This document shows positions 1-64,000 of a stretch of 64,000 nucleotides of DNA, piece after piece (position 1 is the stretch's first letter; each line of letters begins with the position of its first letter). The DNA comes from Alphaproteobacteria bacterium (GTDB taxonomy: Bacteria; Bacteroidota; Bacteroidia; Bacteroidales; FEN-979): NCBI GenBank assembly GCA_009928665.1, contig SACF01000001.1, positions 62,001 to 126,000 of the forward strand, read 5' to 3'. Both the position numbers and the translations under genes were made by a program. The notes beneath the pieces were generated by a model. That model did not search any database and was not told the DNA's origin. It saw only the letters and a list, made by a program, of their open reading frames with translations.

Positions 1-1
1 G

Positions 2-1408
2 CCCTATATCACGACCCCTGCCATATCACCCCAACCCAAAATCAATTATCCCACTATTACGGCTGCAAGACCGGGTAAGCCATTCCTGTTCACCATCCCG
101 GCAAGCGGCAACCGGCCTATGACCTTCGAAGCCCTCAACCTGCCTCCCGGTTTGTCGCTCGATCCGAAAACCGGGATCATCACCGGGAAAGTCGATCAGC
201 CGGGCAAATACATTGTTACCTTAAAGGCAAAAAACAACAAGGGTCAGGCTTCCACTGACCTGACCATCTCGATTGGCGATCGCATATGTTTGACACCTCC
301 GATGGGCTGGAACAGTTGGAATTGCTGGGGACTGACCGTTGATGAGCAAAAAGTGCTGGGAAGTGCCCGTACTTATCGCGACAAGGGACTCATCAACCAT
401 GGGTGGACTTACGTTAATATTGATGACGGTTGGGAGATCCCGAAAGACCGGGAGCCCAAGCGCGATCCATCCGGAAACATCCTTACCAACGAGAAATTTC
501 CCGACATGAAACGGTTGGGCGATAGCGTTCACGCACTGGGTTTGAAATACGGCATCTATAGTTCACCTGGCCCGCTGACCTGTGGCGGATATACAGCGAG
601 TTACCAGCATGAAATTCAGGATGCGCGTTCTTTCGCTTTATGGGGCATCGATTACCTGAAATACGACTGGTGCAGTTATGATGGAATTGCCAAAGATACC
701 TCCCTGGCCGAACGTAAGAAACCTTATTTCGTGATGCGGGATGCATTGGCTTCTGTCGACCGGGATATTGTTTACAGCCTGTGTCAGTATGGTATGAGCA
801 AAGTCTGGGAATGGGGTGATGAGGTGGGAGGTAATCTCTGGCGGACTACCGAAGATATCACCGACACATGGGAAAGTCTTAAAGAAATCGGGTTCAGTCA
901 GGTTGAGAATGCGAAATATGGCAAACCCGGCAACTGGAACGATCCCGACATGCTGATCGTCGGCTGGGTCGGTTGGGGTCCCAACCTGCACCCAACCCGG
1001 CTTACCCCCGATGAACAATACACCCATATCTCTTTATGGTGCCTCCTTTCGGCACCGTTACTGATCGGTTGCGATCTGGAGCGGCTCGATGAATTCACCC
1101 TGAACCTGCTGACAAACGACGAAGTGATCGCAATCAACCAGGATCCGCTAGGCAAACAGGCTACGCCTGTTATTAAAGTGGGTGATATCCAGGTATGGAT
1201 CAAAGAATTGTCGGATGGCAGTAAAGCGGTCGGCATCTTCAACCTGGGGGCTAACACAGTATCCCATTCCCTGATTATGGAAAAAGCAGGACTGAAAACA
1301 GGCTTACCCGTTCGTGATCTTTGGCGCCAGAAATCACTGGGTAAATCCGGAAATATGATGGATTTCAAGATTCCTTCACACGGTGTACTTTTGCTAAAGA
1401 TCGGGTAA
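2..1408 (+). CDS. Alpha-galactosidase, glycoside hydrolase family 27 (5' end outside window)
   Basis: The frame is open to the left edge, so the N-terminus (presumably a signal peptide and upstream domains) is missing. The first ~95 visible residues form a putative Ig-like domain (PGKPFLFTIPASG, then LPPGLSLDPKTGIITG). The GH27 barrel follows, opening with LTPPMGWNSWNCWG. The likely nucleophile is the Asp of LKYDWCSYD (codon 665-667) and the acid/base lies in WRTTEDITDTW; both motifs are typical of GH27. A short beta domain closes the protein. Expected role: release of terminal alpha-linked galactose (or related sugars) from plant or host glycans outside the cytoplasm. Family assignment is firm; exact substrate is not. 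Confidence 0.93.
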   Translation, partial: PYITTPAISPQPKINYPTITAARPGKPFLFTIPASGNRPMTFEALNLPPGLSLDPKTGIITGKVDQPGKYIVTLKAKNNKGQASTDLTISIGDRICLTPPMGWNSWNCWGLTVDEQKVLGSARTYRDKGLINHGWTYVNIDDGWEIPKDREPKRDPSGNILTNEKFPDMKRLGDSVHALGLKYGIYSSPGPLTCGGYTASYQHEIQDARSFALWGIDYLKYDWCSYDGIAKDTSLAERKKPYFVMRDALASVDRDIVYSLCQYGMSKVWEWGDEVGGNLWRTTEDITDTWESLKEIGFSQVENAKYGKPGNWNDPDMLIVGWVGWGPNLHPTRLTPDEQYTHISLWCLLSAPLLIGCDLERLDEFTLNLLTNDEVIAINQDPLGKQATPVIKVGDIQVWIKELSDGSKAVGIFNLGANTVSHSLIMEKAGLKTGLPVRDLWRQKSLGKSGNMMDFKIPSHGVLLLKIG

Positions 1409-1546
1409 TTTCAATACGTTCCCGATACCTGATTTTGGATTAAACGGGTTGGAAGGTTAACAAAATAAAGCATGTTCATGCTTTGTCCAAGTGACCGGAT
1501 TTTAATTTTGCATTTTGGTTTTTGCCTTTTTCATGGTATTTCTTTC

Positions 1547-1554
1547 TACTTTTG
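1547..1554 (+). promoter_or_regulatory. Promoter -7 element TACTTTTG
   Basis: Matches the Bacteroidota -7 consensus TAnnTTTG. It lies 23 nt before the ATG at 1578, which argues against the longer TTG-initiated frame that begins at 1515 and would start upstream of this element. A TTTG at 1521-1524 is a possible but loosely spaced -33 box. Confidence 0.55.
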
Positions 1555-1577
1555 CACGAAATTTTAACAGTAATTGG

Positions 1578-2528
1578 ATGGACAAAATATTGGTAATCGG
1601 ATGTTCCGGGCAGATCGGCTCGGAACTTACACTCGAACTGCGAAAGATCTATGGAGATTCAAAAGTAATTGCAACAGATATCCGTCCGGCTCCTCCCGAC
1701 GTTGCTGGTTCGGGCCCGTTTGAAATCCTTGATGTTCTGGATGCTTCAAAACTCCAGCTTATTCTTGAACACGAAAAGGTTACTCAGATATACCATCTTG
1801 CAGCAATCCTTTCCGGAAACGCCGAAAAGAGGCCCCTCCCCTCCTGGGATATCAACATGCGAAGCCTGATGAACGTGTTGGAGCTGGCCCGTGAACTGAA
1901 GATTCGTAAAATTTTCTGGCCCTCTTCCATCGCGGTATTTGGTCCGACCACACCCCGTTTTGATACGCCGCAATTTACGATAATGGAGCCCAACACGGTT
2001 TATGGGATCAGCAAACTGGCCGGTGAACGCTGGATTGAGTACTATTTCAATAAATACGGTGTCGATACCCGCAGCCTGCGTTACCCCGGTCTGATCAGTT
2101 ACAAGACCGAAGCAGGCGGTGGAACCACTGACTATGCCGTTGAAATTTTTTATGAGGCCATCCAGCATAAAAAATATGATTGTTTCCTGGGTCCCGAATC
2201 AGCACTTCCCATGATGTTTATGCCCGATGCCATCAAGGCCACCATTGACGTAATGGAAGCCGATTCAGCAAAACTGTCGCTGCGATCGAGCTACAATGTG
2301 GCCGGTATCAGCTTTACTCCTGCCGTTTTAGCCAGTGAGATCAAAAAACACATCCCTGAATTTGAGATTACCTATACCCCCGATTTCCGTCAGGCTATCG
2401 CCAATTCCTGGCCTGCGCGGATCGACGACTCCGTAGCAAAAAAAGATTGGGGCCTGAACTATCAGTATGACCTGTCAAAAATGACGACTGTTATGCTGAA
2501 CGAAATATCCAATAAACTGAGAAGCTGA
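1578..2528 (+). CDS. NAD-dependent epimerase/dehydratase family protein, probable L-threonine 3-dehydrogenase
   Basis: An extended short-chain dehydrogenase of 316 residues. The Rossmann motif GCSGQIGSEL is at the extreme N-terminus, a Ser sits in WPSSIAVFGP, and the catalytic Tyr/Lys pair is in VYGISKLAGE. The size, the early Rossmann motif and the FTPDFRQAIANSWPARIDDSVAKKDWG tail region recall the epimerase-like threonine 3-dehydrogenases of Bacteroidota, which oxidise L-threonine to 2-amino-3-ketobutyrate. A genuine Kbl, the next enzyme of that route, lies at 19497-20693. The start at 1578 is preferred because MDKILVIG is the natural SDR N-terminus and the promoter element lies inside the longer frame. 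A UDP-sugar epimerase is the alternative. Confidence 0.8.
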   Translation: MDKILVIGCSGQIGSELTLELRKIYGDSKVIATDIRPAPPDVAGSGPFEILDVLDASKLQLILEHEKVTQIYHLAAILSGNAEKRPLPSWDINMRSLMNVLELARELKIRKIFWPSSIAVFGPTTPRFDTPQFTIMEPNTVYGISKLAGERWIEYYFNKYGVDTRSLRYPGLISYKTEAGGGTTDYAVEIFYEAIQHKKYDCFLGPESALPMMFMPDAIKATIDVMEADSAKLSLRSSYNVAGISFTPAVLASEIKKHIPEFEITYTPDFRQAIANSWPARIDDSVAKKDWGLNYQYDLSKMTTVMLNEISNKLRS

Positions 2529-2536
2529 TAACAGAA

Positions 2537-3298
2537 TCAGTTTATGGTTACTCCCTGACGGGTATAAGCCGATTCGATTATAAAGTAATATTTCCTGTCG
2601 GAGTAATCTTCTGTCTTATAATTCCAGGGTACTACCTGGATCATTCCCTGGCCAGCCGAAAGAGCAGATAAATCAGACCCTGAAAAGACGCATTGACTGG
2701 CATTCCCTCCCACTCTCCTTAAAACTGTTTTACCATTGTAATCGGTCACCAGGACATAAACAGAGTCAGCATTGGTAATCGTGCTTCCCAGTACAATCGA
2801 CAATCCGGCATTTCGTGTCAGCGTCGAAGGAAGTGCGGAAAAATCAGTGTATTGGGGAATTGGTCTGTCATCTGTATAAGATATTTCCGGTACCGATCCG
2901 GCTCCTGATACATTCCATGTTATAGAGCTGAAATTCAATGGATCCATCAGATTTTGATAATAATAGCTATTATTGGTCGCCTTTATAAGGGATTTTGAGT
3001 TCAGAGTCACCGTCCCCGCATCGATAAATGTACCTGACCCGGAAGAGGAAGTGAATGCGGCTACTGCCGTATTTACCTCAACCGGCACCGTGTATCCTCC
3101 CACTGTAGTCAGGGAAACCGATCTGACTGCTGCCAATACTCCATAACCGTCGGAGATTGTGATCGTATATCCGTTGTTGCTGTTGGTCTGTGGTTGTTCG
3201 GGAATGTCATCTTCCACCTTTGAGCATCCGGATAAAATGATAGCCATAAAAAGGATCAGGGTCATGCCTGATTTCAGAAAATAAGTCTTTGTATTCAT
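2537..3298 (-). CDS. Exported lipoprotein of unknown function
   Basis: About 253 residues. MNTKTYFLKSG and a hydrophobic stretch are followed by the lipobox ILSGCSK, so it is predicted to be lipidated. The mature part is Ser/Thr/Asn-rich and beta-like, with a repeated pattern of short strands (GYTVPVEVNTAVAAF, NADSVYVLVTDYNGKTVLRRVGG). I recognise no catalytic motif. The ATG at 3298 is preferred over the one at 3322 because the promoter at 3331-3361 would place transcription initiation almost on the upstream ATG. It ends 8 nt from the convergent dehydrogenase gene. Confidence 0.75.
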   Translation of the reverse strand: MNTKTYFLKSGMTLILFMAIILSGCSKVEDDIPEQPQTNSNNGYTITISDGYGVLAAVRSVSLTTVGGYTVPVEVNTAVAAFTSSSGSGTFIDAGTVTLNSKSLIKATNNSYYYQNLMDPLNFSSITWNVSGAGSVPEISYTDDRPIPQYTDFSALPSTLTRNAGLSIVLGSTITNADSVYVLVTDYNGKTVLRRVGGNASQCVFSGSDLSALSAGQGMIQVVPWNYKTEDYSDRKYYFIIESAYTRQGVTIN

Positions 3299-3330
3299 CG
3301 CTTTTGATTTTAAATCGTTCATAAAAAATG

Positions 3331-3361
3331 CAAATTTATATTAAATTAGATTATTTCCAAA
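3331..3361 (-). promoter_or_regulatory. Bacteroidota sigma-A type promoter (TTTG-N19-TAAATTTG)
   Basis: On the minus strand, TTTG (3361-3358) and TAAATTTG (3338-3331) are separated by 19 nt, a close match to the TTTG / TAnnTTTG consensus. It would drive the lipoprotein gene starting at 3298. The rest of the 3299-3586 gap shows only a short open frame without gene-like features. Confidence 0.7.
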
Positions 3362-3586
3362 TTAAATTTATAATGAATCTAAGCAACGATATGAAAAAAG
3401 CTGTTTCGATTCAGTTGCAGGAATATTTGAGTTTGCAAGCATTAACAAACTCAAACAGCCCAAGGATAATAAAAACGAATTGACTGATAGAACCAGGATA
3501 CATCTCTGGCCTAATGGGGATAATCGAGAGAACAAACCCGGATTTGCCTGAAATAGCGGGAAATTCTCCCGGAGGGACAAAAGGGA

Positions 3587-4111
3587 TTACTGGGGCGAAG
3601 GGGTATAGTCCAATCTCACGTAGGTAATTTTGGCATCGCCGATGGGAAGGTGTTCAAGTAAAACAACCTGTTCTTTGGAGACTTCCAGTAGTTCGATGGT
3701 ATATTTCCTCTTATTATCAATATTTTTTACATTCATTCGGGTACCATTGCCTTTCATTTTCCAGGTAGCCTTAACTTCTTTTTGGGGATATTTTTTTATG
3801 ACCGTTTTATCGGCAAAAACTTCCATTTCGGCTCTGGATTCGGCCTGTATGAGTCGGTCTAAAGCTGCATCAAGTCTGTCAGGGGAGGTGCCCCTTACCA
3901 TTTGACTGCCTTTTTCGGTCTTCTCGCCAGTAGCTGCCTGGGATGCCATGACGGCTTTATAAGCGGCTGAGTCTATGAATTTTTCGACTTTGAGTGGTTT
4001 CCATTTCCCCAGGATCATGGTTTCATAGGGGTGAGAAGTAACGGAACAGGAGGTGATAAAGAATAATAATCCTGTAAAAAGAAGGAGGCTTGTAATTGAA
4101 GGTTTATTCAT
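3587..4111 (-). CDS. Small lipoprotein, unknown function
   Basis: 174 residues. A hydrophobic N-terminus ends in the lipobox FFITSCSVTS. The following MILGKWKPLKVEKF resembles the opening strand of lipocalin-like Bacteroidota lipoproteins (a GKW motif followed by a beta barrel). The centre is charged and probably helical (RLDAALDRLIQAESRAEMEVF), followed by ATWKMKGNGTRMNVKN and a C-terminal ELLEVSKEQVVLLEHL. No function can be assigned. It lies 37 nt downstream of the acyl-CoA synthetase stop on the same strand and could be co-transcribed with it. Confidence 0.75.
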   Translation of the reverse strand: MNKPSITSLLLFTGLLFFITSCSVTSHPYETMILGKWKPLKVEKFIDSAAYKAVMASQAATGEKTEKGSQMVRGTSPDRLDAALDRLIQAESRAEMEVFADKTVIKKYPQKEVKATWKMKGNGTRMNVKNIDNKRKYTIELLEVSKEQVVLLEHLPIGDAKITYVRLDYTPSPQ

Positions 4112-4148
4112 GGTTAACAGTTTAAAACTTAACGGTCAGAGATACTAT

Positions 4149-6839
4149 TTATTTTAAATTTTTAGTGACATCCACGGTTGAATCAACATTATTGATACTG
4201 ATTTCAAATCCTCTTTTCTGGAAGACTGAAATCATCCTTTTGTTGTCCGTAGTAGTTTGAGCCACAATCTTTTTGAATGGCCCTGCACCAGCGACTTCCA
4301 TACAGAAATCGGTTAGTATATTTCCCAGGTCTTTTTGTTGCCATGCATCGGGTATTAAAATAGCATACTCGACCGATTCATGATCGGGATCGGCGATCAG
4401 GCGTCCGATTCCAACCAGTTTTTTCTGCCCCTCTTCGACGATTTCAGCCACAATGGCTATTTCACGGTCATAATCAATATAACAGTAACGGGTAGCAACC
4501 TCATGTGATTGCCAATGAAAGAAGTACCGGAATCGGGAATAGAGGGATTCTTTGGAGCAACTGCCCAGCATTTCGAGCCAGAGTGGTTCATCTTCGGGTT
4601 TTATCGGACGGAGTGCTATTGCGGTTCCATCCTGCAGGGTTGTGTTTTTTACATATTTCTCAGGATATGGATGAAGTGCAAGATGGAAATAGGGATCGTT
4701 ACCGGGAGAAATGGTCAAGGAAGAATCATATACAACCCTGGCGTCGAGCGCGATGACATCATCGGGAGTGACCAACAGTGGATTGATGTCAAGTTCTGTG
4801 ATTTCAGGATAATCAGCAGCCAGATAGGAGAGTCTGATGAGAACCTGGATGAGTTTTTCGGTGTTTTTTGGTTGGCTTCCCCGGTAGCCCTTCAATAACG
4901 GATAGATCCTGAGTGACTCGATCATCCGGCGGGCCAGGCGTTCATTCAGCGGTGGAAATCCCAAGGCCTTGTCGCTGAACAACTCCGCCGTGATACCACC
5001 CATGCCGATCATCAGAACGGTTCCAAAAACTTTATCTTTTTTAATGCCCAGAATCAATTCGACAGCATCTTTATGAGATACCATTTTCTGGACGGTGACT
5101 CCTTCCACTTGAGCATCGGGGCGCCGGATACCGGCTGTCTCAATAATCCTCTCGTAAGCGGCCCGAACCTGTTTTTCGGTTCCAAGATTTAACTGTACGC
5201 CGCCCACATCTGATTTATGGGTGATGTCGGGTGAATGTATTTTAAGAACTACCGGGAATCCTATCCTGCATGCAATCTCAACAGCTGTATCGGCAGTGGC
5301 AGCAAAAAGCGGGATGGTAGTTGAAATTCCGTATTTCTCCAGGATTAATTTTGAAATATTCTCCGGCAAAACCGGTTCATGTCCAGTTATCAGTTGTTTA
5401 AATTCAATCCTGGTTTGTTTTCGGTCGATGCTGAATTCAACCGGAATGTCCTTTGGAGTCTCGTAAAGTGTCGCGAGGTTCCTGGTGTAAGCAACCATGG
5501 TCATAAAAGCACGGATTGCCTGTTCAGGAGTCTTATAGGAAGGAATCCCGTTTTCGACTAGGATATCATCGGCCTCGTGCATGCTCTGACCGCCCAACCA
5601 GGCGGCAAGTATGGGTTTCCGGGTTGTACCAGCCAGCAAACTGATCTCTTTGGCCGTTGCATTCGGGCTGGTCATCGCCTGGGGTGTCAAAATCACCAGT
5701 ACCGCATCAACATTGCTGTCCTCCAGAACAATCTGTGTGGCTTTTGCAATTCTTTTTGCCCGTGCATCTCCGAGTACATCTACAGGATTTCCATGCGACC
5801 AGAATTCAGGCAGGTTTTCATTCAACCGTGCCATCGTTTCTTCCGATAGTTCTGCAAGTACACCATTGGAGGCAATAAGGGCATCGGTAGCCATAACCCC
5901 GGGACCACCGGCATTGGTGATGATCCCCAGTCTGGGTCCCTGCGGAAAGCGGTTGCGCCCGATCAGTTCAGCCACACTAAAAATATCGCCGATTTCATAG
6001 ACCCTTGCCAATCCGGCTCTTTGAAATGCTGCATCGTAAACAGCGTCCTCGGAGGCCATGGCGCCGGTATGGGATGCGGCAACCTGCGCCGACTCGGGGA
6101 AACGTCCTGCCTTATAAACAATGATCGGCTTTTTACGTGCAAAAGCCCGGGCAGCCGTCATGAATTTTCGGGGATTTTGGATTGATTCAATGTAAAGAAT
6201 GATACATTTTGTGTTCTCATCCTCACCGAAATAATCGATCAGATCACCGAATTCAACGTCAATGCTGTTTCCGATCGATACAAACTGAGAAAATCCGATC
6301 TTACCTTCGATGGCCCAGTCGAGAACAGAGGTACACAGTGCGCCTGACTGAGAGATGAAGGCGATATTTCCGGATTTGGGCATATCGGCAGCAAAAGAGG
6401 CATTCAATTTCAACCCCGGGACAATTATTCCCAGGCAATTCGGTCCGATAATCCGCATTTCAGGAATTTCCCGGAGCACGGCCCTGATTTCGTCTTCGAG
6501 TTTCTTTCCTTCTTCACCGATTTCCTTGAATCCGGCTGATATGATTATTATGCCCCGGATCCCAAACATTCCGCAAGCTCTCACGATTTCAGGAACCTTT
6601 ACAGCAGGTGTACAGATGATAGCAAGATCAGGAACCTTTGGCAGGACGCTGACGTCAGGATAACAGGGGATTCCCATGACAGCCTCGAGATCGGGATTGA
6701 CAGGGTAAACCACTCCGCGGAAACCTCCGCTGACCAGATTGATCAAAACTTTCCCGCTAACACTGTTAGGGTTGGTAGTGACCCCAATCAGTGCAATACG
6801 CTGCGGGTTAAAAATGTTGTTGAGTTTATGAATATTCAT
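4149..6839 (-). CDS. ADP-forming acetate/acyl-CoA ligase fused to a GNAT acetyltransferase
   Basis: 896 residues from MNIHKLNNIF. Order: CoA-binding Rossmann domain (about 1-130, FNPQRIALIGV), succinyl-CoA-synthetase-like flavodoxin domains (about 140-440), an ATP-grasp domain (about 480-700, FPVVLKIHSPDITHKSDVGGV), and a C-terminal GNAT domain (about 720-896). The motif ASHTGAMAS carries His257 (codon 6071-6069), the residue phosphorylated in ADP-forming acetyl-CoA synthetases. In the protein acetyltransferase Pat of Salmonella, which shares this layout, that His is Asn. The enzyme is therefore predicted to make acetyl- or acyl-CoA with ADP release and may also acetylate proteins. The 14 extra residues of the longer frame have no family counterpart. 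Confidence 0.9.
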   Translation of the reverse strand: MNIHKLNNIFNPQRIALIGVTTNPNSVSGKVLINLVSGGFRGVVYPVNPDLEAVMGIPCYPDVSVLPKVPDLAIICTPAVKVPEIVRACGMFGIRGIIIISAGFKEIGEEGKKLEDEIRAVLREIPEMRIIGPNCLGIIVPGLKLNASFAADMPKSGNIAFISQSGALCTSVLDWAIEGKIGFSQFVSIGNSIDVEFGDLIDYFGEDENTKCIILYIESIQNPRKFMTAARAFARKKPIIVYKAGRFPESAQVAASHTGAMASEDAVYDAAFQRAGLARVYEIGDIFSVAELIGRNRFPQGPRLGIITNAGGPGVMATDALIASNGVLAELSEETMARLNENLPEFWSHGNPVDVLGDARAKRIAKATQIVLEDSNVDAVLVILTPQAMTSPNATAKEISLLAGTTRKPILAAWLGGQSMHEADDILVENGIPSYKTPEQAIRAFMTMVAYTRNLATLYETPKDIPVEFSIDRKQTRIEFKQLITGHEPVLPENISKLILEKYGISTTIPLFAATADTAVEIACRIGFPVVLKIHSPDITHKSDVGGVQLNLGTEKQVRAAYERIIETAGIRRPDAQVEGVTVQKMVSHKDAVELILGIKKDKVFGTVLMIGMGGITAELFSDKALGFPPLNERLARRMIESLRIYPLLKGYRGSQPKNTEKLIQVLIRLSYLAADYPEITELDINPLLVTPDDVIALDARVVYDSSLTISPGNDPYFHLALHPYPEKYVKNTTLQDGTAIALRPIKPEDEPLWLEMLGSCSKESLYSRFRYFFHWQSHEVATRYCYIDYDREIAIVAEIVEEGQKKLVGIGRLIADPDHESVEYAILIPDAWQQKDLGNILTDFCMEVAGAGPFKKIVAQTTTDNKRMISVFQKRGFEISINNVDSTVDVTKNLK

Positions 6840-7027
6840 ATGAATCAGGGCATGAATAGGTCGACAGCGGTTCAACTTCACGGACCGGGCTGCGAAGTTA
6901 AGGATTTTATACCGAATCAGTGTTGTTTTAGCCCCTTTTGAACCTTATACCCACCGCAATTTCAGGTATTCTTGTTTTCTTTGTACCAGTTTTATAAGGA
7001 ATCAAAATTCACAAAAACATTTCAACA

Positions 7028-8386
7028 ATGAAAAAAATGCATCCTGTACTCCTGGCACTGCTGATCTTCTCTGCGACTATGCAGGCACAGACGACTGATA
7101 CAATAACCGGCAAGACCGACGCAAAAGCAACGAAAGACAAGAAATCTCCCCTTTTTGGTATTGTGTTCTCGGGCTATGTCAAGACAGATTTTATTTTCGA
7201 TTCCAGGCAGACAGTCAATTCCCGTGAGGGCCATTTTCTGCTTTTTCCTGAAAATGAAAAACCCGATGAAGACGGTACTGACATCAATGCGAAAGCCAAT
7301 TTCAATATTCTCTCGATACAAACCCGGTTAGCCGGGAGCATCACCGGCCCGGATGCCTTGGGTGCAAAGACCTCCGCCTATTTTGAAGCCGAATTTTTCG
7401 GAAACATCAACCCAAATATCAATACCTTCAGGCTCCGTCATGCCTGGATCAAACTTAACTGGGCAAAAACGGAACTCATGATGGGTCAATCATGGCATCC
7501 GATGTTTGTACCGGAATGTTCGCCGGGTACGGTTTCATTCAACACGGGAGCGCCTTTCGTGGTTTTTTCACGCAATCCACAGCTCAGGATCACTCAAAAG
7601 TTCGGAAGGTTCAGTCTCCAGTTCTCGGCCCTGGAACAGATCGATTTTATGAGCACCGGCCCCGACGGGATCAGTTCCAAATATCTTCGAAATTCTGTAC
7701 TTCCCGAATTAAACCTGTTGTTGCAATATGGGTTTATTAATCCGGTGAGGAAAACCGAATTTCTGATAGGCGCCAGCGTAAATTATTTTATGCTCACCCC
7801 GCGGTTGCAAACCGAGGTCACCTTGTCGCCCGCTCGTGATACGGTCATTAACAACATCGTCTACCACACCGATGCCGAAACTTCAATCTACAAGACCTCC
7901 GAGAAGTCCCGGTCAATGGGAGGGAGCCTCTTCGTAAAAGTGCGGATTCCAAACTTCACTTTTAAAGCAGGAGCCGTGTACGGCGACGATAATTATGCGT
8001 ACACCATGCTGGGCGGTTACGCGGTTAAAAGCATTAAAGATGCTGCTAAAGGATTTGTCGATTACGCCAACGTACGGTCCTGGGCGGCATGGGGTGAAAT
8101 CCACACCAATGGTACCCGCTGGCAGCCGGGATTGTTTGGCGCCTTTGGCCAGAACCTCGGGGCAACGAGCGACATAACCGGCCCCTATTATGCCCGCGGG
8201 AATAATATTGCCTATGCCTTCCGGATTTCGCCCCGGTTGATTTTTAATGTTCAGAAACTTCGTTTTGCAGGTGAAATAGAATACACCGTGGCAGCCTATG
8301 GAACGGTCAATAAAAACGCGACCGTGTCGGATGCGAAAGAAATCGGTAACTTCAGAATTCTTTTCGGGGCCTATTATTTCTTCTGA
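7028..8386 (+). CDS. Outer-membrane beta-barrel (porin-like) protein
   Basis: 452 residues. The signal peptide is MKKMHPVLLALLIFSATMQAQ. After a Lys/Asp-rich linker comes FGIVFSGYVKTDFIFDSRQ, the usual first strand of large Bacteroidota porin-like barrels. Alternating hydrophobic strands continue to the end (FRLRHAWIKLNWAKTELMMGQSW is typical), and the chain closes with the aromatic C-terminus GAYYFF. Likely a diffusion channel for small molecules; substrate unknown. It lies 188 nt from the divergent ligase gene. I see no clear TAnnTTTG element in that gap. Confidence 0.85.
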   Translation: MKKMHPVLLALLIFSATMQAQTTDTITGKTDAKATKDKKSPLFGIVFSGYVKTDFIFDSRQTVNSREGHFLLFPENEKPDEDGTDINAKANFNILSIQTRLAGSITGPDALGAKTSAYFEAEFFGNINPNINTFRLRHAWIKLNWAKTELMMGQSWHPMFVPECSPGTVSFNTGAPFVVFSRNPQLRITQKFGRFSLQFSALEQIDFMSTGPDGISSKYLRNSVLPELNLLLQYGFINPVRKTEFLIGASVNYFMLTPRLQTEVTLSPARDTVINNIVYHTDAETSIYKTSEKSRSMGGSLFVKVRIPNFTFKAGAVYGDDNYAYTMLGGYAVKSIKDAAKGFVDYANVRSWAAWGEIHTNGTRWQPGLFGAFGQNLGATSDITGPYYARGNNIAYAFRISPRLIFNVQKLRFAGEIEYTVAAYGTVNKNATVSDAKEIGNFRILFGAYYFF

Positions 8387-8564
8387 ATCTCAGGGTTTTC
8401 CGAATCTATGTTTTCTACCTACTGCATGAGTACCCAAAAATATATCCCGTTAAATCATTGGCCAGAAAATGTTTGCTGGTATATCTTGCATAATTGATTG
8501 CCTAGTGCTGCGTTTTTAGATCGGATTACTTTGGGGAATTTCTCCGATTAACCATAAAAACCCT

Positions 8565-9089
8565 ATGGAAAGCAATGTTGTGATACATCCGGATGAAAGG
8601 GTGCATAAGATCTACTCTCTAAGGGGGAAAAAGGTTATGTTTGATTTTGATTTGGCTGACCTTTATGGACTGGAGACCAGGATTTTAAAACAGCAGGTTA
8701 AAAGAAATTTCGAAAGGTTCCCAGGTGACTTTATGTTTCAGTTAACTAAAAATGAGTGGAATGAACTTATCACAAATTGTGATAAGTTCCCCGCAAATCT
8801 CCGGCATTTTCCAGTCACCCCCCTGGCATTTACCGAACAAGGAGTCGCCATGTTATCAAGTGTCCTTCGTTCAAAACAAGCCATCATGGTTAACATTGCC
8901 ATCATGCGGGCCTTTGTCACTTTGCGCCAAATGATTGAATCAAATAAAGAACTTGTTCAAAGAATCGATGAACTGGAACGAAAATACGATTCACAGTTCC
9001 AGGTTGTGTTTGAAGCAATCCGGAAAATGATTACCCGAAAAAATGAACCAAGGGAACGAGTCGGTTATAAGATTTCAGGTTCAGAATAA
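8565..9089 (+). CDS. ORF6N domain protein
   Basis: 174 residues. The N-terminal ~115 residues match the ORF6N DNA-binding domain: RGKKVMFDFDLADLYGLETRILKQ, then NFERFPGDFMFQLT and the AFTEQGVAMLSSVLRS motif. The C-terminus is a charged helix (RIDELERKYDSQFQVVFEAIRKM), probably coiled-coil. ORF6N proteins occur in phages and as scattered single genes in Bacteroidota chromosomes; biological roles are mostly unknown. No phage or integrase gene flanks it. The 178-nt gap upstream (8387-8564) shows nothing recognisable. Confidence 0.88.
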   Translation: MESNVVIHPDERVHKIYSLRGKKVMFDFDLADLYGLETRILKQQVKRNFERFPGDFMFQLTKNEWNELITNCDKFPANLRHFPVTPLAFTEQGVAMLSSVLRSKQAIMVNIAIMRAFVTLRQMIESNKELVQRIDELERKYDSQFQVVFEAIRKMITRKNEPRERVGYKISGSE

Positions 9090-9109
9090 GTTCATATGGG
9101 AATTTATAT

Positions 9110-9117
9110 TATATTTG
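9110..9117 (+). promoter_or_regulatory. Promoter -7 element TATATTTG
   Basis: Exact TAnnTTTG match, 34 nt before the ATG at 9152. No good -33 box is visible. It supports the start at 9152 over the TTG-type start at 9119. Confidence 0.45.
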
Positions 9118-9151
9118 ATTGTCTATCTTAACTGACTTTCATTTAATCTTT

Positions 9152-11641
9152 ATGAAGTATCCGGTCCTGATCATTCTGGTCATTTTTATGAGTGTACCAT
9201 TGTACAATCATGCGCAGATGTCGGGGGTCTATACCATCGGCGCCACCGGGTGTAACTTTACCACCTTCCAGGAAGCAATCAATGTATTAATCACTCAGGG
9301 CACATCCGGCGATGTTGATTTTCAAATCATGCCGGGAAATTACGCTGACTTTTACCTTGAGAATTTTGAACCAGCGAGTGCAGAAGATTCCGTGACTTTT
9401 CAAGCATTTTCAACCATTACCGGGATGCCTGTAATTCGGGGTGAGATTATGATAAATAATTCAAAAAGATTATTTTTTAATAATTTGCTATTCGAACCCT
9501 TTGTCGGTCAGCAGAATTCCTGTGTGGAGATCTCCGGGTCGTGCACTGTGACATTTGACTCCTGTAAATTTGTTAATCCTTATTCCAATTGCTTTACTAC
9601 ACAGGAGGCGCTTCTTTCCATGCATTTACCCTTCACCAGGGTTTATGGATCCGTCAATGTGAAGAACAGTCTTTTATCATCTTCCGAGTATACTATTTAT
9701 GCTTCAGGGGCAAAAGGAGTGATCAGTTTCCTGAATGATACAATCAACGGCGCAATCGACATTTTCAACTCCGGTTTTATCTTAAAATACACGGGCAATG
9801 TATTTAATCTCACCAACACTGATTTCCTGTTCACCGGACAGACTTTCCGGGGAAATACCTTTAACGCAGGCTTCCTATACCTTCAGGGGGACTTTTATGA
9901 CAATCAGTTTTATTGTGGTGTGGATATAACGGCCGGGAAAATCTACAACAATCATTTCATGGGACCATTTAGATTATCCCATAATTTGACAAGAATTTCG
10001 CACAACATATTCGAAAATAGCTTTTTTATTGTTTTTGCCAGTGGCTCCACCATTGATGGCAATCAGTTTTTCGGTGAGGCTGGTTTTAGTGGAGGGCAAA
10101 TGAATGTGATCGGAAATCTGTTCCATGACTGTACAGAATTCGCAACCGGTCCATCATTCAACATCAAGCACAACAATTTTCACCCTGACGCATTGCTGTT
10201 TTTCTATGAGAACCTCAATGCTGTTGTGGAGAACAATAACATCGGAAACCTGGATGTGCGAAATATACAGGCAGTTGCTTTGTCAAACAACAACTACATC
10301 CCACATGAGAATGCTTTTGTAAACGTAACCGGATCCAATCCGTTTTTTTATAATCCCGGGTACATATCCCTGCAGGATTTGCATGCGACAAACCCGGCGC
10401 TGATCCGAAAATCTACCCGGCTCAACACTGGCATTCCCGGAATTACATACGACATCGACAGCAACATTCGCAAAGCAATCCCAACCATCGGAGCCAATGA
10501 AATCTGTTTTGATTTTCAAACTGATACAACGAATTTGCTGTGTGATAGTCTTTGCCTGGATCTCTGTCCGGGAATTGACACCGGGTTTTATTGGTCTCCG
10601 GCTGTTCTGTTCACTGATTCGACGAGCAGGGCACCGGTCATCCGGCCTGAAATACCTGTCATGGTTTATCTGAACCAACCGGCTATTGGGAAAATTGATT
10701 CTCTCTTTTTAGAGCCGGCTTTCAACATGCCTGTGGCTAATGGAACAACATCTATTGCCAACCTGAAGGTTCATGTTATCAATACCACCACCTGCTTTGA
10801 CAGTATTCGGTGGGCTTTTGGTGATGGATTCACTTCCTCTAAAGGTAACGACTATCATGTCTACCCGGATTATGGTTTCTATCGTTGTACCTTGTTTGCA
10901 TACAATCATCTGGGAACTGATAGCATGTCCTTCCCAATTTTACTCAGTTGCTTGCCAATTGAATCGATGCTGGTCTGTGGCGACAGTCTTCGGCTTGAAA
11001 ACTGTATTGACGATTTTTCCGACTTCTACTGGTCTCCGGGATACCTGTTTAAAGACTCATCTGTTGCCAATCCGGTGATCTTTCCCGAACGTGATGATTA
11101 TGTAATCCTCAACCACATTGGCACAACGGGTTTTGATTATATGCATCTCCGTGTTTATCCGGTAATTCCGAAAACATCCCTGGAATTGACCGTCGATTCT
11201 CTGACGGTTCACTTCACAAATACCACCAAGTGCGCCGACAGTGTGAGGTGGGATTTTGGGGATGGTACCTCATCTACAGAAGGGAATCCGGTTCATCAGT
11301 ATCCCTCCTGGGGCACTTACAACGGTTTTCTTTATGGCTTTAGTCTGGTAGGCAGCGACACTTCTCATTTCAGTGTAACAATGACGGGAATGAAATCACC
11401 TGACAAAACGCGATTCAGGATCTGGCCCAACCCGGTTCTGGATATTCTGAATGTTGCATCCTTGGAAAAAGATAATGAATGTGCAGTCCTGATACTGGAT
11501 ATTATGGGCCGGCAATTGTATAAATGTCCCATGACTGATACGCTGCAGCAGATAAATCTGTCAGCTCTGGAGCCCGGTGTTTATTTCATACAACTAAAAA
11601 ACAAACGGGGTTCCGTTCAAAGAAAATTCACAAAACAATAA
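9152..11641 (+). CDS. Secreted parallel beta-helix/PKD protein with T9SS sorting domain
   Basis: 829 residues. The signal peptide is MKYPVLIILVIFMSVPLYNHAQ. Residues about 30-430 look like a right-handed beta-helix, with repeated Asn-rich turns (DNQFYCG, YNNHFMG, NGNQFFG-like). Two PKD-type domains follow (FGDGFTSSKGN and FGDGTSSTEGN with downstream YP..GxY). The last ~75 residues are a type A T9SS sorting domain: FRIWPNPVLDILNV, then ILDIMGRQLY and LSALEPGVYFIQLKN. Predicted to cross the outer membrane through the Por system and be surface-anchored or released; substrate or ligand unknown. PKD modules have Cys pairs, unusual enough to suggest disulfides outside the cell. Confidence 0.9.
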   Translation: MKYPVLIILVIFMSVPLYNHAQMSGVYTIGATGCNFTTFQEAINVLITQGTSGDVDFQIMPGNYADFYLENFEPASAEDSVTFQAFSTITGMPVIRGEIMINNSKRLFFNNLLFEPFVGQQNSCVEISGSCTVTFDSCKFVNPYSNCFTTQEALLSMHLPFTRVYGSVNVKNSLLSSSEYTIYASGAKGVISFLNDTINGAIDIFNSGFILKYTGNVFNLTNTDFLFTGQTFRGNTFNAGFLYLQGDFYDNQFYCGVDITAGKIYNNHFMGPFRLSHNLTRISHNIFENSFFIVFASGSTIDGNQFFGEAGFSGGQMNVIGNLFHDCTEFATGPSFNIKHNNFHPDALLFFYENLNAVVENNNIGNLDVRNIQAVALSNNNYIPHENAFVNVTGSNPFFYNPGYISLQDLHATNPALIRKSTRLNTGIPGITYDIDSNIRKAIPTIGANEICFDFQTDTTNLLCDSLCLDLCPGIDTGFYWSPAVLFTDSTSRAPVIRPEIPVMVYLNQPAIGKIDSLFLEPAFNMPVANGTTSIANLKVHVINTTTCFDSIRWAFGDGFTSSKGNDYHVYPDYGFYRCTLFAYNHLGTDSMSFPILLSCLPIESMLVCGDSLRLENCIDDFSDFYWSPGYLFKDSSVANPVIFPERDDYVILNHIGTTGFDYMHLRVYPVIPKTSLELTVDSLTVHFTNTTKCADSVRWDFGDGTSSTEGNPVHQYPSWGTYNGFLYGFSLVGSDTSHFSVTMTGMKSPDKTRFRIWPNPVLDILNVASLEKDNECAVLILDIMGRQLYKCPMTDTLQQINLSALEPGVYFIQLKNKRGSVQRKFTKQ

Positions 11642-11670
11642 GTTTAGTCAGAGGGAATCGCTCCTCCGGG

Positions 11671-12198
11671 TTATTTTGTAACATATGTCCCGGGATCCAG
11701 CGCCTTTGGCGTCCACATCGTAAGAAACCGTACCACTTTCGTGGTATCATATCCTTTGACCTTCGGATCGGGGTATTCGAAAGAATCTGAATCCTGGGTA
11801 TTTAATCGTTTTCCCGATTTGTTCAGGATCACGAAGACCGGATAACCAAACCGGTTGGGGTAGTCAAACTCCCGGAATAACTCATAATCACGTTTGTCTT
11901 TCTCCTTCGGCACATTCAACAGCAGGTATACATAATTCACTTTCATCAGGGAATCAAGCCGGGGTGTTCCATTGATCAGCGCATGAAACCGCAGACACCA
12001 GGGGCACCAATTTCCTCCAAACTGAACCAGGATGTTTTTGTTTTCCTTTTTTGCTGTCTCAAGCGCCACCTTCAAATCTTTCCGGACTTCCTGTTTTTCA
12101 TTGTACGGGCCGGGTTTTGACTGGGCAAAGGAATTGACTATTGATAATTGACAATTAACAATGAAGGCGATACAAAAGGGTATCCAATATTTTTTCAT
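11671..12198 (-). CDS. Exported thioredoxin-fold protein (CPWC)
   Basis: 175 residues. Signal peptide MKKYWIPFCIAFIVNCQLSIVNSFAQ. The thioredoxin-like domain has a CPWC redox motif in VQFGGNWCPWCLRFH, a YVYLLLNVPKEKDK strand and the cis-Pro region FGYPVFVILNKSGK. The family (thioredoxin_7 / DUF255-like) reduces or isomerises disulfides, here in the periplasm. It is the last gene of the leftward group and begins 15 nt after the stop of the acetate transporter, so it may be co-transcribed. Confidence 0.88.
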   Translation of the reverse strand: MKKYWIPFCIAFIVNCQLSIVNSFAQSKPGPYNEKQEVRKDLKVALETAKKENKNILVQFGGNWCPWCLRFHALINGTPRLDSLMKVNYVYLLLNVPKEKDKRDYELFREFDYPNRFGYPVFVILNKSGKRLNTQDSDSFEYPDPKVKGYDTTKVVRFLTMWTPKALDPGTYVTK

Positions 12199-12213
12199 AG
12201 TTAAGTGTTAAAA

Positions 12214-12771
12214 TCAGAAGGGAAGAATTTTTTTGCCACGGGCTTCTTCCAGGACTTCCGCCATGGCAAGATAAATGGCTGAAAGACCGCAAATAATGCC
12301 TTCATAGCCGGCAATGGTACCAATTAGACCTGATCCTGTCCAGTCGCGCAGGGCGAGGAGAAAGAAGAGTATCCACAGGGTGAGAAAGACAAACTGAAGG
12401 CAAAAGGTCTTGCCGAAAGTTCCGATCCACATGAAGAATGTGAAAATGCCCCACATCAGAAGATACCAGCCCATGAAAGCCTCTTCGGTCCCGGCACCTT
12501 TCCCGGCGCCAAGGTCGGGGAAAATCCAGAGTGCAACAAGGGTAATCCAGAACAATCCGTAGGAGGTGAAGGCAGTTGTTCCAAATGTGTTGCCTTTTTT
12601 GAATTCCATGATACCTGCAATGACCTGTGCGATACCGCCATAGAAGATTCCCATCGCCAGGATCATGGCGCTGACCGGAAAAAATCCGGCATTGTGGATG
12701 TTCAGTAAAACGGTGGTCATACCAAATCCCATCAACCCCAGTGGAGCAGGATTGGCCAGTTTTTGTTCCAT
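12214..12771 (-). CDS. satP: Acetate uptake transporter, GPR1/FUN34/YaaH (SatP) family
   Basis: 185 residues with six predicted membrane helices. It begins with the family signature [18 protein letters not shown], and [13 protein letters not shown] is the second conserved motif. SatP proteins move acetate or succinate with protons across the inner membrane. It is 67 nt downstream of the Kbl-like gene, on the same strand as an acetyl-CoA synthetase and an ACP, which suggests that it supplies (or exports) acetate for that cluster. A 12-bp stem-loop sits in the gap before it. Confidence 0.93.
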
Positions 12772-12793
12772 AACCTATGATTTAAATGTCAGA

Positions 12794-12832
12794 AGCGAGG
12801 TGGCAAAAATTTCATCATCTTGCTACCTCGCT
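12794..12832 (-). other. Intergenic stem-loop between Kbl-like gene and satP
   Basis: Arms 12794-12805 and 12821-12832 pair over 12 bases with one imperfect pair, with a 15-nt loop. There is no T-run after the stem on the minus strand, so it is more likely a processing, stabilising or partial attenuation element than a full terminator. Confidence 0.55.
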
Positions 12833-12838
12833 ATCTGT

Positions 12839-14086
12839 TTACATTCCGTAGCGTTCGATGATTTCCTGTTTGGTTTTACCCAGGATCTCATATTTTTTAC
12901 CAATTTTCCTGAAAGCGTCGAGGGCTTTCTCAAGGTGGAATATGTCATGACCGGCAGAGATCTGGGTCCGGATCCTGGCCTGTCCCTGAGGAACCACAGG
13001 GAAGAAAAATCCGATGGCATAAACACCCTCTTCATACAGATCGCGCGAAACATCCTGTGAAAGTTTGGCGTTGAACAGCATAACCGGCACAATGGGGGTA
13101 TCACCGTCTTTAAGGATAAATCCCGCATCAGTCAATCCCTTACGCCAAAAGATGGTGTTATTCTCCAGTTTGTCGCGCCGGTCGGTTGATGCTGACAGAA
13201 TTTCAAGAACTTTTATGACACCGGCGACAACCGGGGGAGCGATAGTATTGGAGAACAGGTATGGACGAGCCTTTTGGCGGCACATCTCCACCAATTCCCT
13301 GCGACCTGAAACACATCCGCCTGAAGCGCCTCCAAGTCCTTTACCAAAGGTGGTGGTTATGATATCCATTTTACCCATAACCCCGCATTTTTCATGGGTT
13401 CCGCGACCTGTTTTCCCGATAAAACCACTGGCATGGGAGTCATCACAGAAAAGAAGGGCATCATATTTCTCGCACAATTCAGCCATTTTATCCAGCTTTG
13501 CCGTATCGCCATCCATGGAAAAGACGCCATCGGTAATTACCATCTTTAGCCTTTTATCATTATGGAGCTGTAACTTTTCCTCCAAATGCTCCATATCGGA
13601 ATGCTTGAAGGTGTCGTGCATGGCGCTGCAAAGTCTTATTCCGTCGATAATGGATGCATGTACAAGGCGGTCCGAGATCATCACGTCATCTTTGGTAAGA
13701 ACCGCTTCAAAGACGCCTCCGTTGGCATCCATGCAAGAAGGGAACAGGATGGTGTCTTCGGTTCCGAGAAATTCGGTGACCATCGATTCCAGTTTTTTAT
13801 GAATGTCCTGGGTACCGCAGATAAACCGCACCGACGACATGCCATATCCATGGGTATCGAGTCCTGCATGGGCTGCTTGAACTACTTCGGGATGGCTTGA
13901 TAATCCAAGATAGTTGTTGGCACAAATGTTTATGACCTTTTTGAGGGAGGATCCGGTCGGGAACTCAACCTCAATGTCGGCAGCCTGTGCAGAATGAATG
14001 AACCGTTCCTGTTTGAAAATTCCTGCCTGCTGCAATCCACCGAGGATCTCCTTGTAAATCCCGCGGGTTTTTTCTGTATAAGCCAT
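12839..14086 (-). CDS. Kbl-like alpha-oxoamine synthase paired with an acyl carrier protein
   Basis: 415 residues, a PLP enzyme of fold type I. Visible motifs: [24 protein letters not shown] (His143 stacks on PLP in this family), CDDSHASGFIGKTGRGTHE, and [15 protein letters not shown] with Lys249 as the Schiff-base lysine. The nearest family is glycine C-acetyltransferase, which condenses an acyl thioester with an amino acid. It differs from the true Kbl at 19497-20693 by a longer N-terminus, an 18-residue C-terminal tail and DRLVHAS in place of DELNHAS. Its TAGGAGG ribosome site overlaps the ACP stop codon, so the two are translationally coupled. I infer that it uses an ACP-bound (acetyl or short acyl) donor; the amino acid is unknown. 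Confidence 0.88.
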   Translation of the reverse strand: MAYTEKTRGIYKEILGGLQQAGIFKQERFIHSAQAADIEVEFPTGSSLKKVINICANNYLGLSSHPEVVQAAHAGLDTHGYGMSSVRFICGTQDIHKKLESMVTEFLGTEDTILFPSCMDANGGVFEAVLTKDDVMISDRLVHASIIDGIRLCSAMHDTFKHSDMEHLEEKLQLHNDKRLKMVITDGVFSMDGDTAKLDKMAELCEKYDALLFCDDSHASGFIGKTGRGTHEKCGVMGKMDIITTTFGKGLGGASGGCVSGRRELVEMCRQKARPYLFSNTIAPPVVAGVIKVLEILSASTDRRDKLENNTIFWRKGLTDAGFILKDGDTPIVPVMLFNAKLSQDVSRDLYEEGVYAIGFFFPVVPQGQARIRTQISAGHDIFHLEKALDAFRKIGKKYEILGKTKQEIIERYGM

Positions 14087-14090
14087 GATT

Positions 14091-14097
14091 CCTCCTA
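14091..14097 (-). promoter_or_regulatory. Shine-Dalgarno TAGGAGG overlapping the ACP stop codon
   Basis: The stop codon of the ACP gene (14097-14095) is the first part of TAGGAGG, four bases before the ATG of the Kbl-like gene. Such a strong site is uncommon in Bacteroidota and implies coupled translation. A second strong site, AGGAG at 14350-14346, precedes the ACP start by 8 nt. Confidence 0.7.
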
Positions 14098-14337
14098 TTT
14101 TACATATTCATTAACCAGCAAACAGATTTTATTTACTGAATCGAATGCTTCGGGTGTTGCTTTATCATCGGGAATAGCGATCTGGTACTTATTTTCCAGA
14201 AAGCGTTTTAACGATACCATTGAAAAGCTGTCAACGATGCCGCCGGAGATCAGTGGGGTATCGTAAGTGACATCCGTATCATCTTCGACGTATTCTCTGA
14301 TCACATAATTCTTGATGACTTCTTTCATTTCGTCCAT
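14095..14337 (-). CDS. Free-standing acyl carrier protein
   Basis: 80 residues, acidic and helical. The phosphopantetheine site is GGIVDSFSMVSL with Ser37; helix II continues with KRFLENKYQIAIPD. The DSFS site and absent DSLD context set it apart from the fatty-acid-synthesis AcpP. It is 8 nt upstream of the Kbl-like gene and 106 nt downstream of the acetyl-CoA synthetase gene; holo-ACP synthase is at 16250-16645. Inference: it carries the acyl (perhaps acetyl) group passed to the oxoamine synthase. A DltC-like aminoacyl carrier is the alternative. Confidence 0.9.
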   Translation of the reverse strand: MDEMKEVIKNYVIREYVEDDTDVTYDTPLISGGIVDSFSMVSLKRFLENKYQIAIPDDKATPEAFDSVNKICLLVNEYVK

Positions 14338-14443
14338 GGTTTGGTCTCCTTTTTAAGTTTTCTGATTGATTGTTGGATTAACTTGACAATATCTCTTTAT
14401 TACGCGTTTCGGCGACATGATTTCGCCATTTAGTATTTCACTT

Positions 14444-16147
14444 TTAATCATTCTCCAGGGTACTGGTATCGCCTATTTCTTCGCCCCATTCTTTCGCATG
14501 GAGGATTCTGCGCATGATTTTTCCGCTCCGGGTTTTGGGAAGGGTGTCGATAAATTCAATCTCCTGCGGCATGGCGAGCGGAGACAGCTTTTTACGGACA
14601 AAGTTCATGATGTCGAGGTCCAGGTCTTTGCTGGCGACAAATCCGGGTTTCAAGGTGACAAAGGCTTTGACAACTTCCATGTTGACAAAATCGGGTTTGG
14701 CCACCACGGCTGATTCCGCCACGGCAGGATGTTCCAGAAGTGCCGATTCCACTTCGAACGGGCTCACAAGGTGCCCTCCGGTATTGATCACATCGTCATC
14801 CCGACCCACGAACCAGAAATAGCCTTCGTTATCGATGCTGGAACGGTCGCCGGGCAGGTACCATCCATTTTGAAACTTCTTTTTATAGGTCTCTTCATTC
14901 CGCCAGTACATACGCATCATTGAAGGCCAGCCGGGTTTCAGTGCAATGAGCCCTATTTTACCGGTTTCATTGAAGGGTTCATAGGTCTCAGGATGGATGA
15001 CCGTGGCGGTAATTCCCGGGAAGGGTTTTCCCATGGAGCCCGGTTTGATTTTCATACCTGGATAGTTCGAGATCATGATGGACCCGGTTTCTGTTTGCCA
15101 ATAGGTGTCGAGAAAGGGTTTACCGAATACCCGTTCACTCCAGATCACAGCTTCGCTGTTCAACGGTTCGCCGACCGAAGCGAGATGACGAAGGGATGAG
15201 AGGTCAAATTTTTTAATGATCTCATCGCCTGCCTTCATCAGGGAACGGATGGCAGTAGGGGCCGAATACCACATGGTAATTTTGTACTTCTCGATAAAAC
15301 GATACCAGTTTTCGGCGGAAAAACCGGCATCGAGCACGCATTGGGTAACTCCATTACTGAAGGAACCGATTATTCCATATGATGTTCCGGTAACCCACCC
15401 CGGGTCGGCAGTACACCAGTAAACATCAGAATCCCGGAGGTCAAGAACCCATTTTGAGGTCAGGTACTGTGATATCAGCGAATAATGTACATGCTTCACC
15501 CCTTTGGGTTGGCCCGTGGTCCCGGATGTATAATGGAGCACTGAAGGAGATTCGGAAGTGGTGGGATGAATTTCGAATTGGTCTACTTTCGGTGCAGCCT
15601 CCAGGTCAAAGGCAACTTCACGTTCTCCAAGTGGTTTTGAGGGATCTGCATCAACGATAATGATGTGTTTCAGATACGGCATCTTGTCAAGGATCTTGCG
15701 AATTTTTGGGGCATGCTTGCGTTGCGTGATTATGGCCGTAGTTTCAGCATTATCCAGCCTGATGAATAAGGATTCATCACCAAATGCCGAAAACAAGGGT
15801 TGAACAATGGCGCCAATCTTTAACACCCCAAGAAATCCCAGATATAATTCCGGGATTTTATCCATAAACAGGCAAACACGGTCTTCGGGCCGGACTCCGA
15901 GGTCTCTTAAAAACTGTCCGATAGTATTGGTTGTCAGGCGGATGTCGTTATAGGTATATTTTTTCGTAATACCGGTTGAGCCTTCCCAGATCAATCCGGG
16001 TTTATCAGCTTTGCCCATTTGGCAAATGCGGTCGGAACAATACCATCCGATATTGAGAATGTTGCCGGGTTTGTAATCAAGTTCCTTTTCGGCGATATTC
16101 CAATCAAAATTCTTTATTCGTTCTTCATACGATCCAATGTTCGACAT
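14444..16147 (-). CDS. AMP-forming acetyl-CoA synthetase-like acyl ligase
   Basis: 567 residues, ANL superfamily. Motifs: HYTSGTTGQPKGVKH (ATP loop), WCTADPGWVTGTSYG and YWQTETGSIM (acetyl-CoA synthetase-type acyl pocket), GWYLPGDRSSIDNEGYFWFVGRDDD (hinge), and PKTRSGKIMRR near the C-terminus with the adenylating Lys that is the classic target of Pat-type acetylation. The size is close to the AcsA proteins of Bacillus rather than the ~650-residue enterobacterial Acs. Expected product: acetyl- or short-chain acyl-AMP and then a CoA (or, in this context, possibly ACP) thioester. It opens the leftward group with the ACP, Kbl-like and SatP genes. Confidence 0.92.
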   Translation of the reverse strand: MSNIGSYEERIKNFDWNIAEKELDYKPGNILNIGWYCSDRICQMGKADKPGLIWEGSTGITKKYTYNDIRLTTNTIGQFLRDLGVRPEDRVCLFMDKIPELYLGFLGVLKIGAIVQPLFSAFGDESLFIRLDNAETTAIITQRKHAPKIRKILDKMPYLKHIIIVDADPSKPLGEREVAFDLEAAPKVDQFEIHPTTSESPSVLHYTSGTTGQPKGVKHVHYSLISQYLTSKWVLDLRDSDVYWCTADPGWVTGTSYGIIGSFSNGVTQCVLDAGFSAENWYRFIEKYKITMWYSAPTAIRSLMKAGDEIIKKFDLSSLRHLASVGEPLNSEAVIWSERVFGKPFLDTYWQTETGSIMISNYPGMKIKPGSMGKPFPGITATVIHPETYEPFNETGKIGLIALKPGWPSMMRMYWRNEETYKKKFQNGWYLPGDRSSIDNEGYFWFVGRDDDVINTGGHLVSPFEVESALLEHPAVAESAVVAKPDFVNMEVVKAFVTLKPGFVASKDLDLDIMNFVRKKLSPLAMPQEIEFIDTLPKTRSGKIMRRILHAKEWGEEIGDTSTLEND

Positions 16148-16249
16148 AGGCTTTATCTTTTAAGGTGAAACGGTGAATTGGCTGCAGAAGGATAGGTGCG
16201 GATGCCGGAGTGTGGTTCCGCGGATGTGGGAAGATCTGAAAGATTGAAA

Positions 16250-16645
16250 TTATGCAATGGAAGAATCGGGTTCACTTTCCAGAATTACGATGGCAATGGC
16301 CGTCTCTTTTAGATGCGATAAAGATACATGGATTTTCGAAACTGACAAACTGTCGATCAATTCTTTTGCTTTTCCATTAACTTCCAGATATGGCTTTCCC
16401 AGTTCGTCATTTCCTGTTCCGATCTCGCCGAATCTGATTCCATACCGCCAACCCGTACCGACAGCCTTAAGAAAGGCTTCTTTGGCCGAAAAACGTGCTG
16501 CATAATGCTGGTACTTATTCTTTTTCGATTCGCAATAGGCGATCTCGACAGGCGTAAAGATCTTATCCCGAAACCCGATGTCGCGGCTCAGCGCTTTTTC
16601 AATCCGGGCAACTTCGATGATATCGGTACCAATTCCAATGATCAT
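16250..16645 (-). CDS. acpS: Holo-[acyl-carrier-protein] synthase
   Basis: 131 residues from MIIGIGTDIIEV, the standard AcpS N-terminus with the Mg-binding Asp in GTDIIEVARIE. The second motif is RFSAKEAFLKAVGTG. It transfers 4'-phosphopantetheine from CoA to a carrier-protein Ser. An upstream ATG at 16717 in the same frame would add 24 residues not found in the family, so 16645 is chosen. Located 102 nt upstream of the acetyl-CoA synthetase gene on the same strand, it may serve both the housekeeping AcpP and the ACP at 14095. Confidence 0.95.
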   Translation of the reverse strand: MIIGIGTDIIEVARIEKALSRDIGFRDKIFTPVEIAYCESKKNKYQHYAARFSAKEAFLKAVGTGWRYGIRFGEIGTGNDELGKPYLEVNGKAKELIDSLSVSKIHVSLSHLKETAIAIVILESEPDSSIA

Positions 16646-16773
16646 AACGGTGTTCAAATTACATATTCTTTTAAACCGAATCAGAACAGGGTCGGAAATA
16701 GAACCGTAACCTGTCACTGCATTTGCTCATACCGGGAAAAGCTGTTTGGCTCCTGTTCAGGCGGCTTTTCGCG

Positions 16774-17511
16774 TTAATCGGTGATCACGAATGATCTTTT
16801 ATTTTCTCTGGTCCCGACAAACCAGACATACCGGCCCGGAATGAACGTTCTCGCCGGTAGCAGGAATTCATGAATACCAGGTTTGATGCCTTTCCAGTAA
16901 TAGATTTTTTTTCCGGAGGTGGATACGATATAAAAGTTAGTGGAACTGTCGGTCGCCTGCTCCCACTGAAACAAAATGGCTTCATTCCGGTTAAAGGTTT
17001 GTTCATGTTCCGGAACCACCAGTTCAATGGCATTTGTATTTTTAAGGGTGTCCGAATCGCCGGTTTCCGGTCTTCTGTTTTCTGATCCTGCAGGCATTTC
17101 AACCGCTGCGGCACCAGGAACAGGATTTGATCCCGGGGATGACAGGTTAACTTCTTTATCAGAACGGGGTCCGGCATCGTCGGTTTTTTTATCTACCAAC
17201 CTGGACGAAAACAGAAAAACAAAAACAATCAGACAGATTATCAATAAGATCAGGGAAACCAATAGGGTTGCCTTCTTCCATTTATAGGATCCGGGGGTGG
17301 GCGGCCGGAGGGTAGGAATCGGTTCATTCTTTTGGGATCCGGGTTCAATGGAATCGGATAACAGTGCCGGGAATGTTTGCCTGATCCTTACTTTTCGGGC
17401 AAATTCACGGTCTTCATCCAACCTTCGATTAAAATTCCGGAGTTCCTGATGGGTTAACTTCCCTTCTAGAAATTTTTCAATCAGTTCAATGTCTTCTGCT
17501 TCAGACCCCAT
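16774..17511 (-). CDS. Single-pass membrane protein with anti-sigma-like N-terminus
   Basis: 245 residues. The N-terminus (IELIEKFLEGKLTHQELRNFNRRLDEDREFARKV without a zinc finger) resembles the cytoplasmic segment of many Bacteroidota anti-sigma-like proteins. One TM helix (LLVSLILLIICLIVFVFLF) spans about 85-105, followed by a Pro/Ser-rich periplasmic linker. The last ~85 residues form a beta-rich domain (ELVVPEHEQTFNRNEAILFQW, then GRYVWFVGTRENKRSFVITD). No sigma factor is adjacent. Function not known. Confidence 0.7.
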   Translation of the reverse strand: MGSEAEDIELIEKFLEGKLTHQELRNFNRRLDEDREFARKVRIRQTFPALLSDSIEPGSQKNEPIPTLRPPTPGSYKWKKATLLVSLILLIICLIVFVFLFSSRLVDKKTDDAGPRSDKEVNLSSPGSNPVPGAAAVEMPAGSENRRPETGDSDTLKNTNAIELVVPEHEQTFNRNEAILFQWEQATDSSTNFYIVSTSGKKIYYWKGIKPGIHEFLLPARTFIPGRYVWFVGTRENKRSFVITD

Positions 17512-17543
17512 CCGGAGAATTTCTATAAATAACCTCTTTTTCG

Positions 17544-17551
17544 CAAAGATA
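17544..17551 (-). promoter_or_regulatory. Promoter -7 element TATCTTTG
   Basis: Minus-strand TAnnTTTG match 32 nt before the ATG at 17511. It lies in the gap after the phospholipase-like gene, so the membrane protein may be transcribed separately. No -33 box is evident. Confidence 0.4.
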
Positions 17552-17574
17552 TTGAATCTGCCGGAAGAAATTCT

Positions 17575-19488
17575 TTATCGGGTCGGGCTGTTCTTTCTTC
17601 CAGAAAAATAATAACGCCAGTCGAATGACATCCGCAATCCGGCAAACCAGGTTGTCTTCACATCAGGCAAGGGATAATCGGAAGGATAAACCGAGGTTCT
17701 TTTCCCCGGAATATCGAAACCCCCATAGAATTGAAAAACGAGGCTCGCGCTTTGCCCGGATGAAAAGTTCCGCATGGGACGATATTCCAGGATCGGAAAA
17801 TCGAACTGTGTTGTGTAGAGTGAAAAAACAGCCTGATCTTTAGTATCCTGATCTACAGTCATTAAAAAAGCATCCGGTCCATTCCCGGTTCCGTACATGC
17901 AAATACCCACTTCGCGGCCGATGACGAACTGAAATCTGCCAATAGGAGTTCTGATCCCGGATTGCCAGGGTATCAGGCCGCCGTTTCCTGCAGCGACAAC
18001 CATTTTATTGAAAGTTTTCGGGGAGGTCAGGTACAGGATTGGTCCGGCAATAAGGATATCGCCCGGGATCAGGAAAAACGGCATTCTCAACCTGAGAAAA
18101 TAGGCGTCACGACTCGGAATGGCTGCCGAAAACGCACCGAAATTCTTGATGGCCGGTTCATCATCAAATCGCATCGAGGAGGCGCCATCGATACGCCATC
18201 CCAGGTCAAGAAATACCAGGCCGTCGCCCGATTCATTAAGAACGCCTTCCATTCCGAGACCGAGACGTAAGGCAAGTTCCAACCCCGCTACCACTCCCGA
18301 AGTTGTTTGGTAATCGGCAAACCCACCATTATACCATCCACCCCTGACCGCTGAAGCGATGCCGATAAAGGGACCCAGTTCGCTCCGGAACCTGGGAAGT
18401 TCACCCCATCCCGTTGCAAGTCCGGGAATGGGTGTCAACAGGAGGATTTCCCGGCATAACTGCAGTTCACCTTCCTGAACCTCCCGGAGGGGCATATACT
18501 TCGCCTTGCTTACATTAAAAGTATCAGGCGCCGCGAAAGAACATGGCGCCGGAAACATCGTTTCATCCATTTTTCCCGCTGCAGCATCAAGGAATTGTGT
18601 CAGACTTTTCAGCACTGCCTCTGCAGCATGGTCTGCATCTTCAGGACGCATGTAGGCATCACCCATCAGTACCATACGTACACCCTGCCATGTAGTAATT
18701 TCAAGGCCTTTTTCATTGTAATAGTCATGGGTTCCCTTGCGTTGAGAGGCATCGCCCCAAATTCCCGCAATGTGCCCCGACGTAAAACTGTCTTCCAGAA
18801 AATGAAGGGCAAAAGCTTCATCGGCCAGCGCGGAAAGCGCATAAGCCGAACGTTGTTCTGAAGTCAGGCGCTGTGAATGCAAACAGGCTGCTTTACGAAT
18901 AGCGCTGATATGAAACCAGGTATAGATTCCGATGGTATTGAGTTCGCAACCCTTTTCAAAACACTTTGCAAAATATTCCGGTGCAGTAATGTTCACATCC
19001 GGCAATGCCATTAAGAAATGACCGTTGTTCCCTCCGGCCCTTGAGACATACTCCGGATCAGCACGCAAAAGTTTAATATCCGAATCCCGCATCCGGTTCA
19101 CCCGTTCACTCTGGTTTCGCGCTTCATCCAGGCCATTTTGCAACCGGGCGGCAATGTCGGCTACTTTTAAAATCCATTCTGTTTGAAGGATGTTGTACAT
19201 CATGTTTTCGGACGATGTGGAATGATCTCCGGCAATAGCAGGCCAGGCCGTATAGTCAAGCAGGGTTGGTAACCCTATCTGACCGGGATCGATGGCCCCG
19301 ATGGTAAGCCTTCCTTCCTTTCCTTTACGTGCCGAATTCCAAAGTTGTTCAAATAGGAAACGCCGTCCGGAATCCAGTTTTACGATCGCTTTCAGGGTAA
19401 TTTCCCGGTGTTCGGGATAGAGCCAGGCATAGGCCGTCGCTGCCCGTACAGTCAGGATCAGAAGGAGGATGATTACTTTTCTATTCAT
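17575..19488 (-). CDS. Exported zinc-dependent phospholipase C/P1-nuclease-like protein
   Basis: 637 residues. The signal peptide MNRKVIILLLILTVRAATAYA ends just before Trp22; in the phospholipase C/P1 nuclease fold the mature N-terminal Trp itself binds zinc, so cleavage at AYA/W fits. Further likely zinc ligands: PEHREIT (His27), FHISAIRKA, LHFLEDSFTSGHIAG (His, Asp, His) and GTHDYYN. The catalytic-like part covers about 22-320. The remaining ~310 residues are beta-rich and end in alternating strands (FQFYGGFDIPG, WFAGLRMSFDWRYYF), possibly a membrane barrel or surface domain. The ATG at 19488 is used; the upstream TTG at 19500 overlaps the kbl stop. Substrate (phospholipid or nucleic acid) unknown. 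Confidence 0.8.
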   Translation of the reverse strand: MNRKVIILLLILTVRAATAYAWLYPEHREITLKAIVKLDSGRRFLFEQLWNSARKGKEGRLTIGAIDPGQIGLPTLLDYTAWPAIAGDHSTSSENMMYNILQTEWILKVADIAARLQNGLDEARNQSERVNRMRDSDIKLLRADPEYVSRAGGNNGHFLMALPDVNITAPEYFAKCFEKGCELNTIGIYTWFHISAIRKAACLHSQRLTSEQRSAYALSALADEAFALHFLEDSFTSGHIAGIWGDASQRKGTHDYYNEKGLEITTWQGVRMVLMGDAYMRPEDADHAAEAVLKSLTQFLDAAAGKMDETMFPAPCSFAAPDTFNVSKAKYMPLREVQEGELQLCREILLLTPIPGLATGWGELPRFRSELGPFIGIASAVRGGWYNGGFADYQTTSGVVAGLELALRLGLGMEGVLNESGDGLVFLDLGWRIDGASSMRFDDEPAIKNFGAFSAAIPSRDAYFLRLRMPFFLIPGDILIAGPILYLTSPKTFNKMVVAAGNGGLIPWQSGIRTPIGRFQFVIGREVGICMYGTGNGPDAFLMTVDQDTKDQAVFSLYTTQFDFPILEYRPMRNFSSGQSASLVFQFYGGFDIPGKRTSVYPSDYPLPDVKTTWFAGLRMSFDWRYYFSGRKNSPTR

Positions 19489-19496
19489 ATTTTGTT

Positions 19497-20693
19497 TCAA
19501 ATTGCGCCGAGTTTCTTACCAACTTTCCTGAATTTATCAAGGGCAAAACCGATTTGTGCCATCGAGTGGGCGGCACTGATCTGAACCCGGATCCGGGATT
19601 TTCCCTTGGGAACGACCGGATAATAGAACCCGATCACATAAACGCCTTCTTCAAGCAGGGCATCGGCGAATTCCCGTGATAACTTGGCATCATTGGGAAG
19701 GTGGCCGAAACATACCGGAACGATTGGATGAATTCCGGAGACGATCTTAAATCCAGCATCTTCCATACCCTTTCTGAACAACTGGGTGTTTTCAAAAAGC
19801 TTATCCCGTAATTCGGTGGTTTCCGAAAGCATATGCAGTACTTCAAGCGTAGCACCGGTAATGGCGGGCGACAGCGTATTGGAAAACAGGTATGGCCGGG
19901 AGCGTTGGCGAAGGATCTCGACGATCTCTTTCCGTGCCGATATACATCCTCCCGAAGCGCCACCAAGGGCTTTTCCGAAGGTTGTCGTGATGATATCGAC
20001 ACGGCCCTGTACATTACAGTACTCTATAGTACCCCTTCCTGTTTTCCCTACAAATCCGGTGGCATGAGAATCATCCACCATCACAAGCGCGTTGTACTTA
20101 TCCGCCAGATCACAGATCTGATCAACCTTCGCAATGATCCCGTCCATGGAAAAGACGCCGTCGGTAACAATCAGCTTGAACCGGGCCTCACCCGCGTCCT
20201 GCAACACCTCTTCCAAATCCTCCATGTTGTTGTTTTTGTACCGGAACCGCTGCGCTTTGCATAACCGGATCCCGTCAATGATGGAAGCATGGTTCAGCTC
20301 ATCCGATATAATGGCATCCTGCTCCCCGAGTAAGGGCTCAAAAACCCCGCCGTTGGCATCAAAAGCCGAGGAATAGAGAATGGTGTCTTCCATCCCCAGA
20401 AATTCACTGATTTTGGCCTCCAAATCTTTATGGACTTTTTGAGTGCCGCAGATAAACCTTACAGATGATAATCCAAATCCATACTTGAAAAAGGTATAGT
20501 TCGCTCCCGACATTACCCGGGGGTCATTCGATAACCCAAGATAATTGTTGGCACACATATTCAGGACTTTCCTTCCGTTGGTCATGATTTCGACACCCTG
20601 AGGCGTCGTAATGATCCTTTCATTTTTATATAGTCCGTCGTGTATGATACCATCAATCTGATGCTGTAAATGTTGCTGAAAAGAACCGTACAT
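19497..20693 (-). CDS. kbl: Glycine C-acetyltransferase (2-amino-3-ketobutyrate CoA ligase)
   Basis: 398 residues, the usual Kbl length. Motifs: [35 protein letters not shown] (His135), [20 protein letters not shown] and [15 protein letters not shown] with Lys241 binding PLP, then [13 protein letters not shown]. It cleaves 2-amino-3-ketobutyrate with CoA to glycine and acetyl-CoA, completing threonine breakdown begun by the dehydrogenase at 1578-2528. The phospholipase-like gene starts 8 nt after its stop, so the two are probably co-transcribed without an obvious metabolic link. Confidence 0.95.
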
Positions 20694-20767
20694 GTTTTGA
20701 ATCGTTAAGTTTAAAATCTCAGATAAAAATAAGAAAAAGAATACACAACCTCATTCAAACCGGGAGA

Positions 20768-22021
20768 TCAGATTTTCTTCAGATTCAAATTCCTCAATTT
20801 GGGAGCGAATCTTGCAGTGAAACCCACCGTGAACAGTGTCATGCATCCACCGAAAATCACCGATGGGATCAACCCCAGTAACTTCGCTGCGACTCCCGAT
20901 TCAAAGGAGCCTATTTCGTTGGACGACCCGATAAAAATTGCATTTACTGAAGCAACACGTCCCCGCATTTCATCCGGTGTGATCAGTTGCATTGCGGTAG
21001 ATCTGATAATCACGCTGATGTTGTCGAACATCCCGCTGAGCATTAGAAGAGCGAGTGACAGGTAAAAATTCTTTGACAATGCAAATCCAATGATACTGAT
21101 CCCGAATCCGGCTACACCGATCATGAGATAGCGCCCTGCACGTGCCATTGGAGGACGGTGGGCAATAAACAGCGACATGATGACTGCGCCTGCCATGGGA
21201 GCGGCACGCAGAAATCCCAGGCCCTGAGGTCCCACCATCAGCACCTCTGCCGCAAAAACAGGTAACATGGCGACAGCACCTCCGAATAAAACCGCGAACA
21301 TGTCGAGCGACATAGCCCCTGATAAAACCTGGTTTCTGAATACGAATTTCAGTCCGGATGACAACCGTTGCAACAACTTCTCCTCTTCGTTGACAGGCGG
21401 GGCAGGCCTATTTTTTACAAAACTCAGTAAGAGTAAGGCGAGAAACAAGAAAAAAAGGACGGTGAGATAGGCATTTCTGACCCCGAAAAAACCATATACC
21501 AGTCCGCCAATTGCAGGACCGGTAATTGCAGCTATATGCCAGGCCGTACTGTTCCAGGTCGAGGCGTTGGTATACAAATACCTTGGAATCAGTTGCGACA
21601 TTAAGGCAATAATAGATGGATATAAAAAGGCTCTGGAAATTCCTGATATCATTACAACCCCGTAAATGGGAAGGACGCCCAACGCTGCAATAATCCCCAG
21701 ACTTCTAACGGTAAAAAGAAACAACAATGAAGTTCCGGTCAGGAAAAGCAGCGTGAACCAAATAATAATTCGTTTACGGTTGTACCGGTCAGCTGCATGT
21801 CCGGCATACAGAACAACAGAAATATTCGGAAGCGCCTCGGCAAGACCGATCAATCCCAATGCAAGTGGATCGCGGGTCAGTTCGTACATCTGCCAACCCA
21901 CAATGATACTCTGCATCTGAAAAGCGATGGTGGTAAAAAAACGAAAGGTCAGGAAAAGCCTGAAGTCGGAGACTTTCAGCACAGCATATGCATCGTGTTT
22001 CCCGTTCAATTCGTCATCCAT
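20768..22021 (-). CDS. MFS transporter (EntS/MFS_3-type exporter)
   Basis: 417 residues with about 12 membrane helices. An early cytoplasmic signature (YELTRDPLALGLIGLAEALPNI) and AGHAADRYNRKRIII between helices 2 and 3 are typical of the enterobactin-exporter-like MFS_3 family. Such proteins export siderophores, drugs or other small molecules using the proton gradient. It is 74 nt upstream of kbl on the same strand. A strong terminator at 22061-22085 separates it from the EF-G paralog gene, so it must have its own promoter, which I did not locate. Confidence 0.88.
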   Translation of the reverse strand: MDDELNGKHDAYAVLKVSDFRLFLTFRFFTTIAFQMQSIIVGWQMYELTRDPLALGLIGLAEALPNISVVLYAGHAADRYNRKRIIIWFTLLFLTGTSLLFLFTVRSLGIIAALGVLPIYGVVMISGISRAFLYPSIIALMSQLIPRYLYTNASTWNSTAWHIAAITGPAIGGLVYGFFGVRNAYLTVLFFLFLALLLLSFVKNRPAPPVNEEEKLLQRLSSGLKFVFRNQVLSGAMSLDMFAVLFGGAVAMLPVFAAEVLMVGPQGLGFLRAAPMAGAVIMSLFIAHRPPMARAGRYLMIGVAGFGISIIGFALSKNFYLSLALLMLSGMFDNISVIIRSTAMQLITPDEMRGRVASVNAIFIGSSNEIGSFESGVAAKLLGLIPSVIFGGCMTLFTVGFTARFAPKLRNLNLKKI

Positions 22022-22060
22022 AATCAGGAATTCTCAGGCTTACAGAAATGTTCAATCCTA

Positions 22061-22085
22061 AAAAAACCCGGCCATGGCCGGGTTT
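22061..22085 (-). terminator. Rho-independent terminator after the EF-G paralog gene
   Basis: A perfect 10-bp inverted repeat, 22064-22073 with 22076-22085 (AAACCCGGCC/GGCCGGGTTT), is followed on the minus strand by a run of T (22066-22061 and beyond). It lies 21 nt past the stop codon at 22107. Confidence 0.85.
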
Positions 22086-22106
22086 GATGAATAAGGGTTA
22101 AATATT

Positions 22107-24242
22107 CTATTCTTCCTCTTTCTCTTGTTCCTCGTATGCTTTGAGAAGTTTATCCTGAATATCACCGGGAACCTGTGAATATTCGGCAAATTTCATGTTG
22201 TAGGTGGCCCGGCCGCTGGTAATGGAGCTGAGCGCGGTGGAATACCGGTTCAGCTCAGCCAATGGAACCTTTGCAATGATCTTCTGGTAATTACCTTCAC
22301 TGTCCATGCCCATAATCACGGCGCGTCGGCCCTGAAGGTCGGTCATGACTTCACCCATTTTCTCTTCCGGAACGATCACCTCCACATCATAAATTGGTTC
22401 AAGGATCTTGGGGCCTGCATTTTTAAAAGCCTCTTTAAATGCATTTCGGCCAGCCAGCTTGAACGAGATTTCATTGGAGTCGACCGGGTGCATTTTGCCA
22501 TCATAAACGTTGAAAACAATATCACGGGCATAGGAACCGGTTAGCGGCCCTTCTTCCATTTTCTCCATGACTCCCTTAAGAATAGCCGGCATAAAACGTG
22601 CGTCGATGGCGCCCCCGACGATACAGTTATTCATCTGCAGTTTGCCTCCCCATTCAAGGTCAATTACATCGCGGCCACGGATGGGAAATTCCGATTGCTC
22701 AACCATGCCTTCCTTAAAGGGCTGAATCATCATGTGAACCTCGCCGAACTGACCCGATCCACCCGATTGTTTCTTATGCCGATACATCGCTTTTGCCGGT
22801 TTGGTGATGGTTTCACGGTAAGGAATGCGTGGGGCATAAAATTCAATGGGGATTTTCTCGAGGGTCTCCACATGCCATTTTGCGAGATTCAAATGAAGTT
22901 CACCCTGGCCCTGAAGGATCATCTGCTTCAACTCCCGGGAGTACCCCATGATCAACGTGGGATCCATTTTTGCCAGTTCATTCAGGATACTGCTTATCTT
23001 TTCGTCATCAGCGGTGCTTTTAGCCTTAACCGCGGTCCTGAATTTCGGATCGGGATAGGTGATTGGTTCAATGATATCATCGGCGTTTTTAACAGTGTTC
23101 AGGGTATTGTTGGTGTAACAGTTCTTCAGTTTGATCGTGGCGCCTATATCGCCGGCAACCATTTTTTCCACTTTCTCCCGGTTTTTCCCGTTGATGACAA
23201 ATAATTGGGATAGCCGTTCCTTGGACTGACGAACCGGATTGATCATATCCATGGCTTCGGTAATCTCTCCTGCCATGACTTTAAAATAAGAGATCTCACC
23301 CAGATGTTGTTCAATAGCGGTCTTGAAGATAAATGCGGAAGCCGGGTCCGTACTGTTACATTTCAATACTTTGCCCTCTTTGGTCTTTATCCCCGGCATT
23401 TGATTTGGAGCAGGAACGCTGCCGGCAATGAATTCCAGCAGGCGGGCCACACCCATATCCTGACGGGCACAGACGCACATGACCGGGAAAATAGTCCGGT
23501 TGATCAGACCCGTCTTCAAAGCCTGAAGCATCTGCTCTTCCGAGAGTTCGCCCTTATCAAAGAAAATTTCCATCATTGCTTCATCTTTGGAGGCAAGCTC
23601 TTCCATCAGCGACATATACATCTCTTCTGCTTTTCCTTTTTCACCGGCCGGAATATCGCTGTACTCAGGCTTCCCTCCACCAGATGAAAATTTTATCTGT
23701 TTCATTTTCAGAAGATCGATGATCGTATTGAATCCCGATCCGGCATTGACGGGATATTGGAGAAGTGTCACATTCTTTCCAAATTGTGCTTTCATCTGCC
23801 GAAGGGTCTCTTCAAAATTGGCGTGCTCCTGATCGAGATGGTTTATGGCAAAGATCACCGGTTTTTGGGCCCGGGTCGAATACCGCCATGTGATCTCTGT
23901 TCCGACTTCCACACCATTTTGTCCGTTAACCAGCATCACGGCAGTGTCGGCCACCCGTAAGGCGGATATTACCTCACCACAGAAATCATCAAAACCGGGC
24001 GTATCAATGATGTTAATCTTGGTGTTGTCATAAAGTGTATACAGTATGGAGGCAGATACTGAGTTCTGTCGTTCCAGCTCAATCGGCCGATAATCTGAAA
24101 CAGTATTTTTGTCTTCCACCGTACCGCGGCGGTTGATCACCCCGCCTTCAAATAACATGGCTTCAGCCAGCGTCGTTTTCCCTGTTTTTGCACCCCCGAT
24201 GAGGGTGATGTTGCGGATTTCATTGGTTTGATATACCTTCAT
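22107..24242 (-). CDS. Elongation factor G paralog (EF-G2-like)
   Basis: 711 residues with the five-domain EF-G layout. G1 is GGAKTGKTTLAEAML instead of the canonical AHIDAGKTT; switch I region reads NTVSDYRPIELERQNSV; G3 is IIDTPGFDDF; G4 is NHLDQE. The catalytic His that follows DTPG in translational GTPases is Phe here. Domain IV (YRHKKQSGGSGQFGEVHM) and domain V (PIYDVEVIVPEEKMGEV) are intact. Bacteroides species have an EF-G2 paralog reported to support translation without GTP hydrolysis; this protein looks like that class, though I cannot prove orthology. It has its own strong promoter and terminator and stands alone. Confidence 0.9.
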   Translation of the reverse strand: MKVYQTNEIRNITLIGGAKTGKTTLAEAMLFEGGVINRRGTVEDKNTVSDYRPIELERQNSVSASILYTLYDNTKINIIDTPGFDDFCGEVISALRVADTAVMLVNGQNGVEVGTEITWRYSTRAQKPVIFAINHLDQEHANFEETLRQMKAQFGKNVTLLQYPVNAGSGFNTIIDLLKMKQIKFSSGGGKPEYSDIPAGEKGKAEEMYMSLMEELASKDEAMMEIFFDKGELSEEQMLQALKTGLINRTIFPVMCVCARQDMGVARLLEFIAGSVPAPNQMPGIKTKEGKVLKCNSTDPASAFIFKTAIEQHLGEISYFKVMAGEITEAMDMINPVRQSKERLSQLFVINGKNREKVEKMVAGDIGATIKLKNCYTNNTLNTVKNADDIIEPITYPDPKFRTAVKAKSTADDEKISSILNELAKMDPTLIMGYSRELKQMILQGQGELHLNLAKWHVETLEKIPIEFYAPRIPYRETITKPAKAMYRHKKQSGGSGQFGEVHMMIQPFKEGMVEQSEFPIRGRDVIDLEWGGKLQMNNCIVGGAIDARFMPAILKGVMEKMEEGPLTGSYARDIVFNVYDGKMHPVDSNEISFKLAGRNAFKEAFKNAGPKILEPIYDVEVIVPEEKMGEVMTDLQGRRAVIMGMDSEGNYQKIIAKVPLAELNRYSTALSSITSGRATYNMKFAEYSQVPGDIQDKLLKAYEEQEKEEE

Positions 24243-24298
24243 GACACAGATTAAATGATAGTAAGTTCTTGAAAATTATTATTTTCCCGAAAGGGATG

Positions 24299-24330
24299 CA
24301 AAATTAGAAAAAAATATGAAATAAACCAAA
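24299..24330 (-). promoter_or_regulatory. Bacteroidota promoter (TTTG-N20-TAATTTTG)
   Basis: Minus strand: TTTG at 24330-24327 and TAATTTTG at 24306-24299, 20 nt apart, 57 nt before the EF-G paralog ATG. It is one of the best consensus matches in the window. Confidence 0.75.
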
Positions 24331-24432
24331 GGGGTTGAACAAATAGAATATAGGAATTAAATATTCATAATCAACTTCTTAGGGGGATTTCAGAAAGTTC
24401 CTGTTATCAGCCCGCATGTTGCCCGGACCGGA

Positions 24433-25401
24433 TCAGTCAATGCTATTCCTTACTAAATCCCAGGTGGAAACAGGCATTTTCGCTCCCAAATGTTCAATGA
24501 TCTTCCCAGCCAGCAAGGTACCCAGTTCACCACATTGCCGAAGCGAATAACTCCTTGAATGGCCAAAAAGAAATCCGGCTGCATATAAATCACCTGCACC
24601 GGTAGTATCAACAGGTTTAACAGGGATGACACCGATTTCACATGAATCTGTCCGGGTCTTTAATAAGGAGCCTTTACTTCCGGTTTTGACAACCGCGATC
24701 TTGACCATTTCCGACATCCTGTCAAGTGCATTCACCGGATCAAGACCTGTAAAGGCCCGTGCCTCTTCTTCATTGGCAAATAAAATATCCACGAATTCTT
24801 TTACTACCTCCCTTAGAAATTCGAGGTTGGCTTCTACAACATTATAGCTGGCCAGGTCGAGCGAGATAATCAACCCGTTTTCTTTGGCAAGCTCCAGGGC
24901 CCTGCGGATCAGTTCATGGTTCTGTACCAGATACCCTTCAATATGAAAGTAGTTGTACCCCCGGAACATTCCAGTATGCAGATGGGATGCCGATAACTCA
25001 ATGGCAGCACCCAGATAGGTTGCAAATGTTCGTTCCGAATCGGATGAAACAAGGGCTACCGCCCTGCCCGTTTCATTCTCGCTATGAATCATCCTCGGAT
25101 CCACCCCGGCATTAATGAGATCTCTGACAAAAAAACCACCCAGCTCATCCGCCCCTACAACACCGATGTATCCGGCTGAAGCTCCCAACATGGCAAGTCC
25201 GTGAATGGTATTGGCCGCAGACCCTCCGGCAGCATGACTGGTTTTATAATCCTTCAGAACTGAGAGGACCTTTGCGCTCCGGTCACGGTCGACCAGTTGC
25301 ATGCTCCCCTTAGGGATCCCCAGGGTTTCCAAAACATGGTCACTTTCCAGCATGATCATAATATCAACAAGGGCATTGCCCATCCCTAAAAATTTCTTCA
25401 T
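24433..25401 (-). CDS. PfkB-family carbohydrate/nucleoside kinase (adenosine kinase-like)
   Basis: 322 residues from MKKFLGMGNALVDIM. N-terminal PfkB signature: AAGGSAANTIHGLAMLGASAGYIGVVG. C-terminal signature: PVDTTGAGDLYAAGFLFG, in which the Asp of GAGD is the catalytic base. The GNALVDIM opening and overall layout are those of bacterial adenosine kinase/ribokinase-like enzymes widespread in Bacteroidota; the exact substrate (adenosine, ribose or another sugar) is not settled by sequence. The start at 25401 is supported by the -7 element at 25421-25428, which falls inside the longer frame. Confidence 0.9.
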   Translation of the reverse strand: MKKFLGMGNALVDIMIMLESDHVLETLGIPKGSMQLVDRDRSAKVLSVLKDYKTSHAAGGSAANTIHGLAMLGASAGYIGVVGADELGGFFVRDLINAGVDPRMIHSENETGRAVALVSSDSERTFATYLGAAIELSASHLHTGMFRGYNYFHIEGYLVQNHELIRRALELAKENGLIISLDLASYNVVEANLEFLREVVKEFVDILFANEEEARAFTGLDPVNALDRMSEMVKIAVVKTGSKGSLLKTRTDSCEIGVIPVKPVDTTGAGDLYAAGFLFGHSRSYSLRQCGELGTLLAGKIIEHLGAKMPVSTWDLVRNSID

Positions 25402-25420
25402 GGATAAAGAATTCTTTTTG

Positions 25421-25428
25421 CAAAAGTA
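25421..25428 (-). promoter_or_regulatory. Promoter -7 element TACTTTTG
   Basis: Minus-strand TAnnTTTG match 19 nt before the kinase ATG at 25401, implying a very short 5' leader. No -33 box seen. Confidence 0.55.
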
Positions 25429-25722
25429 CAAATTCTGTTTGAAGTATACGAGGTTGCCTCCCGACAGGGTCTGTCAAAGGCCCGGTTTCTCTTCTAAGAA
25501 TCTTTCTTGTCCATAAAAAACTACTTATTACGTAGTATTCTATCCTAAATACCCTTAATAATTACTTCTTTCCGGAAACATAACTTAAGAACTCTGCCAT
25601 CTCATTACACTTTTCAGCAGTTTTTCACACAAAGTGCCTGAAAATAACCACATCTACGAAATAACCATGACAAAACCGAAACCCAAGGCCGGTTTGCTGC
25701 GTAGAAATCAGAAAACGAAGAA

Positions 25723-26211
25723 ATGAAAACACGTGTTCTGTTATCACTGGCCCTCATGTTTCTTTTCTCTCTTCCCTCGCAGGCTGTCGACGACGATTGT
25801 CCCTGCAGGAAGAAACGGATTGTGATCAAGGTTGAAAAACCAAAACCCGTCGTCAAACCCGCTCCCAAACCCAAACCCCGAAATGTCCTGTTTGAAGATT
25901 ATCCGGTTCCTTATGAGAATCTATGTAAGGGTAATACCCGGGAGTACCGGAATCTGAAAGTAAAAATCATGCCCAACCCGGTGCTGAAATTTATAAACGT
26001 TATTTATGACACCGAAAATGGCCAGAATGTGAAAATCGAACTGCTTTCCTGCCAGGGCAAACTGATCAAAACGTTGCTGAATGAGGTGGTGTATGGTGAG
26101 GGATTGAAAGAAAGCACTTTCGATATCAACGGAACTGTTGGTCGTGGCGATGCCTATATACGACTCACTTCAGGCGTAATTTCCAAACTCGAAAAGATTT
26201 TTATCCTGTAA
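25723..26211 (+). CDS. Small secreted protein consisting mainly of a T9SS-type sorting domain
   Basis: 162 residues. Signal peptide MKTRVLLSLALMFLFSLPSQA. A DDDCPCRKKR segment leads into a Lys/Pro-rich linker (VEKPKPVVKPAPKPKPRN). The last ~85 residues resemble a type A sorting domain: VKIMPNPVLKFINVIYD, VKIELLSCQGKLIKTLL and RGDAYIRLTSGVISKLEKIFIL. No separate cargo domain exists. It may be a minimal surface protein with a linker as its only payload. A 20-codon mini-frame (25667-25726) ends over its start codon as ATGA. Of the 322-nt gap upstream (25402-25722), nothing else is recognisable beyond the kinase promoter. Confidence 0.75.
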   Translation: MKTRVLLSLALMFLFSLPSQAVDDDCPCRKKRIVIKVEKPKPVVKPAPKPKPRNVLFEDYPVPYENLCKGNTREYRNLKVKIMPNPVLKFINVIYDTENGQNVKIELLSCQGKLIKTLLNEVVYGEGLKESTFDINGTVGRGDAYIRLTSGVISKLEKIFIL

Positions 26212-26238
26212 AGAATTTGCATACTGTGGGTTTATTAA

Positions 26239-26269
26239 GGGCCGCCGTACACATGGCGGCCTTTTTTTT
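26239..26269 (+). terminator. Rho-independent terminator
   Basis: A GC-rich stem (GGCCGCC 26240-26246 with GGCGGCC 26255-26261) and eight T residues follow the small sorting-domain gene by 28 nt. Confidence 0.85.
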
Positions 26270-26430
26270 GATGTCTCGGAGGATGTTGTGAACTTTTCAC
26301 CTGAATGTAAAAAAATCTCATCTTTGTCGATTGTACCATCCAGATCATATTTTGTTGTTTGATCAAAACCAAAAAAACAGATCCCTTGACTGTGAAAGGT
26401 AAAAAAATCGGAAACCTTTTGTCACGAAGT

Positions 26431-27369
26431 ATGTTCTTTTGCACCATTTCGACCCTGGGGATATTTGTTGGATGTTTGCAACCACAACCGCCATCGAGTC
26501 TTAAAAATGAACATGCCATGAATTACAGAACCCTGACACCTGATGAAGAACGTATCCTGATCCAAAAAGGCACCGAAGCTCCTTTTTCAGGAAAATATGA
26601 AAACTTCAGTGAACCGGGAATCTATGTCTGCAAGCGATGCGGAGCCCCATTGTACCGGTCCGGCGACAAGTTTGATGCGCACTGCGGATGGCCTGCATTT
26701 GATGATGAAATCGGAAATGCCGTGAAACGGGTTCCCGACGCCGACGGAGTCCGGACCGAAATTCAATGTGCCGCCTGTGGCATTCATTTAGGACATCTCT
26801 TTGAAGGCGAGGGCTTTACTCCTAAAAACATCCGGCACTGTGTAAATTCCATCTCTCTCGATTTTATACCCGCAGAAAAGACAACACAAACAGACACTGC
26901 TATTTTTGCCGGAGGATGCTTCTGGGGTGTGGAATATTACATGAAAAAAATCAAGGGTGTGATCTCCACCGAAGTCGGCTATACAGGTGGTCAAAAAGAT
27001 CATCCGACTTACAAAGAAGTGTGTGCCGGCAATACCGGGCACTATGAAGCAATCCGGGTTGTATTTGATACGCAACAGACATCCTTTGAAACGGTGGCAA
27101 AAATGTTCTTCGAGACCCATGATCCTTCCCAGTGGAACCACCAGGGACCCGATTGGGGTGAACAGTACCGGTCGGCGGTATTTTACCGCAATGAGGAACA
27201 AAAGGAGATCACCCTAAAATTAATAGGCCTGTTAAAGCAAAAAGGAATTGCAGTGGTCACTGAATTGAAACCGGCAGCCGAGTTCTGGATTGCCGAAGAT
27301 TATCACCAGGACTATTATGAACATAAAGGGCAAAAACCCTATTGCCACGGATATGTCAAACGGTTCTGA
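26431..27369 (+). CDS. msrBA: Bifunctional peptide methionine sulfoxide reductase MsrB-MsrA, probably exported
   Basis: MsrB comes first: zinc Cys pairs in CKRCGAPLY and CAACGIHLGH, and the catalytic Cys in RHCVNSISLDF. MsrA follows, with its catalytic Cys in FAGGCFWGVEYY, then GHYEAIRVVFD and YHQDYYEHKG. Together they reduce both R- and S-methionine sulfoxide in proteins. The N-terminus MFFCTISTLGIFVGC resembles a short lipoprotein signal, which would place the enzyme in the cell envelope. Start choice is uncertain: a TTG at 26359 gives a longer basic N-terminus before the hydrophobic stretch, and the ATG at 26518 would give a cytosolic form. Confidence 0.88.
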   Translation: MFFCTISTLGIFVGCLQPQPPSSLKNEHAMNYRTLTPDEERILIQKGTEAPFSGKYENFSEPGIYVCKRCGAPLYRSGDKFDAHCGWPAFDDEIGNAVKRVPDADGVRTEIQCAACGIHLGHLFEGEGFTPKNIRHCVNSISLDFIPAEKTTQTDTAIFAGGCFWGVEYYMKKIKGVISTEVGYTGGQKDHPTYKEVCAGNTGHYEAIRVVFDTQQTSFETVAKMFFETHDPSQWNHQGPDWGEQYRSAVFYRNEEQKEITLKLIGLLKQKGIAVVTELKPAAEFWIAEDYHQDYYEHKGQKPYCHGYVKRF

Positions 27370-27432
27370 GCGATAAAGTTCAGCGTCTCTCTTTATTCAT
27401 AACGAATCGGAGCAGGTTCGCAACCTCTCTTT

Positions 27433-27464
27433 TTTGAAAAATATAACATTAATACTTAAATTTG
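27433..27464 (+). promoter_or_regulatory. Bacteroidota promoter (TTTG-N20-TAAATTTG)
   Basis: TTTG at 27433-27436 and TAAATTTG at 27457-27464, 20 nt apart. The implied transcription start near 27471 excludes most longer starts and supports the ATG at 27496. Confidence 0.75.
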
Positions 27465-27495
27465 ACCGATATTTGTGAATTTTAAACCTGATCCC

Positions 27496-28542
27496 ATGAG
27501 AAGAAAGCTCCGTTTTCTGATCCTGACCATCAGCATGGTTTCAACAGGATTTCCGCTGTGGTCGCAAATTTTGGAACTCCGTGAGATCTGTCATTACGAT
27601 TATAAAACCGACTTTACATCCATCGCCGACCGTAAAAAAGATGATCTTTTCCCCAAAGGAAACACCCGGGGGTTCGTACATTTTTACCGCGGTATCAGTT
27701 TGCTGCGTCAGCGATCGTATCGTGAATCCATTCAGGATTTCAAGAATTCATTGACCGATACAACGGTCAACCGTTCACTTTGTAACCTATACCTGGGTAT
27801 TGCTTTTATGCAACTTAAGATGCCTGATAGCATTCTTGCCATGTACAGCAAGGTTTTTAAAGTTCCCGTCGCGGAGTTGAAAAAACCCGAATTCTGGGAC
27901 AACATGCCTTATGAGAAAGATAATACATTTGGTGCCTACCTTATGGGAACCAACAATGCCATCAACAGTCCCACTGATACCCTTTTGATCGAGGCTTTGT
28001 TTAATTATGCGACAAAGGATCCCACCTTCTACGATGCTTTTGTTAATTACGGATATTACTGTTTTTCGACCCAGCGTTTTAGTAAATCCATCGGCCTTTT
28101 GTTAAAAGCCCGTGAACAGGATAAAAAAGACGACAGCACCATGTTGCTTTGCATGGGATATCTTTACCGGCTGGTAGGCGACAATCAGCAATCAATTAAA
28201 TCCTATGATCTGTTGATCAACCAGTTCCCCGATCATGCTGCGGCCTTTAACAACAGGGGTTGTGTTTATGCCTATCTCGAAAAATACAACCGGGCCATCA
28301 GTGATATCGGGCGGGCTGTGACCAAAGAACCCAGGTTGGTTGAATCCTACTGGAACAGGGGACTTGTCTACCTGAAGACTGAAAAGTTTGATCGCGCCGT
28401 AGAAGATTTTTCAGCGGTGATTAGAATTCAGCCAAATTCGGGGGATGCCTATTATTACCGTGGATTCTCCAAAAAAGCCAATGGTGATCTGCCGGGTTCC
28501 GTATCCGATTTTACCAGGGCTCTTGAGTTAAAGAAAAAGTAA
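27496..28542 (+). CDS. Exported tetratricopeptide-repeat protein
   Basis: 348 residues. The signal peptide is MRRKLRFLILTISMVSTGFPLWSQ. At least five TPR units are visible, the clearest being AAFNNRGCVYAYLEKYNRA, ESYWNRGLVYLKTEKFDRA and DAYYYRGFSKKANGDLPGS near the C-terminus. It probably acts as a periplasmic protein-interaction scaffold. It lies 126 nt downstream of msrBA with its own promoter. Function beyond the repeat fold is unknown. Confidence 0.85.
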   Translation: MRRKLRFLILTISMVSTGFPLWSQILELREICHYDYKTDFTSIADRKKDDLFPKGNTRGFVHFYRGISLLRQRSYRESIQDFKNSLTDTTVNRSLCNLYLGIAFMQLKMPDSILAMYSKVFKVPVAELKKPEFWDNMPYEKDNTFGAYLMGTNNAINSPTDTLLIEALFNYATKDPTFYDAFVNYGYYCFSTQRFSKSIGLLLKAREQDKKDDSTMLLCMGYLYRLVGDNQQSIKSYDLLINQFPDHAAAFNNRGCVYAYLEKYNRAISDIGRAVTKEPRLVESYWNRGLVYLKTEKFDRAVEDFSAVIRIQPNSGDAYYYRGFSKKANGDLPGSVSDFTRALELKKK

Positions 28543-28572
28543 TCCCTGATCCGGTGCAATTTAAGTTGTAGG

Positions 28573-28605
28573 CGGAAGGGTTTTCCCTCCGTATTATATT
28601 TTTTT
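28573..28605 (+). terminator. Probable terminator after the TPR gene
   Basis: Stem CGGAAGGG (28573-28580) with CCCTCCG (28585-28591), one bulged A and a TTTT loop, followed by an A/T-rich tract ending in seven T (28599-28605). It ends three bases before the next ATG. Confidence 0.5.
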
Positions 28606-28608
28606 ACG

Positions 28609-29163
28609 ATGATCGTCTTAGAGAATACCCTCATTTCCGACGAAATAAAAACTGTCCGGTTTTCATGCGACCTTTCCCGGTGTAAAGGAGCCTGTTGTAT
28701 TGAGGGCGATGCCGGAGCTCCGCTGGAGGAAGAAGAGATCTCGTTACTGGAGGATCATCTCGACGCCATAAAACCGTTCATGATGGAAGAGGGAGTACTT
28801 GAAGTTGAGCAAACCGGGGTGTTTGATTATGATTCCGAAGGAAGATATGTCACTCCATTGATTCAGGGAGGGGCATGCGTTTTCGTATATTTTGACCACG
28901 AAATTGCCCGGTGTGCCATTGAAAAAGCTTTTTTAGAGAACCGCATCCCGTTTGCAAAACCCATTTCCTGCCACCTGTATCCGATCCGGATAAAAAACAC
29001 CGGGTTCAACGAGTTGTTAAACTACCACAAATGGCCGATCTGCCGAAAAGCGCTCGAAAAGGGATACCATGAAAAAACGCCTCTTTACCGGTTTCTGGAA
29101 GAGGCGTTAATCCGTAAATACGGAAGAAGTTGGTACAACAAACTGGTTAAGTTACTGCATTAG
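28609..29163 (+). CDS. DUF3109 family cysteine-rich protein
   Basis: 184 residues. The N-terminal FSCDLSRCKGACCIEGDAGAP gives a Cys cluster (CxxxCC), and additional Cys residues occur in GGACVFVYF, ARCAIEKAF, ISCHLYPIRI and WPICRKALEK. This pattern, related to YkgJ/UPF0153-like zinc or Fe-S cluster proteins, defines DUF3109, which is common in Bacteroidota; no activity is established. The 3' end overlaps the convergent ferritin gene by 17 bp. Confidence 0.88.
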   Translation: MIVLENTLISDEIKTVRFSCDLSRCKGACCIEGDAGAPLEEEEISLLEDHLDAIKPFMMEEGVLEVEQTGVFDYDSEGRYVTPLIQGGACVFVYFDHEIARCAIEKAFLENRIPFAKPISCHLYPIRIKNTGFNELLNYHKWPICRKALEKGYHEKTPLYRFLEEALIRKYGRSWYNKLVKLLH

Positions 29164-29686
29164 CTCCCCCGGATTGAGCAAGTGAAGTCCTTTTTGCCAC
29201 AGCCAGAGCTGAAAATTCCTTGTCCATCAGGAACAATCCCCCCTTTTCCGGTCCGGCCAGTTTGATCTGGTCAAGAATACTGCGTACTGTGCTCTCTTCT
29301 TCAATTTGCTCATTGATGTACCATTGGAGGTAGTTGCCAGTGGTATAATACTTTTCTTTCACGCAAATGGCATACAGTTCGTTGATCGAGGACGAAATGT
29401 ACTCTTCGTGCTTCAATACCTGCTGAAACAGATCCACCAGGGTTTTGAATTTGGACTCAGGCGCCTCCAGGGCAGGAATGACCGCCGTGCCACCGCGGTC
29501 ATTGAGATAGTGCACCAACTTGAGCATATGAATACGCTCCTCTTCCGTCTGGGCATAAAGCCAGTCAGCAGCCCCCGGAAACCCGTTTCTTTCGGCCCAG
29601 GAGGCCATTGCCAGATAAATCCGTGACGAATGTTCTTCGCGTTTGATTTGCTCGTTGATCGCTTTTTCAACATTCTTTGTTATCAT
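29147..29686 (-). CDS. ftnA: Non-heme ferritin
   Basis: 179 residues with the four-helix ferritin pattern. Ferroxidase-site residues are in EEHSSRIYLAMASWAERNGF (Glu, Tyr) and AQTEEERIHMLKLVHY (Glu-Glu and His), and in the third helix YLQWYINEQIEEESTV. It stores iron as ferrihydrite and limits Fenton chemistry in the cytoplasm. It follows the ATP synthase operon's last gene but is transcribed as a downstream neighbour after a 55-nt gap. Its 3' end overlaps the DUF3109 gene. Confidence 0.95.
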   Translation of the reverse strand: MITKNVEKAINEQIKREEHSSRIYLAMASWAERNGFPGAADWLYAQTEEERIHMLKLVHYLNDRGGTAVIPALEAPESKFKTLVDLFQQVLKHEEYISSSINELYAICVKEKYYTTGNYLQWYINEQIEEESTVRSILDQIKLAGPEKGGLFLMDKEFSALAVAKRTSLAQSGGANAVT

Positions 29687-29741
29687 AATCGTTGTGTTTT
29701 ACTGGTTATCAATTGGAATTTTTCGTAAAATAGATTTTGCG

Positions 29742-30626
29742 TTAACCTTTTAATGCTTCTGCTCCCGATACGATTTCCAGGATATCGTTGGTGATTGCAT
29801 TTTGCCGTGCCTTGTTGTATGAGATATTCAGTTCCCGGAGCAGTTCCGTTGCATTGTCGGTCGCCTTTTGCATGGCAGTCATCCGGGCTCCCTGTTCGGA
29901 AGCAAAAGAATCCAGAATTGCTTTAAATAACTGAATCCGCAGGGTTTTAGGGATGAGCTCACGGACAATGGTTTCACGGTCAGGTTCAAAAATATAATCT
30001 GCAGCGTTTTTTTGTGATGCTTTTATTTCCTGCTCTGCAACAATGGGCAAATATTGTTCAACCACCAACCGTTGGACCGCAGCGTTCTTAAATTGATTGT
30101 ATACCAGTTCAATCCGGTCGAACTCTTTTGCCACGAATCCTTTCATGATTTTTTCGGCCAATGGGGAGACCTGATCAAATGTCAGATGATCAAACAGTTC
30201 ATCATGAGTTTCGAGGACCTTGAATTTTCTTTTCCTGAAATATTCCGTAGCTTTTTTCCCGATGGTAATAAAACTGACATTCCCTTTGCTGTAAGGGTCT
30301 TTATATAAATCGGAGCATAGGGCCAGCGCCGCTTTGATGATGTTTGAATTGAATGCGCCACACAGCCCGCGGTTGGAAGCGATAACGATAAGAAGAATTT
30401 TTTCGGGTTTGCGTTCCTGTGAAAAAACACTTTCCTCGGTGACTTCGATGCTGGAGCACAGGTTTTGCAGTATTTCACGAAGTTTGGCTGCAAAAGGCCG
30501 CAATTTTATGATTGCGGTCTGCGATTTCCGCAATTTGGAAGCCGCCACCATTTTCATGGCGTTGGTGATCTGCTGGGTGGATTTTACCGAGGCGATCCGC
30601 AGTCGTACTTCCTTTAATCCGGCCAT
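29742..30626 (-). CDS. atpG: F-type ATP synthase gamma subunit
   Basis: 294 residues. The typical N-terminal MAGLKEVRLRIASVKSTQQITNAMKMVAASKLRKS and C-terminal YNKARQNAITNDILEIVSGAEAL helices form the rotor coiled-coil; the central SNRGLCGAFNSNI strand is diagnostic. It transmits rotation from the c-ring to the catalytic hexamer. It begins 9 nt after atpA and is the last atp gene here, with no beta or epsilon gene following. Confidence 0.97.
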   Translation of the reverse strand: MAGLKEVRLRIASVKSTQQITNAMKMVAASKLRKSQTAIIKLRPFAAKLREILQNLCSSIEVTEESVFSQERKPEKILLIVIASNRGLCGAFNSNIIKAALALCSDLYKDPYSKGNVSFITIGKKATEYFRKRKFKVLETHDELFDHLTFDQVSPLAEKIMKGFVAKEFDRIELVYNQFKNAAVQRLVVEQYLPIVAEQEIKASQKNAADYIFEPDRETIVRELIPKTLRIQLFKAILDSFASEQGARMTAMQKATDNATELLRELNISYNKARQNAITNDILEIVSGAEALKG

Positions 30627-30635
30627 TTCAGAGGG

Positions 30636-32225
30636 CTATTTCTTTTCTTCGTATTTCTTTGATATTTCCCGTGCAACTTGTTCCATGGTTTTCATATCTT
30701 CATCCAGGATCTTGCCGGCTTTGAGGTTATTGAGAACCGCCTGATGAGTCACATCCATAAAGTGCAAGTATTCCGTTTCGAAATTGTTGATATTTTTCAC
30801 GGGTACATTGCGGAGCAGGCCGCGGGTTCCACAAAAAATTATGGCAATTTGCTTTTCAACGGGCATGGGTGTATACTGCGGTTGCTTGAGGATCTCGACA
30901 TTCCGCGCTCCCTTATCAAGAACCGCCTTTGTTGCGGCATCCAAGTCGGATCCGAATTTTGAGAACGCCTCCAGTTCGCGGTACTCAGCCTGGTCGAGCT
31001 TCAGGGTGCCCGCCACCTTTTTCATCGATTTAATCTGGGCATTTCCCCCAACGCGCGAAACGGAGATCCCAACGTTGATAGCCGGTCGTATTCCTGCGTT
31101 GAAGAGACCTGTTTCCAGGAATATCTGGCCGTCGGTTATGGAGATAACATTCGTGGGGATATAAGCTGAAACGTCGCCAGCCTGGGTTTCGATGATGGGT
31201 AATGCTGTCAGTGATCCTCCGCCTTTGACTTTATTTTTCAGGTTTTCGGGAAGGTCGTTCATCTGGCGGGCAATATCATCAGAGGAGATGATGCGGGCAG
31301 CCCTTTCAAGCAACCGCGAATGCAGGTAGAAAACATCGCCGGGATATGCTTCACGGCCGGGCGGGCGGCGCAGCAAAAGGGACACTTCGCGGTAGGCAAC
31401 CGCCTGTTTTGAAAGGTCATCATAAATCACCAGAGCCGGACGTCCCGTATCACGGAAATACTCCCCGATAGCAGCCCCGGCAAAAGGTGCATAGAATTGC
31501 ATGGCAGCAGGATCCGACGCGGTAGCGGCAACCACGATGGTATATGCCATGGCTCCTTTTTCTTCAAGCGTCTTTACAATATTGGCGACGGTAGAACCCT
31601 TCTGCCCGATTGCCACATAGATACAGTAAACCGGTTCACCACGATGGTAAAATTCTTTCTGATTGATGATTGTATCAATGGCAATGGCGGTTTTCCCGGT
31701 CTGCCGATCGCCAATGATCAGTTCGCGCTGTCCCCGGCCGATCGGAATCATCGCATCGATGGGTTTAATTCCTGTTTGCAAAGGCTGGTTGACAGGCTGG
31801 CGGAAGATTACCCCGGGAGCTTTACGTTCCAGCGGCATTTCAAGTCGTTCCCCTTCAATCCTGCCTTTCCCGTCAATTGGTTCACCCAGGGTGTTGACCA
31901 CGCGCCCGAGCAAACCCTCACCCACTTCGATCGATGCAATTCGGCGGGTACGCTTTACCACATCCCCTTCTTTAATCTCATAGGACTCTCCCAGCATGAC
32001 CGCTCCCACATTGTCAGCCTCAAGATTCAGAACGATCGCTTTCAATCCGTTTTTTTCAAATTCGATCAATTCACCGCTTTCGGCATTGTCCAAACCATAA
32101 ATACGGGCAATGCCATCACCCACGGTGAGGACAGTTCCGACCTCTTCCAGTTCGTATTCGCTGTGATATCCGGCCAGTTCTTTGCGTAATATCGCCGTAA
32201 CTTCAGCAGGCTTAATTTCAGCCAT
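30636..32225 (-). CDS. atpA: F-type ATP synthase alpha subunit
   Basis: 529 residues. Motifs: Walker [53 protein letters not shown] and the [20 protein letters not shown] signature. The alpha subunit forms the non-catalytic nucleotide sites and part of the catalytic interfaces of F1. A 12-bp hairpin lies in the 68-nt gap upstream. Confidence 0.98.
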
Positions 32226-32260
32226 AATATCTCTCGTTTATTGTGTGTATCAGTCAATCC

Positions 32261-32288
32261 GGACGATTGATGAATCCATCAATCGTCC
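32261..32288 (-). other. Perfect 12-bp hairpin between atpH and atpA
   Basis: Arms 32261-32272 and 32277-32288 (GGACGATTGATG / CATCAATCGTCC) with a 4-nt loop. No T-run follows on the minus strand, so transcription should pass through; the structure may protect or process the operon mRNA. Confidence 0.8.
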
Positions 32289-32293
32289 CGTAA

Positions 32294-32854
32294 TTAAAAT
32301 CCTTTTTTGTACAAATTCACTTTGGCGACGGCACTTCGCAGGTTTTCAATTTCCCTTCTGATGCTTGCATCAAATTGTTTATCCTTCCATGAAAGAACAA
32401 ATCCGCCGATCAGGGAGTCATCAATAGCGACCTTCAAGTCGATATCCGACCGGGTATACCGGCTCATGATGGCCATGACGTTCCTTCTGATCTCATCATC
32501 GGGATGAACCGGCGATGAAAAATATACTTTCAAAATGTTTTTATAGGCAAGATACAATTCCACAATCTCAAGGGAGATCTCATGCAGAAATGATTCACGC
32601 CGTTTTCTGACCATGATCAGCATATAGTTCAGGGTCAGCGGCTGAACTTTACCGGAAAAAATATGCCGGATCACGGATAATTTTTTATCTGTATGAATAA
32701 CCGGACTTTTCATTAACAACCTTAACTCGCGATTTTGATCACAGGTCTCCGACACCAGCAAATTATCCCTGTAGACCTCTTCCACAAGGTTTTTCTCGAC
32801 CGAAAGGTCGAAAAGGGCTTTTGCATAACGTTTGGCTACCAGCGAAATTTTCAT
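32294..32854 (-). CDS. atpH: F-type ATP synthase delta subunit
   Basis: 186 residues, from VAKRYAKALFDLSVEKNLVEEV at the N-terminus to the C-terminal IDDSLIGGFVLSWKDKQFDASIRREIENL typical of OSCP/delta. It links F1 to the peripheral b stalk. It is 11 nt downstream of atpF. Confidence 0.96.
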   Translation of the reverse strand: MKISLVAKRYAKALFDLSVEKNLVEEVYRDNLLVSETCDQNRELRLLMKSPVIHTDKKLSVIRHIFSGKVQPLTLNYMLIMVRKRRESFLHEISLEIVELYLAYKNILKVYFSSPVHPDDEIRRNVMAIMSRYTRSDIDLKVAIDDSLIGGFVLSWKDKQFDASIRREIENLRSAVAKVNLYKKGF

Positions 32855-32865
32855 GGGATCACCGG

Positions 32866-33360
32866 TTAGTTGAATTTATAATCTTTGAGCAACCCTTTAA
32901 TGTATGCTTCCTGTTCCCTGGGTTCCGAAAGCTCTCTTTTCAGGATCAATCTGGCCAGGTCAAGGGAACTCTGAGCAATCTGATTTTTCAGTTCGGTCAT
33001 GGCAGCCATTTTTTCGCTGTAGATGCTCTCTTTTGCACTTTCAATTATTCTTGAAGCCTCTTCTCCTGCCTTCAACCGGGCATCTTCAATGATTTTCTCT
33101 TTAATTTTCCGGGCTTCATTCATCATGGCATCCCGCTCGTTTTTGGCTTCCTGCATCAGCTGTTCATTGCTGAATTTGAGCTTTTTCATCTCTTCCTTCG
33201 CCTGATTAGCTGCATTCAGCGCTTCGTGTATCGAAGTTTCACGCTCATGTAGCATTTTTAAAATTGGTTTCCAGGCAAATTTTCCAAGGATGAACAGCAA
33301 CAACAAAAAAGCCAGTGTCATCCAAAAAAGCAATCCCAGTCCCGGCGTTATTAATTCCAT
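32866..33360 (-). CDS. atpF: F-type ATP synthase b subunit
   Basis: 164 residues. One N-terminal TM helix (LGLLFWMTLAFLLLLFILGKFAW) is followed by a long, charged coiled coil (ALNAANQAKEEMKKLKFSNE and on). It forms the peripheral stalk. It follows a strong hairpin after atpE. Confidence 0.96.
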   Translation of the reverse strand: MELITPGLGLLFWMTLAFLLLLFILGKFAWKPILKMLHERETSIHEALNAANQAKEEMKKLKFSNEQLMQEAKNERDAMMNEARKIKEKIIEDARLKAGEEASRIIESAKESIYSEKMAAMTELKNQIAQSSLDLARLILKRELSEPREQEAYIKGLLKDYKFN

Positions 33361-33396
33361 GTCGTTATGTTTTGAAGGTTCTTAATTTCAGGGTAA

Positions 33397-33427
33397 TTCA
33401 CGGAACAACCGATCGTTGTTCCGTGAA
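33397..33427 (-). other. Perfect 13-bp hairpin between atpE and atpF
   Basis: Arms 33397-33409 and 33415-33427 (TTCACGGAACAAC / GTTGTTCCGTGAA) with a 5-nt loop, 13 nt after the atpE stop. No T-run follows on the minus strand. Placement just 3' of the c-subunit gene suits a structure that raises c-subunit mRNA stability relative to its neighbours. Confidence 0.85.
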
Positions 33428-33440
33428 CAACCTGATTCCG

Positions 33441-33734
<294 letters not shown>

Positions 33735-33774
33735 TCATTCTTCATTTGAAATCGTCCATCGCAAGTTGTCCATT

Positions 33775-34875
33775 TCAATGGTGTTCCGGCTCAATAGTGG
33801 CCAAACCGAAATAGAGCGCCGAAAGAAGGGTGAAAACATACGCCTGGATAAAGGCTACCAGCAGCTCCAGAAGATCCATGAAAACCATGAAAGCTACCGA
33901 TACTACGGAAACGCCCAGTCCCAATGCTGCGCTGATCGCTCCGAAAATAAAGATAAGGCTCACGAATCCGAGTACGATGATGTGCCCGGCGGTAATATTC
34001 GCGAAGAGTCGGACCATCAGTACGAAGGGTTTGGTTATGATCCCGATAATTTCGACAACCGGCATAAGCGGCAACGGAATTTTCAGCCACCAGGGGACAC
34101 CGGGCGTGTTGATGATATCGATCCAATAGTGTTTATTCCCGTTGAGGGTCGTGATGATGAAAGTGAAAACCGCCATGACCAGTGTTACGGCTATGTTCCC
34201 GGTTACGTTTGCTCCTCCCGGGAAGAAGGGTATCAATCCGAAAAGATTGTTGAAGAAGATAAAAAAGAATACAGTCAGAAGAAAGGGCATGAACTTCTCA
34301 TACCGCTTCTCCCCGATCGAACTTTTGGCAATATCATCCCTGATAAACAAAATCAGGGGCTCTAACAGGGATTGTAACCCTTTAGGGGCTGTATTGGGAT
34401 TGTGTTTATACCGGCGAGCCACCGAAACAAAAATCCATATCAACAGTAAAGAGCTAATAAAGATCGCCAGAACCGTTTTGGTGATTGAAAAATCATACAC
34501 CCTGGCGGCAATTGATCCGGACGCCCCTGTATCAGCAACCCTGATAATTTTTCCTTTGTCAGGTCCGTCCTGTTCCAACCTGAATCCCTGATAACTGTGT
34601 GTCTCATTATGAAACCGGTTCGAGGAAAAAACATGTACCTTACCATCATACAACAATATCACGGGCAACGGAACAGTAATATGAAGGCTTCCGATTTCAG
34701 CAATATGCCATTCGTGATTGTCGACAACGTGTTCCATAATCATCCGGCCGGCATTGAAAGATTCCTGTTCTCCGGAAGCGGGATGATCCGCTGTACCGGC
34801 CCTGACGGTACAGGTAAACAGAATCACGAAGAGCATTATCGCTGTCTTCCCGAAAAACAATCCTTTCTTGAGCAT
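33775..34875 (-). CDS. atpB: F-type ATP synthase a subunit, with cleavable N-terminal extension
   Basis: 366 residues from MLKKGLFFGK. A hydrophobic signal-like stretch (TAIMLFVILFTCTVRAGTA) and a ~110-residue periplasmic extension precede the TM domain, which is usual in Bacteroidota. The essential Arg lies in KPFVLMVRLFANITAGHII, followed by the C-terminal helix AYVFTLLSALYFGLA. It forms the ion half-channels against the c-ring. The promoter at 34915-34944 lies within the longest open frame, so the ATG at 34917 cannot be used. First gene of the operon. Confidence 0.95.
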   Translation of the reverse strand: MLKKGLFFGKTAIMLFVILFTCTVRAGTADHPASGEQESFNAGRMIMEHVVDNHEWHIAEIGSLHITVPLPVILLYDGKVHVFSSNRFHNETHSYQGFRLEQDGPDKGKIIRVADTGASGSIAARVYDFSITKTVLAIFISSLLLIWIFVSVARRYKHNPNTAPKGLQSLLEPLILFIRDDIAKSSIGEKRYEKFMPFLLTVFFFIFFNNLFGLIPFFPGGANVTGNIAVTLVMAVFTFIITTLNGNKHYWIDIINTPGVPWWLKIPLPLMPVVEIIGIITKPFVLMVRLFANITAGHIIVLGFVSLIFIFGAISAALGLGVSVVSVAFMVFMDLLELLVAFIQAYVFTLLSALYFGLATIEPEHH

Positions 34876-34914
34876 GGCAGGCATCATGAAGTAAAGGGAA
34901 TCAATATTGAAGTG

Positions 34915-34944
34915 CAAAATTAGAAATTAAACTTTAATTACAAA
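34915..34944 (-). promoter_or_regulatory. Promoter of the ATP synthase operon (TTTG-N18-TAATTTTG)
   Basis: Minus strand: TTTG at 34944-34941 and TAATTTTG at 34922-34915. It is about 40 nt upstream of the atpB ATG and divergent from the TolC gene promoter. Confidence 0.65.
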
Positions 34945-35027
34945 CCCAATCACAAATATAAGCGTTTTGAGGGTTGTAACCAAATTACAAATTCATCGTC
35001 TTACGTCCCTGATGAATGTAAAATCAC

Positions 35028-35035
35028 TACTTTTG
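35028..35035 (+). promoter_or_regulatory. Promoter -7 element TACTTTTG
   Basis: TAnnTTTG match 21 nt before the ATG at 35057, excluding the longer frame that starts at 34967. No clear -33 box. Confidence 0.55.
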
Positions 35036-35056
35036 AAGCCTTTTAAATTCCGCACC

Positions 35057-36511
35057 ATGCAGATGCATCGTTTTTCAACCCTGTTCCTTTCTTTGTGCTT
35101 CCTTTTCACTATCTGGTCGGGGGAAAGGGTAACAGCTCAAAAAATCTGGACCCTTGAGGATTGTATCAATTTTGCCCTTGAAAACAACCTCGATATCAAC
35201 AAGCAAATGCTTACGGTTGAAGGCAATAAAAAGGCCCTGCTCCAAAGCGGCCTGAATATGCTACCCAACCTGAACGCGAATGGAACCAATTTCTGGAATT
35301 TTGGTCAGACCATCGACCAGTATACCAATACCTTTGCCACTACGACCGTCCGATCGAATAACTTTTATATTTCCAGCAATGTCATGCTTTTCGGGGGGCT
35401 ACAGAAACTGAACACATTCAAGGCCAACAAGATCAATTTATTGGCCAGTCAATATGACCTGGATGTGATCAAGAACAACATCTCGCTTTCAGTTGCCGGT
35501 TATTATCTTGACATTCTGTTTAATCTTGAGCTCCTCGGTGTAGCGAAGGAACAACTCAGGATAACGACTGCACAATCGGAACGTATCCAGAAAATGGTCG
35601 ATGCCGGTTCCTCGGCCCGGGGAGATCTGCTCAACATCAACGCACAGAAAGCCACAGAGGAACTAAACGTGGTCGATGCCACGAACCGCCTGTCAATCTC
35701 CAACCTTTCCCTGCAGCAACTCATCGATCTTACAGTGACCCGTGATTTCACCATTGAAAAACCTGCATTGAAGGATGTAAAAGCCCCGCTGGATCAAATA
35801 ACTACCGAAGTAATCTTTGAAAAGGCCATGAAGACCAGGCCCGAGATTCGTGCTGCTGAACTCCGCGTGGAAGCTGCCCATAAGCGCCTCGCCATTGCAC
35901 GCGGTTATGTCCAGCCCGTGTTAAGTCTTAGCGGGAGTTGGGGTACGGGGTATTCGGGCGCTGCCATGGAGGTCGATCCCGGTTCGATGGGCGACACCAC
36001 CTGGAAGGCGATCGGAATTACACAACAGTCGAAAGATATCGTTCTCATGCCCCAGATCGATTATAGATACCGGGTGAAGGATTTTTCAGAGCAACTGAAA
36101 GATAACAGCAATCAGTCCGTGGGATTTTCATTGAGTGTTCCAATCTTTAACGGGTGGCAGGGACGCAATGCCATCAGTCAGGCAAAAATCCAAAAAACCC
36201 AGGCAGAGATCGATCTGGATATTAAAACACGGGATCTCAGGAAGTTGATTGAACAGGCGTTTGCCGATGCCGTTTCAGCCCTTCAAAAATACAACGCCTC
36301 CGGCGAAAAAGTAGCGGCCCAGAATGAAGCATTTAAATATGCCCAGCAAAAATTCGATGTCGGAATGATGACTTCATTCGATTACAACAATACCAAGAAG
36401 GACCTTACCAAGGCTGAATCAGATCTGCTTCAGGCCAAGTATGATTTTATTTTCAAGTCCACCATTCTCGATTTTTACATGGGTAATCCCATCCGTATTA
36501 ATCGTGAATAA
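35057..36511 (+). CDS. TolC-family outer-membrane efflux channel
   Basis: 484 residues. The signal peptide is MQMHRFSTLFLSLCFLFTIWSGERVTA. The mature chain opens with WTLEDCINFALENNLDINKQ, the usual start of the TolC/OEP repeat, and a second repeat begins near TRPEIRAAELRVEAAHKRLAIARG. Long helices with heptad character (EKVAAQNEAFKYAQQKFDVG) and strand motifs (GFSLSVPIFNGWQGR) fit the trimeric barrel-tunnel. It forms the outer-membrane exit of a tripartite efflux or secretion system with the adaptor encoded 22 nt downstream. Confidence 0.94.
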   Translation: MQMHRFSTLFLSLCFLFTIWSGERVTAQKIWTLEDCINFALENNLDINKQMLTVEGNKKALLQSGLNMLPNLNANGTNFWNFGQTIDQYTNTFATTTVRSNNFYISSNVMLFGGLQKLNTFKANKINLLASQYDLDVIKNNISLSVAGYYLDILFNLELLGVAKEQLRITTAQSERIQKMVDAGSSARGDLLNINAQKATEELNVVDATNRLSISNLSLQQLIDLTVTRDFTIEKPALKDVKAPLDQITTEVIFEKAMKTRPEIRAAELRVEAAHKRLAIARGYVQPVLSLSGSWGTGYSGAAMEVDPGSMGDTTWKAIGITQQSKDIVLMPQIDYRYRVKDFSEQLKDNSNQSVGFSLSVPIFNGWQGRNAISQAKIQKTQAEIDLDIKTRDLRKLIEQAFADAVSALQKYNASGEKVAAQNEAFKYAQQKFDVGMMTSFDYNNTKKDLTKAESDLLQAKYDFIFKSTILDFYMGNPIRINRE

Positions 36512-36533
36512 TCCTTAAAACTGCATTTCAACC

Positions 36534-37913
36534 ATGAAGATTTCCAGAAAAAAAACGTGGATCATCATCGCATCCGCAGCGGTGATAGCGCTGATCATCA
36601 TTGCTGTTGTGGTAAAAAACAACCGTGAGGTAAGCATCCGGGTCGCCACCGAAAAAGTAGCGAAACGATCCATCATCCAGACGGTTTCATCCAACGGAAA
36701 AATCCAGCCGGAAAAAGATATCAAAATAAGCCCTTACATCTCGGGTGAGGTCGTTGAACTTTACGTGAAAGAAGGAAACCAGGTAAAGAAGGGGGATCTG
36801 CTGGCAAAAATCGATCCTGAAATCTACATCTCCCAATTCGATCAAAGCGAAGCATCCCTGAACTCCCAGAAAGCGAACCTTGCCAATTCGAAAGCCCGGC
36901 TTGTCCAGTTAAAGGCCCAGTTCGAAAATGCCCGTCTCACGTATGAAAGGCAGGATAAGCTGTTTCAGCAGAATGTGATCTCGAAAGCCGATTTTGACCA
37001 GGCAAAAGCGACTTACCAGGTCACCCTGGCTCAGGTCACAGCAGGCGAACAGGACATCAGCGCCTCCGAATACATGGTCAAGAGCGCTGAGGCGGTCCTG
37101 AAAAAATCGAGAGAGGATCTGAACCGGACCGCAATCTTTGCGCCCAGCGATGGAACCGTTTCAAAGCTGAGTGTTCTGAAAGGAGAACGGGTTACCGGCG
37201 CATCACAGTTTTCCAGTGGTACTGAGATCATGCGAATCGCCAATCTCAATGAAATGGAAGCCCAGGTCCAGGTCAATGAAAATGATATTGTCAGGGTGAG
37301 CATGAATGATACAGCACTCATTGAAGTAGACGCATACCTGAACCGTAAATTCAAAGGGATTGTCACCGAGATCGCCACCTCAGCCAACACTACCGGGGTC
37401 AGTGTCGACCAGGTTACCAATTTCAATGTGAAAATTCACCTCATCAAGGAATTTTATCAGGATCTTCTGAAAGGAATGCCCCCCGATTATTCGCCGTTCC
37501 GACCGGGGATGTCCTGCACTGTCGAAATCCAGACCGAAACAGCCGAAAACACACTGACCATTCCGATCCAGGCCGTTACAACCCGTGTCGATAAAGACAC
37601 CCTCGACAAGATCAATGAAAAGAATAAAACCCGTACGGATGATAATTATGACCAGGTGGAGACCGTATCGGTCAAGAAAAAGACGGGTGAAATCCAGGAA
37701 TGTGTATTCCTGCTTAAAAACGGAACTGCAAAAAAAGTGGATGTGAAAACAGGTATCCAGGATAATACCTATATTCAGATCCTGAGCGGTTTGAAAGAGG
37801 GCGACGAGATTATTACGGCACCCTATTCCGCGGTTTCCAAGTTACTGAAAGACGGCGACAAGGTTAAGAAAGTCGATAAAAAAGAGCTGTTCACCAAAGA
37901 AAAAGAGAATTAG
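36534..37913 (+). CDS. Periplasmic adaptor (membrane-fusion) protein, MacA/HlyD type
   Basis: 459 residues. One N-terminal TM anchor (TWIIIASAAVIALIIIAVVV) is followed by a biotinyl-lipoyl half (YISGEVVELYVKEGNQVKKGDLLAKIDP), a long coiled coil (about 100-200), the other lipoyl half (FAPSDGTVSKLSVLKGERV), a beta barrel and a membrane-proximal domain ending LSGLKEGDEIITAPYSAV. It should bridge the TolC-like channel to an inner-membrane transporter. The sequence type is MacA-like, but no MacB or RND permease is encoded next to it. Confidence 0.93.
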   Translation: MKISRKKTWIIIASAAVIALIIIAVVVKNNREVSIRVATEKVAKRSIIQTVSSNGKIQPEKDIKISPYISGEVVELYVKEGNQVKKGDLLAKIDPEIYISQFDQSEASLNSQKANLANSKARLVQLKAQFENARLTYERQDKLFQQNVISKADFDQAKATYQVTLAQVTAGEQDISASEYMVKSAEAVLKKSREDLNRTAIFAPSDGTVSKLSVLKGERVTGASQFSSGTEIMRIANLNEMEAQVQVNENDIVRVSMNDTALIEVDAYLNRKFKGIVTEIATSANTTGVSVDQVTNFNVKIHLIKEFYQDLLKGMPPDYSPFRPGMSCTVEIQTETAENTLTIPIQAVTTRVDKDTLDKINEKNKTRTDDNYDQVETVSVKKKTGEIQECVFLLKNGTAKKVDVKTGIQDNTYIQILSGLKEGDEIITAPYSAVSKLLKDGDKVKKVDKKELFTKEKEN

Positions 37914-37916
37914 TTC

Positions 37917-38633
37917 ATGGGGTTGATCCTCAGTCTTGAAACCACCTCGGCGGCATGTTCTGTTGCACTTGCTGCCGACGGTGTTTTGTTGAAGGAACAA
38001 TCAAACCACGCCGCAAATATTCACGCTTCATATTTGACGCTATTTTTGGAATCGGTCATCCGGGGTTCCGGCCATTCATTTGACGATCTCAATGCCGTTG
38101 CGGTGAGCATGGGTCCGGGTTCTTACACCGGTCTCCGTATCGGTACTGCAGCTGCAAAAGGGTTATGTTATGCCATCGGGAAACCGCTTATTGCAGTTCC
38201 TACCCTTCAGGCTCTTGCCTGGGGAATGAAACAGCAAATGACAATAGATTTGCATTACGTTTCCCCGGTAAACGATATTTTTTGCCCGATGCTCGATGCC
38301 CGGCGTATGGAGGTTTACTGCGGCCTTTACAATTCAACCATTGACGAAATCAGGGAGGTCCGCGCCGAAATCATCCACGAAAATTCATTCGGGGAGTATC
38401 TTGACCAAAACCGGATTATTTTCGGGGGTCCGGGGGCCGATAAATGCAAATCTCTTCTTGCAGGAACCCGGAATACTTTTTTCATCGATCAGATAAGGCT
38501 TTCGGCCACGTACATGATTCCCTTTGCCGAAGAAAAATACCTTAGTGCAAAATTTGAAAACCTGGCCTATTTTGAACCCTTTTACCTGAAAGATTTCGTT
38601 GCTGCAAAACCCAGGGTAAAAGGATTGAACTGA
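37917..38633 (+). CDS. tsaB: tRNA threonylcarbamoyladenosine biosynthesis protein TsaB
   Basis: 238 residues. The N-terminus ILSLETTSAACSVALA and the motif GPGSYTGLRIGTAAAKGLCYA are diagnostic. TsaB is the ASKHA-fold partner of TsaD in making t6A37 on ANN-decoding tRNAs. It starts 3 nt after the adaptor stop, so it may be carried on the efflux transcript. The central part (about 100-135) contains a short insertion compared with E. coli. Confidence 0.94.
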   Translation: MGLILSLETTSAACSVALAADGVLLKEQSNHAANIHASYLTLFLESVIRGSGHSFDDLNAVAVSMGPGSYTGLRIGTAAAKGLCYAIGKPLIAVPTLQALAWGMKQQMTIDLHYVSPVNDIFCPMLDARRMEVYCGLYNSTIDEIREVRAEIIHENSFGEYLDQNRIIFGGPGADKCKSLLAGTRNTFFIDQIRLSATYMIPFAEEKYLSAKFENLAYFEPFYLKDFVAAKPRVKGLN

Positions 38634-38678
38634 AGGTCGATATTTTCCTATTAAGTCAGGAATACATTTACGATTGCT

Positions 38679-38686
38679 TATTTTTG
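38679..38686 (+). promoter_or_regulatory. Promoter -7 element TATTTTTG
   Basis: TAnnTTTG match 60 nt before the ispG ATG at 38747; it falls at the start of the longer open frame (38684) and so favours 38747. Confidence 0.4.
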
Positions 38687-38746
38687 TACACCGAAACATC
38701 CGGAGTGAAACGCTCAGCGGGCCATGCCGGAACAGGATTCTTAATC

Positions 38747-39931
38747 ATGATATCCAACAAAGGATTTAAGCGGTTTAAAACCCGTGTTGTTTCTGTCGGA
38801 GATGTGCCTATGGGCGGGGATTATCCGGTACGGGTACAATCCATGACCAGTACCCCGACTTTAGACACCCGTGCGACTGTTCAACAGGCTGTCAGAATGA
38901 TCGAAGCCGGTTGCGAATATGTACGGATCGCGGTGCCCGGAATGAAGGAGGTCGAAAATCTGGCTGAGATCAAAAAAACCCTCCGGCAGAAAGGATTTAA
39001 AACCCCTTTGATCGCTGATGTTCATTTCAGACCGGAAATTGCAGAGGTTGCTGCCACCCTCGTGGAGAAGGTCCGGATCAATCCGGGAAATTACGTCGAC
39101 AGAAACTCAAAGGGAAGCATCAAAAAATCCAAAGAGAACCGGCCTGACGGAGAAACAGAACGGATTGGTAAACGGCTCAGACCCTTGCTCGAAATCTGCA
39201 GACAGCATGGAACGGCCATTAGAATTGGTGTGAACCATGGTTCACTGTCGGAACGCATCCTCGAGGAATATGGCGACACTCCGACAGGCATGGTGGAATC
39301 GGCACTCGAATTTGCAAGGATTTGCGAAACCTTCTCATTTTATGATCTTGTTTTTTCAATGAAAGCAAGCAATGTCAGGGTTATGATCGCGGCAAACAGG
39401 TTGCTGATTAAGGAGATGACCCGGGCCGGGATGAATTATCCCCTGCACCTGGGGGTCACCGAGGCTGGTGCCGGTGAGGACAGCCGGATCAAGTCGGCAA
39501 TCGGGATCGGCAGTCTTCTTGCCGACGGAATCGGAGATACCATCCGGGTTTCCCTGACCGAAGATCCCGAGTTTGAGATTCCGGTAGCCTACAACATCCT
39601 TCAGGCCGCCGGTTCACGGATCACAAAAACAGAGTATATCGCCTGTCCTTCCTGCAGCCGGACCCTGTTCAATATTCAGGATTCCTTGAAACGTATCGAA
39701 AACGGCACCTCGCATCTTACCTGGTTGAAAATAGCCGTAATGGGTTGTATCGTGAACGGCCCCGGTGAAATGGCCGATGCCGACTACGGATATGTGGGTT
39801 CAGGCAAGGGAAAAATCGCCCTGTATAAGGGAAAAAAAATCATCCGGAACAATATTGATGAAAAGGAAGCTGTAGATGCCCTGATTGGGTTGATCCGCGA
39901 ATCGGGCGACTGGAAAGATAAGGCCGGGTGA
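38747..39931 (+). CDS. ispG: 4-hydroxy-3-methylbut-2-en-1-yl diphosphate synthase
   Basis: 394 residues from MISNKGFKRF. The TIM-barrel half has VRVQSMTSTPT, VRINPGNYVDR, GVNHGSLSERIL and HLGVTEAGAGEDSRIKSAIG. The 4Fe-4S half has CPSCSRTLF and MGCIVNGPGEMADADYGYVG, giving the three Cys ligands and the Glu ligand. The enzyme converts MEcPP to HMBPP in the MEP isoprenoid pathway. Barrel sequence (GVNHGSLS..YGDTPTGMVESALEF) is of the plant/Bacteroidota kind, yet the ~200+ residue insert domain found between the two halves in that kind is absent here: the halves join at about EIPVAYNILQAAGSRITK. Confidence 0.95.
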   Translation: MISNKGFKRFKTRVVSVGDVPMGGDYPVRVQSMTSTPTLDTRATVQQAVRMIEAGCEYVRIAVPGMKEVENLAEIKKTLRQKGFKTPLIADVHFRPEIAEVAATLVEKVRINPGNYVDRNSKGSIKKSKENRPDGETERIGKRLRPLLEICRQHGTAIRIGVNHGSLSERILEEYGDTPTGMVESALEFARICETFSFYDLVFSMKASNVRVMIAANRLLIKEMTRAGMNYPLHLGVTEAGAGEDSRIKSAIGIGSLLADGIGDTIRVSLTEDPEFEIPVAYNILQAAGSRITKTEYIACPSCSRTLFNIQDSLKRIENGTSHLTWLKIAVMGCIVNGPGEMADADYGYVGSGKGKIALYKGKKIIRNNIDEKEAVDALIGLIRESGDWKDKAG

Positions 39932-39971
39932 ACCGGCACTCCGGTCTGCTATCTGTAATGCACTGATCCCG

Positions 39972-40958
39972 TCATTCTCCCGTCACAATCTTCAGGCACC
40001 GGGGTAGGATTTCAAAGGTGAAAGGAGAATTTCCGAGCGACTCACCATCCGTTTCCAGAAAAATTTTACCCGTCGACCGAATTCTGATGTTCTCACCCCG
40101 GAAGGTTTCCACAATGGGCAGATCGACCAGCGAACCGTCGAAAAGTTTCCGGGCATATTTGACCACCAGCCATTTTGAAGCCTTTTTGATAAGGGTGACA
40201 TCCAGCAGCCCGTCATCGGGAATCGCGTATGGCACTTGTTTCATCCCGCCACCGTTATATTTGCAGATACCTACATTCATCGAAAAGATCTCCCCTTTAA
40301 ATGCCGTCTTCCCGTCCACTTCGATCACGGCCTCCATGAACTGATATTGAAACAGACCGGCAAAGACAAAATAGAGGTAGGTCAGCGGTCCGCCCTTTCC
40401 CTTTTCTTTGAGCAAGTTGGTCTTTTTGGCTACCAGTGCATCGTACCCCATACCCGCTATGTTCATGAAAAAACGGTTTTCCTGAGTTTCATGATGGTAA
40501 TAGCGTACGATACCCACATCCTGAAGCCGGGTCTTCTTTCGTTTTAAGATTTGAATGGCATGAACGTAATCAAAAGGAATTTGGAACATGCGGCACCAGT
40601 CGTTGCCGGTACCCACGGGGATCATGGCCAGGGTGATGTCGCTCACCGGAGTGGTTTTCTGGAGAAAGAGTCCGTTCAACACCTCATTGAGGGTGCCGTC
40701 TCCCCCGATGACTGCAATATTCCGGTATCCGTTTTCAACGGCCCGTGCAGCAAATTCAGTGGCATCGCCACGCTTCGTGGTAAGTATATGATCAAATCCG
40801 ACTTGTTCTTCCTGTAAATTTCGGATGATCCGGGGCCAGTCTCGCAGGCCTCTTTTTACACCGGCATTTGGATTTACAATCATCATCCATTCGGAGTTGA
40901 CGGCCGGGGTATTTTCATCCATAAAGTTTCTTTCCAAGGGTGAGGTTTTAAATTGCAT
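39972..40958 (-). CDS. Diacylglycerol kinase-family lipid kinase
   Basis: 328 residues. NPNAGVKRG is followed by the nucleotide motif AVIGGDGTLNEVLNGL and IPVGTGNDWCRMF. A C-terminal beta domain ends with EILPRCLKIV. Members phosphorylate diacylglycerol, sphingoid bases or related lipids in the inner membrane. Its ATG directly follows the upstream gene's stop (TGAATG), which implies coupled translation; an internal ATG at 40922 is the alternative start. It is the last gene of the leftward envelope operon. Confidence 0.9.
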   Translation of the reverse strand: MQFKTSPLERNFMDENTPAVNSEWMMIVNPNAGVKRGLRDWPRIIRNLQEEQVGFDHILTTKRGDATEFAARAVENGYRNIAVIGGDGTLNEVLNGLFLQKTTPVSDITLAMIPVGTGNDWCRMFQIPFDYVHAIQILKRKKTRLQDVGIVRYYHHETQENRFFMNIAGMGYDALVAKKTNLLKEKGKGGPLTYLYFVFAGLFQYQFMEAVIEVDGKTAFKGEIFSMNVGICKYNGGGMKQVPYAIPDDGLLDVTLIKKASKWLVVKYARKLFDGSLVDLPIVETFRGENIRIRSTGKIFLETDGESLGNSPFTFEILPRCLKIVTGE

Positions 40959-42725
40959 TCATTTAAAAAGTCGATCTTCCCTACTGCGGGCAAAGAGAAA
41001 CAAGGTATAGAAGAATGCGAAGAAGGTCACACCTGTCTGCGATTCAATCGTATCCTCAGTTAACATCGAAAGAAGGGCAATCAGCAAAAAGAGATTCATA
41101 AAGAAATCGTAACGGTAACCCCGAAGGTACCAGGGATAGAAGATGGCAAAGAGAAACCAGGCCAGCCCCGGGATTCCAAAACCGACCAAAATCGATAAAA
41201 ACTGGTTGTGTGATCGCCAGCGTTGATCGGGTGCAAGTTTTGTCTGCATCCTTTCATACTCCCGGTCGAAGGCAATATTCATATCGCCTGTCCCCACTCC
41301 CGTGAGCCAGTGCTCCCGGATGATCCCCAGAGAAGCCTTCCAGAATTCGACCCGTTGCATCACCGTCGATCCGGTAGGATTACCGGTCTCCCGGTAAGTG
41401 TCAAACCCCGATAAGAATTCATAGATCCTCGCACGCAGGCTCAGATTACCGATAAATAAATAATTTGGCACCCCTTTTTCTATCGCGCCGATCTCCGCTT
41501 CAGTCAATCTTTCGACTGCATCGCCATCCTTACGCCAGCCTTTCGACGACAAGAACCGGATCACCGTGAAAGCACATACCTCTTTTTTCTTGCTGAGACT
41601 GTCGAAAGGAATAGTGCTGCGTTTATTCCACACCTCCCGCATCTCCTCCATCTGAACATAAATCCAAAGATAATTTCCGTTCTCGGTCAGCCGGGAAAGC
41701 GAATCGTTCAGGTACGGATTTCCCCTGGATGAGACCTTATCAAGCCTTTTAAAATCAACCGGATTGACCCGGTAATAATCAAGAACAACGGACCTCAGTG
41801 ATAGAACCAGGGTGGTCGAAGCAGCGAGGACCGCCAGGATAAGGCCAGCACGCAACCAATTGTTCCGGGTATGGATGATCTGTAACAGCAGAAATAAAAG
41901 AAACAGGATTACCAAAATGGAGATACCTGTAAATGATTGTGAATAAAACAAATAAAACAGAAACCATCCCGCGGTCAATCGGAAGATCCACCGCAACCAT
42001 AAAGGGAAACAGGAATTTCGGAACGACAGATAAATCAGGGAACAGATCGAGAGTACGATCAACAGGCTCAGAATTATATGCGAAACGTTCCTTGAGACTT
42101 CTCGTATGTCGATAAATTGGTCATGGAGGATAAGAAAACCGTTATAAAGGGTCCTGCACAAAACAGTAGCTGCGAAAAGCACCAGGAGATAATAAAATCC
42201 TTTTCGGTCGAAAGGTTCAGAGGTTGCTATCAGCAAGGGAAGCAGCAACAGAGGTAATTTGGTGCGAAGATCTTTTCCGGCATAATCAAAGTCGGTAGTG
42301 AAGATCAGACCTGCCAGATGCAGAATAAAGATCGAGCTGAAGATCATGGCTGCTTTCTGACTGAAAAACTGCCTGAAGCCCTGAAGGATGGCAACCAGCA
42401 TCAGAAAAATCGCTAAAGGAATAAAAGTTAAAAATGCCAGGAATCCTGACTTTGAATTCAGGTAATCAAAGAACCGCCGGTACGGAAATCGCTCCATGAC
42501 CCACCCACCTGCGATCATCATCTGTCCGATGCTGATCCCTACCTTTGAAAATGGCAGGGAGACAATGATCAGCGACAACGAGAATATGTACCAGGTTCTG
42601 AAGAACCGGCTTCCCAAAAGAAGTTGACCGGTGTTATGCAAAAAAGCGGGCACGACCTTTGCGTAACTTGATTTTAAAAACAAAGAAACGATCTGAACCT
42701 TTAATGTCAATCCTTTGAATCTCAT
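40959..42725 (-). CDS. O-antigen ligase-like polysaccharide polymerase/ligase (Wzy/WaaL family)
   Basis: Up to 588 residues, about 11-12 TM helices. The Wzy_C-like motif is in SLGIIREHWLTGVGTGDMNIAF, followed by WRSHNQFLSILVGFGIPGL, with the His/Arg-containing large periplasmic loop between about 300 and 480. Such proteins join lipid-linked glycans to lipid A or polymerise repeat units. The only ATG start (42725) overlaps the upstream deacetylase gene by 92 bp; a GTG at 42653 or a TTG at 42641 would shorten the overlap and may be the real start. Confidence 0.83.
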   Translation of the reverse strand: MRFKGLTLKVQIVSLFLKSSYAKVVPAFLHNTGQLLLGSRFFRTWYIFSLSLIIVSLPFSKVGISIGQMMIAGGWVMERFPYRRFFDYLNSKSGFLAFLTFIPLAIFLMLVAILQGFRQFFSQKAAMIFSSIFILHLAGLIFTTDFDYAGKDLRTKLPLLLLPLLIATSEPFDRKGFYYLLVLFAATVLCRTLYNGFLILHDQFIDIREVSRNVSHIILSLLIVLSICSLIYLSFRNSCFPLWLRWIFRLTAGWFLFYLFYSQSFTGISILVILFLLFLLLQIIHTRNNWLRAGLILAVLAASTTLVLSLRSVVLDYYRVNPVDFKRLDKVSSRGNPYLNDSLSRLTENGNYLWIYVQMEEMREVWNKRSTIPFDSLSKKKEVCAFTVIRFLSSKGWRKDGDAVERLTEAEIGAIEKGVPNYLFIGNLSLRARIYEFLSGFDTYRETGNPTGSTVMQRVEFWKASLGIIREHWLTGVGTGDMNIAFDREYERMQTKLAPDQRWRSHNQFLSILVGFGIPGLAWFLFAIFYPWYLRGYRYDFFMNLFLLIALLSMLTEDTIESQTGVTFFAFFYTLFLFARSREDRLFK

Positions 42726-43446
42726 ACGGATACTTCAGTGGCCAGGGATTGATCCTGTTCCCGATACGAAGGGCAAAATCAAGTTTAAGCTCCGTGAAGC
42801 GTTCAAACAACCGCATTTTTTCTTCGGGATCCTTTCTGGGATAACCTCCATAGGGATATGCCAGAACCGCGGTATGAGGAATGGCATGATACGCCAATGT
42901 CTCCCTGCAATTCCGGATGTCCTCAGCAGCTTCATCAGGGGTCAGATCCCGGTAATTGTGGTGCATAAAGGAGTGTAATCCGATTTCGATGTTCTCCTGC
43001 ATCGCGATTCGGTGCAGTTCCTCCCCAGTCAGTAAGGGGTCGTTCCCCTGATCCCAGATATTGGTTTTCCCGATAAATGCCGCCGGAACCATGATGGTAG
43101 CCGTGTATCTGAATTCTTTCAGTAGCGGAAGGGCCCGGGTCAGAAAATTACGGTAGGCATCATCAAAAGTAAGTACCACTGCTTTTGATGGAAGCGGATC
43201 ACGGTGATCCATCATTCGTTTCAGGTCGGTGAAGGAATAGGTTTTATAACCTTTATCCTTGAGGTATGTAAGCTGTTGCCGGAATTGATCAACAGTAACG
43301 GTCAGACCGTCGGGTTTCCCCACCTCTATTTTATGATACATCAATACAGGAAGTCCTTTCCGGGGAGGCATTAAGAAGTTATATTGCAATTGAAGGAAAA
43401 CCGCAATAACAGCGATCAGGATCGAAACAAGGATCACAATATTCAT
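42634..43446 (-). CDS. Polysaccharide deacetylase (NodB homology domain)
   Basis: 270 residues. An N-terminal TM helix or signal anchor (NIVILVSILIAVIAVFLQL) is followed by PVLMYHKI, the metal-binding VLTFDDAYRNF (NodB motif 1) and GLHSFMHHNYRDL (motif 2). It removes acetyl groups from N-acetylhexosamines outside the inner membrane, for example on LPS core or capsule. Overlaps the glycosyltransferase stop by 4 bp (ATGA). Confidence 0.92.
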   Translation of the reverse strand: MNIVILVSILIAVIAVFLQLQYNFLMPPRKGLPVLMYHKIEVGKPDGLTVTVDQFRQQLTYLKDKGYKTYSFTDLKRMMDHRDPLPSKAVVLTFDDAYRNFLTRALPLLKEFRYTATIMVPAAFIGKTNIWDQGNDPLLTGEELHRIAMQENIEIGLHSFMHHNYRDLTPDEAAEDIRNCRETLAYHAIPHTAVLAYPYGGYPRKDPEEKMRLFERFTELKLDFALRIGNRINPWPLKYPYEIQRIDIKGSDRFFVFKIKLRKGRARFFA

Positions 43447-44201
43447 CGGTTCGGGTTAATTTCAATGGTCTTGGCGATTTTCAGTGTGGCATAAACGGCC
43501 GCAAGGAAGGACCACATGAATCCCGGGTATCCATCCAGGAATCCGCCTTTGATCACATAAAAAGTAAAAAAGCTGATTGGAAACTTCAGCGGAACCCAAC
43601 AGCGTGAAAAGTGTTTTCCCCGGCTCACATATCCTTCTGCTGCCCGAGTCGTGTAAAAATTGATTTTTTCAAGATGGTGGCTGATATCCCGGTAAGAATA
43701 ATGCACTATCCTGCCCCGCATGGTTCCGACAGTTCCGTTAACCCTGATACCTTCATGAACAGGGACCTTTGTAAATCCTCCGTGATCCCGGTTGAACAGC
43801 CTCAGATGCAGCTCCTTCCCCACTCCGCCATGCTGCAGGATCTTTCCCATGAAATAAAGCGAAAACGGGATTCTGAATCCATGAACGGATTGGGCTCCGC
43901 CGGTTCTCTTCCATTCAAGAATTTCATTTTTCAATTCCTCCGTAATCACCTCATCGGCATCGATGGAGAGGACCCAGGAATTAGAGGAACATTCGATCGC
44001 GAATTGTTTCTGAGTTCCGTACCCGTCGAACTCCCTCGCAAAGACCCGGCAACCAAGACTGCGGCAAATTTCCGCTGTCTTATCGGTCGAAATGGAATCG
44101 ACAACCACAATCTCATCTGCGACGGTTCTCAACGATTCAATGCAACGGACGATGTTTTTCTCTTCGTTGTGAACAATGAGCGTTGCCGATAGTCTGATCA
44201 T
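43443..44201 (-). CDS. Family 2 glycosyltransferase (WaaE/KdtX-like)
   Basis: 252 residues. GT-A motifs: SATLIVHNEEKNIVRCIESL, ADEIVVVDSISTDKTAEIC and WVLSIDADEVIT with the metal-binding DxD. The arrangement including KQFAIECSSNSW and the terminal hydrophobic segment matches LPS-core glucosyltransferases of the WaaE type. It starts 3 nt after the amidase gene and belongs to the same operon. Confidence 0.9.
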   Translation of the reverse strand: MIRLSATLIVHNEEKNIVRCIESLRTVADEIVVVDSISTDKTAEICRSLGCRVFAREFDGYGTQKQFAIECSSNSWVLSIDADEVITEELKNEILEWKRTGGAQSVHGFRIPFSLYFMGKILQHGGVGKELHLRLFNRDHGGFTKVPVHEGIRVNGTVGTMRGRIVHYSYRDISHHLEKINFYTTRAAEGYVSRGKHFSRCWVPLKFPISFFTFYVIKGGFLDGYPGFMWSFLAAVYATLKIAKTIEINPNR

Positions 44202-44204
44202 GAT

Positions 44205-45005
44205 CTATTTTTTGAGGTGGAGCGTAAAATGATCCCAGTCTAGCCCGACCGTCATCGACTCCCTGAATATTTTCAACTCCTGGGCAGACAACGTTACGGA
44301 GATCACGCATTCTTTTCCGGTTTCGGCCTGCGAGAAAGCCTTCCCTTTGGCATCGATAACCATGGAGTCGCCCGTATGCGCTGTACCATGGCCGTCGATA
44401 CCAATCCTGTTCACCCCGGCAACGTAAACCTGATTCTCGATCGCCCTTGCCATCAGCAGGGTTTTCCATATGTGGGCGCGGCTTGAGGGCCAGTTGGCAA
44501 GACACACCATCAGGTCATATCCGTAACAACCTTCTTCATACGTATTTTTTATCCAGACAGGAAAACGAAGGTCGTAACAGATTACTGGTTGTATATTCCA
44601 TCCTTTGACAGTGAAAACAGGCTTTCGTTTTCCGGCTGAAAAGATCCGGTATTCTTCACTTAAACGAAAAAGATGCCTTTTATCGTATGTCTGAAAATTG
44701 CCGTCAGGAGCTGCACAAACCATCCGGTTGAAATGGTACTTCCCCTCCCGGATTATCAGGGTTGTCATGATCGTGGCACGAAGCCGGGCAGCCATTTCCT
44801 TTATGAATCCGACCGATGGCCCATCCATCTCTTCAGCACACAGCCCCGGATTGATCGAAAAACCGGTATTAAAGGTCTCGGGAAGCAGGATCAGATCAGT
44901 GGGTTCCTCAATCGTCAGCAAAACCCTCCTGAAATGCTCCCGGTTCCTGACGGGATCCTCCCAGTAAAGATTCGATTGTACCAGGGTAAGTCGCAGATCT
45001 TCCAT
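44205..45005 (-). CDS. Nitrilase-superfamily amidohydrolase, omega-amidase (YafV) type
   Basis: 266 residues. Catalytic triad: Glu in ILLPETFNTGFS, Lys in TYDKRHLFRL and Cys in QPVICYDLRFPVW. The ETFNTGFS and CYDLRFP variants are those of omega-amidases, which hydrolyse 2-oxoglutaramate and 2-oxosuccinamate as metabolite repair. It opens the leftward run of five genes, though its function is not obviously linked to the glycan genes that follow. The 239-nt gap to pgk (45006-45244) contains only the pgk promoter element. Confidence 0.92.
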   Translation of the reverse strand: MEDLRLTLVQSNLYWEDPVRNREHFRRVLLTIEEPTDLILLPETFNTGFSINPGLCAEEMDGPSVGFIKEMAARLRATIMTTLIIREGKYHFNRMVCAAPDGNFQTYDKRHLFRLSEEYRIFSAGKRKPVFTVKGWNIQPVICYDLRFPVWIKNTYEEGCYGYDLMVCLANWPSSRAHIWKTLLMARAIENQVYVAGVNRIGIDGHGTAHTGDSMVIDAKGKAFSQAETGKECVISVTLSAQELKIFRESMTVGLDWDHFTLHLKK

Positions 45006-45212
45006 AAACAGTTATTTAGTTTTGTTTTCAACCCGTTTCCCCGGAACTGGCAGGATCATCACCTTCGGCCTGAAAAACAGATTGACAACAAAATGCAAAT
45101 TCCTTCGTTCAGATTACCTGAACCACAGCATCCATGCCCCTGCGGGAAAGACCTGAACAGTTCAAAGCCAGGGTAAAATTAAAAATATATGTGTTGTGGC
45201 GCTGAAAAATTT

Positions 45213-45220
45213 TAATTTTG
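45213..45220 (+). promoter_or_regulatory. Promoter -7 element TAATTTTG
   Basis: TAnnTTTG match 24 nt before the pgk ATG at 45245. It precludes much of the longer open frame from 45218. Confidence 0.55.
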
Positions 45221-45244
45221 TTCCCTAATCAAAATGAAGTATTT

Positions 45245-46435
45245 ATGTGTACGATTGATCAATATTCCTTTAAGGATAAAAAAGCGCTGATCAGGGTCGA
45301 CTACAACGTTCCCCTCGACAGCCAGTTTCATATTACCGATACTACCCGTATTGATGCCACCATACCGACTCTCACCAAGATATTGAACGACGGCGGATCT
45401 GCTATTTTAATATCGCACTTAGGCCGGCCGAAGGGTGGTCCCGAGGAGAAGTATTCACTCCGGCACCTCGTTCCTTATCTTTCTGAAAAAATCGGTCGGC
45501 CCGTTCTTTTTGCCGACGATTGCATCGGCTCCCAGGCAATTGACCTGGCCGGATCGCTGAACCCCGGCAATGTACTGTTGCTCGAAAACCTCAGGTTTTA
45601 CAAAGAGGAAGAGAAGGGTGATTTGGAATTTGCAGGAAAACTGTCCCGTTTGGGTGATGTATATGTTAACGATGCCTTTGGAACCGCACACCGTGCCCAT
45701 GCCTCCACTGCCGTTATCGCGCAGTATTTCCCCGGAGCAAAGATGTTCGGTTATGTGATGTCGAATGAGATCCTCAACATCGACCGTTGTCTGAAGGACA
45801 GCAAACGCCCGTTCACCACCATTCTGGGAGGGGCCAAAGTATCGACCAAGATCGAGATCATCAACCACCTGATGGATAAAGTGGATAACCTGATCATTGG
45901 CGGGGGCATGATGTTCACTTTCATCCGGGCCCTGGGTGGCGAAACCGGAGCCTCCATGGTGGAAGAGGATTATGTGGAATTGGCCAAGAATATCATCGAG
46001 GGCGCCAAATCGATGGGAGTCAACTTGTACATTCCGCCCGATGCGATACTGGCCGATGCCTTCTCAAATGATGCCAATAAAAAAACAAGCAGTGCCTACG
46101 ACATTCAGATTCCATGGATGGGATTGGATATCGGACCCGCAACCTGTCAGAAATTCAGGCATGTTATTGAACAATCAGGAACCATTTTATGGAATGGTCC
46201 GATGGGAGTGTTCGAGATGAACAATTTCGAAAACGGCACCAGGTTTATCGCGGAAGCGCTGGCCGAAGTCACCGGTAAAGGAACTTTTACCCTCGTCGGG
46301 GGCGGCGATTCCGTTGCAGCAATCAACAAATACGGATTGGGCGACAAAGTCAGTTACGTCTCCACCGGTGGAGGCGCTATGCTTGAATACATCGAAGGAA
46401 AACAACTCCCGGGAATCAAGGCAATTCTCGATTGA
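45245..46435 (+). CDS. pgk: Phosphoglycerate kinase
   Basis: 396 residues from MCTIDQYSFKDKKALIRVDYNVP. Motifs: ISHLGRPKGG, NVLLLENLRFYKEEE, TILGGAKVSTKI and LVGGGDSVAAINKYG. It transfers phosphate from 1,3-bisphosphoglycerate to ADP in glycolysis. Its stop codon overlaps the next gene's start as TGATG, so translation is probably coupled to the glycosyltransferase. Confidence 0.97.
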   Translation: MCTIDQYSFKDKKALIRVDYNVPLDSQFHITDTTRIDATIPTLTKILNDGGSAILISHLGRPKGGPEEKYSLRHLVPYLSEKIGRPVLFADDCIGSQAIDLAGSLNPGNVLLLENLRFYKEEEKGDLEFAGKLSRLGDVYVNDAFGTAHRAHASTAVIAQYFPGAKMFGYVMSNEILNIDRCLKDSKRPFTTILGGAKVSTKIEIINHLMDKVDNLIIGGGMMFTFIRALGGETGASMVEEDYVELAKNIIEGAKSMGVNLYIPPDAILADAFSNDANKKTSSAYDIQIPWMGLDIGPATCQKFRHVIEQSGTILWNGPMGVFEMNNFENGTRFIAEALAEVTGKGTFTLVGGGDSVAAINKYGLGDKVSYVSTGGGAMLEYIEGKQLPGIKAILD

Positions 46436-47478
46436 TGCGGATCATCCTCAGCAGGACCGACAGCATCGGCGACGTCGTACTGACCTTGCCTGTGGCCGGG
46501 GTTCTGAAAGAGCGCTTTCCCGGAAGCACCATTATTTTCATCGGGAGGTCCTACACCCGACCGGTAATTGAACAATGCCGGTATGTTGATCAGTTTGTCG
46601 ACTGGGACGAGATCAGGATCGGGAGTTCACGCACGAAATTCGCACTGCTTCGTATCTTCACGAAATGTCACGCTGAAGGCCCTGCTGCATTTTTAGCCTC
46701 CCTTCGGGCGGATGTGATCGTTCATGTTTTTCCGGTCCGGGAACTATGCAAGGCTGCTAAAATGGCGGGTATCCCGTGGCGCATAGGCACCTCGCATCGC
46801 TTCTTTACCTGGTTTACCTGTAACCGGCTGGTGCATCTTTCACGCAGGAAGTCGGTACTGCACGAAGCCCAGTTGAACCTGAAACTTCTTGAGCCGCTGG
46901 GGATCCGCCGGGATTTTTCTTTACAAGAAATTCCCGGGTATTACGGACTGACAGGCAGAGCCGCCCGGAATGAAAATTATTCCGGAGCCGATGGATCGAA
47001 AAAGGGTCTGTTTAATTTGATAATCCATCCGAAATCAAAAGGAAGCGCACGGGAGTGGGGGCTTGAAAACTTCGGGAAGCTCATTGATTTGCTGCCGGCC
47101 GACCGGTTTAATATTCTTGTAACAGGAACGGCTGCCGAGGGCGAACGGATGAGGGATTTTTTACACCGGTATCGCGACCGGATCACCGACCTTACCGGCC
47201 GGTTGTCACTCAGCGAACTAATTGCCCTGATTTCCAGGAGCGACGGGTTTGTTTCGGCCAGCACAGGGCCGTTGCACCTTGCCGCGGCTTTGGGAATCCG
47301 CGCTGTAGGCCTCTATGCTCCCATGCGACCGATCTTCCCGCAACGATGGGCCCCCCTGGGTGAACGGGCCTCCTTCCTGGTTCTGAATAAAAAATGTGAT
47401 GCTTGCCGCCATTCCGGCGATTGTAGCTGCATCCGAAGCATCACTCCGGCAGAAGTCTTCAGCCGGCTCATAAAATGA
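46435..47478 (+). CDS. Family 9 glycosyltransferase (heptosyltransferase-like)
   Basis: 347 residues. N-terminal MRIILSRTDSIGDVVLTLPVAGVLKERFP and C-terminal IIHPKSKGSAREWGLENFGKLIDLL, then SASTGPLHLAAALGIRAVGLYAP, are signature GT-B motifs of the Waa heptosyltransferase family. It probably adds a core heptose (or another sugar) to lipopolysaccharide. One base overlaps pgk; several Cys residues near the C-terminus (CDACRHSGDCSC) are unusual and could bind metal. Confidence 0.92.
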   Translation: MRIILSRTDSIGDVVLTLPVAGVLKERFPGSTIIFIGRSYTRPVIEQCRYVDQFVDWDEIRIGSSRTKFALLRIFTKCHAEGPAAFLASLRADVIVHVFPVRELCKAAKMAGIPWRIGTSHRFFTWFTCNRLVHLSRRKSVLHEAQLNLKLLEPLGIRRDFSLQEIPGYYGLTGRAARNENYSGADGSKKGLFNLIIHPKSKGSAREWGLENFGKLIDLLPADRFNILVTGTAAEGERMRDFLHRYRDRITDLTGRLSLSELIALISRSDGFVSASTGPLHLAAALGIRAVGLYAPMRPIFPQRWAPLGERASFLVLNKKCDACRHSGDCSCIRSITPAEVFSRLIK

Positions 47479-47484
47479 AGCGCT

Positions 47485-48009
47485 TTATTTTTGAATCTCT
47501 TTCCCTGTCGGCCAACTTGGGAATTTGATCTCTCCTCCGAACTCTTTCATCAGATAGGGAAATATCAGTGAAACCGGTCCGTAAAACTGGGATCCTTTTT
47601 TGTCGGCGGCAGTCACGGTATTTTCATTGCGATCGATGCTGTTGGTAATGAAGATCAGGATGGAGACCATTATCATTCCCTTCACAACCCCGAGTACGGC
47701 GCCACCCAGTTTGTTCAGAAAACCCATACCCACCACATCCACCAGTTTTTCAAGAAGCTTAGCCACGATGAATACGATAAAAACAACCAGTAAAAAAGTG
47801 AGCGTGAAGGAAAGGACCGGAAGCCATTTACGCGAAGGTCGCAAATGTTCCATCAGCGTGGCATCGAGATAATTCGAGAAAAAAACGGCACAGTAAATGC
47901 CCAGGACCAGTGCTGCTATGGAGGCCAAACTGATGATGATCCCTTTCCGGTAGCCGTTTATGGCGAATAAAAACACCAGGATCAGGATGATGAAATCGAG
48001 GTAATTCAT
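47485..48009 (-). CDS. CvpA family membrane protein
   Basis: 174 residues, four predicted TM helices. NYLDFIILILVFLFAINGYRKG at the N-terminus and LLEKLVDVVGMGFLNKLGGAVLGVVKGMI match CvpA (colicin V production protein) family. The family is linked to envelope integrity and stress, precise role unknown. It is the third gene of the mlaE-mlaF-cvpA group and ends 6 nt from the convergent glycosyltransferase gene. Confidence 0.88.
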   Translation of the reverse strand: MNYLDFIILILVFLFAINGYRKGIIISLASIAALVLGIYCAVFFSNYLDATLMEHLRPSRKWLPVLSFTLTFLLVVFIVFIVAKLLEKLVDVVGMGFLNKLGGAVLGVVKGMIMVSILIFITNSIDRNENTVTAADKKGSQFYGPVSLIFPYLMKEFGGEIKFPSWPTGKEIQK

Positions 48010-48024
48010 CTTTTTGAATCGTGT

Positions 48025-48771
48025 TTACTTTTTCAATCTGGATGTCAGCTCGGTTCCGAAAACAAAATCATTGAGTTTCTGATTATCCGTATGAAGAATA
48101 GTCGATTTATCGCCCTGCCACCATAACTCTCCCTGATAAATAAATACTACGCTGTCGCCGATACTGAGAACCGAATTCATGTCGTGGGTGTTGACGATGG
48201 TGGTAATATTGTACTCCTGGGTGATCTCCTGGATCAGGTGGTCGATGACTCCGGATGTCTGAGGGTCCAGTCCGGAATTGGGCTCGTCACAAAAAAGGTA
48301 CTGGGGATTCATTGCGATGGCTCTGGCAATCGCAACCCTTTTGCGCATTCCGCCACTGAGTTCCGAAGGCATCAGTTTGTTGACATTTTCAAGGTTCACC
48401 CGGTTAAGTACAAAATTAACCCGGTCAAGTTTTTCATCTTCCGGTCTCGAAGTGAACATGTTCAGAGGGAACATGACATTTTGCTCCACATTCATCGAAT
48501 CGAAGAGGGCTCCGCCCTGGAACAACATGCCAATCTCCTGGCGGAGTTTCTTGCGTGCCTCAAAATTCATCTGTGTGAAATTCCGATCGTCATACACAAC
48601 CATCCCTTCATCTACTTCAAACAGGCCTACCAGACATTTCATAAGCACAGTCTTCCCCGAACCACTCTGCCCGATGATCAGGTTGGTCTTCCCTTTCTCA
48701 AACGAACAACTCACCCGTTTCAGAACCTGATGATCGCCGAATCTCTTACTGATATTTCGTCCTTCGATCAT
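48025..48771 (-). CDS. mlaF: ABC transporter ATP-binding protein, MlaF type
   Basis: 248 residues. Walker A GQSGSGKTVLMKCLVG, signature LSGGMRKRVAIARAIA, Walker B YLFCDEPNSGLDPQTSG and H-loop VNTHDM. The DEPNSGLDP and GGMRKR variants are those of Mla-type phospholipid transporters. It pairs with the MlaE permease whose stop overlaps its start by 4 bp. Expected role: energising phospholipid movement between inner and outer membrane. Confidence 0.94.
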   Translation of the reverse strand: MIEGRNISKRFGDHQVLKRVSCSFEKGKTNLIIGQSGSGKTVLMKCLVGLFEVDEGMVVYDDRNFTQMNFEARKKLRQEIGMLFQGGALFDSMNVEQNVMFPLNMFTSRPEDEKLDRVNFVLNRVNLENVNKLMPSELSGGMRKRVAIARAIAMNPQYLFCDEPNSGLDPQTSGVIDHLIQEITQEYNITTIVNTHDMNSVLSIGDSVVFIYQGELWWQGDKSTILHTDNQKLNDFVFGTELTSRLKK

Positions 48772-49511
48772 GTCAGTAAAAGTTGCGTAAGCACCAGGTT
48801 GAACAGGATGATGGTGATGCTGCTGAAAACGACTGCCTTGGTACTCGCCTGTCCCACTTCAAGCGCCCCTCCGTTGGTCATATATCCGAAGAAACCCGAA
48901 ATGGAAGAGATAATAAATGCGAAAAAAACCGTCTTGGTAAGGGCATAAAAAATGGTATAGCCTTCAAAATCGATCCGGATGCCTTCAATGAAATCGTTGG
49001 TCGAAACAAGTCCCGAAGCCGACATGGCAAACCAACCGCCAAGGATACCAAGCCACATGCTGAAAACGATAAGAACCGGGTTGATCAGAACAGAAGCCGT
49101 GATCTTTGGAAAAATCAGGAAATTCGCCGAATTGACACCCATGATCTCTAAGGCGTCAATCTGCTCGGTCACCCGCATGGTACCAATTTCAGATGCAATC
49201 CGCGATCCGACTTTCCCGGCCAATATCAGACTGATCACGGTTGGAGAAAATTCGAGGATAACCGACTGGCGGGTCGTGAACCCTACCATCGACATGGGAA
49301 TCAGCGGGCTGTCGATGTTATAGGCTGTCTGAATGGCCACCACCGCGCCCATGAAAACCGATATGAATGCAACAATGCCGAGGGATTCCAGCCCTAAGCT
49401 GTTGATCTCATGGATGAGTTGTTTCCAGAAGATCTGCCTTTTCTGCGGGCGGCTGAAGACCTTCTGCATCAACATGACATAACTCCCAATATTGGAAAAA
49501 ACCTTCAGCAT
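48768..49511 (-). CDS. mlaE: Phospholipid ABC transporter permease, MlaE type
   Basis: 247 residues from MLKVFSNIGSYVMLMQKVF. Motifs: GLESLGIVAFISVFMGAVVAIQTAYN and ARIASEIGTMRVTEQIDALEIMGV-like (GSRIASEIGTMRVTEQIDAL), diagnostic of MlaE. Five or six TM helices. The open frame extends to 49700, but the extra 63 residues have no family counterpart, and the normal length is about 250. No MlaD-type substrate-binding gene is adjacent in the window. Confidence 0.93.
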   Translation of the reverse strand: MLKVFSNIGSYVMLMQKVFSRPQKRQIFWKQLIHEINSLGLESLGIVAFISVFMGAVVAIQTAYNIDSPLIPMSMVGFTTRQSVILEFSPTVISLILAGKVGSRIASEIGTMRVTEQIDALEIMGVNSANFLIFPKITASVLINPVLIVFSMWLGILGGWFAMSASGLVSTNDFIEGIRIDFEGYTIFYALTKTVFFAFIISSISGFFGYMTNGGALEVGQASTKAVVFSSITIILFNLVLTQLLLT

Positions 49512-49627
49512 ATAATGTTTTTTGCTAAAATACCAAATTCCGGAGAATTGACGTTTTAAAATCATAAGATTTCTGATCCGGGTCTGACAGGCAAGCCAAT
49601 CATCGGGTAAACTGTTCAATTTTATCG

Positions 49628-49635
49628 TACTTTTG
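49628..49635 (+). promoter_or_regulatory. Promoter -7 element TACTTTTG
   Basis: TAnnTTTG match upstream of the small lipoprotein gene at 49741, on the plus strand and divergent from mlaE. Confidence 0.4.
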
Positions 49636-49740
49636 CCTGATCCGTAGCTGTTGATCAAGGTGTTCGGTGCGAACATGTGCAGTTTTGGTGCGAAAATCAA
49701 TGCGTTTAAAGCCCGGCGTCTGCATCCTAAATCGGTGAAT

Positions 49741-49890
49741 ATGTCAAAACGAAGATGGTTTCGTGATTTTATTTCGGTTGCATTGGTGTTGTTATACCTT
49801 ACCCTTATCGCCGCTTCCTGCAGTTCAACGAATCAGGCTTACCGGGGAAGCCGGCACCCGAAAAATTGTGATTGCCCAAAATTCAAATAA
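49741..49890 (+). CDS. Very small lipoprotein, unknown function
   Basis: 49 residues. A basic N-terminus (MSKRRWFRD), a hydrophobic stretch and lipobox LIAASCSST, then a short polar tail with CDCP near the end. Small lipoproteins of this kind are common in Bacteroidota and often unannotated. An in-frame TTG at 49651 would lengthen it without a plausible signal. It ends 15 nt before the SprT-like gene. Confidence 0.6.
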   Translation: MSKRRWFRDFISVALVLLYLTLIAASCSSTNQAYRGSRHPKNCDCPKFK

Positions 49891-49905
49891 ATTCTGTCAC
49901 CCCCC

Positions 49906-50601
49906 GTGCAACTGTCTCTGTTTTCAGGTATTTTCACCGATCACCTTCCGGGTTCCCGGGTCCCAAACGAAGATTGGTCTTTCCTCAAGGAATATCTTCC
50001 ACCGCTTGCCTTTGAACGGGTGGAATACCTGTTGAACACAGACCCGGTACAGATCCTCATTGCCCGAAACCGGATTTCGAAATCAGGCGATTTCAGGGCA
50101 TCCCACCGGGGCAATCCGGCCCGTATCACGGTGAACGGAAATCTGAACCCCTATGCCTTCCTGATTACCCTCATCCATGAACTGGCTCATCATGCAGTAT
50201 GGAGTGATCACATGAGCAATTCCCGGCGCTTTAGCCTTCATCGACGGTCGCGGCCCTTACCGCACGGCAAAGAGTGGAAAGCCCGGTTCCGAAATATGAT
50301 GCATCCCTTTCTTGTCGCCGGAGTCTTTCCGGTAGACCTCTTTCAGGTCCTAACCTCCTTTCTTGATAATCCCAGGGCATCCTCCGCTGTCGATCACAGG
50401 CTTTCAGTGGCGCTCAGAAACTATGATCCGCCCGATCATACCATACGGCTCGATGACCTGCCCTACGGCAGTTTGTTCAACCTCCATGGAAAAAGGACGT
50501 TCCGGAAAAAGGAGAAACTACGGACCCGCTATCGTTGTGTTTGCCTGTCGACCGACAGGGTATACCTGGTCAATGCCGGCGCCCGGGTCACCGCACTTTG
50601 A
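49906..50601 (+). CDS. SprT-like zinc metallopeptidase-domain protein
   Basis: 231 residues with a GTG start. The zinc motif HELAHH lies in LITLIHELAHHAVWSDH at about residue 87, followed by HGKEWKARFRNMM, a SprT-like pattern. The C-terminal ~90 residues include LPYGSLFNLHGKRTFRKKEKLRTRYRCVC and look like a small RNA/DNA-binding or zinc-free finger domain; Cys count is low. Activity unknown. Its 3' end overlaps by 14 bp the convergent sorting-domain remnant. Confidence 0.85.
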   Translation: MQLSLFSGIFTDHLPGSRVPNEDWSFLKEYLPPLAFERVEYLLNTDPVQILIARNRISKSGDFRASHRGNPARITVNGNLNPYAFLITLIHELAHHAVWSDHMSNSRRFSLHRRSRPLPHGKEWKARFRNMMHPFLVAGVFPVDLFQVLTSFLDNPRASSAVDHRLSVALRNYDPPDHTIRLDDLPYGSLFNLHGKRTFRKKEKLRTRYRCVCLSTDRVYLVNAGARVTAL

Positions 50602-51031
50602 TCACCTTCGCCGAACGACTGCTTTTATCTTCGGAAGCAACGAGGTAGTAAGTTCCCGGTAAGAGGGATCCAAGGGATAACCGGATGGTGTGGCGACCCG
50701 GTTGAAACGCGGGTTCAGACCAGCTTCTAACCTTTTCACCAGCCTGGTTATAAAGGATCAGATTCATAACGCCCGATCCGTGATGTATAACCTCAACCAT
50801 AGCCTGATCTGTTAAGGGATTTGGCAGCACGCGCAGACCTGAAACAAGCGAAGAACCATTCTGATTGCTGATCCCTGCTGCAGGATCAAAGAGGGCACTG
50901 TAAACACCATTTCCGTGAGTGCCAATCGCAATGAAACCATCGGTCATGCGAACATCAATATCATCGACCAACACAGTTCCAATGGAAATTTCATGGAATG
51001 TTATTCCAGGTCTGACCGCCGAATGCCGGAT
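50588..51031 (-). pseudogene. 3' remnant of a T9SS-secreted repeat protein
   Basis: The open frame encodes ~147 residues ending in a type A sorting domain (LRVLPNPLTDQAMVEV, LILYNQAGEKVRSW, LGSLLPGTYYLVASEDKSS). Its first part (GTVLVDDIDVRMTDGFIAIGTHGNGVYSALF) looks like the end of a BNR/VPS10-like propeller, so most of the protein is gone. A TGA closes the frame at 51032-51034, and a second frame just upstream (HTEGMNPAFGGQTW) resembles the preceding repeat, suggesting a frameshift. The DoxX-like gene ends only 6 nt further upstream, at 51040. Confidence 0.75.
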
Positions 51032-51039
51032 TCATTCCT

Positions 51040-51534
51040 TCAGTGTGGTGTGAAATTAATGGGTTTTGATCTCCTGAAAACAGAAGCCATAATTTCAATA
51101 AAGGTCTTATCAAAATCTTTTCGCAACAAATAAAACTGTATGGCAGCAATTCCCAGCCAGGGTATTTGAATATACCCAAATGGAGTTATGAGAATTAAAA
51201 AGATTGATGTTCCAATGAGCCCGACTTTTACTTTTTTATGCTTAGTAAGAATCAATAATCCCATGATCAGCTCGAATAACGCTATTACCAAAATAAAAAA
51301 TGCAGGAGCCTTTGATACAATTTCTGAAAACAGGATCCTGTATAATTCCAGGAGCGAGGCTTCTCCCATTTGAACCGTAGATTGCGGATTGGTAACGGCA
51401 TTAACCATGTTAATCGCTATTGCCATTATCAAATAAAAGATTCCGAGAAAAATTCGACCCATGTTGGGTTTTACCAAACATAAGATTATTACAACCAACA
51501 CAAAACCAATGCTCCAAATGATTTTTTCATCCAT
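51040..51534 (-). CDS. Small four-TM membrane protein (DoxX-like)
   Basis: 164 residues. Helices at IIWSIGFVLVVIILCLV, IFLGIFYLIMAIAINMV, APAFFILVIALFELIMGLLIL and VGLIGTSIFLILITPFGYIQI. The arrangement resembles DoxX-like small membrane proteins, whose biochemical role is mostly unknown. Codon use is more A/T-rich than in the flanking housekeeping genes. It sits directly against a truncated T9SS gene, which it or an associated deletion may have disrupted. Confidence 0.65.
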   Translation of the reverse strand: MDEKIIWSIGFVLVVIILCLVKPNMGRIFLGIFYLIMAIAINMVNAVTNPQSTVQMGEASLLELYRILFSEIVSKAPAFFILVIALFELIMGLLILTKHKKVKVGLIGTSIFLILITPFGYIQIPWLGIAAIQFYLLRKDFDKTFIEIMASVFRRSKPINFTPH

Positions 51535-51617
51535 ATCTCAATGATTTTAATTGCTGTTAAATTCCTTTTGTTAATGGTTTCGCACCTTGATTTATGTGCT
51601 AAAATGAGCGACCAATA

Positions 51618-53954
51618 TCACTTCAATACCATCAGCTTGATCGTTTTAATATGGGAATCTGTTTTTAAACGACAAAGGTAAACCCCCGGTGAAAGCTTAA
51701 ACTGATTTATTTCCATTGTGTACTCACCGGTACGATCGAAACCACTTGCCAATGTTGTGATGTGTTGCCCTGAATTACTCAGAAGATCGAGTTTAAAGGC
51801 TGTTTTTCCCCTCAACGAGAAAAATATCCGGGTCGATACAGTAAAAGGATTTGGATAATTGTAAAAATAGCGAATCGTTGAATCTATCTGACCCTGATCA
51901 ATGCCGTCGGGAAAGATTTCAAATTTTTGTCTCATTGTATTTTGGATGAACGCGCGAGCAGGTTCAAATTCCATATAATAAAGCGGAAACGTCAATAACA
52001 CTGTCGCGTAATTGTTACTGTAATATCCGATTCCTACCGGTTGATTCTTCAGTTTTCCATTTGTTGTGGTCGAGTCGTAATTTGTTCCAAACCTGTATAG
52101 TATTTCACACGCTTCTGATGGGAAAACGGCTTCAACAAGTCCGCGAAGATGATAATCGAATGCAGGATATACTTTCCCCGAATCACAGGTCAATTCAGGC
52201 ATGCCAGCGACGGCAGGCTTTGCACGGTTGAACATGGATGCTGAAATCCCATAAACCGTGTTGATTTTCAAATATCTGTACAAAAAAAGATCATGGGCAC
52301 AAACGGACGGATAATCGTATAAAAAGTCAGCGTCGAGTACCTCTGCCGGATTGAATAGAGAAAAAATCATTTTACCACCCAGGTTTAAATATTTTTCTAC
52401 AACATCCCTGTATTTTGATAATGTCGGATTGGTATTTGTACCCGTGATATGCCAGAAAACTACTTTGTAGTTTCCAAGTTCTTTCAGCGATATTTTTTGA
52501 TGCTCCCAGGCATTGTAATGATCGTGGTCAAATCCTTGAAAAAGTCCGTCATAGTAATTGTATATCACCGAATCGGGCGTTGGCAGCAAGGCGCCACGGG
52601 AATCCGTCACGATCAACACGCTGTGCTCCGGATGTATTGTGGCAGGGAAGTCGCTTTTTTCAACCGAAGGGCCTTCGATACCTGAATCATTGATGGCCGC
52701 GATGGAAAAGAAATATACGCTATCCTCATGTAAATCGCGAAAAATCATTAATGTATCATTCGTATAATAAACGGTATCAAAAACATTCGATTTTCTACCG
52801 ATACCGATCTTATATTGAGAAATATTTTTCTCCGGATTTGGTTTCCAGCTAATGGCAAGAGAATTACCTGTTCCGGGATCATTGATCCTGAAATCCACTG
52901 CAGATGGATATTCAGCGCTGGTGATCACCATGCCGCACCCTGCCTTTACAACCTCTTTAACATAACTAACATTACAATTCGGATAGATATCAGAATCACT
53001 GTGCCAGTTTGGATTGAACGTATTTTCAGAAAACGACACCGCGGCAAATCCGTTTAGCCAGAATGAATAACTGTCCGTCTCGAAAGTGTTTTGATAGGTC
53101 AATTCAGGAATCAGGGAGGTATATTTTTCGGTAATGGTCTTCGCCATTTTCCCGGCAAATTCACTCTCGTGTTGTTGCATAACAGTCACTTTGCCGGCAG
53201 ATGAATCGGGCGAATACCCAATCATATCCAGGTTGATCATCAAACTGATTTTCTCCTTAATACTGTCGGCACGAAAAGCATACTTGTAACTGCCCAGTGT
53301 ATAGTAAAACCCTCCATATTCTTCTCCCGCGAAACAGATAAACCTGATGGAGGAGGATGGGATGATGCTGCGTTTTTTCAACACCCTTGCGATTTCAAAA
53401 AGGCCTGCCACACCAGAACCGTTATCATCGGCGCCGGGAGCGAAAACAAAAGGATCGTGGGTGGATACCGCGTCGTAATGAGCTCCCAAAATTGTGATGA
53501 CCTCCGGGTTGATGGATCCCGTCAGCGTTGTCACAACATTGTATTGCCATGATGGAACGAAATTCCCTGAATTGACCGGCCAGGGTATCATAACATAAAA
53601 TGAATCAAGCGTCGCATTCAAATAACCCATCGATTGGAATTTGTTTTTGATCCAAAGCGCAACATTCCTGTGATTTGAAGCGAGTTTGAACCGCGTTCCC
53701 ATCGCCTGCAAGTCTTGAATATACCTTCCGATGCTGTCGCTGTTCAATTCATTGATGCATTTCAAAATAATTGAATCAGTCGCGGAACTGTCACATCCGA
53801 TGCGACTTAAATATTCAGGACCCGGGAAACAGATATTTTTTTCAAAATTCGCGGTGGCCTTCAGTGCGGGGAAAGCTGATAGTAAAGCAAAAATAAGCAA
53901 CAGTATTTCTTTTACTCCGATAATGGAAACCGTATGGGACTTGTATCGATTCAT
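51618..53954 (-). CDS. Secreted M28-family metallopeptidase with T9SS sorting domain
   Basis: 778 residues. Signal peptide near IIGVKEILLLIFALLSAFPALKA. M28 domain (about 55-330): zinc motifs TILGAHYDAVS, PGADDNGSGVAGLFEIARVL and FICFAGEEYGGFYYTLG, with a catalytic Glu pair in GEE. A fibronectin III-like segment (about 350-440), a domain of unknown role with a DUF4350-like flavor (GKMIFSLFNPAEVLDADFLY) and a C-terminal type A sorting domain (YPNPFTVSTRIFFSL, LSNSGQHITTLA, LSPGVYLCRLKTDS). Predicted extracellular amino- or carboxypeptidase. Confidence 0.92.
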   Translation of the reverse strand: MNRYKSHTVSIIGVKEILLLIFALLSAFPALKATANFEKNICFPGPEYLSRIGCDSSATDSIILKCINELNSDSIGRYIQDLQAMGTRFKLASNHRNVALWIKNKFQSMGYLNATLDSFYVMIPWPVNSGNFVPSWQYNVVTTLTGSINPEVITILGAHYDAVSTHDPFVFAPGADDNGSGVAGLFEIARVLKKRSIIPSSSIRFICFAGEEYGGFYYTLGSYKYAFRADSIKEKISLMINLDMIGYSPDSSAGKVTVMQQHESEFAGKMAKTITEKYTSLIPELTYQNTFETDSYSFWLNGFAAVSFSENTFNPNWHSDSDIYPNCNVSYVKEVVKAGCGMVITSAEYPSAVDFRINDPGTGNSLAISWKPNPEKNISQYKIGIGRKSNVFDTVYYTNDTLMIFRDLHEDSVYFFSIAAINDSGIEGPSVEKSDFPATIHPEHSVLIVTDSRGALLPTPDSVIYNYYDGLFQGFDHDHYNAWEHQKISLKELGNYKVVFWHITGTNTNPTLSKYRDVVEKYLNLGGKMIFSLFNPAEVLDADFLYDYPSVCAHDLFLYRYLKINTVYGISASMFNRAKPAVAGMPELTCDSGKVYPAFDYHLRGLVEAVFPSEACEILYRFGTNYDSTTTNGKLKNQPVGIGYYSNNYATVLLTFPLYYMEFEPARAFIQNTMRQKFEIFPDGIDQGQIDSTIRYFYNYPNPFTVSTRIFFSLRGKTAFKLDLLSNSGQHITTLASGFDRTGEYTMEINQFKLSPGVYLCRLKTDSHIKTIKLMVLK

Positions 53955-54130
53955 TGGTTTTACACCGGTGAATTTTGTTTGGTTACAAACGAAGATGTTA
54001 CCTATGGCAGAATTAAGATTTACATTTTATCCACAGCTCCTAATGTGAAAATGTGGGTACCGGACAGGCAGAAAGGTTCACATTCTGCACAAAGACATAA
54101 ATACCTTCCCGAATTGCTGCTTAAAAACAA

Positions 54131-54271
54131 TTATTGTTTTGCAAATTTTTTAATTGCTGTTCCCGAGCGGGTCTTTGCTTTAATGATATAGATGCCACCA
54201 GATAGATCCGACAGTTCCATAGTCAGTGTTTTATCCTTAATGCAGGTTATTTCATGGTTAATAATTTGATG
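54131..54271 (-). pseudogene. Orphan remnant of a T9SS sorting domain
   Basis: Minus-strand codons from 54271 to the TAA at 54131 read ...NHEITCIKDKTLTMELSDLSGGIYIIKAK, then TRSGTAIKKFAKQ and stop, which is the last third of a type A sorting domain. The frame is closed by a stop just upstream (54274-54272) and no start or cargo domain is present. The rest of the 434-nt gap between the M28 and OmpA genes shows no gene. Confidence 0.7.
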
Positions 54272-54388
54272 TCAGCGGTCATATGGAATATCCATTATGA
54301 TTATTCACGTTTTGCATGAACCTGGTTTCCATGGATATTTCATTTTTGATGGTCAGTGGGTTTATTCGCCAACTTTTCGATTTTGCTA

Positions 54389-55246
54389 TTATTTCTTCAC
54401 TATTTCAACGCGCCTGTTCTTTGCTCTTCCTTCCTCCGTGCGGTTGTCGGCAACAGGTTTCTCTTGTCCCCAGCCAACGGAGGATAATCGTTCCTTCGTG
54501 ATTCCTTTAGTAATCATGGCATCCATCACAGCTTTTGCACGCGCTTCAGATAGTTTTTTGTTTGATTCGGCATTACCTACATTATCAGTATGCCCTTCAA
54601 TTGAAACCTGTAATGTCGGATTTGAGTTCAGCAACAAATAAATCTGCTCGATGATTGGCTCTGATTCGGTTTTAACCGTCGATTTTCCTGTATCAAAAAG
54701 TATGTTCAGGGCAATATACCCATCGGTATTAAGGGCATTCAGCATTTCATTTGCCTGAATAACCTGCTCCATATTGTCTTTCTCAACAATGGTAATGTTG
54801 TAATCAATCCGGGCGCCATCTCCTGCATCGATTCTAACCCAGGTTTCTTTGTTCCCTTTCGAAATTTTTGCACATAAAAAATTGTAAGAATTTCCGGGTT
54901 CATAAACTTTTGCTATGATTGTAGCATTAATATTCTTTAACGCATTTTCATAATTTCGATAAATTTGTAATGCAGAAGGCTGTGTAGATCCCTCCTTTAA
55001 AGAATATTCGTAGTAATAATACTTTCCTTCAACTGTTTCGGTTTTAATATCTCCGTCGGTGCTGTTTTCCAGTGGAAATTTATAGGCATCAAATTCCCTG
55101 AACTCGCACGAGTTAATAAAAAAATTCGTCATTTGATTAAATAACGGATGATTCTTGCAACCTTCTGCATTTTCATTCTGCGAATGCAGTGAAACGGGAG
55201 CCGACATTAGTATCGCCAACAATACAAGGCAAACATTTCTTTTCAT
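54389..55246 (-). CDS. OmpA-family outer-membrane/peptidoglycan-binding protein
   Basis: 285 residues from MKRNVCLVLLAILMSAPVSLHS, a signal peptide. The C-terminal OmpA domain has LNILFDTGKSTVKTESEPII, VSIEGHTDNVGNAESNKKLSEARA and the GWGQEKPVADNRTEEGRAKNRRVEI motif that binds diaminopimelate. The N-terminal part (about 30-165) is a DUF4892-like or unknown domain with YSLKEGSTQPSALQIYRNYENAL. No beta barrel is evident, so it is probably periplasmic. Preferred start 55246; a second ATG lies 12 nt upstream. Confidence 0.88.
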   Translation of the reverse strand: MKRNVCLVLLAILMSAPVSLHSQNENAEGCKNHPLFNQMTNFFINSCEFREFDAYKFPLENSTDGDIKTETVEGKYYYYEYSLKEGSTQPSALQIYRNYENALKNINATIIAKVYEPGNSYNFLCAKISKGNKETWVRIDAGDGARIDYNITIVEKDNMEQVIQANEMLNALNTDGYIALNILFDTGKSTVKTESEPIIEQIYLLLNSNPTLQVSIEGHTDNVGNAESNKKLSEARAKAVMDAMITKGITKERLSSVGWGQEKPVADNRTEEGRAKNRRVEIVKK

Positions 55247-55266
55247 AAAATTCTCCATTAATTTAG

Positions 55267-55581
55267 TTAATATTCATTGAATTCAGCATCTTTACAAAGA
55301 CTCTTCAATTCTTGGATGGTTATTCCAATTCGTTCTTTATCCTTAAAATTAATTCCTTTTTGAGGATTTTGCCTTGTATCGTGTGAAAACACTTTTCCTT
55401 CAAAAAGATCAGTTAAGCATTTTTTAATTGAAGCCTGTTCCTCTTTTGAGACTTATTTCCACCAATCAGATTTGGATTGTGAAGGAATGTTAATTATATT
55501 TTGTATAAGATCAAGAAGATACGAATCCTGAATTTCACAGATCTTTTGAATTATATTAAGTTTTTTAGCTGTGATGTTCAT
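55267..55581 (-). pseudogene. Small antitoxin-like gene interrupted by a stop codon
   Basis: From the ATG at 55581, 42 codons (MNITAKKLNIIQKICEIQDS... ending SDWWK) are followed by TAA at 55455-55453, after which the same frame runs 61 codons more (VSKEEQASIKKCLTDLFEG, VFSHDTRQNPQKG, IQELKSLCKDAEFNEY) to a second stop at 55269-55267. The layout (short N-terminal helix, WW..xSxEExxSIxxxLxDxxxGKVxSH) resembles RelE/ParE-type antitoxins of Bacteroidota. No toxin gene is next to it. The gap from 55582 to 55768 shows nothing. Confidence 0.6.
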
Positions 55582-55768
55582 TTTCTTTGGCTTTTCACAA
55601 AAATAAGATATTTGGAGTATTAATGCATTATCTATTTGTGGTTTGGGCTGAATTACTGATTTTGCTCCGCTCCTCCCTGTCTGCCTATCTCTGTGAATAA
55701 CAGAACTTTTATTTCGTTTATTTCCGTCTGTCGGTGTGTGCCAAATAGCGATCCTAAGCAGTCAGTTT

Positions 55769-56611
55769 TCAGGCATATTCCAGGATCCCCTGCTCGAACT
55801 TTTCGATCATCTCACCCGCGATGCTCAGGGCAGGCGGGTACCGCGGAAGATTTCCGCGCCTGAACCAGGCTGCTTCGGCGATCTCCTGGTGATCCACCTC
55901 GAGGGGCTGGTTCTCATCGGCTTCAGCCGTGAATCCGATCATGATCGAACCGGAGGGGGGCCAGGGCTGACTGCCGTAATACCGGATATTATGAATGGCG
56001 ATTCCCACCTCTTCTTTTACCTCACGCACCAGGGCCTCTTCAAGCGATTCGCCGGCATCAACGTACCCGGCAAGGAGGGAGTACCAGCCCCCGGGAGCCT
56101 CCGAACCCCGGGCAAGCAGGATCTTGTCGTTGCAACGGATCGCAACAATCACAGCGGGGGCAATGACCGGGTAAAAAACCTGTGCGCATTTCGGGCAAAG
56201 GAGGGCTCTTTCGTCACTTTTATGGATCGTCCATTCACCGCATGTTCCGCAAAAACGGCGCTGCGCGTACCAGTTTGCAAGCTGGCGCCCTGCCAGGCTT
56301 ACCCACGCGATCTCTGGCTGCCGGGTTGTTCTAAAAAAACCCAGTTCAACAAAGACAAGTCCCGCATTACAGGCTCCCGGATCATTCTGAAGCAGAAAAC
56401 AGGGGGCTTCATCCAGGGTGAACAGGAATACAGGTTCCGGTGTCTCCGGGAAGTCGGTAAAATCGGATTTTCGTGGTAGTTCATATCCATTGCCTGCGTT
56501 TTTTAAAAGGATGGTTTTCCCCTGGTAAAAAAGTACGAAATCTGCTGCTGTAATCTTTCGTTCCGGCAGATATTTGTTGTTGAATCGGTGCGGGTGAATC
56601 TCTTGAATCAT
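55769..56611 (-). CDS. nudC: NAD(+)/NADH diphosphatase (NudC-type Nudix hydrolase)
   Basis: 280 residues. A zinc ribbon with two CxxC pairs (RRFCGTCGEW and LLCPKCAQVF) precedes the Nudix box GYVDAGESLEEALVREVKEEVGI and the SQPWPPSGSIMIGF segment diagnostic of NudC (SQPWPFP-like). It hydrolyses NAD(H) to NMN and AMP, and in several bacteria also removes NAD caps from RNA. The N-terminal ~130 residues are the usual less-conserved domain. Confidence 0.94.
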   Translation of the reverse strand: MIQEIHPHRFNNKYLPERKITAADFVLFYQGKTILLKNAGNGYELPRKSDFTDFPETPEPVFLFTLDEAPCFLLQNDPGACNAGLVFVELGFFRTTRQPEIAWVSLAGRQLANWYAQRRFCGTCGEWTIHKSDERALLCPKCAQVFYPVIAPAVIVAIRCNDKILLARGSEAPGGWYSLLAGYVDAGESLEEALVREVKEEVGIAIHNIRYYGSQPWPPSGSIMIGFTAEADENQPLEVDHQEIAEAAWFRRGNLPRYPPALSIAGEMIEKFEQGILEYA

Positions 56612-56683
56612 AACTCTGAAACTGTATGCTTCTTTTTTATTTCTTTTGATGTCGTAGTCATCATTATCCCGAATCGGAACCTG

Positions 56684-56854
56684 TTATTTTTGAATAATCA
56701 TTTTAGCTATTGCCTTTATGCCCTTTACACGAGAATTGATAAAATATATGCCTTCCGGTAACCCAGTATTATTAATTTCAGCCATGTTACCCGATGACAT
56801 ATATGAATTGATTAATGTACCATTTGCTGAATACAAATCAATAACCTGTCTTTC
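56684..56854 (-). pseudogene. Orphan remnant of a T9SS sorting domain
   Basis: Minus-strand codons give VIDLYSANGTLINSYMSSGN, NTGLPEGIYFINSRVKG and AIAKMIIQK before TAA (56686-56684), a clear type A sorting-domain tail. A TAA at 56857-56855 closes the frame upstream. Another frame (56856 to about 56955, QNVILHIGLTVGETNGGRLLQ) may be the earlier part, implying a frameshift. No cargo domain remains. Confidence 0.65.
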
Positions 56855-56961
56855 TTATTCTGCCAAACTACATTTCTCCTTTTTACCTGCAGCAATCGGC
56901 CGCCATTAGTCTCCCCGACTGTAAGGCCAATATGGAGGATAACGTTTTGAGCATTTAAATA

Positions 56962-57552
56962 TTAATTTCCGGATCGACGAATTTCACCAATTCTGAACTG
57001 TACAAGAATAAATATCAATGAATTAACCACAAGAATGTAGAGGATAAAACCGCAGTTTGCAAAAGTAAATGTTGACAGGGTCAGCAATGTTAAAACAATA
57101 CCGAATACGGTTGCAATCCAAGGCCATGCCAACTCTGTATCCGGATATTTATAAGCTTTCACGATGGTTGGAATAGCCGCGAATCCATCTGCAACGATAC
57201 TAAAAAAGATAGCTATATTACCCACTTTTGTGATCATCCATAACATCAGACCCATGAGTGATATCATTCCACATAACAAATCAAATCCGGTCAGCTTCCA
57301 CTTCGCCTTCTTGCTTATAAACGAGGCAATAAATACAGTCAAAGGGAGAAAACCGGTACTGAATGTCATTAAGGCCTCAAGTCCAACGCCTTGCGTAATC
57401 TGTGCAAAAAAAGCTATAATGGGTGCAATGGACCACAATAAAAAAGAAACCCGGTTGGGTTTGATTTTCCCTTTCGCGGTATCAATCAGGTAAGCTATTG
57501 AACCTGAAGCCCCGATAAGAGTCCCGATTATTACAAAGTAACCTGGCAACAT
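56962..57552 (-). CDS. Multi-pass membrane protein of unknown function
   Basis: 196 residues with about six to seven TM helices (GYFVIIGTLIGASGSIAYLI at the start, FILYILVVNSLIFILVQF at the end). The motif KGKIKPNRVSFLLWSIAPIIAFF with NR...W recalls small PQ-loop/SWEET-like carriers, as does YKYPDTELAWPW later on, but I cannot confirm the family. 14 nt separate it from the NTF2-like gene upstream, so they are probably co-transcribed. Confidence 0.7.
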   Translation of the reverse strand: MLPGYFVIIGTLIGASGSIAYLIDTAKGKIKPNRVSFLLWSIAPIIAFFAQITQGVGLEALMTFSTGFLPLTVFIASFISKKAKWKLTGFDLLCGMISLMGLMLWMITKVGNIAIFFSIVADGFAAIPTIVKAYKYPDTELAWPWIATVFGIVLTLLTLSTFTFANCGFILYILVVNSLIFILVQFRIGEIRRSGN

Positions 57553-57566
57553 AGCAGCTCATGTGA

Positions 57567-57983
57567 TTATTCTAATGCCTTATTTAGTTTTTCAATATCA
57601 TTATTGTTCGGTATAAAACCGGTACTTGTAAAATCGATCAACCAGGTTTTATTCTCTTTCACAAGATGATAAACCGTTCTGACGGGTATCTTCCGACTGA
57701 AAGGTATCAAAAACATCTGCTCAAAGGCAATTGCTGAATTCCCATCTTTTGTAATTCGTATTTCACGTTTATCGATGGTGATATCTATTTTTAACTCGCT
57801 GTTGGTTAACATCTGTTTAACAGTATTATACATATCTGTCTTGCTCCAGAATTCATCCGGATCACTTCCACATGATAGAAAATCTTCCGAAACTAAAGCA
57901 ATGACAGCATCAGCATCTTTGGCCTTTAAAGCAGACCAATGGGCTTCCAATACCTTGGTAACCTCATCTTCTAATTCAGTCAT
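57567..57983 (-). CDS. NTF2-like (SnoaL/DUF4440-type) protein
   Basis: 138 residues. The N-terminal helix TKVLEAHWSALKAKDADAVIALVSEDFLSCG and the curved beta sheet (SELKIDITIDKREIRITKDGNSAIAFEQM, RTVYHLVKENKTWLIDF) are those of the NTF2-like/SnoaL fold. Such proteins are varied: ring-opening enzymes, isomerases or ligand carriers. No catalytic residue is assignable. The 439-nt gap upstream (57984-58422) has no recognised gene; part of it is GC-rich (58311-58437). Confidence 0.8.
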   Translation of the reverse strand: MTELEDEVTKVLEAHWSALKAKDADAVIALVSEDFLSCGSDPDEFWSKTDMYNTVKQMLTNSELKIDITIDKREIRITKDGNSAIAFEQMFLIPFSRKIPVRTVYHLVKENKTWLIDFTSTGFIPNNNDIEKLNKALE

Positions 57984-58422
57984 ATAAAATTAATTTTTGG
58001 TTGACAGGAATATCAATTGGGTAAAAACTATCTTCCATTTATTCATTTTGTGCCGGATTATTCAGAGTTTCTTAATTATGACATTCCAGAGTGCAGGGAA
58101 TTTTATCCGATCTGATAATTAATCTGCCTTTATTGTCTGCTGATGTATCCTGATCAGATCCTGAGATTCAAACATTAACGCCTAATAGGAGATTATGAGA
58201 ATTCCTGTCAGTCACGACAATTCCCTTCATTCAAAAATACAAAATATTTAATTTCTAACAATATTTTATGCCTCTGAATACCATGTTTTTAAACAGATTC
58301 TGATCCGGTCATGGATTCGTGATGTGTACGGGCCACGCAGTTGTGGTGCAAAGCCTGTCCGGTAGTACGGAATTCCACCGGGATTACCCGCCGGCTCGTG
58401 AAGGGGCTGGCTCCCGGGACCT

Positions 58423-58953
58423 TTAAAAAGAAATCGAAGGAGCCCGTAAGGTCTCCGGATCATTGGTCACATGACGCCTGTAATTAATCACATCCATCGA
58501 TTTTGGCACAATCCGGATCAGGACAAAATGATCCTGCCACCCTTTTATGTCCTCCCAGTAGTCGCGTTTCATCTTCAGCAACAACGCCTTGTCGTCGATC
58601 ACTTCCGCGGTGCCGGTTATTGTAACATACCCTTTGGCATTAACGTGATCGGCATAATACACATTTACCCGGGGATTGTTTTTGATCTCCATTACCTTTC
58701 GGCTTTTCCGCGCTGTGGCGAACCAGGTAACGAATTCATCGTTGGCCGGGAAGGGATTCATGGTACGAACCTGCGGCTGACCTTCTGCATCGAGGGTGAT
58801 CAGGGCACAATAGGTGGTCTCTTTGATGATTTCGCGGGCTGCGGCAATGATCGTGTCGCGGTCGACCGGCTTTTGGGCGCGAAGTCCGACGGGAAGCGCT
58901 ATGAACCAGGCAAGTATTCCGATAAAAATGTGATGCGTGATGTGCTTTTCCAT
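58423..58953 (-). CDS. Exported PNPOx-like flavin/split-barrel protein
   Basis: 176 residues. An N-terminal signal peptide is evident (MEKHITHHIFIGILAWFIALPVGLRAQ). The rest is a pyridoxamine-5'-phosphate-oxidase-like split barrel of the general stress protein 26 type: YCALITLDAEGQPQVRTMNPF, VTWFATARKSRKVMEIKNNPRVNVYY and KGYVTITGTAEVIDD. Typical relatives bind FMN or F420 in the cytoplasm, so an exported form is notable. Substrate unknown. Confidence 0.85.
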   Translation of the reverse strand: MEKHITHHIFIGILAWFIALPVGLRAQKPVDRDTIIAAAREIIKETTYCALITLDAEGQPQVRTMNPFPANDEFVTWFATARKSRKVMEIKNNPRVNVYYADHVNAKGYVTITGTAEVIDDKALLLKMKRDYWEDIKGWQDHFVLIRIVPKSMDVINYRRHVTNDPETLRAPSISF

Positions 58954-59009
58954 GTATCAGGGTTAGGTGAACCGATTCTTTACGGGTGCATCCGGATGCT
59001 CCGGACCGG

Positions 59010-59017
59010 CAAATTTA
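59010..59017 (-). promoter_or_regulatory. Promoter -7 element TAAATTTG
   Basis: Minus-strand TAnnTTTG match 56 nt before the PNPOx-like ATG; divergent from the manC promoter element. Confidence 0.4.
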
Positions 59018-59056
59018 AGGTATTTATTCATCAGGAATATTTTGAACTTTCTTTTG

Positions 59057-59064
59057 TATGTTTG
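59057..59064 (+). promoter_or_regulatory. Promoter -7 element TATGTTTG
   Basis: TAnnTTTG match 23 nt before the manC ATG at 59088. Confidence 0.5.
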
Positions 59065-59087
59065 TATGAATTTAAACCTCATCCGGC

Positions 59088-60191
59088 ATGGCAAAATCAA
59101 AACATAACTTTTGTGTGATCATGGCAGGCGGGATTGGCGCCCGTTTCTGGCCCATGAGCAGGACCTCCCACCCAAAACAATTCATCGACATCCTTGGAAC
59201 CGGCGAAACGCTGATCCAGCAAACCTATAAACGTTTCAGCCGGATCTGTCCGAAAGAAAATATCTATATCGTTACGAACGAATTGTACAAAAAACTGGTA
59301 CAAACTCAGCTTCCTGAACTTACCTCCAACCAGATCCTCCTGGAGCCGGCCCGGCGCAATACCGCCCCGTGTGTAGCCTATGCCAACCATTGCATCCTGT
59401 CCCGTGATCCCGAGGCCCGCATCGTGGTTGCTCCCTCCGACCACATCATCCTTAAAGAAGAGATATTCCTGAAGAACATTGAAACCGCCCTCGAAGCCGC
59501 CGCCGAAAACGACTGGCTCCTCACCCTGGGAATCAGACCGAGCCGCCCCGATACAGGGTACGGGTATATTCAATATGTCGACGGCCATGAAGAGGTCTAT
59601 CCCAAAGAACCCCACCTCAGAAAAGTTAAGACCTTTACGGAAAAACCAAACCTCGAACTCGCCATCACCTTCCTGAAATGCGGCGACTTTCTGTGGAACT
59701 CCGGAATATTTATCTGGTCGCTGAAAAGCATTATGAAGGCCTTCGAAACCTTTCTCCCTGAAGTAAACAACCTGTTTAAAATGGGCGTCGGAAAATTCGG
59801 CACCCGTGATGAAAAAAAGTTTATTGGTGAAACTTACACGATCTGCAAAAGCATCTCACTCGACTATGGTGTCATGGAAAAAGCCGACAATGTATATGTC
59901 CTCGCGGCCGATTTCGGTTGGTCTGACCTCGGAACCTGGGGATCGCTTTACGAAAACAGGCCAAAGGACGCCCAGGGCAATACTGTGATCGGTAAAAACG
60001 TGATGTTGTACGACACTTCCAATTGCATTGTCAACATGCCCCGCGATAAAGTCGTGGTGCTTCAGGGTCTCACCGATTACATCGTGGTGGAATCGGAAGA
60101 GGTGTTGCTGGTTTGCCGCAAAACCGACGAACAGAACATCCGCCAGTATGTCAACGATGTGATGCTCGAAAAAGGAGAAAAATACGTATAA
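59088..60191 (+). CDS. manC: Mannose-1-phosphate guanylyltransferase
   Basis: 367 residues. Nucleotidyltransferase N-terminus NFCVIMAGGIGARFWPMSRTSHPKQF, then RNTAPCVAYA, VVAPSDHIIL, TFTEKPN and FLWNSGIFIW; C-terminal left-handed helix region FGWSDLGTWGSLYE. The phosphomannose isomerase (cupin) domain of bifunctional ManC is absent. It makes GDP-mannose for glycan and fucose synthesis. Own promoter; the minus-strand terminator downstream belongs to the convergent peptidase gene. Confidence 0.95.
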   Translation: MAKSKHNFCVIMAGGIGARFWPMSRTSHPKQFIDILGTGETLIQQTYKRFSRICPKENIYIVTNELYKKLVQTQLPELTSNQILLEPARRNTAPCVAYANHCILSRDPEARIVVAPSDHIILKEEIFLKNIETALEAAAENDWLLTLGIRPSRPDTGYGYIQYVDGHEEVYPKEPHLRKVKTFTEKPNLELAITFLKCGDFLWNSGIFIWSLKSIMKAFETFLPEVNNLFKMGVGKFGTRDEKKFIGETYTICKSISLDYGVMEKADNVYVLAADFGWSDLGTWGSLYENRPKDAQGNTVIGKNVMLYDTSNCIVNMPRDKVVVLQGLTDYIVVESEEVLLVCRKTDEQNIRQYVNDVMLEKGEKYV

Positions 60192-60225
60192 AAAAGAGGG
60201 TGACCCGACTTTTGAGCCACCCTCT
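60190..60225 (-). terminator. Terminator for the S9 peptidase gene
   Basis: An 8-bp stem (60195-60202 AGAGGGTG with 60218-60225 CACCCTCT) with a 15-nt loop is followed on the minus strand by a T5 tract (60194-60190). It lies 17 nt past the peptidase stop and could also act partly for manC. Confidence 0.65.
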
Positions 60226-60241
60226 CTTCAGATTTCAGGTT

Positions 60242-62155
60242 TTATTTCAAATGTTTCTCCAGAAACTTCTCCATGACCCGGTAAAAATCGAACCGGTTCT
60301 CTTCATTGTGAAATCCGTGCCCTTCGTTATCCTTGACCATGTATTCAACCACGATTCCCCGCTTTTTCAAAGCATCCACGATCTGGTTCGACTCCTCAAT
60401 GTTGACCCGCGGATCGTTCTTGCCCTGAGCCACGAATAACGGGGTTTTGATCTTTTCGGAATTGAGGGCTGGCGAAGTGGAAACAAACTGGGCGCTGTCG
60501 CTTTGCGGATTGCCTACCATCTCATACATCATATCGAGCATGGGTTTCCAATACGGAGGGATTGTTTTCATGAAGGTGAACAGGTTTGAAACGCCCACAT
60601 AGTCAACCCCCGCGGCATACAGATCGGGTTCGCGAACCAGACCCTGAAGGGTGGCGTAACCGCCGTAACTCCCGCCGTAGAGAGCGATCTTTTTCGGATT
60701 TGCAATACCTTTATCAATCAACCATTGTGTCCCGTCGGTGATATCATCCTGCATGGTCAGCCCCCATTGCTTGAAAGACTTTTCCCAGAATGCCTTTCCG
60801 TATCCGGTGGATCCGCGGAAATTCATCTGCAGGATGGCAAAGCCTCGGTTGGCAAGGAACTGGATTTCCGGGTTGAAATACCAGCCGTCGCGCGCCCATG
60901 GTCCTCCATGCGGATTGACGATCACGGGAAGATCTTTTGCATTCTCCATGGTATAACCAACCGGCAGGGTCAGGTAACCCTGGATCTTCGTACTGTCGCG
61001 GGCAGTATATTCAACAGGTAACATCTCGGCAAGTTCATCCTCACGAAGCCATGGTGCGATGTCGGCCACCTTCTGAAGCTGGTCGGCCGCCCGGTCGTAA
61101 ACGAAGTAACCGCCCAGTGAACGGTCGCTGTAAGCCCTTACCATGAATTTGTCCTCATTCTTGGTCAGTGAAGTAATGTTGAAAGAATAATTGCCCAAAT
61201 GTTTCTGGATGTTGTCGAAAATCTGTTTCCCCTCCTGATCGAAGAAATACCGCTCCTGTTTCCACGATTCGTAGTTGGCGCATACCAGAACCTTTTTCGT
61301 GCGCGACCAGGTCACATCCGATACATCATAATCCTTGTTTTCGTACAATACCTCAAGCTCCTTGCCATTAGCGATATCGAAGATCACCACAGCGCTTTTA
61401 TCGCGGCCAAGATTCGAGGTGGCATACACGTTTTTATTGTCAAACGTGAACATGAGAGGTGTCAGGCTCTCTTTGAAACTGGTTGTGAGAACTGGTTTGA
61501 ATGGATCCGACTCTTTTTCACGGTACAACAATTGGGTGTTCACACCGTCAACGATGGCAATGGCCGCCCGCAACTTCCCGTCGTGATCGAGGATCCAGCC
61601 CTGGATATTTCCCGGATTTTCAGCCAGTTGCTTCATTTCGCCGGTCACGATGTTTAGTCTGAAGGGATCAAAAACCTCCGGGTTACGCTTATTCAGCCCG
61701 ATGATCAGCTCATCGGGAAATTCGTACAGATCGTCGATGATCTCGGTGCGGACTTTTGGGAAATCGGTAAAACACTTCAGATCGCTTCCGTCGATATCGA
61801 CTCCGTACAATTTGAAATTTTCATCCCCCCCGGTGTCCTTGAGAAATACGATCCTGTTCGGATTTTTCCAGAAATATCCGGCAATGTCGCGGTCCTTCTC
61901 CGACGTAAGCCTGATGGCGCTGTCCTTTCCGATTTCCTGCACAAAAAGGTTCATGCGCTTTTCGTAAGGCGCCATAAACGAAAAATGCTTTCCGTCGGGA
62001 GAGATCTGGTAACGCGCTTTTTCGGGATTTTTAAAGAAATCCTCAAGCGGGATCTGTCGTACCTGCATGGGTTTTTTTTGTTTGCAGCCTCCCAAAATCA
62101 GGGAAACGCTGATAAATCCTCCGATCAGGAGGAACAGAAATAAACGTGTCTTCAT
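60242..62155 (-). CDS. S9-family prolyl oligopeptidase-like lipoprotein
   Basis: 637 residues. Lipoprotein signal (FLFLLIGGFISVSLILGGCKQ). N-terminal seven-bladed propeller (about 35-370; YRSDGKHFSFMAPYEKRMNLF-like repeats). Alpha/beta hydrolase domain with the oxyanion region VIVNPHGGPWARDG, catalytic Ser in YGGSYGGYATLQG, Asp in AQGKNDPRVNIEE and His in NEGHGFHNEE. It cleaves peptides, probably in the periplasm, for example dipeptidyl- or acylaminoacyl-peptidase-like. It stands alone with its own terminator. Confidence 0.93.
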   Translation of the reverse strand: MKTRLFLFLLIGGFISVSLILGGCKQKKPMQVRQIPLEDFFKNPEKARYQISPDGKHFSFMAPYEKRMNLFVQEIGKDSAIRLTSEKDRDIAGYFWKNPNRIVFLKDTGGDENFKLYGVDIDGSDLKCFTDFPKVRTEIIDDLYEFPDELIIGLNKRNPEVFDPFRLNIVTGEMKQLAENPGNIQGWILDHDGKLRAAIAIVDGVNTQLLYREKESDPFKPVLTTSFKESLTPLMFTFDNKNVYATSNLGRDKSAVVIFDIANGKELEVLYENKDYDVSDVTWSRTKKVLVCANYESWKQERYFFDQEGKQIFDNIQKHLGNYSFNITSLTKNEDKFMVRAYSDRSLGGYFVYDRAADQLQKVADIAPWLREDELAEMLPVEYTARDSTKIQGYLTLPVGYTMENAKDLPVIVNPHGGPWARDGWYFNPEIQFLANRGFAILQMNFRGSTGYGKAFWEKSFKQWGLTMQDDITDGTQWLIDKGIANPKKIALYGGSYGGYATLQGLVREPDLYAAGVDYVGVSNLFTFMKTIPPYWKPMLDMMYEMVGNPQSDSAQFVSTSPALNSEKIKTPLFVAQGKNDPRVNIEESNQIVDALKKRGIVVEYMVKDNEGHGFHNEENRFDFYRVMEKFLEKHLK

Positions 62156-62270
62156 AGAAAAATATTTTTTATCAATATTACGTTTTTTTAAAGATCAGAT
62201 TTCATTTTTTCGATCATATGCCCTCTTTTCTCTTTGAAAACCCGGTGAGACCTGATATTAAAAAAACACA

Positions 62271-62278
62271 TACCTTTG
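62271..62278 (+). promoter_or_regulatory. Promoter -7 element TACCTTTG
   Basis: TAnnTTTG match 28 nt before the kinase ATG at 62307. Confidence 0.45.
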
Positions 62279-62306
62279 ATAACCAGATAAAAATATTATC
62301 GGCCTC

Positions 62307-63833
62307 ATGCCGTTGATAAAGAAAACGGAATTTGTGGATATCTACCTAAGGAAAAAACGCTGGAAGTTAATCCTGTTCCTCACGGCAGTGCTGATTGTTG
62401 CGGCATCCCTTTACTATACCAACATCCTTGTGAATGAGATCCGAAAGGATGAAAGGAAAAACGTGGAGATCTGGGCCGACGCCATCCACCAGAAAGCCGA
62501 CCTGGTGAATTATACCAACCACCTGTTCGATCAGATAAAAAATGAAGAGCACAAAAGGGTTTCGATCGTGGCCGAAGCCCAGCGGCGCATTATCCAGGCC
62601 AGCGCAAATGAAGACCTCAACTTCTTCCTGAGCATCATCGGCGAAAACAATACCATCCCGGTGATCGTGACCGACGCTTCGGGCAGAATCATAAATTCAA
62701 GAAATATCAACACCGATGGGATCACCTTCCTCGAAGGACCCCTGAAGAAAGAATTCTCACTCTACCCGCCCATCGTGGTAACCTACTATATGAACCAAAA
62801 GATGTTCTTTTATTACAAGGATTCCAACATCTTTGAAGAACTGAAAAAGGTACTCGACAACCTGATCAAATCCTTTTTTTCGGAAGTGGTGATCAATTCG
62901 GCATCCGTTCCCGTTATCATTACCGACAGCACCGGAAAAGAGATCTTCGATTATGGGAACATCCCCGACCTGAAGATAAAAGACCCGGTGTGGGTGGCCC
63001 GTACGTTGAGATCAATGGCCGCTCAGAACACACCCATCAAAGTCGACCTGGCCGACACCGGTATTCATTACATCTACTACCAGGATTCATTTCTTCTGAC
63101 CCAGCTGAAATACTATCCCTTCGTGCAATTTGCCGTCATCACTATCTTTTTGCTGATCGCTTACCTGCTCTTCAGTTATGCACGGAAATCGGAACAGAAC
63201 CAGGTCTGGGTCGGGATGGCCAAGGAAACGGCCCATCAGCTGGGCACCCCGTTGTCATCGATGGTTGCCTGGCTCGAACTGCTGAAACTGAAAGGACTCG
63301 ATGAAGAAACCGTCAGGGAAATTGAGAAAGATGTCCAGCGTCTTGAGACCATTACCGACCGTTTTTCAAAGATCGGATCGACGGCACGACTCGAACCGTT
63401 GAATATTGTGGCTGTTGTTCACGAAACCGTGAACTATATCCGGTCTCGCGTCTCTGCCAAAGTTAACTTTACCATTCAGCCCGGTTCCCATCATGAAATC
63501 CGGGTTCCCCTCAACCTCCACTTGTTCGAATGGGTGATCGAGAACCTGTGCAAGAATGCCGTCGATGCGATGGATGGCAACGGAATGGTGAACATCGTAA
63601 TCACCGAAGATGTTGACCACATCCACCTCGACGTAACCGACACGGGTAAAGGAATCCCCAAATCGCGGTTTAAAACCATCTTCCATCCCGGTTTTACCAG
63701 CAAAAAAAGAGGCTGGGGGCTTGGGCTTACCCTCTCGCGCAGGATCATCGAAAACTATCACAACGGCAGGATTTTCGTGAAATCTTCTACCCTCAACAAA
63801 GGAACCACTTTCCGCATAATCTTGAAAAAATAG
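62307..63833 (+). CDS. Two-TM sensor histidine kinase with duplicated extracytoplasmic sensor
   Basis: 508 residues. TM1 LILFLTAVLIVAASLYYTNIL (about 21-41) and TM2 VQFAVITIFLLIAYLLFSYA (about 273-292) bracket a periplasmic sensor with a twice-repeated pattern (see findings). H-box GMAKETAHQLGTPLSSMVAWL with His310, N-box ENLCKNAVDAMDG, G1 VTDTGKGIP, G2 KKRGWGLGLTLSRRII. No HAMP is obvious between TM2 and the H-box. The signal is unknown and no response regulator is adjacent. hemW begins 4 nt after its stop, so the two genes form an operon. Confidence 0.93.
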   Translation: MPLIKKTEFVDIYLRKKRWKLILFLTAVLIVAASLYYTNILVNEIRKDERKNVEIWADAIHQKADLVNYTNHLFDQIKNEEHKRVSIVAEAQRRIIQASANEDLNFFLSIIGENNTIPVIVTDASGRIINSRNINTDGITFLEGPLKKEFSLYPPIVVTYYMNQKMFFYYKDSNIFEELKKVLDNLIKSFFSEVVINSASVPVIITDSTGKEIFDYGNIPDLKIKDPVWVARTLRSMAAQNTPIKVDLADTGIHYIYYQDSFLLTQLKYYPFVQFAVITIFLLIAYLLFSYARKSEQNQVWVGMAKETAHQLGTPLSSMVAWLELLKLKGLDEETVREIEKDVQRLETITDRFSKIGSTARLEPLNIVAVVHETVNYIRSRVSAKVNFTIQPGSHHEIRVPLNLHLFEWVIENLCKNAVDAMDGNGMVNIVITEDVDHIHLDVTDTGKGIPKSRFKTIFHPGFTSKKRGWGLGLTLSRRIIENYHNGRIFVKSSTLNKGTTFRIILKK

Positions 63834-63837
63834 GACT

Positions 63838-64000
63838 TTGACCGGAATCTATGTCCATATCCCTTTTTGCAAAAGCAAATGTCCATATTGTAACTTCTTT
63901 TCGCTCGCTTCCCGAAAATACAAACTCACTTTTCTTCAGGCCCTGAGTCGGGAAGTTGAACTTACTTCCGGCTACCTTGAAGGCCAGCCGGTCACTACTG
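63838..64000 (+). CDS. hemW: Radical SAM family heme chaperone HemW (3' end outside window)
   Basis: Only the first 54 codons are present. A TTG start at 63838 is followed by TGIYVHIPFCKSKCPYCNFFS, the radical SAM CxxxCxxC cluster of HemW/HemN. HemW inserts heme into respiratory enzymes rather than oxidising coproporphyrinogen. It lies 4 nt past the sensor kinase stop. Confidence 0.85.
   Translation, partial: MTGIYVHIPFCKSKCPYCNFFSLASRKYKLTFLQALSREVELTSGYLEGQPVTT

Follow-up and report, generated by a model that had tools for sequence, protein, structure and literature searches.

ATP synthase incorporates some 8 to 15 c subunits per pair of b subunits, all supplied from one operon, and how the excess of the c subunit is achieved is an old question. 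The stretch of DNA studied here (64,000 nucleotides in full, referred to as the window) raises it in concrete form: six ATP synthase genes lie on the minus strand in the order atpB-atpE-atpF-atpH-atpA-atpG, with products confirmed by NCBIfam models, and the original prediction had placed two perfect intergenic hairpins among them, one behind atpE (H1) and one behind atpH (H2), both of which we located. The features concerned are the following.

33775..34917, minus strand: atpB, F0 subunit a (TIGR01131, 128.2 bits, over the cut-off; start codon from a mechanical listing), upstream of atpE
33441..33701, minus strand: atpE, F0 subunit c (TIGR01260, 64.4 bits, over the cut-off), the gene that anchors H1
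33397..33427, minus strand: H1, 13 perfect pairs (arms 33415-33427 and 33397-33409) plus an outer G-U pair, 5-nt loop
32866..33360, minus strand: atpF, F0 subunit b (TIGR01144, 100.6 bits, over the cut-off), downstream of H1
32294..32854, minus strand: atpH, F1 subunit delta (TIGR01145, 107 bits, over the cut-off)
32261..32288, minus strand: H2, perfect 12-bp stem, 4-nt loop, between the atpH stop (32294) and the atpA start (32225)
30636..32225, minus strand: atpA, F1 subunit alpha (TIGR00962, 781.8 bits, over the cut-off), downstream of H2
29742..30626, minus strand: atpG, F1 subunit gamma (TIGR01146, 321.5 bits, over the cut-off), downstream of atpA

As perfect stems, H1 and H2 are both far beyond chance: stems of at least 12 bp with a loop of 3-8 nt occur three times in the 64 kb, versus 0.05 times per dinucleotide-shuffled window (20 shuffles). 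On the strand of the atp transcript, fold z-scores were -4.4 for the spacer with H1, which sits between the atpE stop (33441) and the atpF start (33360), -4.7 for the spacer with H2, and +0.6 for the atpB-atpE spacer; the atpF-atpH spacer measures 11 nt and is too short for a stem. The proposal that the latter two junctions lack such hairpins is thus borne out, as is the lack of a U-tract at H1 and H2: no T-run follows either stem, and both are missing from a scan for intrinsic terminators. The third perfect stem (12 bp, 3-nt loop; window 8763-8789) lies within a plus-strand open reading frame (8565-9089). A GC-rich 9-bp hairpin at window 22064-22085, flanked by A residues on its 5' and T residues on its 3' side and located between two minus-strand frames, resembles an ordinary terminator.

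Loci of relatives were collected with AtpH and AtpF as protein queries: AtpH matched 58 of 61 genomes and yielded 30 loci, AtpF yielded 80 loci kept out of 129, and hairpins played no part in either selection. Gene ends were set by tblastn. Among the resulting 112 loci, L002 was set aside as the reverse arm of the window's own palindrome, and an atpE-atpF spacer could be taken from 109 of the remaining 111; that of L049 is empty, the called genes overlapping, and the distinct spacers number 92, the window's included. The heptamer CGGTTGG, found with no use of stems, is present in 67 of these 92 spacers versus 0.54 expected (uniform composition), and in none of 85 atpB-atpE, 82 atpF-atpH and 79 atpH-atpA spacers. 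Its flanks pair at 85-99% per position over the first twelve positions and at 76% at the next, versus 42-76% with arms taken from different sequences, the upper end of this control being due to conservation of the two positions next to the closing pair. Reading by eye of the 25 spacers devoid of CGGTTGG revealed 19 hairpins with a related loop, namely GATCG (two, the window and a near relative), GATTG (six, once with the closing pair flipped), GTTTG (one), AAAGG (nine, several of them in Chitinophagaceae, Niabella or Taibaiella records) and ACAGG (one); six spacers (L030, L070, L078, L088, L094, L101) hold neither. When only the strongest hairpin per spacer is considered, 77 of 92 have a 5-nt loop, and 75 of these 77 loops fit R-N-N-N-G, versus 12 of 51 five-base loops of perfect hairpins (either strand) in the background of two Bacteroidia genomes. 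When the motif and a minimum of 7 pairs out of 10 in the flanks are both required, 80 of 92 spacers qualify. In its general form, the family has a stem of some 13-19 bp and a five-base R-N-N-N-G loop, usually GGUUG, closed by C-G. Structure is most pronounced at this junction: among distinct spacers of at least 25 nt, the median fold z-score was -4.9 for atpE-atpF (91 of 92 below -2), 0.2 for atpB-atpE (15 of 83), -1.2 for atpH-atpA (15 of 43) and -3.0 for atpF-atpH (6 of 11, a value from the few long spacers only). The atpF-atpH junction has a median length of 7.5 nt (108 loci); that of L065 carries a perfect 21-bp hairpin.

The analysis of base pairing started from the 87 spacers whose loop takes one of six forms; thinning by identity left 51, of which 35 constituted the alignment and model set. 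Left out were four sequences reversed in their loci (L006, L014, L018, L032) and twelve with a stem weak or shifted in frame or with the AAAGG loop (L024, L027, L068, L070, L083, L085, L086, L094, L104, L105, L106, L109). The 35 sequences align gap-free, with 89.5% of 560 cells paired versus 52.7% (sd 1.6) in shuffles and a covariation score of 0.972 versus 0.244, neither value being reached by any of 500 shuffles; changes on both sides were seen in 15 of 16 pairs, the sixteenth being the invariant C-G next to the loop, and sliding the partner by 1 to 3 bases lowered pairing to 31-45%. The result is the same for the 34 sequences that remain when the window row is taken out. Inclusion of the weak rows weakened the signal only in part: all 51 thinned sequences gave 82.7% paired cells versus 49.8% upon shuffling (highest of 500, 54.2%) and 331 cells changed on both sides versus 118 (highest 148), and in all 87 unthinned sequences 85.6% of cells pair. 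The check by compensatory changes suggested with the original prediction thus came out strongly positive for H1, but for H2 it failed, as set out at the end. The kind of mismatch tolerated reveals the strand. Among the 67 sequences with CGGTTGG, G-U and U-G cells numbered 69 (145 expected from independent columns) and A-C and C-A cells 20 (114 expected), an imbalance with an odds ratio of 2.7 and p 0.0004 (Fisher; a rough value, since cells are not independent). G-U cells being kept over A-C cells, the structure is that of the atp mRNA, the sense strand, and not of the DNA or the opposite strand. Taken together, the H1 family is almost certainly a conserved functional RNA structure.

H1 itself belongs to this family on each count: it is a sense-strand stem in the atpE-atpF spacer, its loop GATCG (33410-33414, closed by C-G) fits R-N-N-N-G as a variant of the commonest loop GGTTG (GGUUG in the RNA) with two positions different, and it scores in a model built from other genomes only. 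With that model (R2; 34 sequences, window excluded), H1 was the best match in the window on both strands (33394-33430, minus strand, 27.4 bits, E 4.8e-5), followed by the same palindrome on its reverse strand (18.9 bits). Model R1, whose training set included H1, gave H1 as its single match in the window's genome (E 1.6e-5). A dispersed REP-like repeat was considered and rejected, as H1 occurs once in its own genome, a second row corresponding to the reverse arm of its palindrome, and R1 matches there a single time. Searches with Rfam 15 (4227 families) gave 0 matches to the window at the gathering score; for twelve loci (the window's L003 and eleven relatives) and E up to 5, they returned nine matches, all to microRNA or snoRNA families below their gathering scores.

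How far does the element extend? The phylum was sampled by 158 genomes, all with an AtpE match and not chosen by hairpin, from which 79 spacers were read: 29 came from search loci other than that of the window, and 50 were fetched to cover all remaining listed members of the window's class plus one or two representatives of each family in other classes; one of the 79 gave no atpF. Hairpins with an R-N-N-N-G loop were found in 28 of 31 Bacteroidia spacers versus none of 47 from other classes (16 of the 47 being from one family, f40), the three Bacteroidia spacers devoid of the loop form being L125, L165 and L168. The sample holds 38 genomes of the class besides the window; in two of the seven outside the 31 read (G062, G081), the hairpin is likewise present between atpE and atpF. 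Judged by these sequence features, the H1-family element is present in most sampled Bacteroidia members, the assignment of the class following relatives from Bacteroidales, Chitinophagaceae and Flavobacteriales. The closing pair is flipped to G-C in two of the 28 hairpins with the loop kept, and the loop varies between genomes (AAAGG, ACAGG, GCUAG and others). Outside the class, 26 of 47 atpE-atpF spacers had a z-score below -2, with different loops. From this distribution, a hairpin in this place may predate the loop, and loop and stem may have different roles. Members of family f40, among them L134-L141, have a strong hairpin of their own behind atpE, with a recurrent CCCGATTGCGGC-like stem.

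Within a genome, the element is nearly unique. With R1, 27 of 41 genomes had a match, 29 matches in all, of which 25 share a contig with an atpH match and lie some 530-880 nt upstream of it, the place expected for the atpE-atpF spacer. The others are L117, between a second atpE and atpF, those of G005 and G006 on other contigs, and a weak one elsewhere (G013:C97, E 0.46). At L117 (G014:C185:76-112), one draft genome shows the atpE-atpF junction and its hairpin a second time, either as a second operon or through assembly contamination. In a search of 149 genomes of the class, 53 matched with one match each, and 49 of these fall in the atpE-atpF spacer (44 assigned by script, L209 from its coordinates, three belonging to previously read loci, plus the window's own); the 96 unmatched genomes are not countable as absences, the model being tuned to GGUUG and the filters strict. 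The four matches outside atp are L215, L239, L240 and L250. Of these, L215 (G282:C4:45730-45766) is a 16-bp hairpin with a CGATTGG loop (E 1.2e-6), off the atp genes and between two convergent reading frames, one of them sigma-factor-like by eye; since L215 scores well, the loop may have rare other uses. L240 (G340:C13:1390-1426), also off the atp genes, is a terminator-like hairpin with a CGGTTGG loop and a T-run; ARAGORN found no tRNA ahead of it. In 400 kb outside atp of each of two Bacteroidia genomes, none of 75 and none of 62 occurrences of CG[GA]TTGG had paired flanks, and none of 28 other perfect hairpins in 80 loci carried a CG[GA]TTGG loop. For the two genomes sampled, these counts led us to reject the idea that the loop is a common Bacteroidota terminator loop.

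The location of the hairpin relative to its neighbors is telling. In 80 spacers, the distance from the loop center to the atpE stop had a median of 31 nt (IQR 29-31, MAD 2, range 12-48), whereas that from the loop to the atpF start had a median of 56.5 nt (MAD 6.5) and ranged from 34 to 212 nt; in 87 spacers, the stem started at a median of 10 nt behind the atpE stop. The distance being steady toward atpE and variable toward atpF, the hairpin belongs to the 3' side of atpE, and a steady site there is in keeping with an influence on what happens to the atpE segment. TAnnTTTG, the Bacteroidota promoter consensus, was seen in one of 92 atpE-atpF spacers versus 2.15 expected, and a promoter for atpF inside this spacer was accordingly rejected; with no conserved promoter there, atpFHAG probably rely on read-through. 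RNA structure, sense strand, loop, anchoring to atpE and near-uniqueness per genome are established by this comparison. Building on them, we infer an effect on the mRNA and a factor that mediates it: H1 would form a 3' boundary at which the atpBE segment is protected or processed, with the loop of the hairpin read in trans, a reading to which we assign a probability of somewhat below one half (about 0.46). As a cis-acting structured element of the atpBEFHAG transcript, the long stem some ten bases behind the atpE stop would block 3'-to-5' exonucleases or direct an endonucleolytic cut just downstream, so that the end of the segment would be set at the hairpin while transcription passes through. 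The atpE message would then outlive that of atpFHAG, and the c subunit would be made in the excess that the c-ring requires. The pentaloop (GGUUG and relatives, R-N-N-N-G) would be read by a trans-acting nuclease or RNA-binding protein. As c is needed far more than b, delta, alpha and gamma, and as the spacer holds no conserved promoter, a protected or processed end of atpBE is the simplest role. Counting against this reading, stability alone would need no conserved loop, the loop has no partner found so far, hairpins behind atpE in other classes bear different loops, and three of 31 Bacteroidia spacers do without the loop form.

It is this loop on which the next explanation builds, according to which H1 is a regulated recognition site where a dedicated protein, be it an assembly factor, a synthase subunit or a Bacteroidota RNA-binding protein, binds R-N-N-N-G and tunes translation or decay of atpE or atpF in response to c-ring assembly or the energy state. 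Such a site would account for conservation of the loop far above that of the stem and for the near confinement of paired CG[GA]TTGG to this locus, as seen in the two 400-kb samples and in the class search. However, for such regulation a position downstream of a gene instead of at a translation start would be unusual, the loop is variable between genomes, and no partner of it was found. On balance, we regard this explanation as rather unlikely. The wider notion of a class-wide recognition element, with a dedicated Bacteroidia factor that reads the R-N-N-N-G pentaloop and thereby sets or senses the supply of c subunit, we consider doubtful; if it were true, an operon among the most conserved in biology would bear a class-specific post-transcriptional dosage control. 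Pairing of the loop with a nearby complementary stretch was considered as well: in a region starting 260 nt ahead of the atpE stop and extending 300 nt into atpF, CAACC occurs in 31 of 67 loci, most often inside atpE (at -111 in 13 loci), and CCAACCG in one of 67, with no conserved partner seen. With respect to mimicry of rRNA, no rRNA gene was found in the window's assembly. RbpB was considered as a reader; in the main text of PMC11697453, the terms 'ATP synthase' and 'atpE' occur 0 times.

A partial terminator or pause site between atpBE and atpFHAG, which would lower downstream transcription, is a serious rival to the protected atpBE end because partial termination would yield the same expression bias. 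The stems are strong, and T-rich stretches are not rare, their number depending on how they are counted. At least 5 T in 8 positions behind the stem were seen in 19 of 87 spacers in a first count, in which the stem end was mis-set in some rows (six with stems of 1 to 3 pairs), and in 28 of 82 with the stem end re-placed (five rows unplaceable); this rose to 52 of 82 when the T stretch was permitted to overlap the 3' arm by up to six bases. Five consecutive T close to the 3' arm were present in 24 of 82. L009, L010, L047 and L061 are clear cases, and of the four matches outside atp, one (L240) is terminator-like with a T-run. Many family members, though not the window's, could therefore terminate transcription in part, and the recount (28 and 52 of 82) makes a stabilizer less favored and a terminator more so. 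Against it stand the window copy with no T-run, the majority of members that have none by the stricter measures (19 of 87, 28 of 82 with one), and the loop, as intrinsic termination needs no conserved loop and this one is not in general use among terminators of the two sampled genomes. We judge this rival unlikely overall. For an insulator of translation, with the stem keeping ribosomes that leave atpE off atpF or keeping the atpF start free, the few bases between stop codon and stem (median 10 nt, 87 spacers) would be suitable, but the wide distance between loop and atpF start (34 to 212 nt) is not, and the loop would go unexplained, which makes it very improbable. That H1 is a neutral palindrome, a dispersed repeat or a chance structure has next to no probability: hairpins are many in Bacteroidota (136 and 196 perfect stems of at least 8 bp in 400 kb each of two genomes), but covariation, the steady site, confinement of CGGTTGG to the atpE-atpF spacer and the single genomic copy refute this for H1.

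By kind, H1 is an intercistronic mRNA hairpin; what is new is the conserved pentaloop, its class-wide range and the site. In the Rhodobacter puf operon, an intercistronic stabilizer hairpin confers a longer life on the upstream segment and thereby unequal output of subunits. H1 resembles it as a stem within an operon; to our knowledge, a loop conserved across a class is not a feature of the puf hairpin. With intrinsic terminators, the H1 family shares a strong stem behind a gene and, in part of its members, T-rich stretches; it differs from them by its position within an operon, its conserved loop and, in the window copy, the lack of a T-run. The E. coli atpE-atpF spacer (61 nt) has moderate structure (-14 kcal/mol, z -2.0) and no 5-nt RNNNG hairpin in its predicted fold. 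The L17 downstream element (RF01708) is likewise a conserved hairpin on the 3'-UTR side of a highly expressed gene for a multi-subunit machine and is argued by its authors (PMC2864571) to act as sense RNA. Unlike H1, it is found in Lactobacillales and Listeria behind the L17 gene and has GNRA tetraloops, and it gave no Rfam match here. The same paper (Weinberg 2010, PMC2864571) lists Bacteroides-1, Bacteroides-2, Bacteroidales-1, Flavo-1 and the GUCCY-hairpin as candidate Bacteroidetes RNA motifs; 'ATP synthase' and 'atpE' occur 0 times in its main text, and those of the motifs present in Rfam 15 had no match to the window or the twelve loci. A published description of a hairpin downstream of atpE was not found in the titles and abstract openings searched or in passages of PMC8040213, PMC9723704, PMC2864571, PMC11697453, PMC7366714 and PMC10450193, a supplementary listing being possible. 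The H1 family could be submitted as a new RNA family. A covarying hairpin with a conserved loop behind atpE, present class-wide, offers a handle on the question of c-subunit excess, and also a defined bait for a reader factor in a group with few known RNA regulators.

H2 is a different matter. A view of the two stems as separators designed to act together finds no support, as H2 is neither conserved nor of the H1 family: with R2 it scored 10.4-11.4 bits (E 2.5-4.7). In the nearest relative (L004, identical to L033), two changes within its 28 nt break pairs 1 and 5, both uncompensated, whereas H1 is unchanged there. No homologous stem was seen in other members of the window's genus, whose atpH-atpA spacers measure 11-22 nt (L005, L008, L009, L014, L020, L022) or have unrelated folds. 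We therefore rejected H2 as a second conserved element in the sense of a homologous stem. H2 occurs once in its genome, where the only further hit is an 18-nt match (E 0.58), and from these comparisons it is best read as a lineage-specific palindrome, for which a neutral or chance origin is the best reading. Some of the unrelated folds at this junction are strong (L019, z -6.1), and several are built of short tandem repeats. Among 14 spacers of at least 40 nt from the same genus or close family, the window's included, nine had z-scores at or below -2.0; their shapes are unrelated, and no loop was seen to be shared. Apart from a homologous stem, some recurrent structure may thus exist at the atpH-atpA junction. 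In L011, L013, L016 and others of the window's genus, this spacer is filled with short tandem repeats of the CTATTTCGC type.
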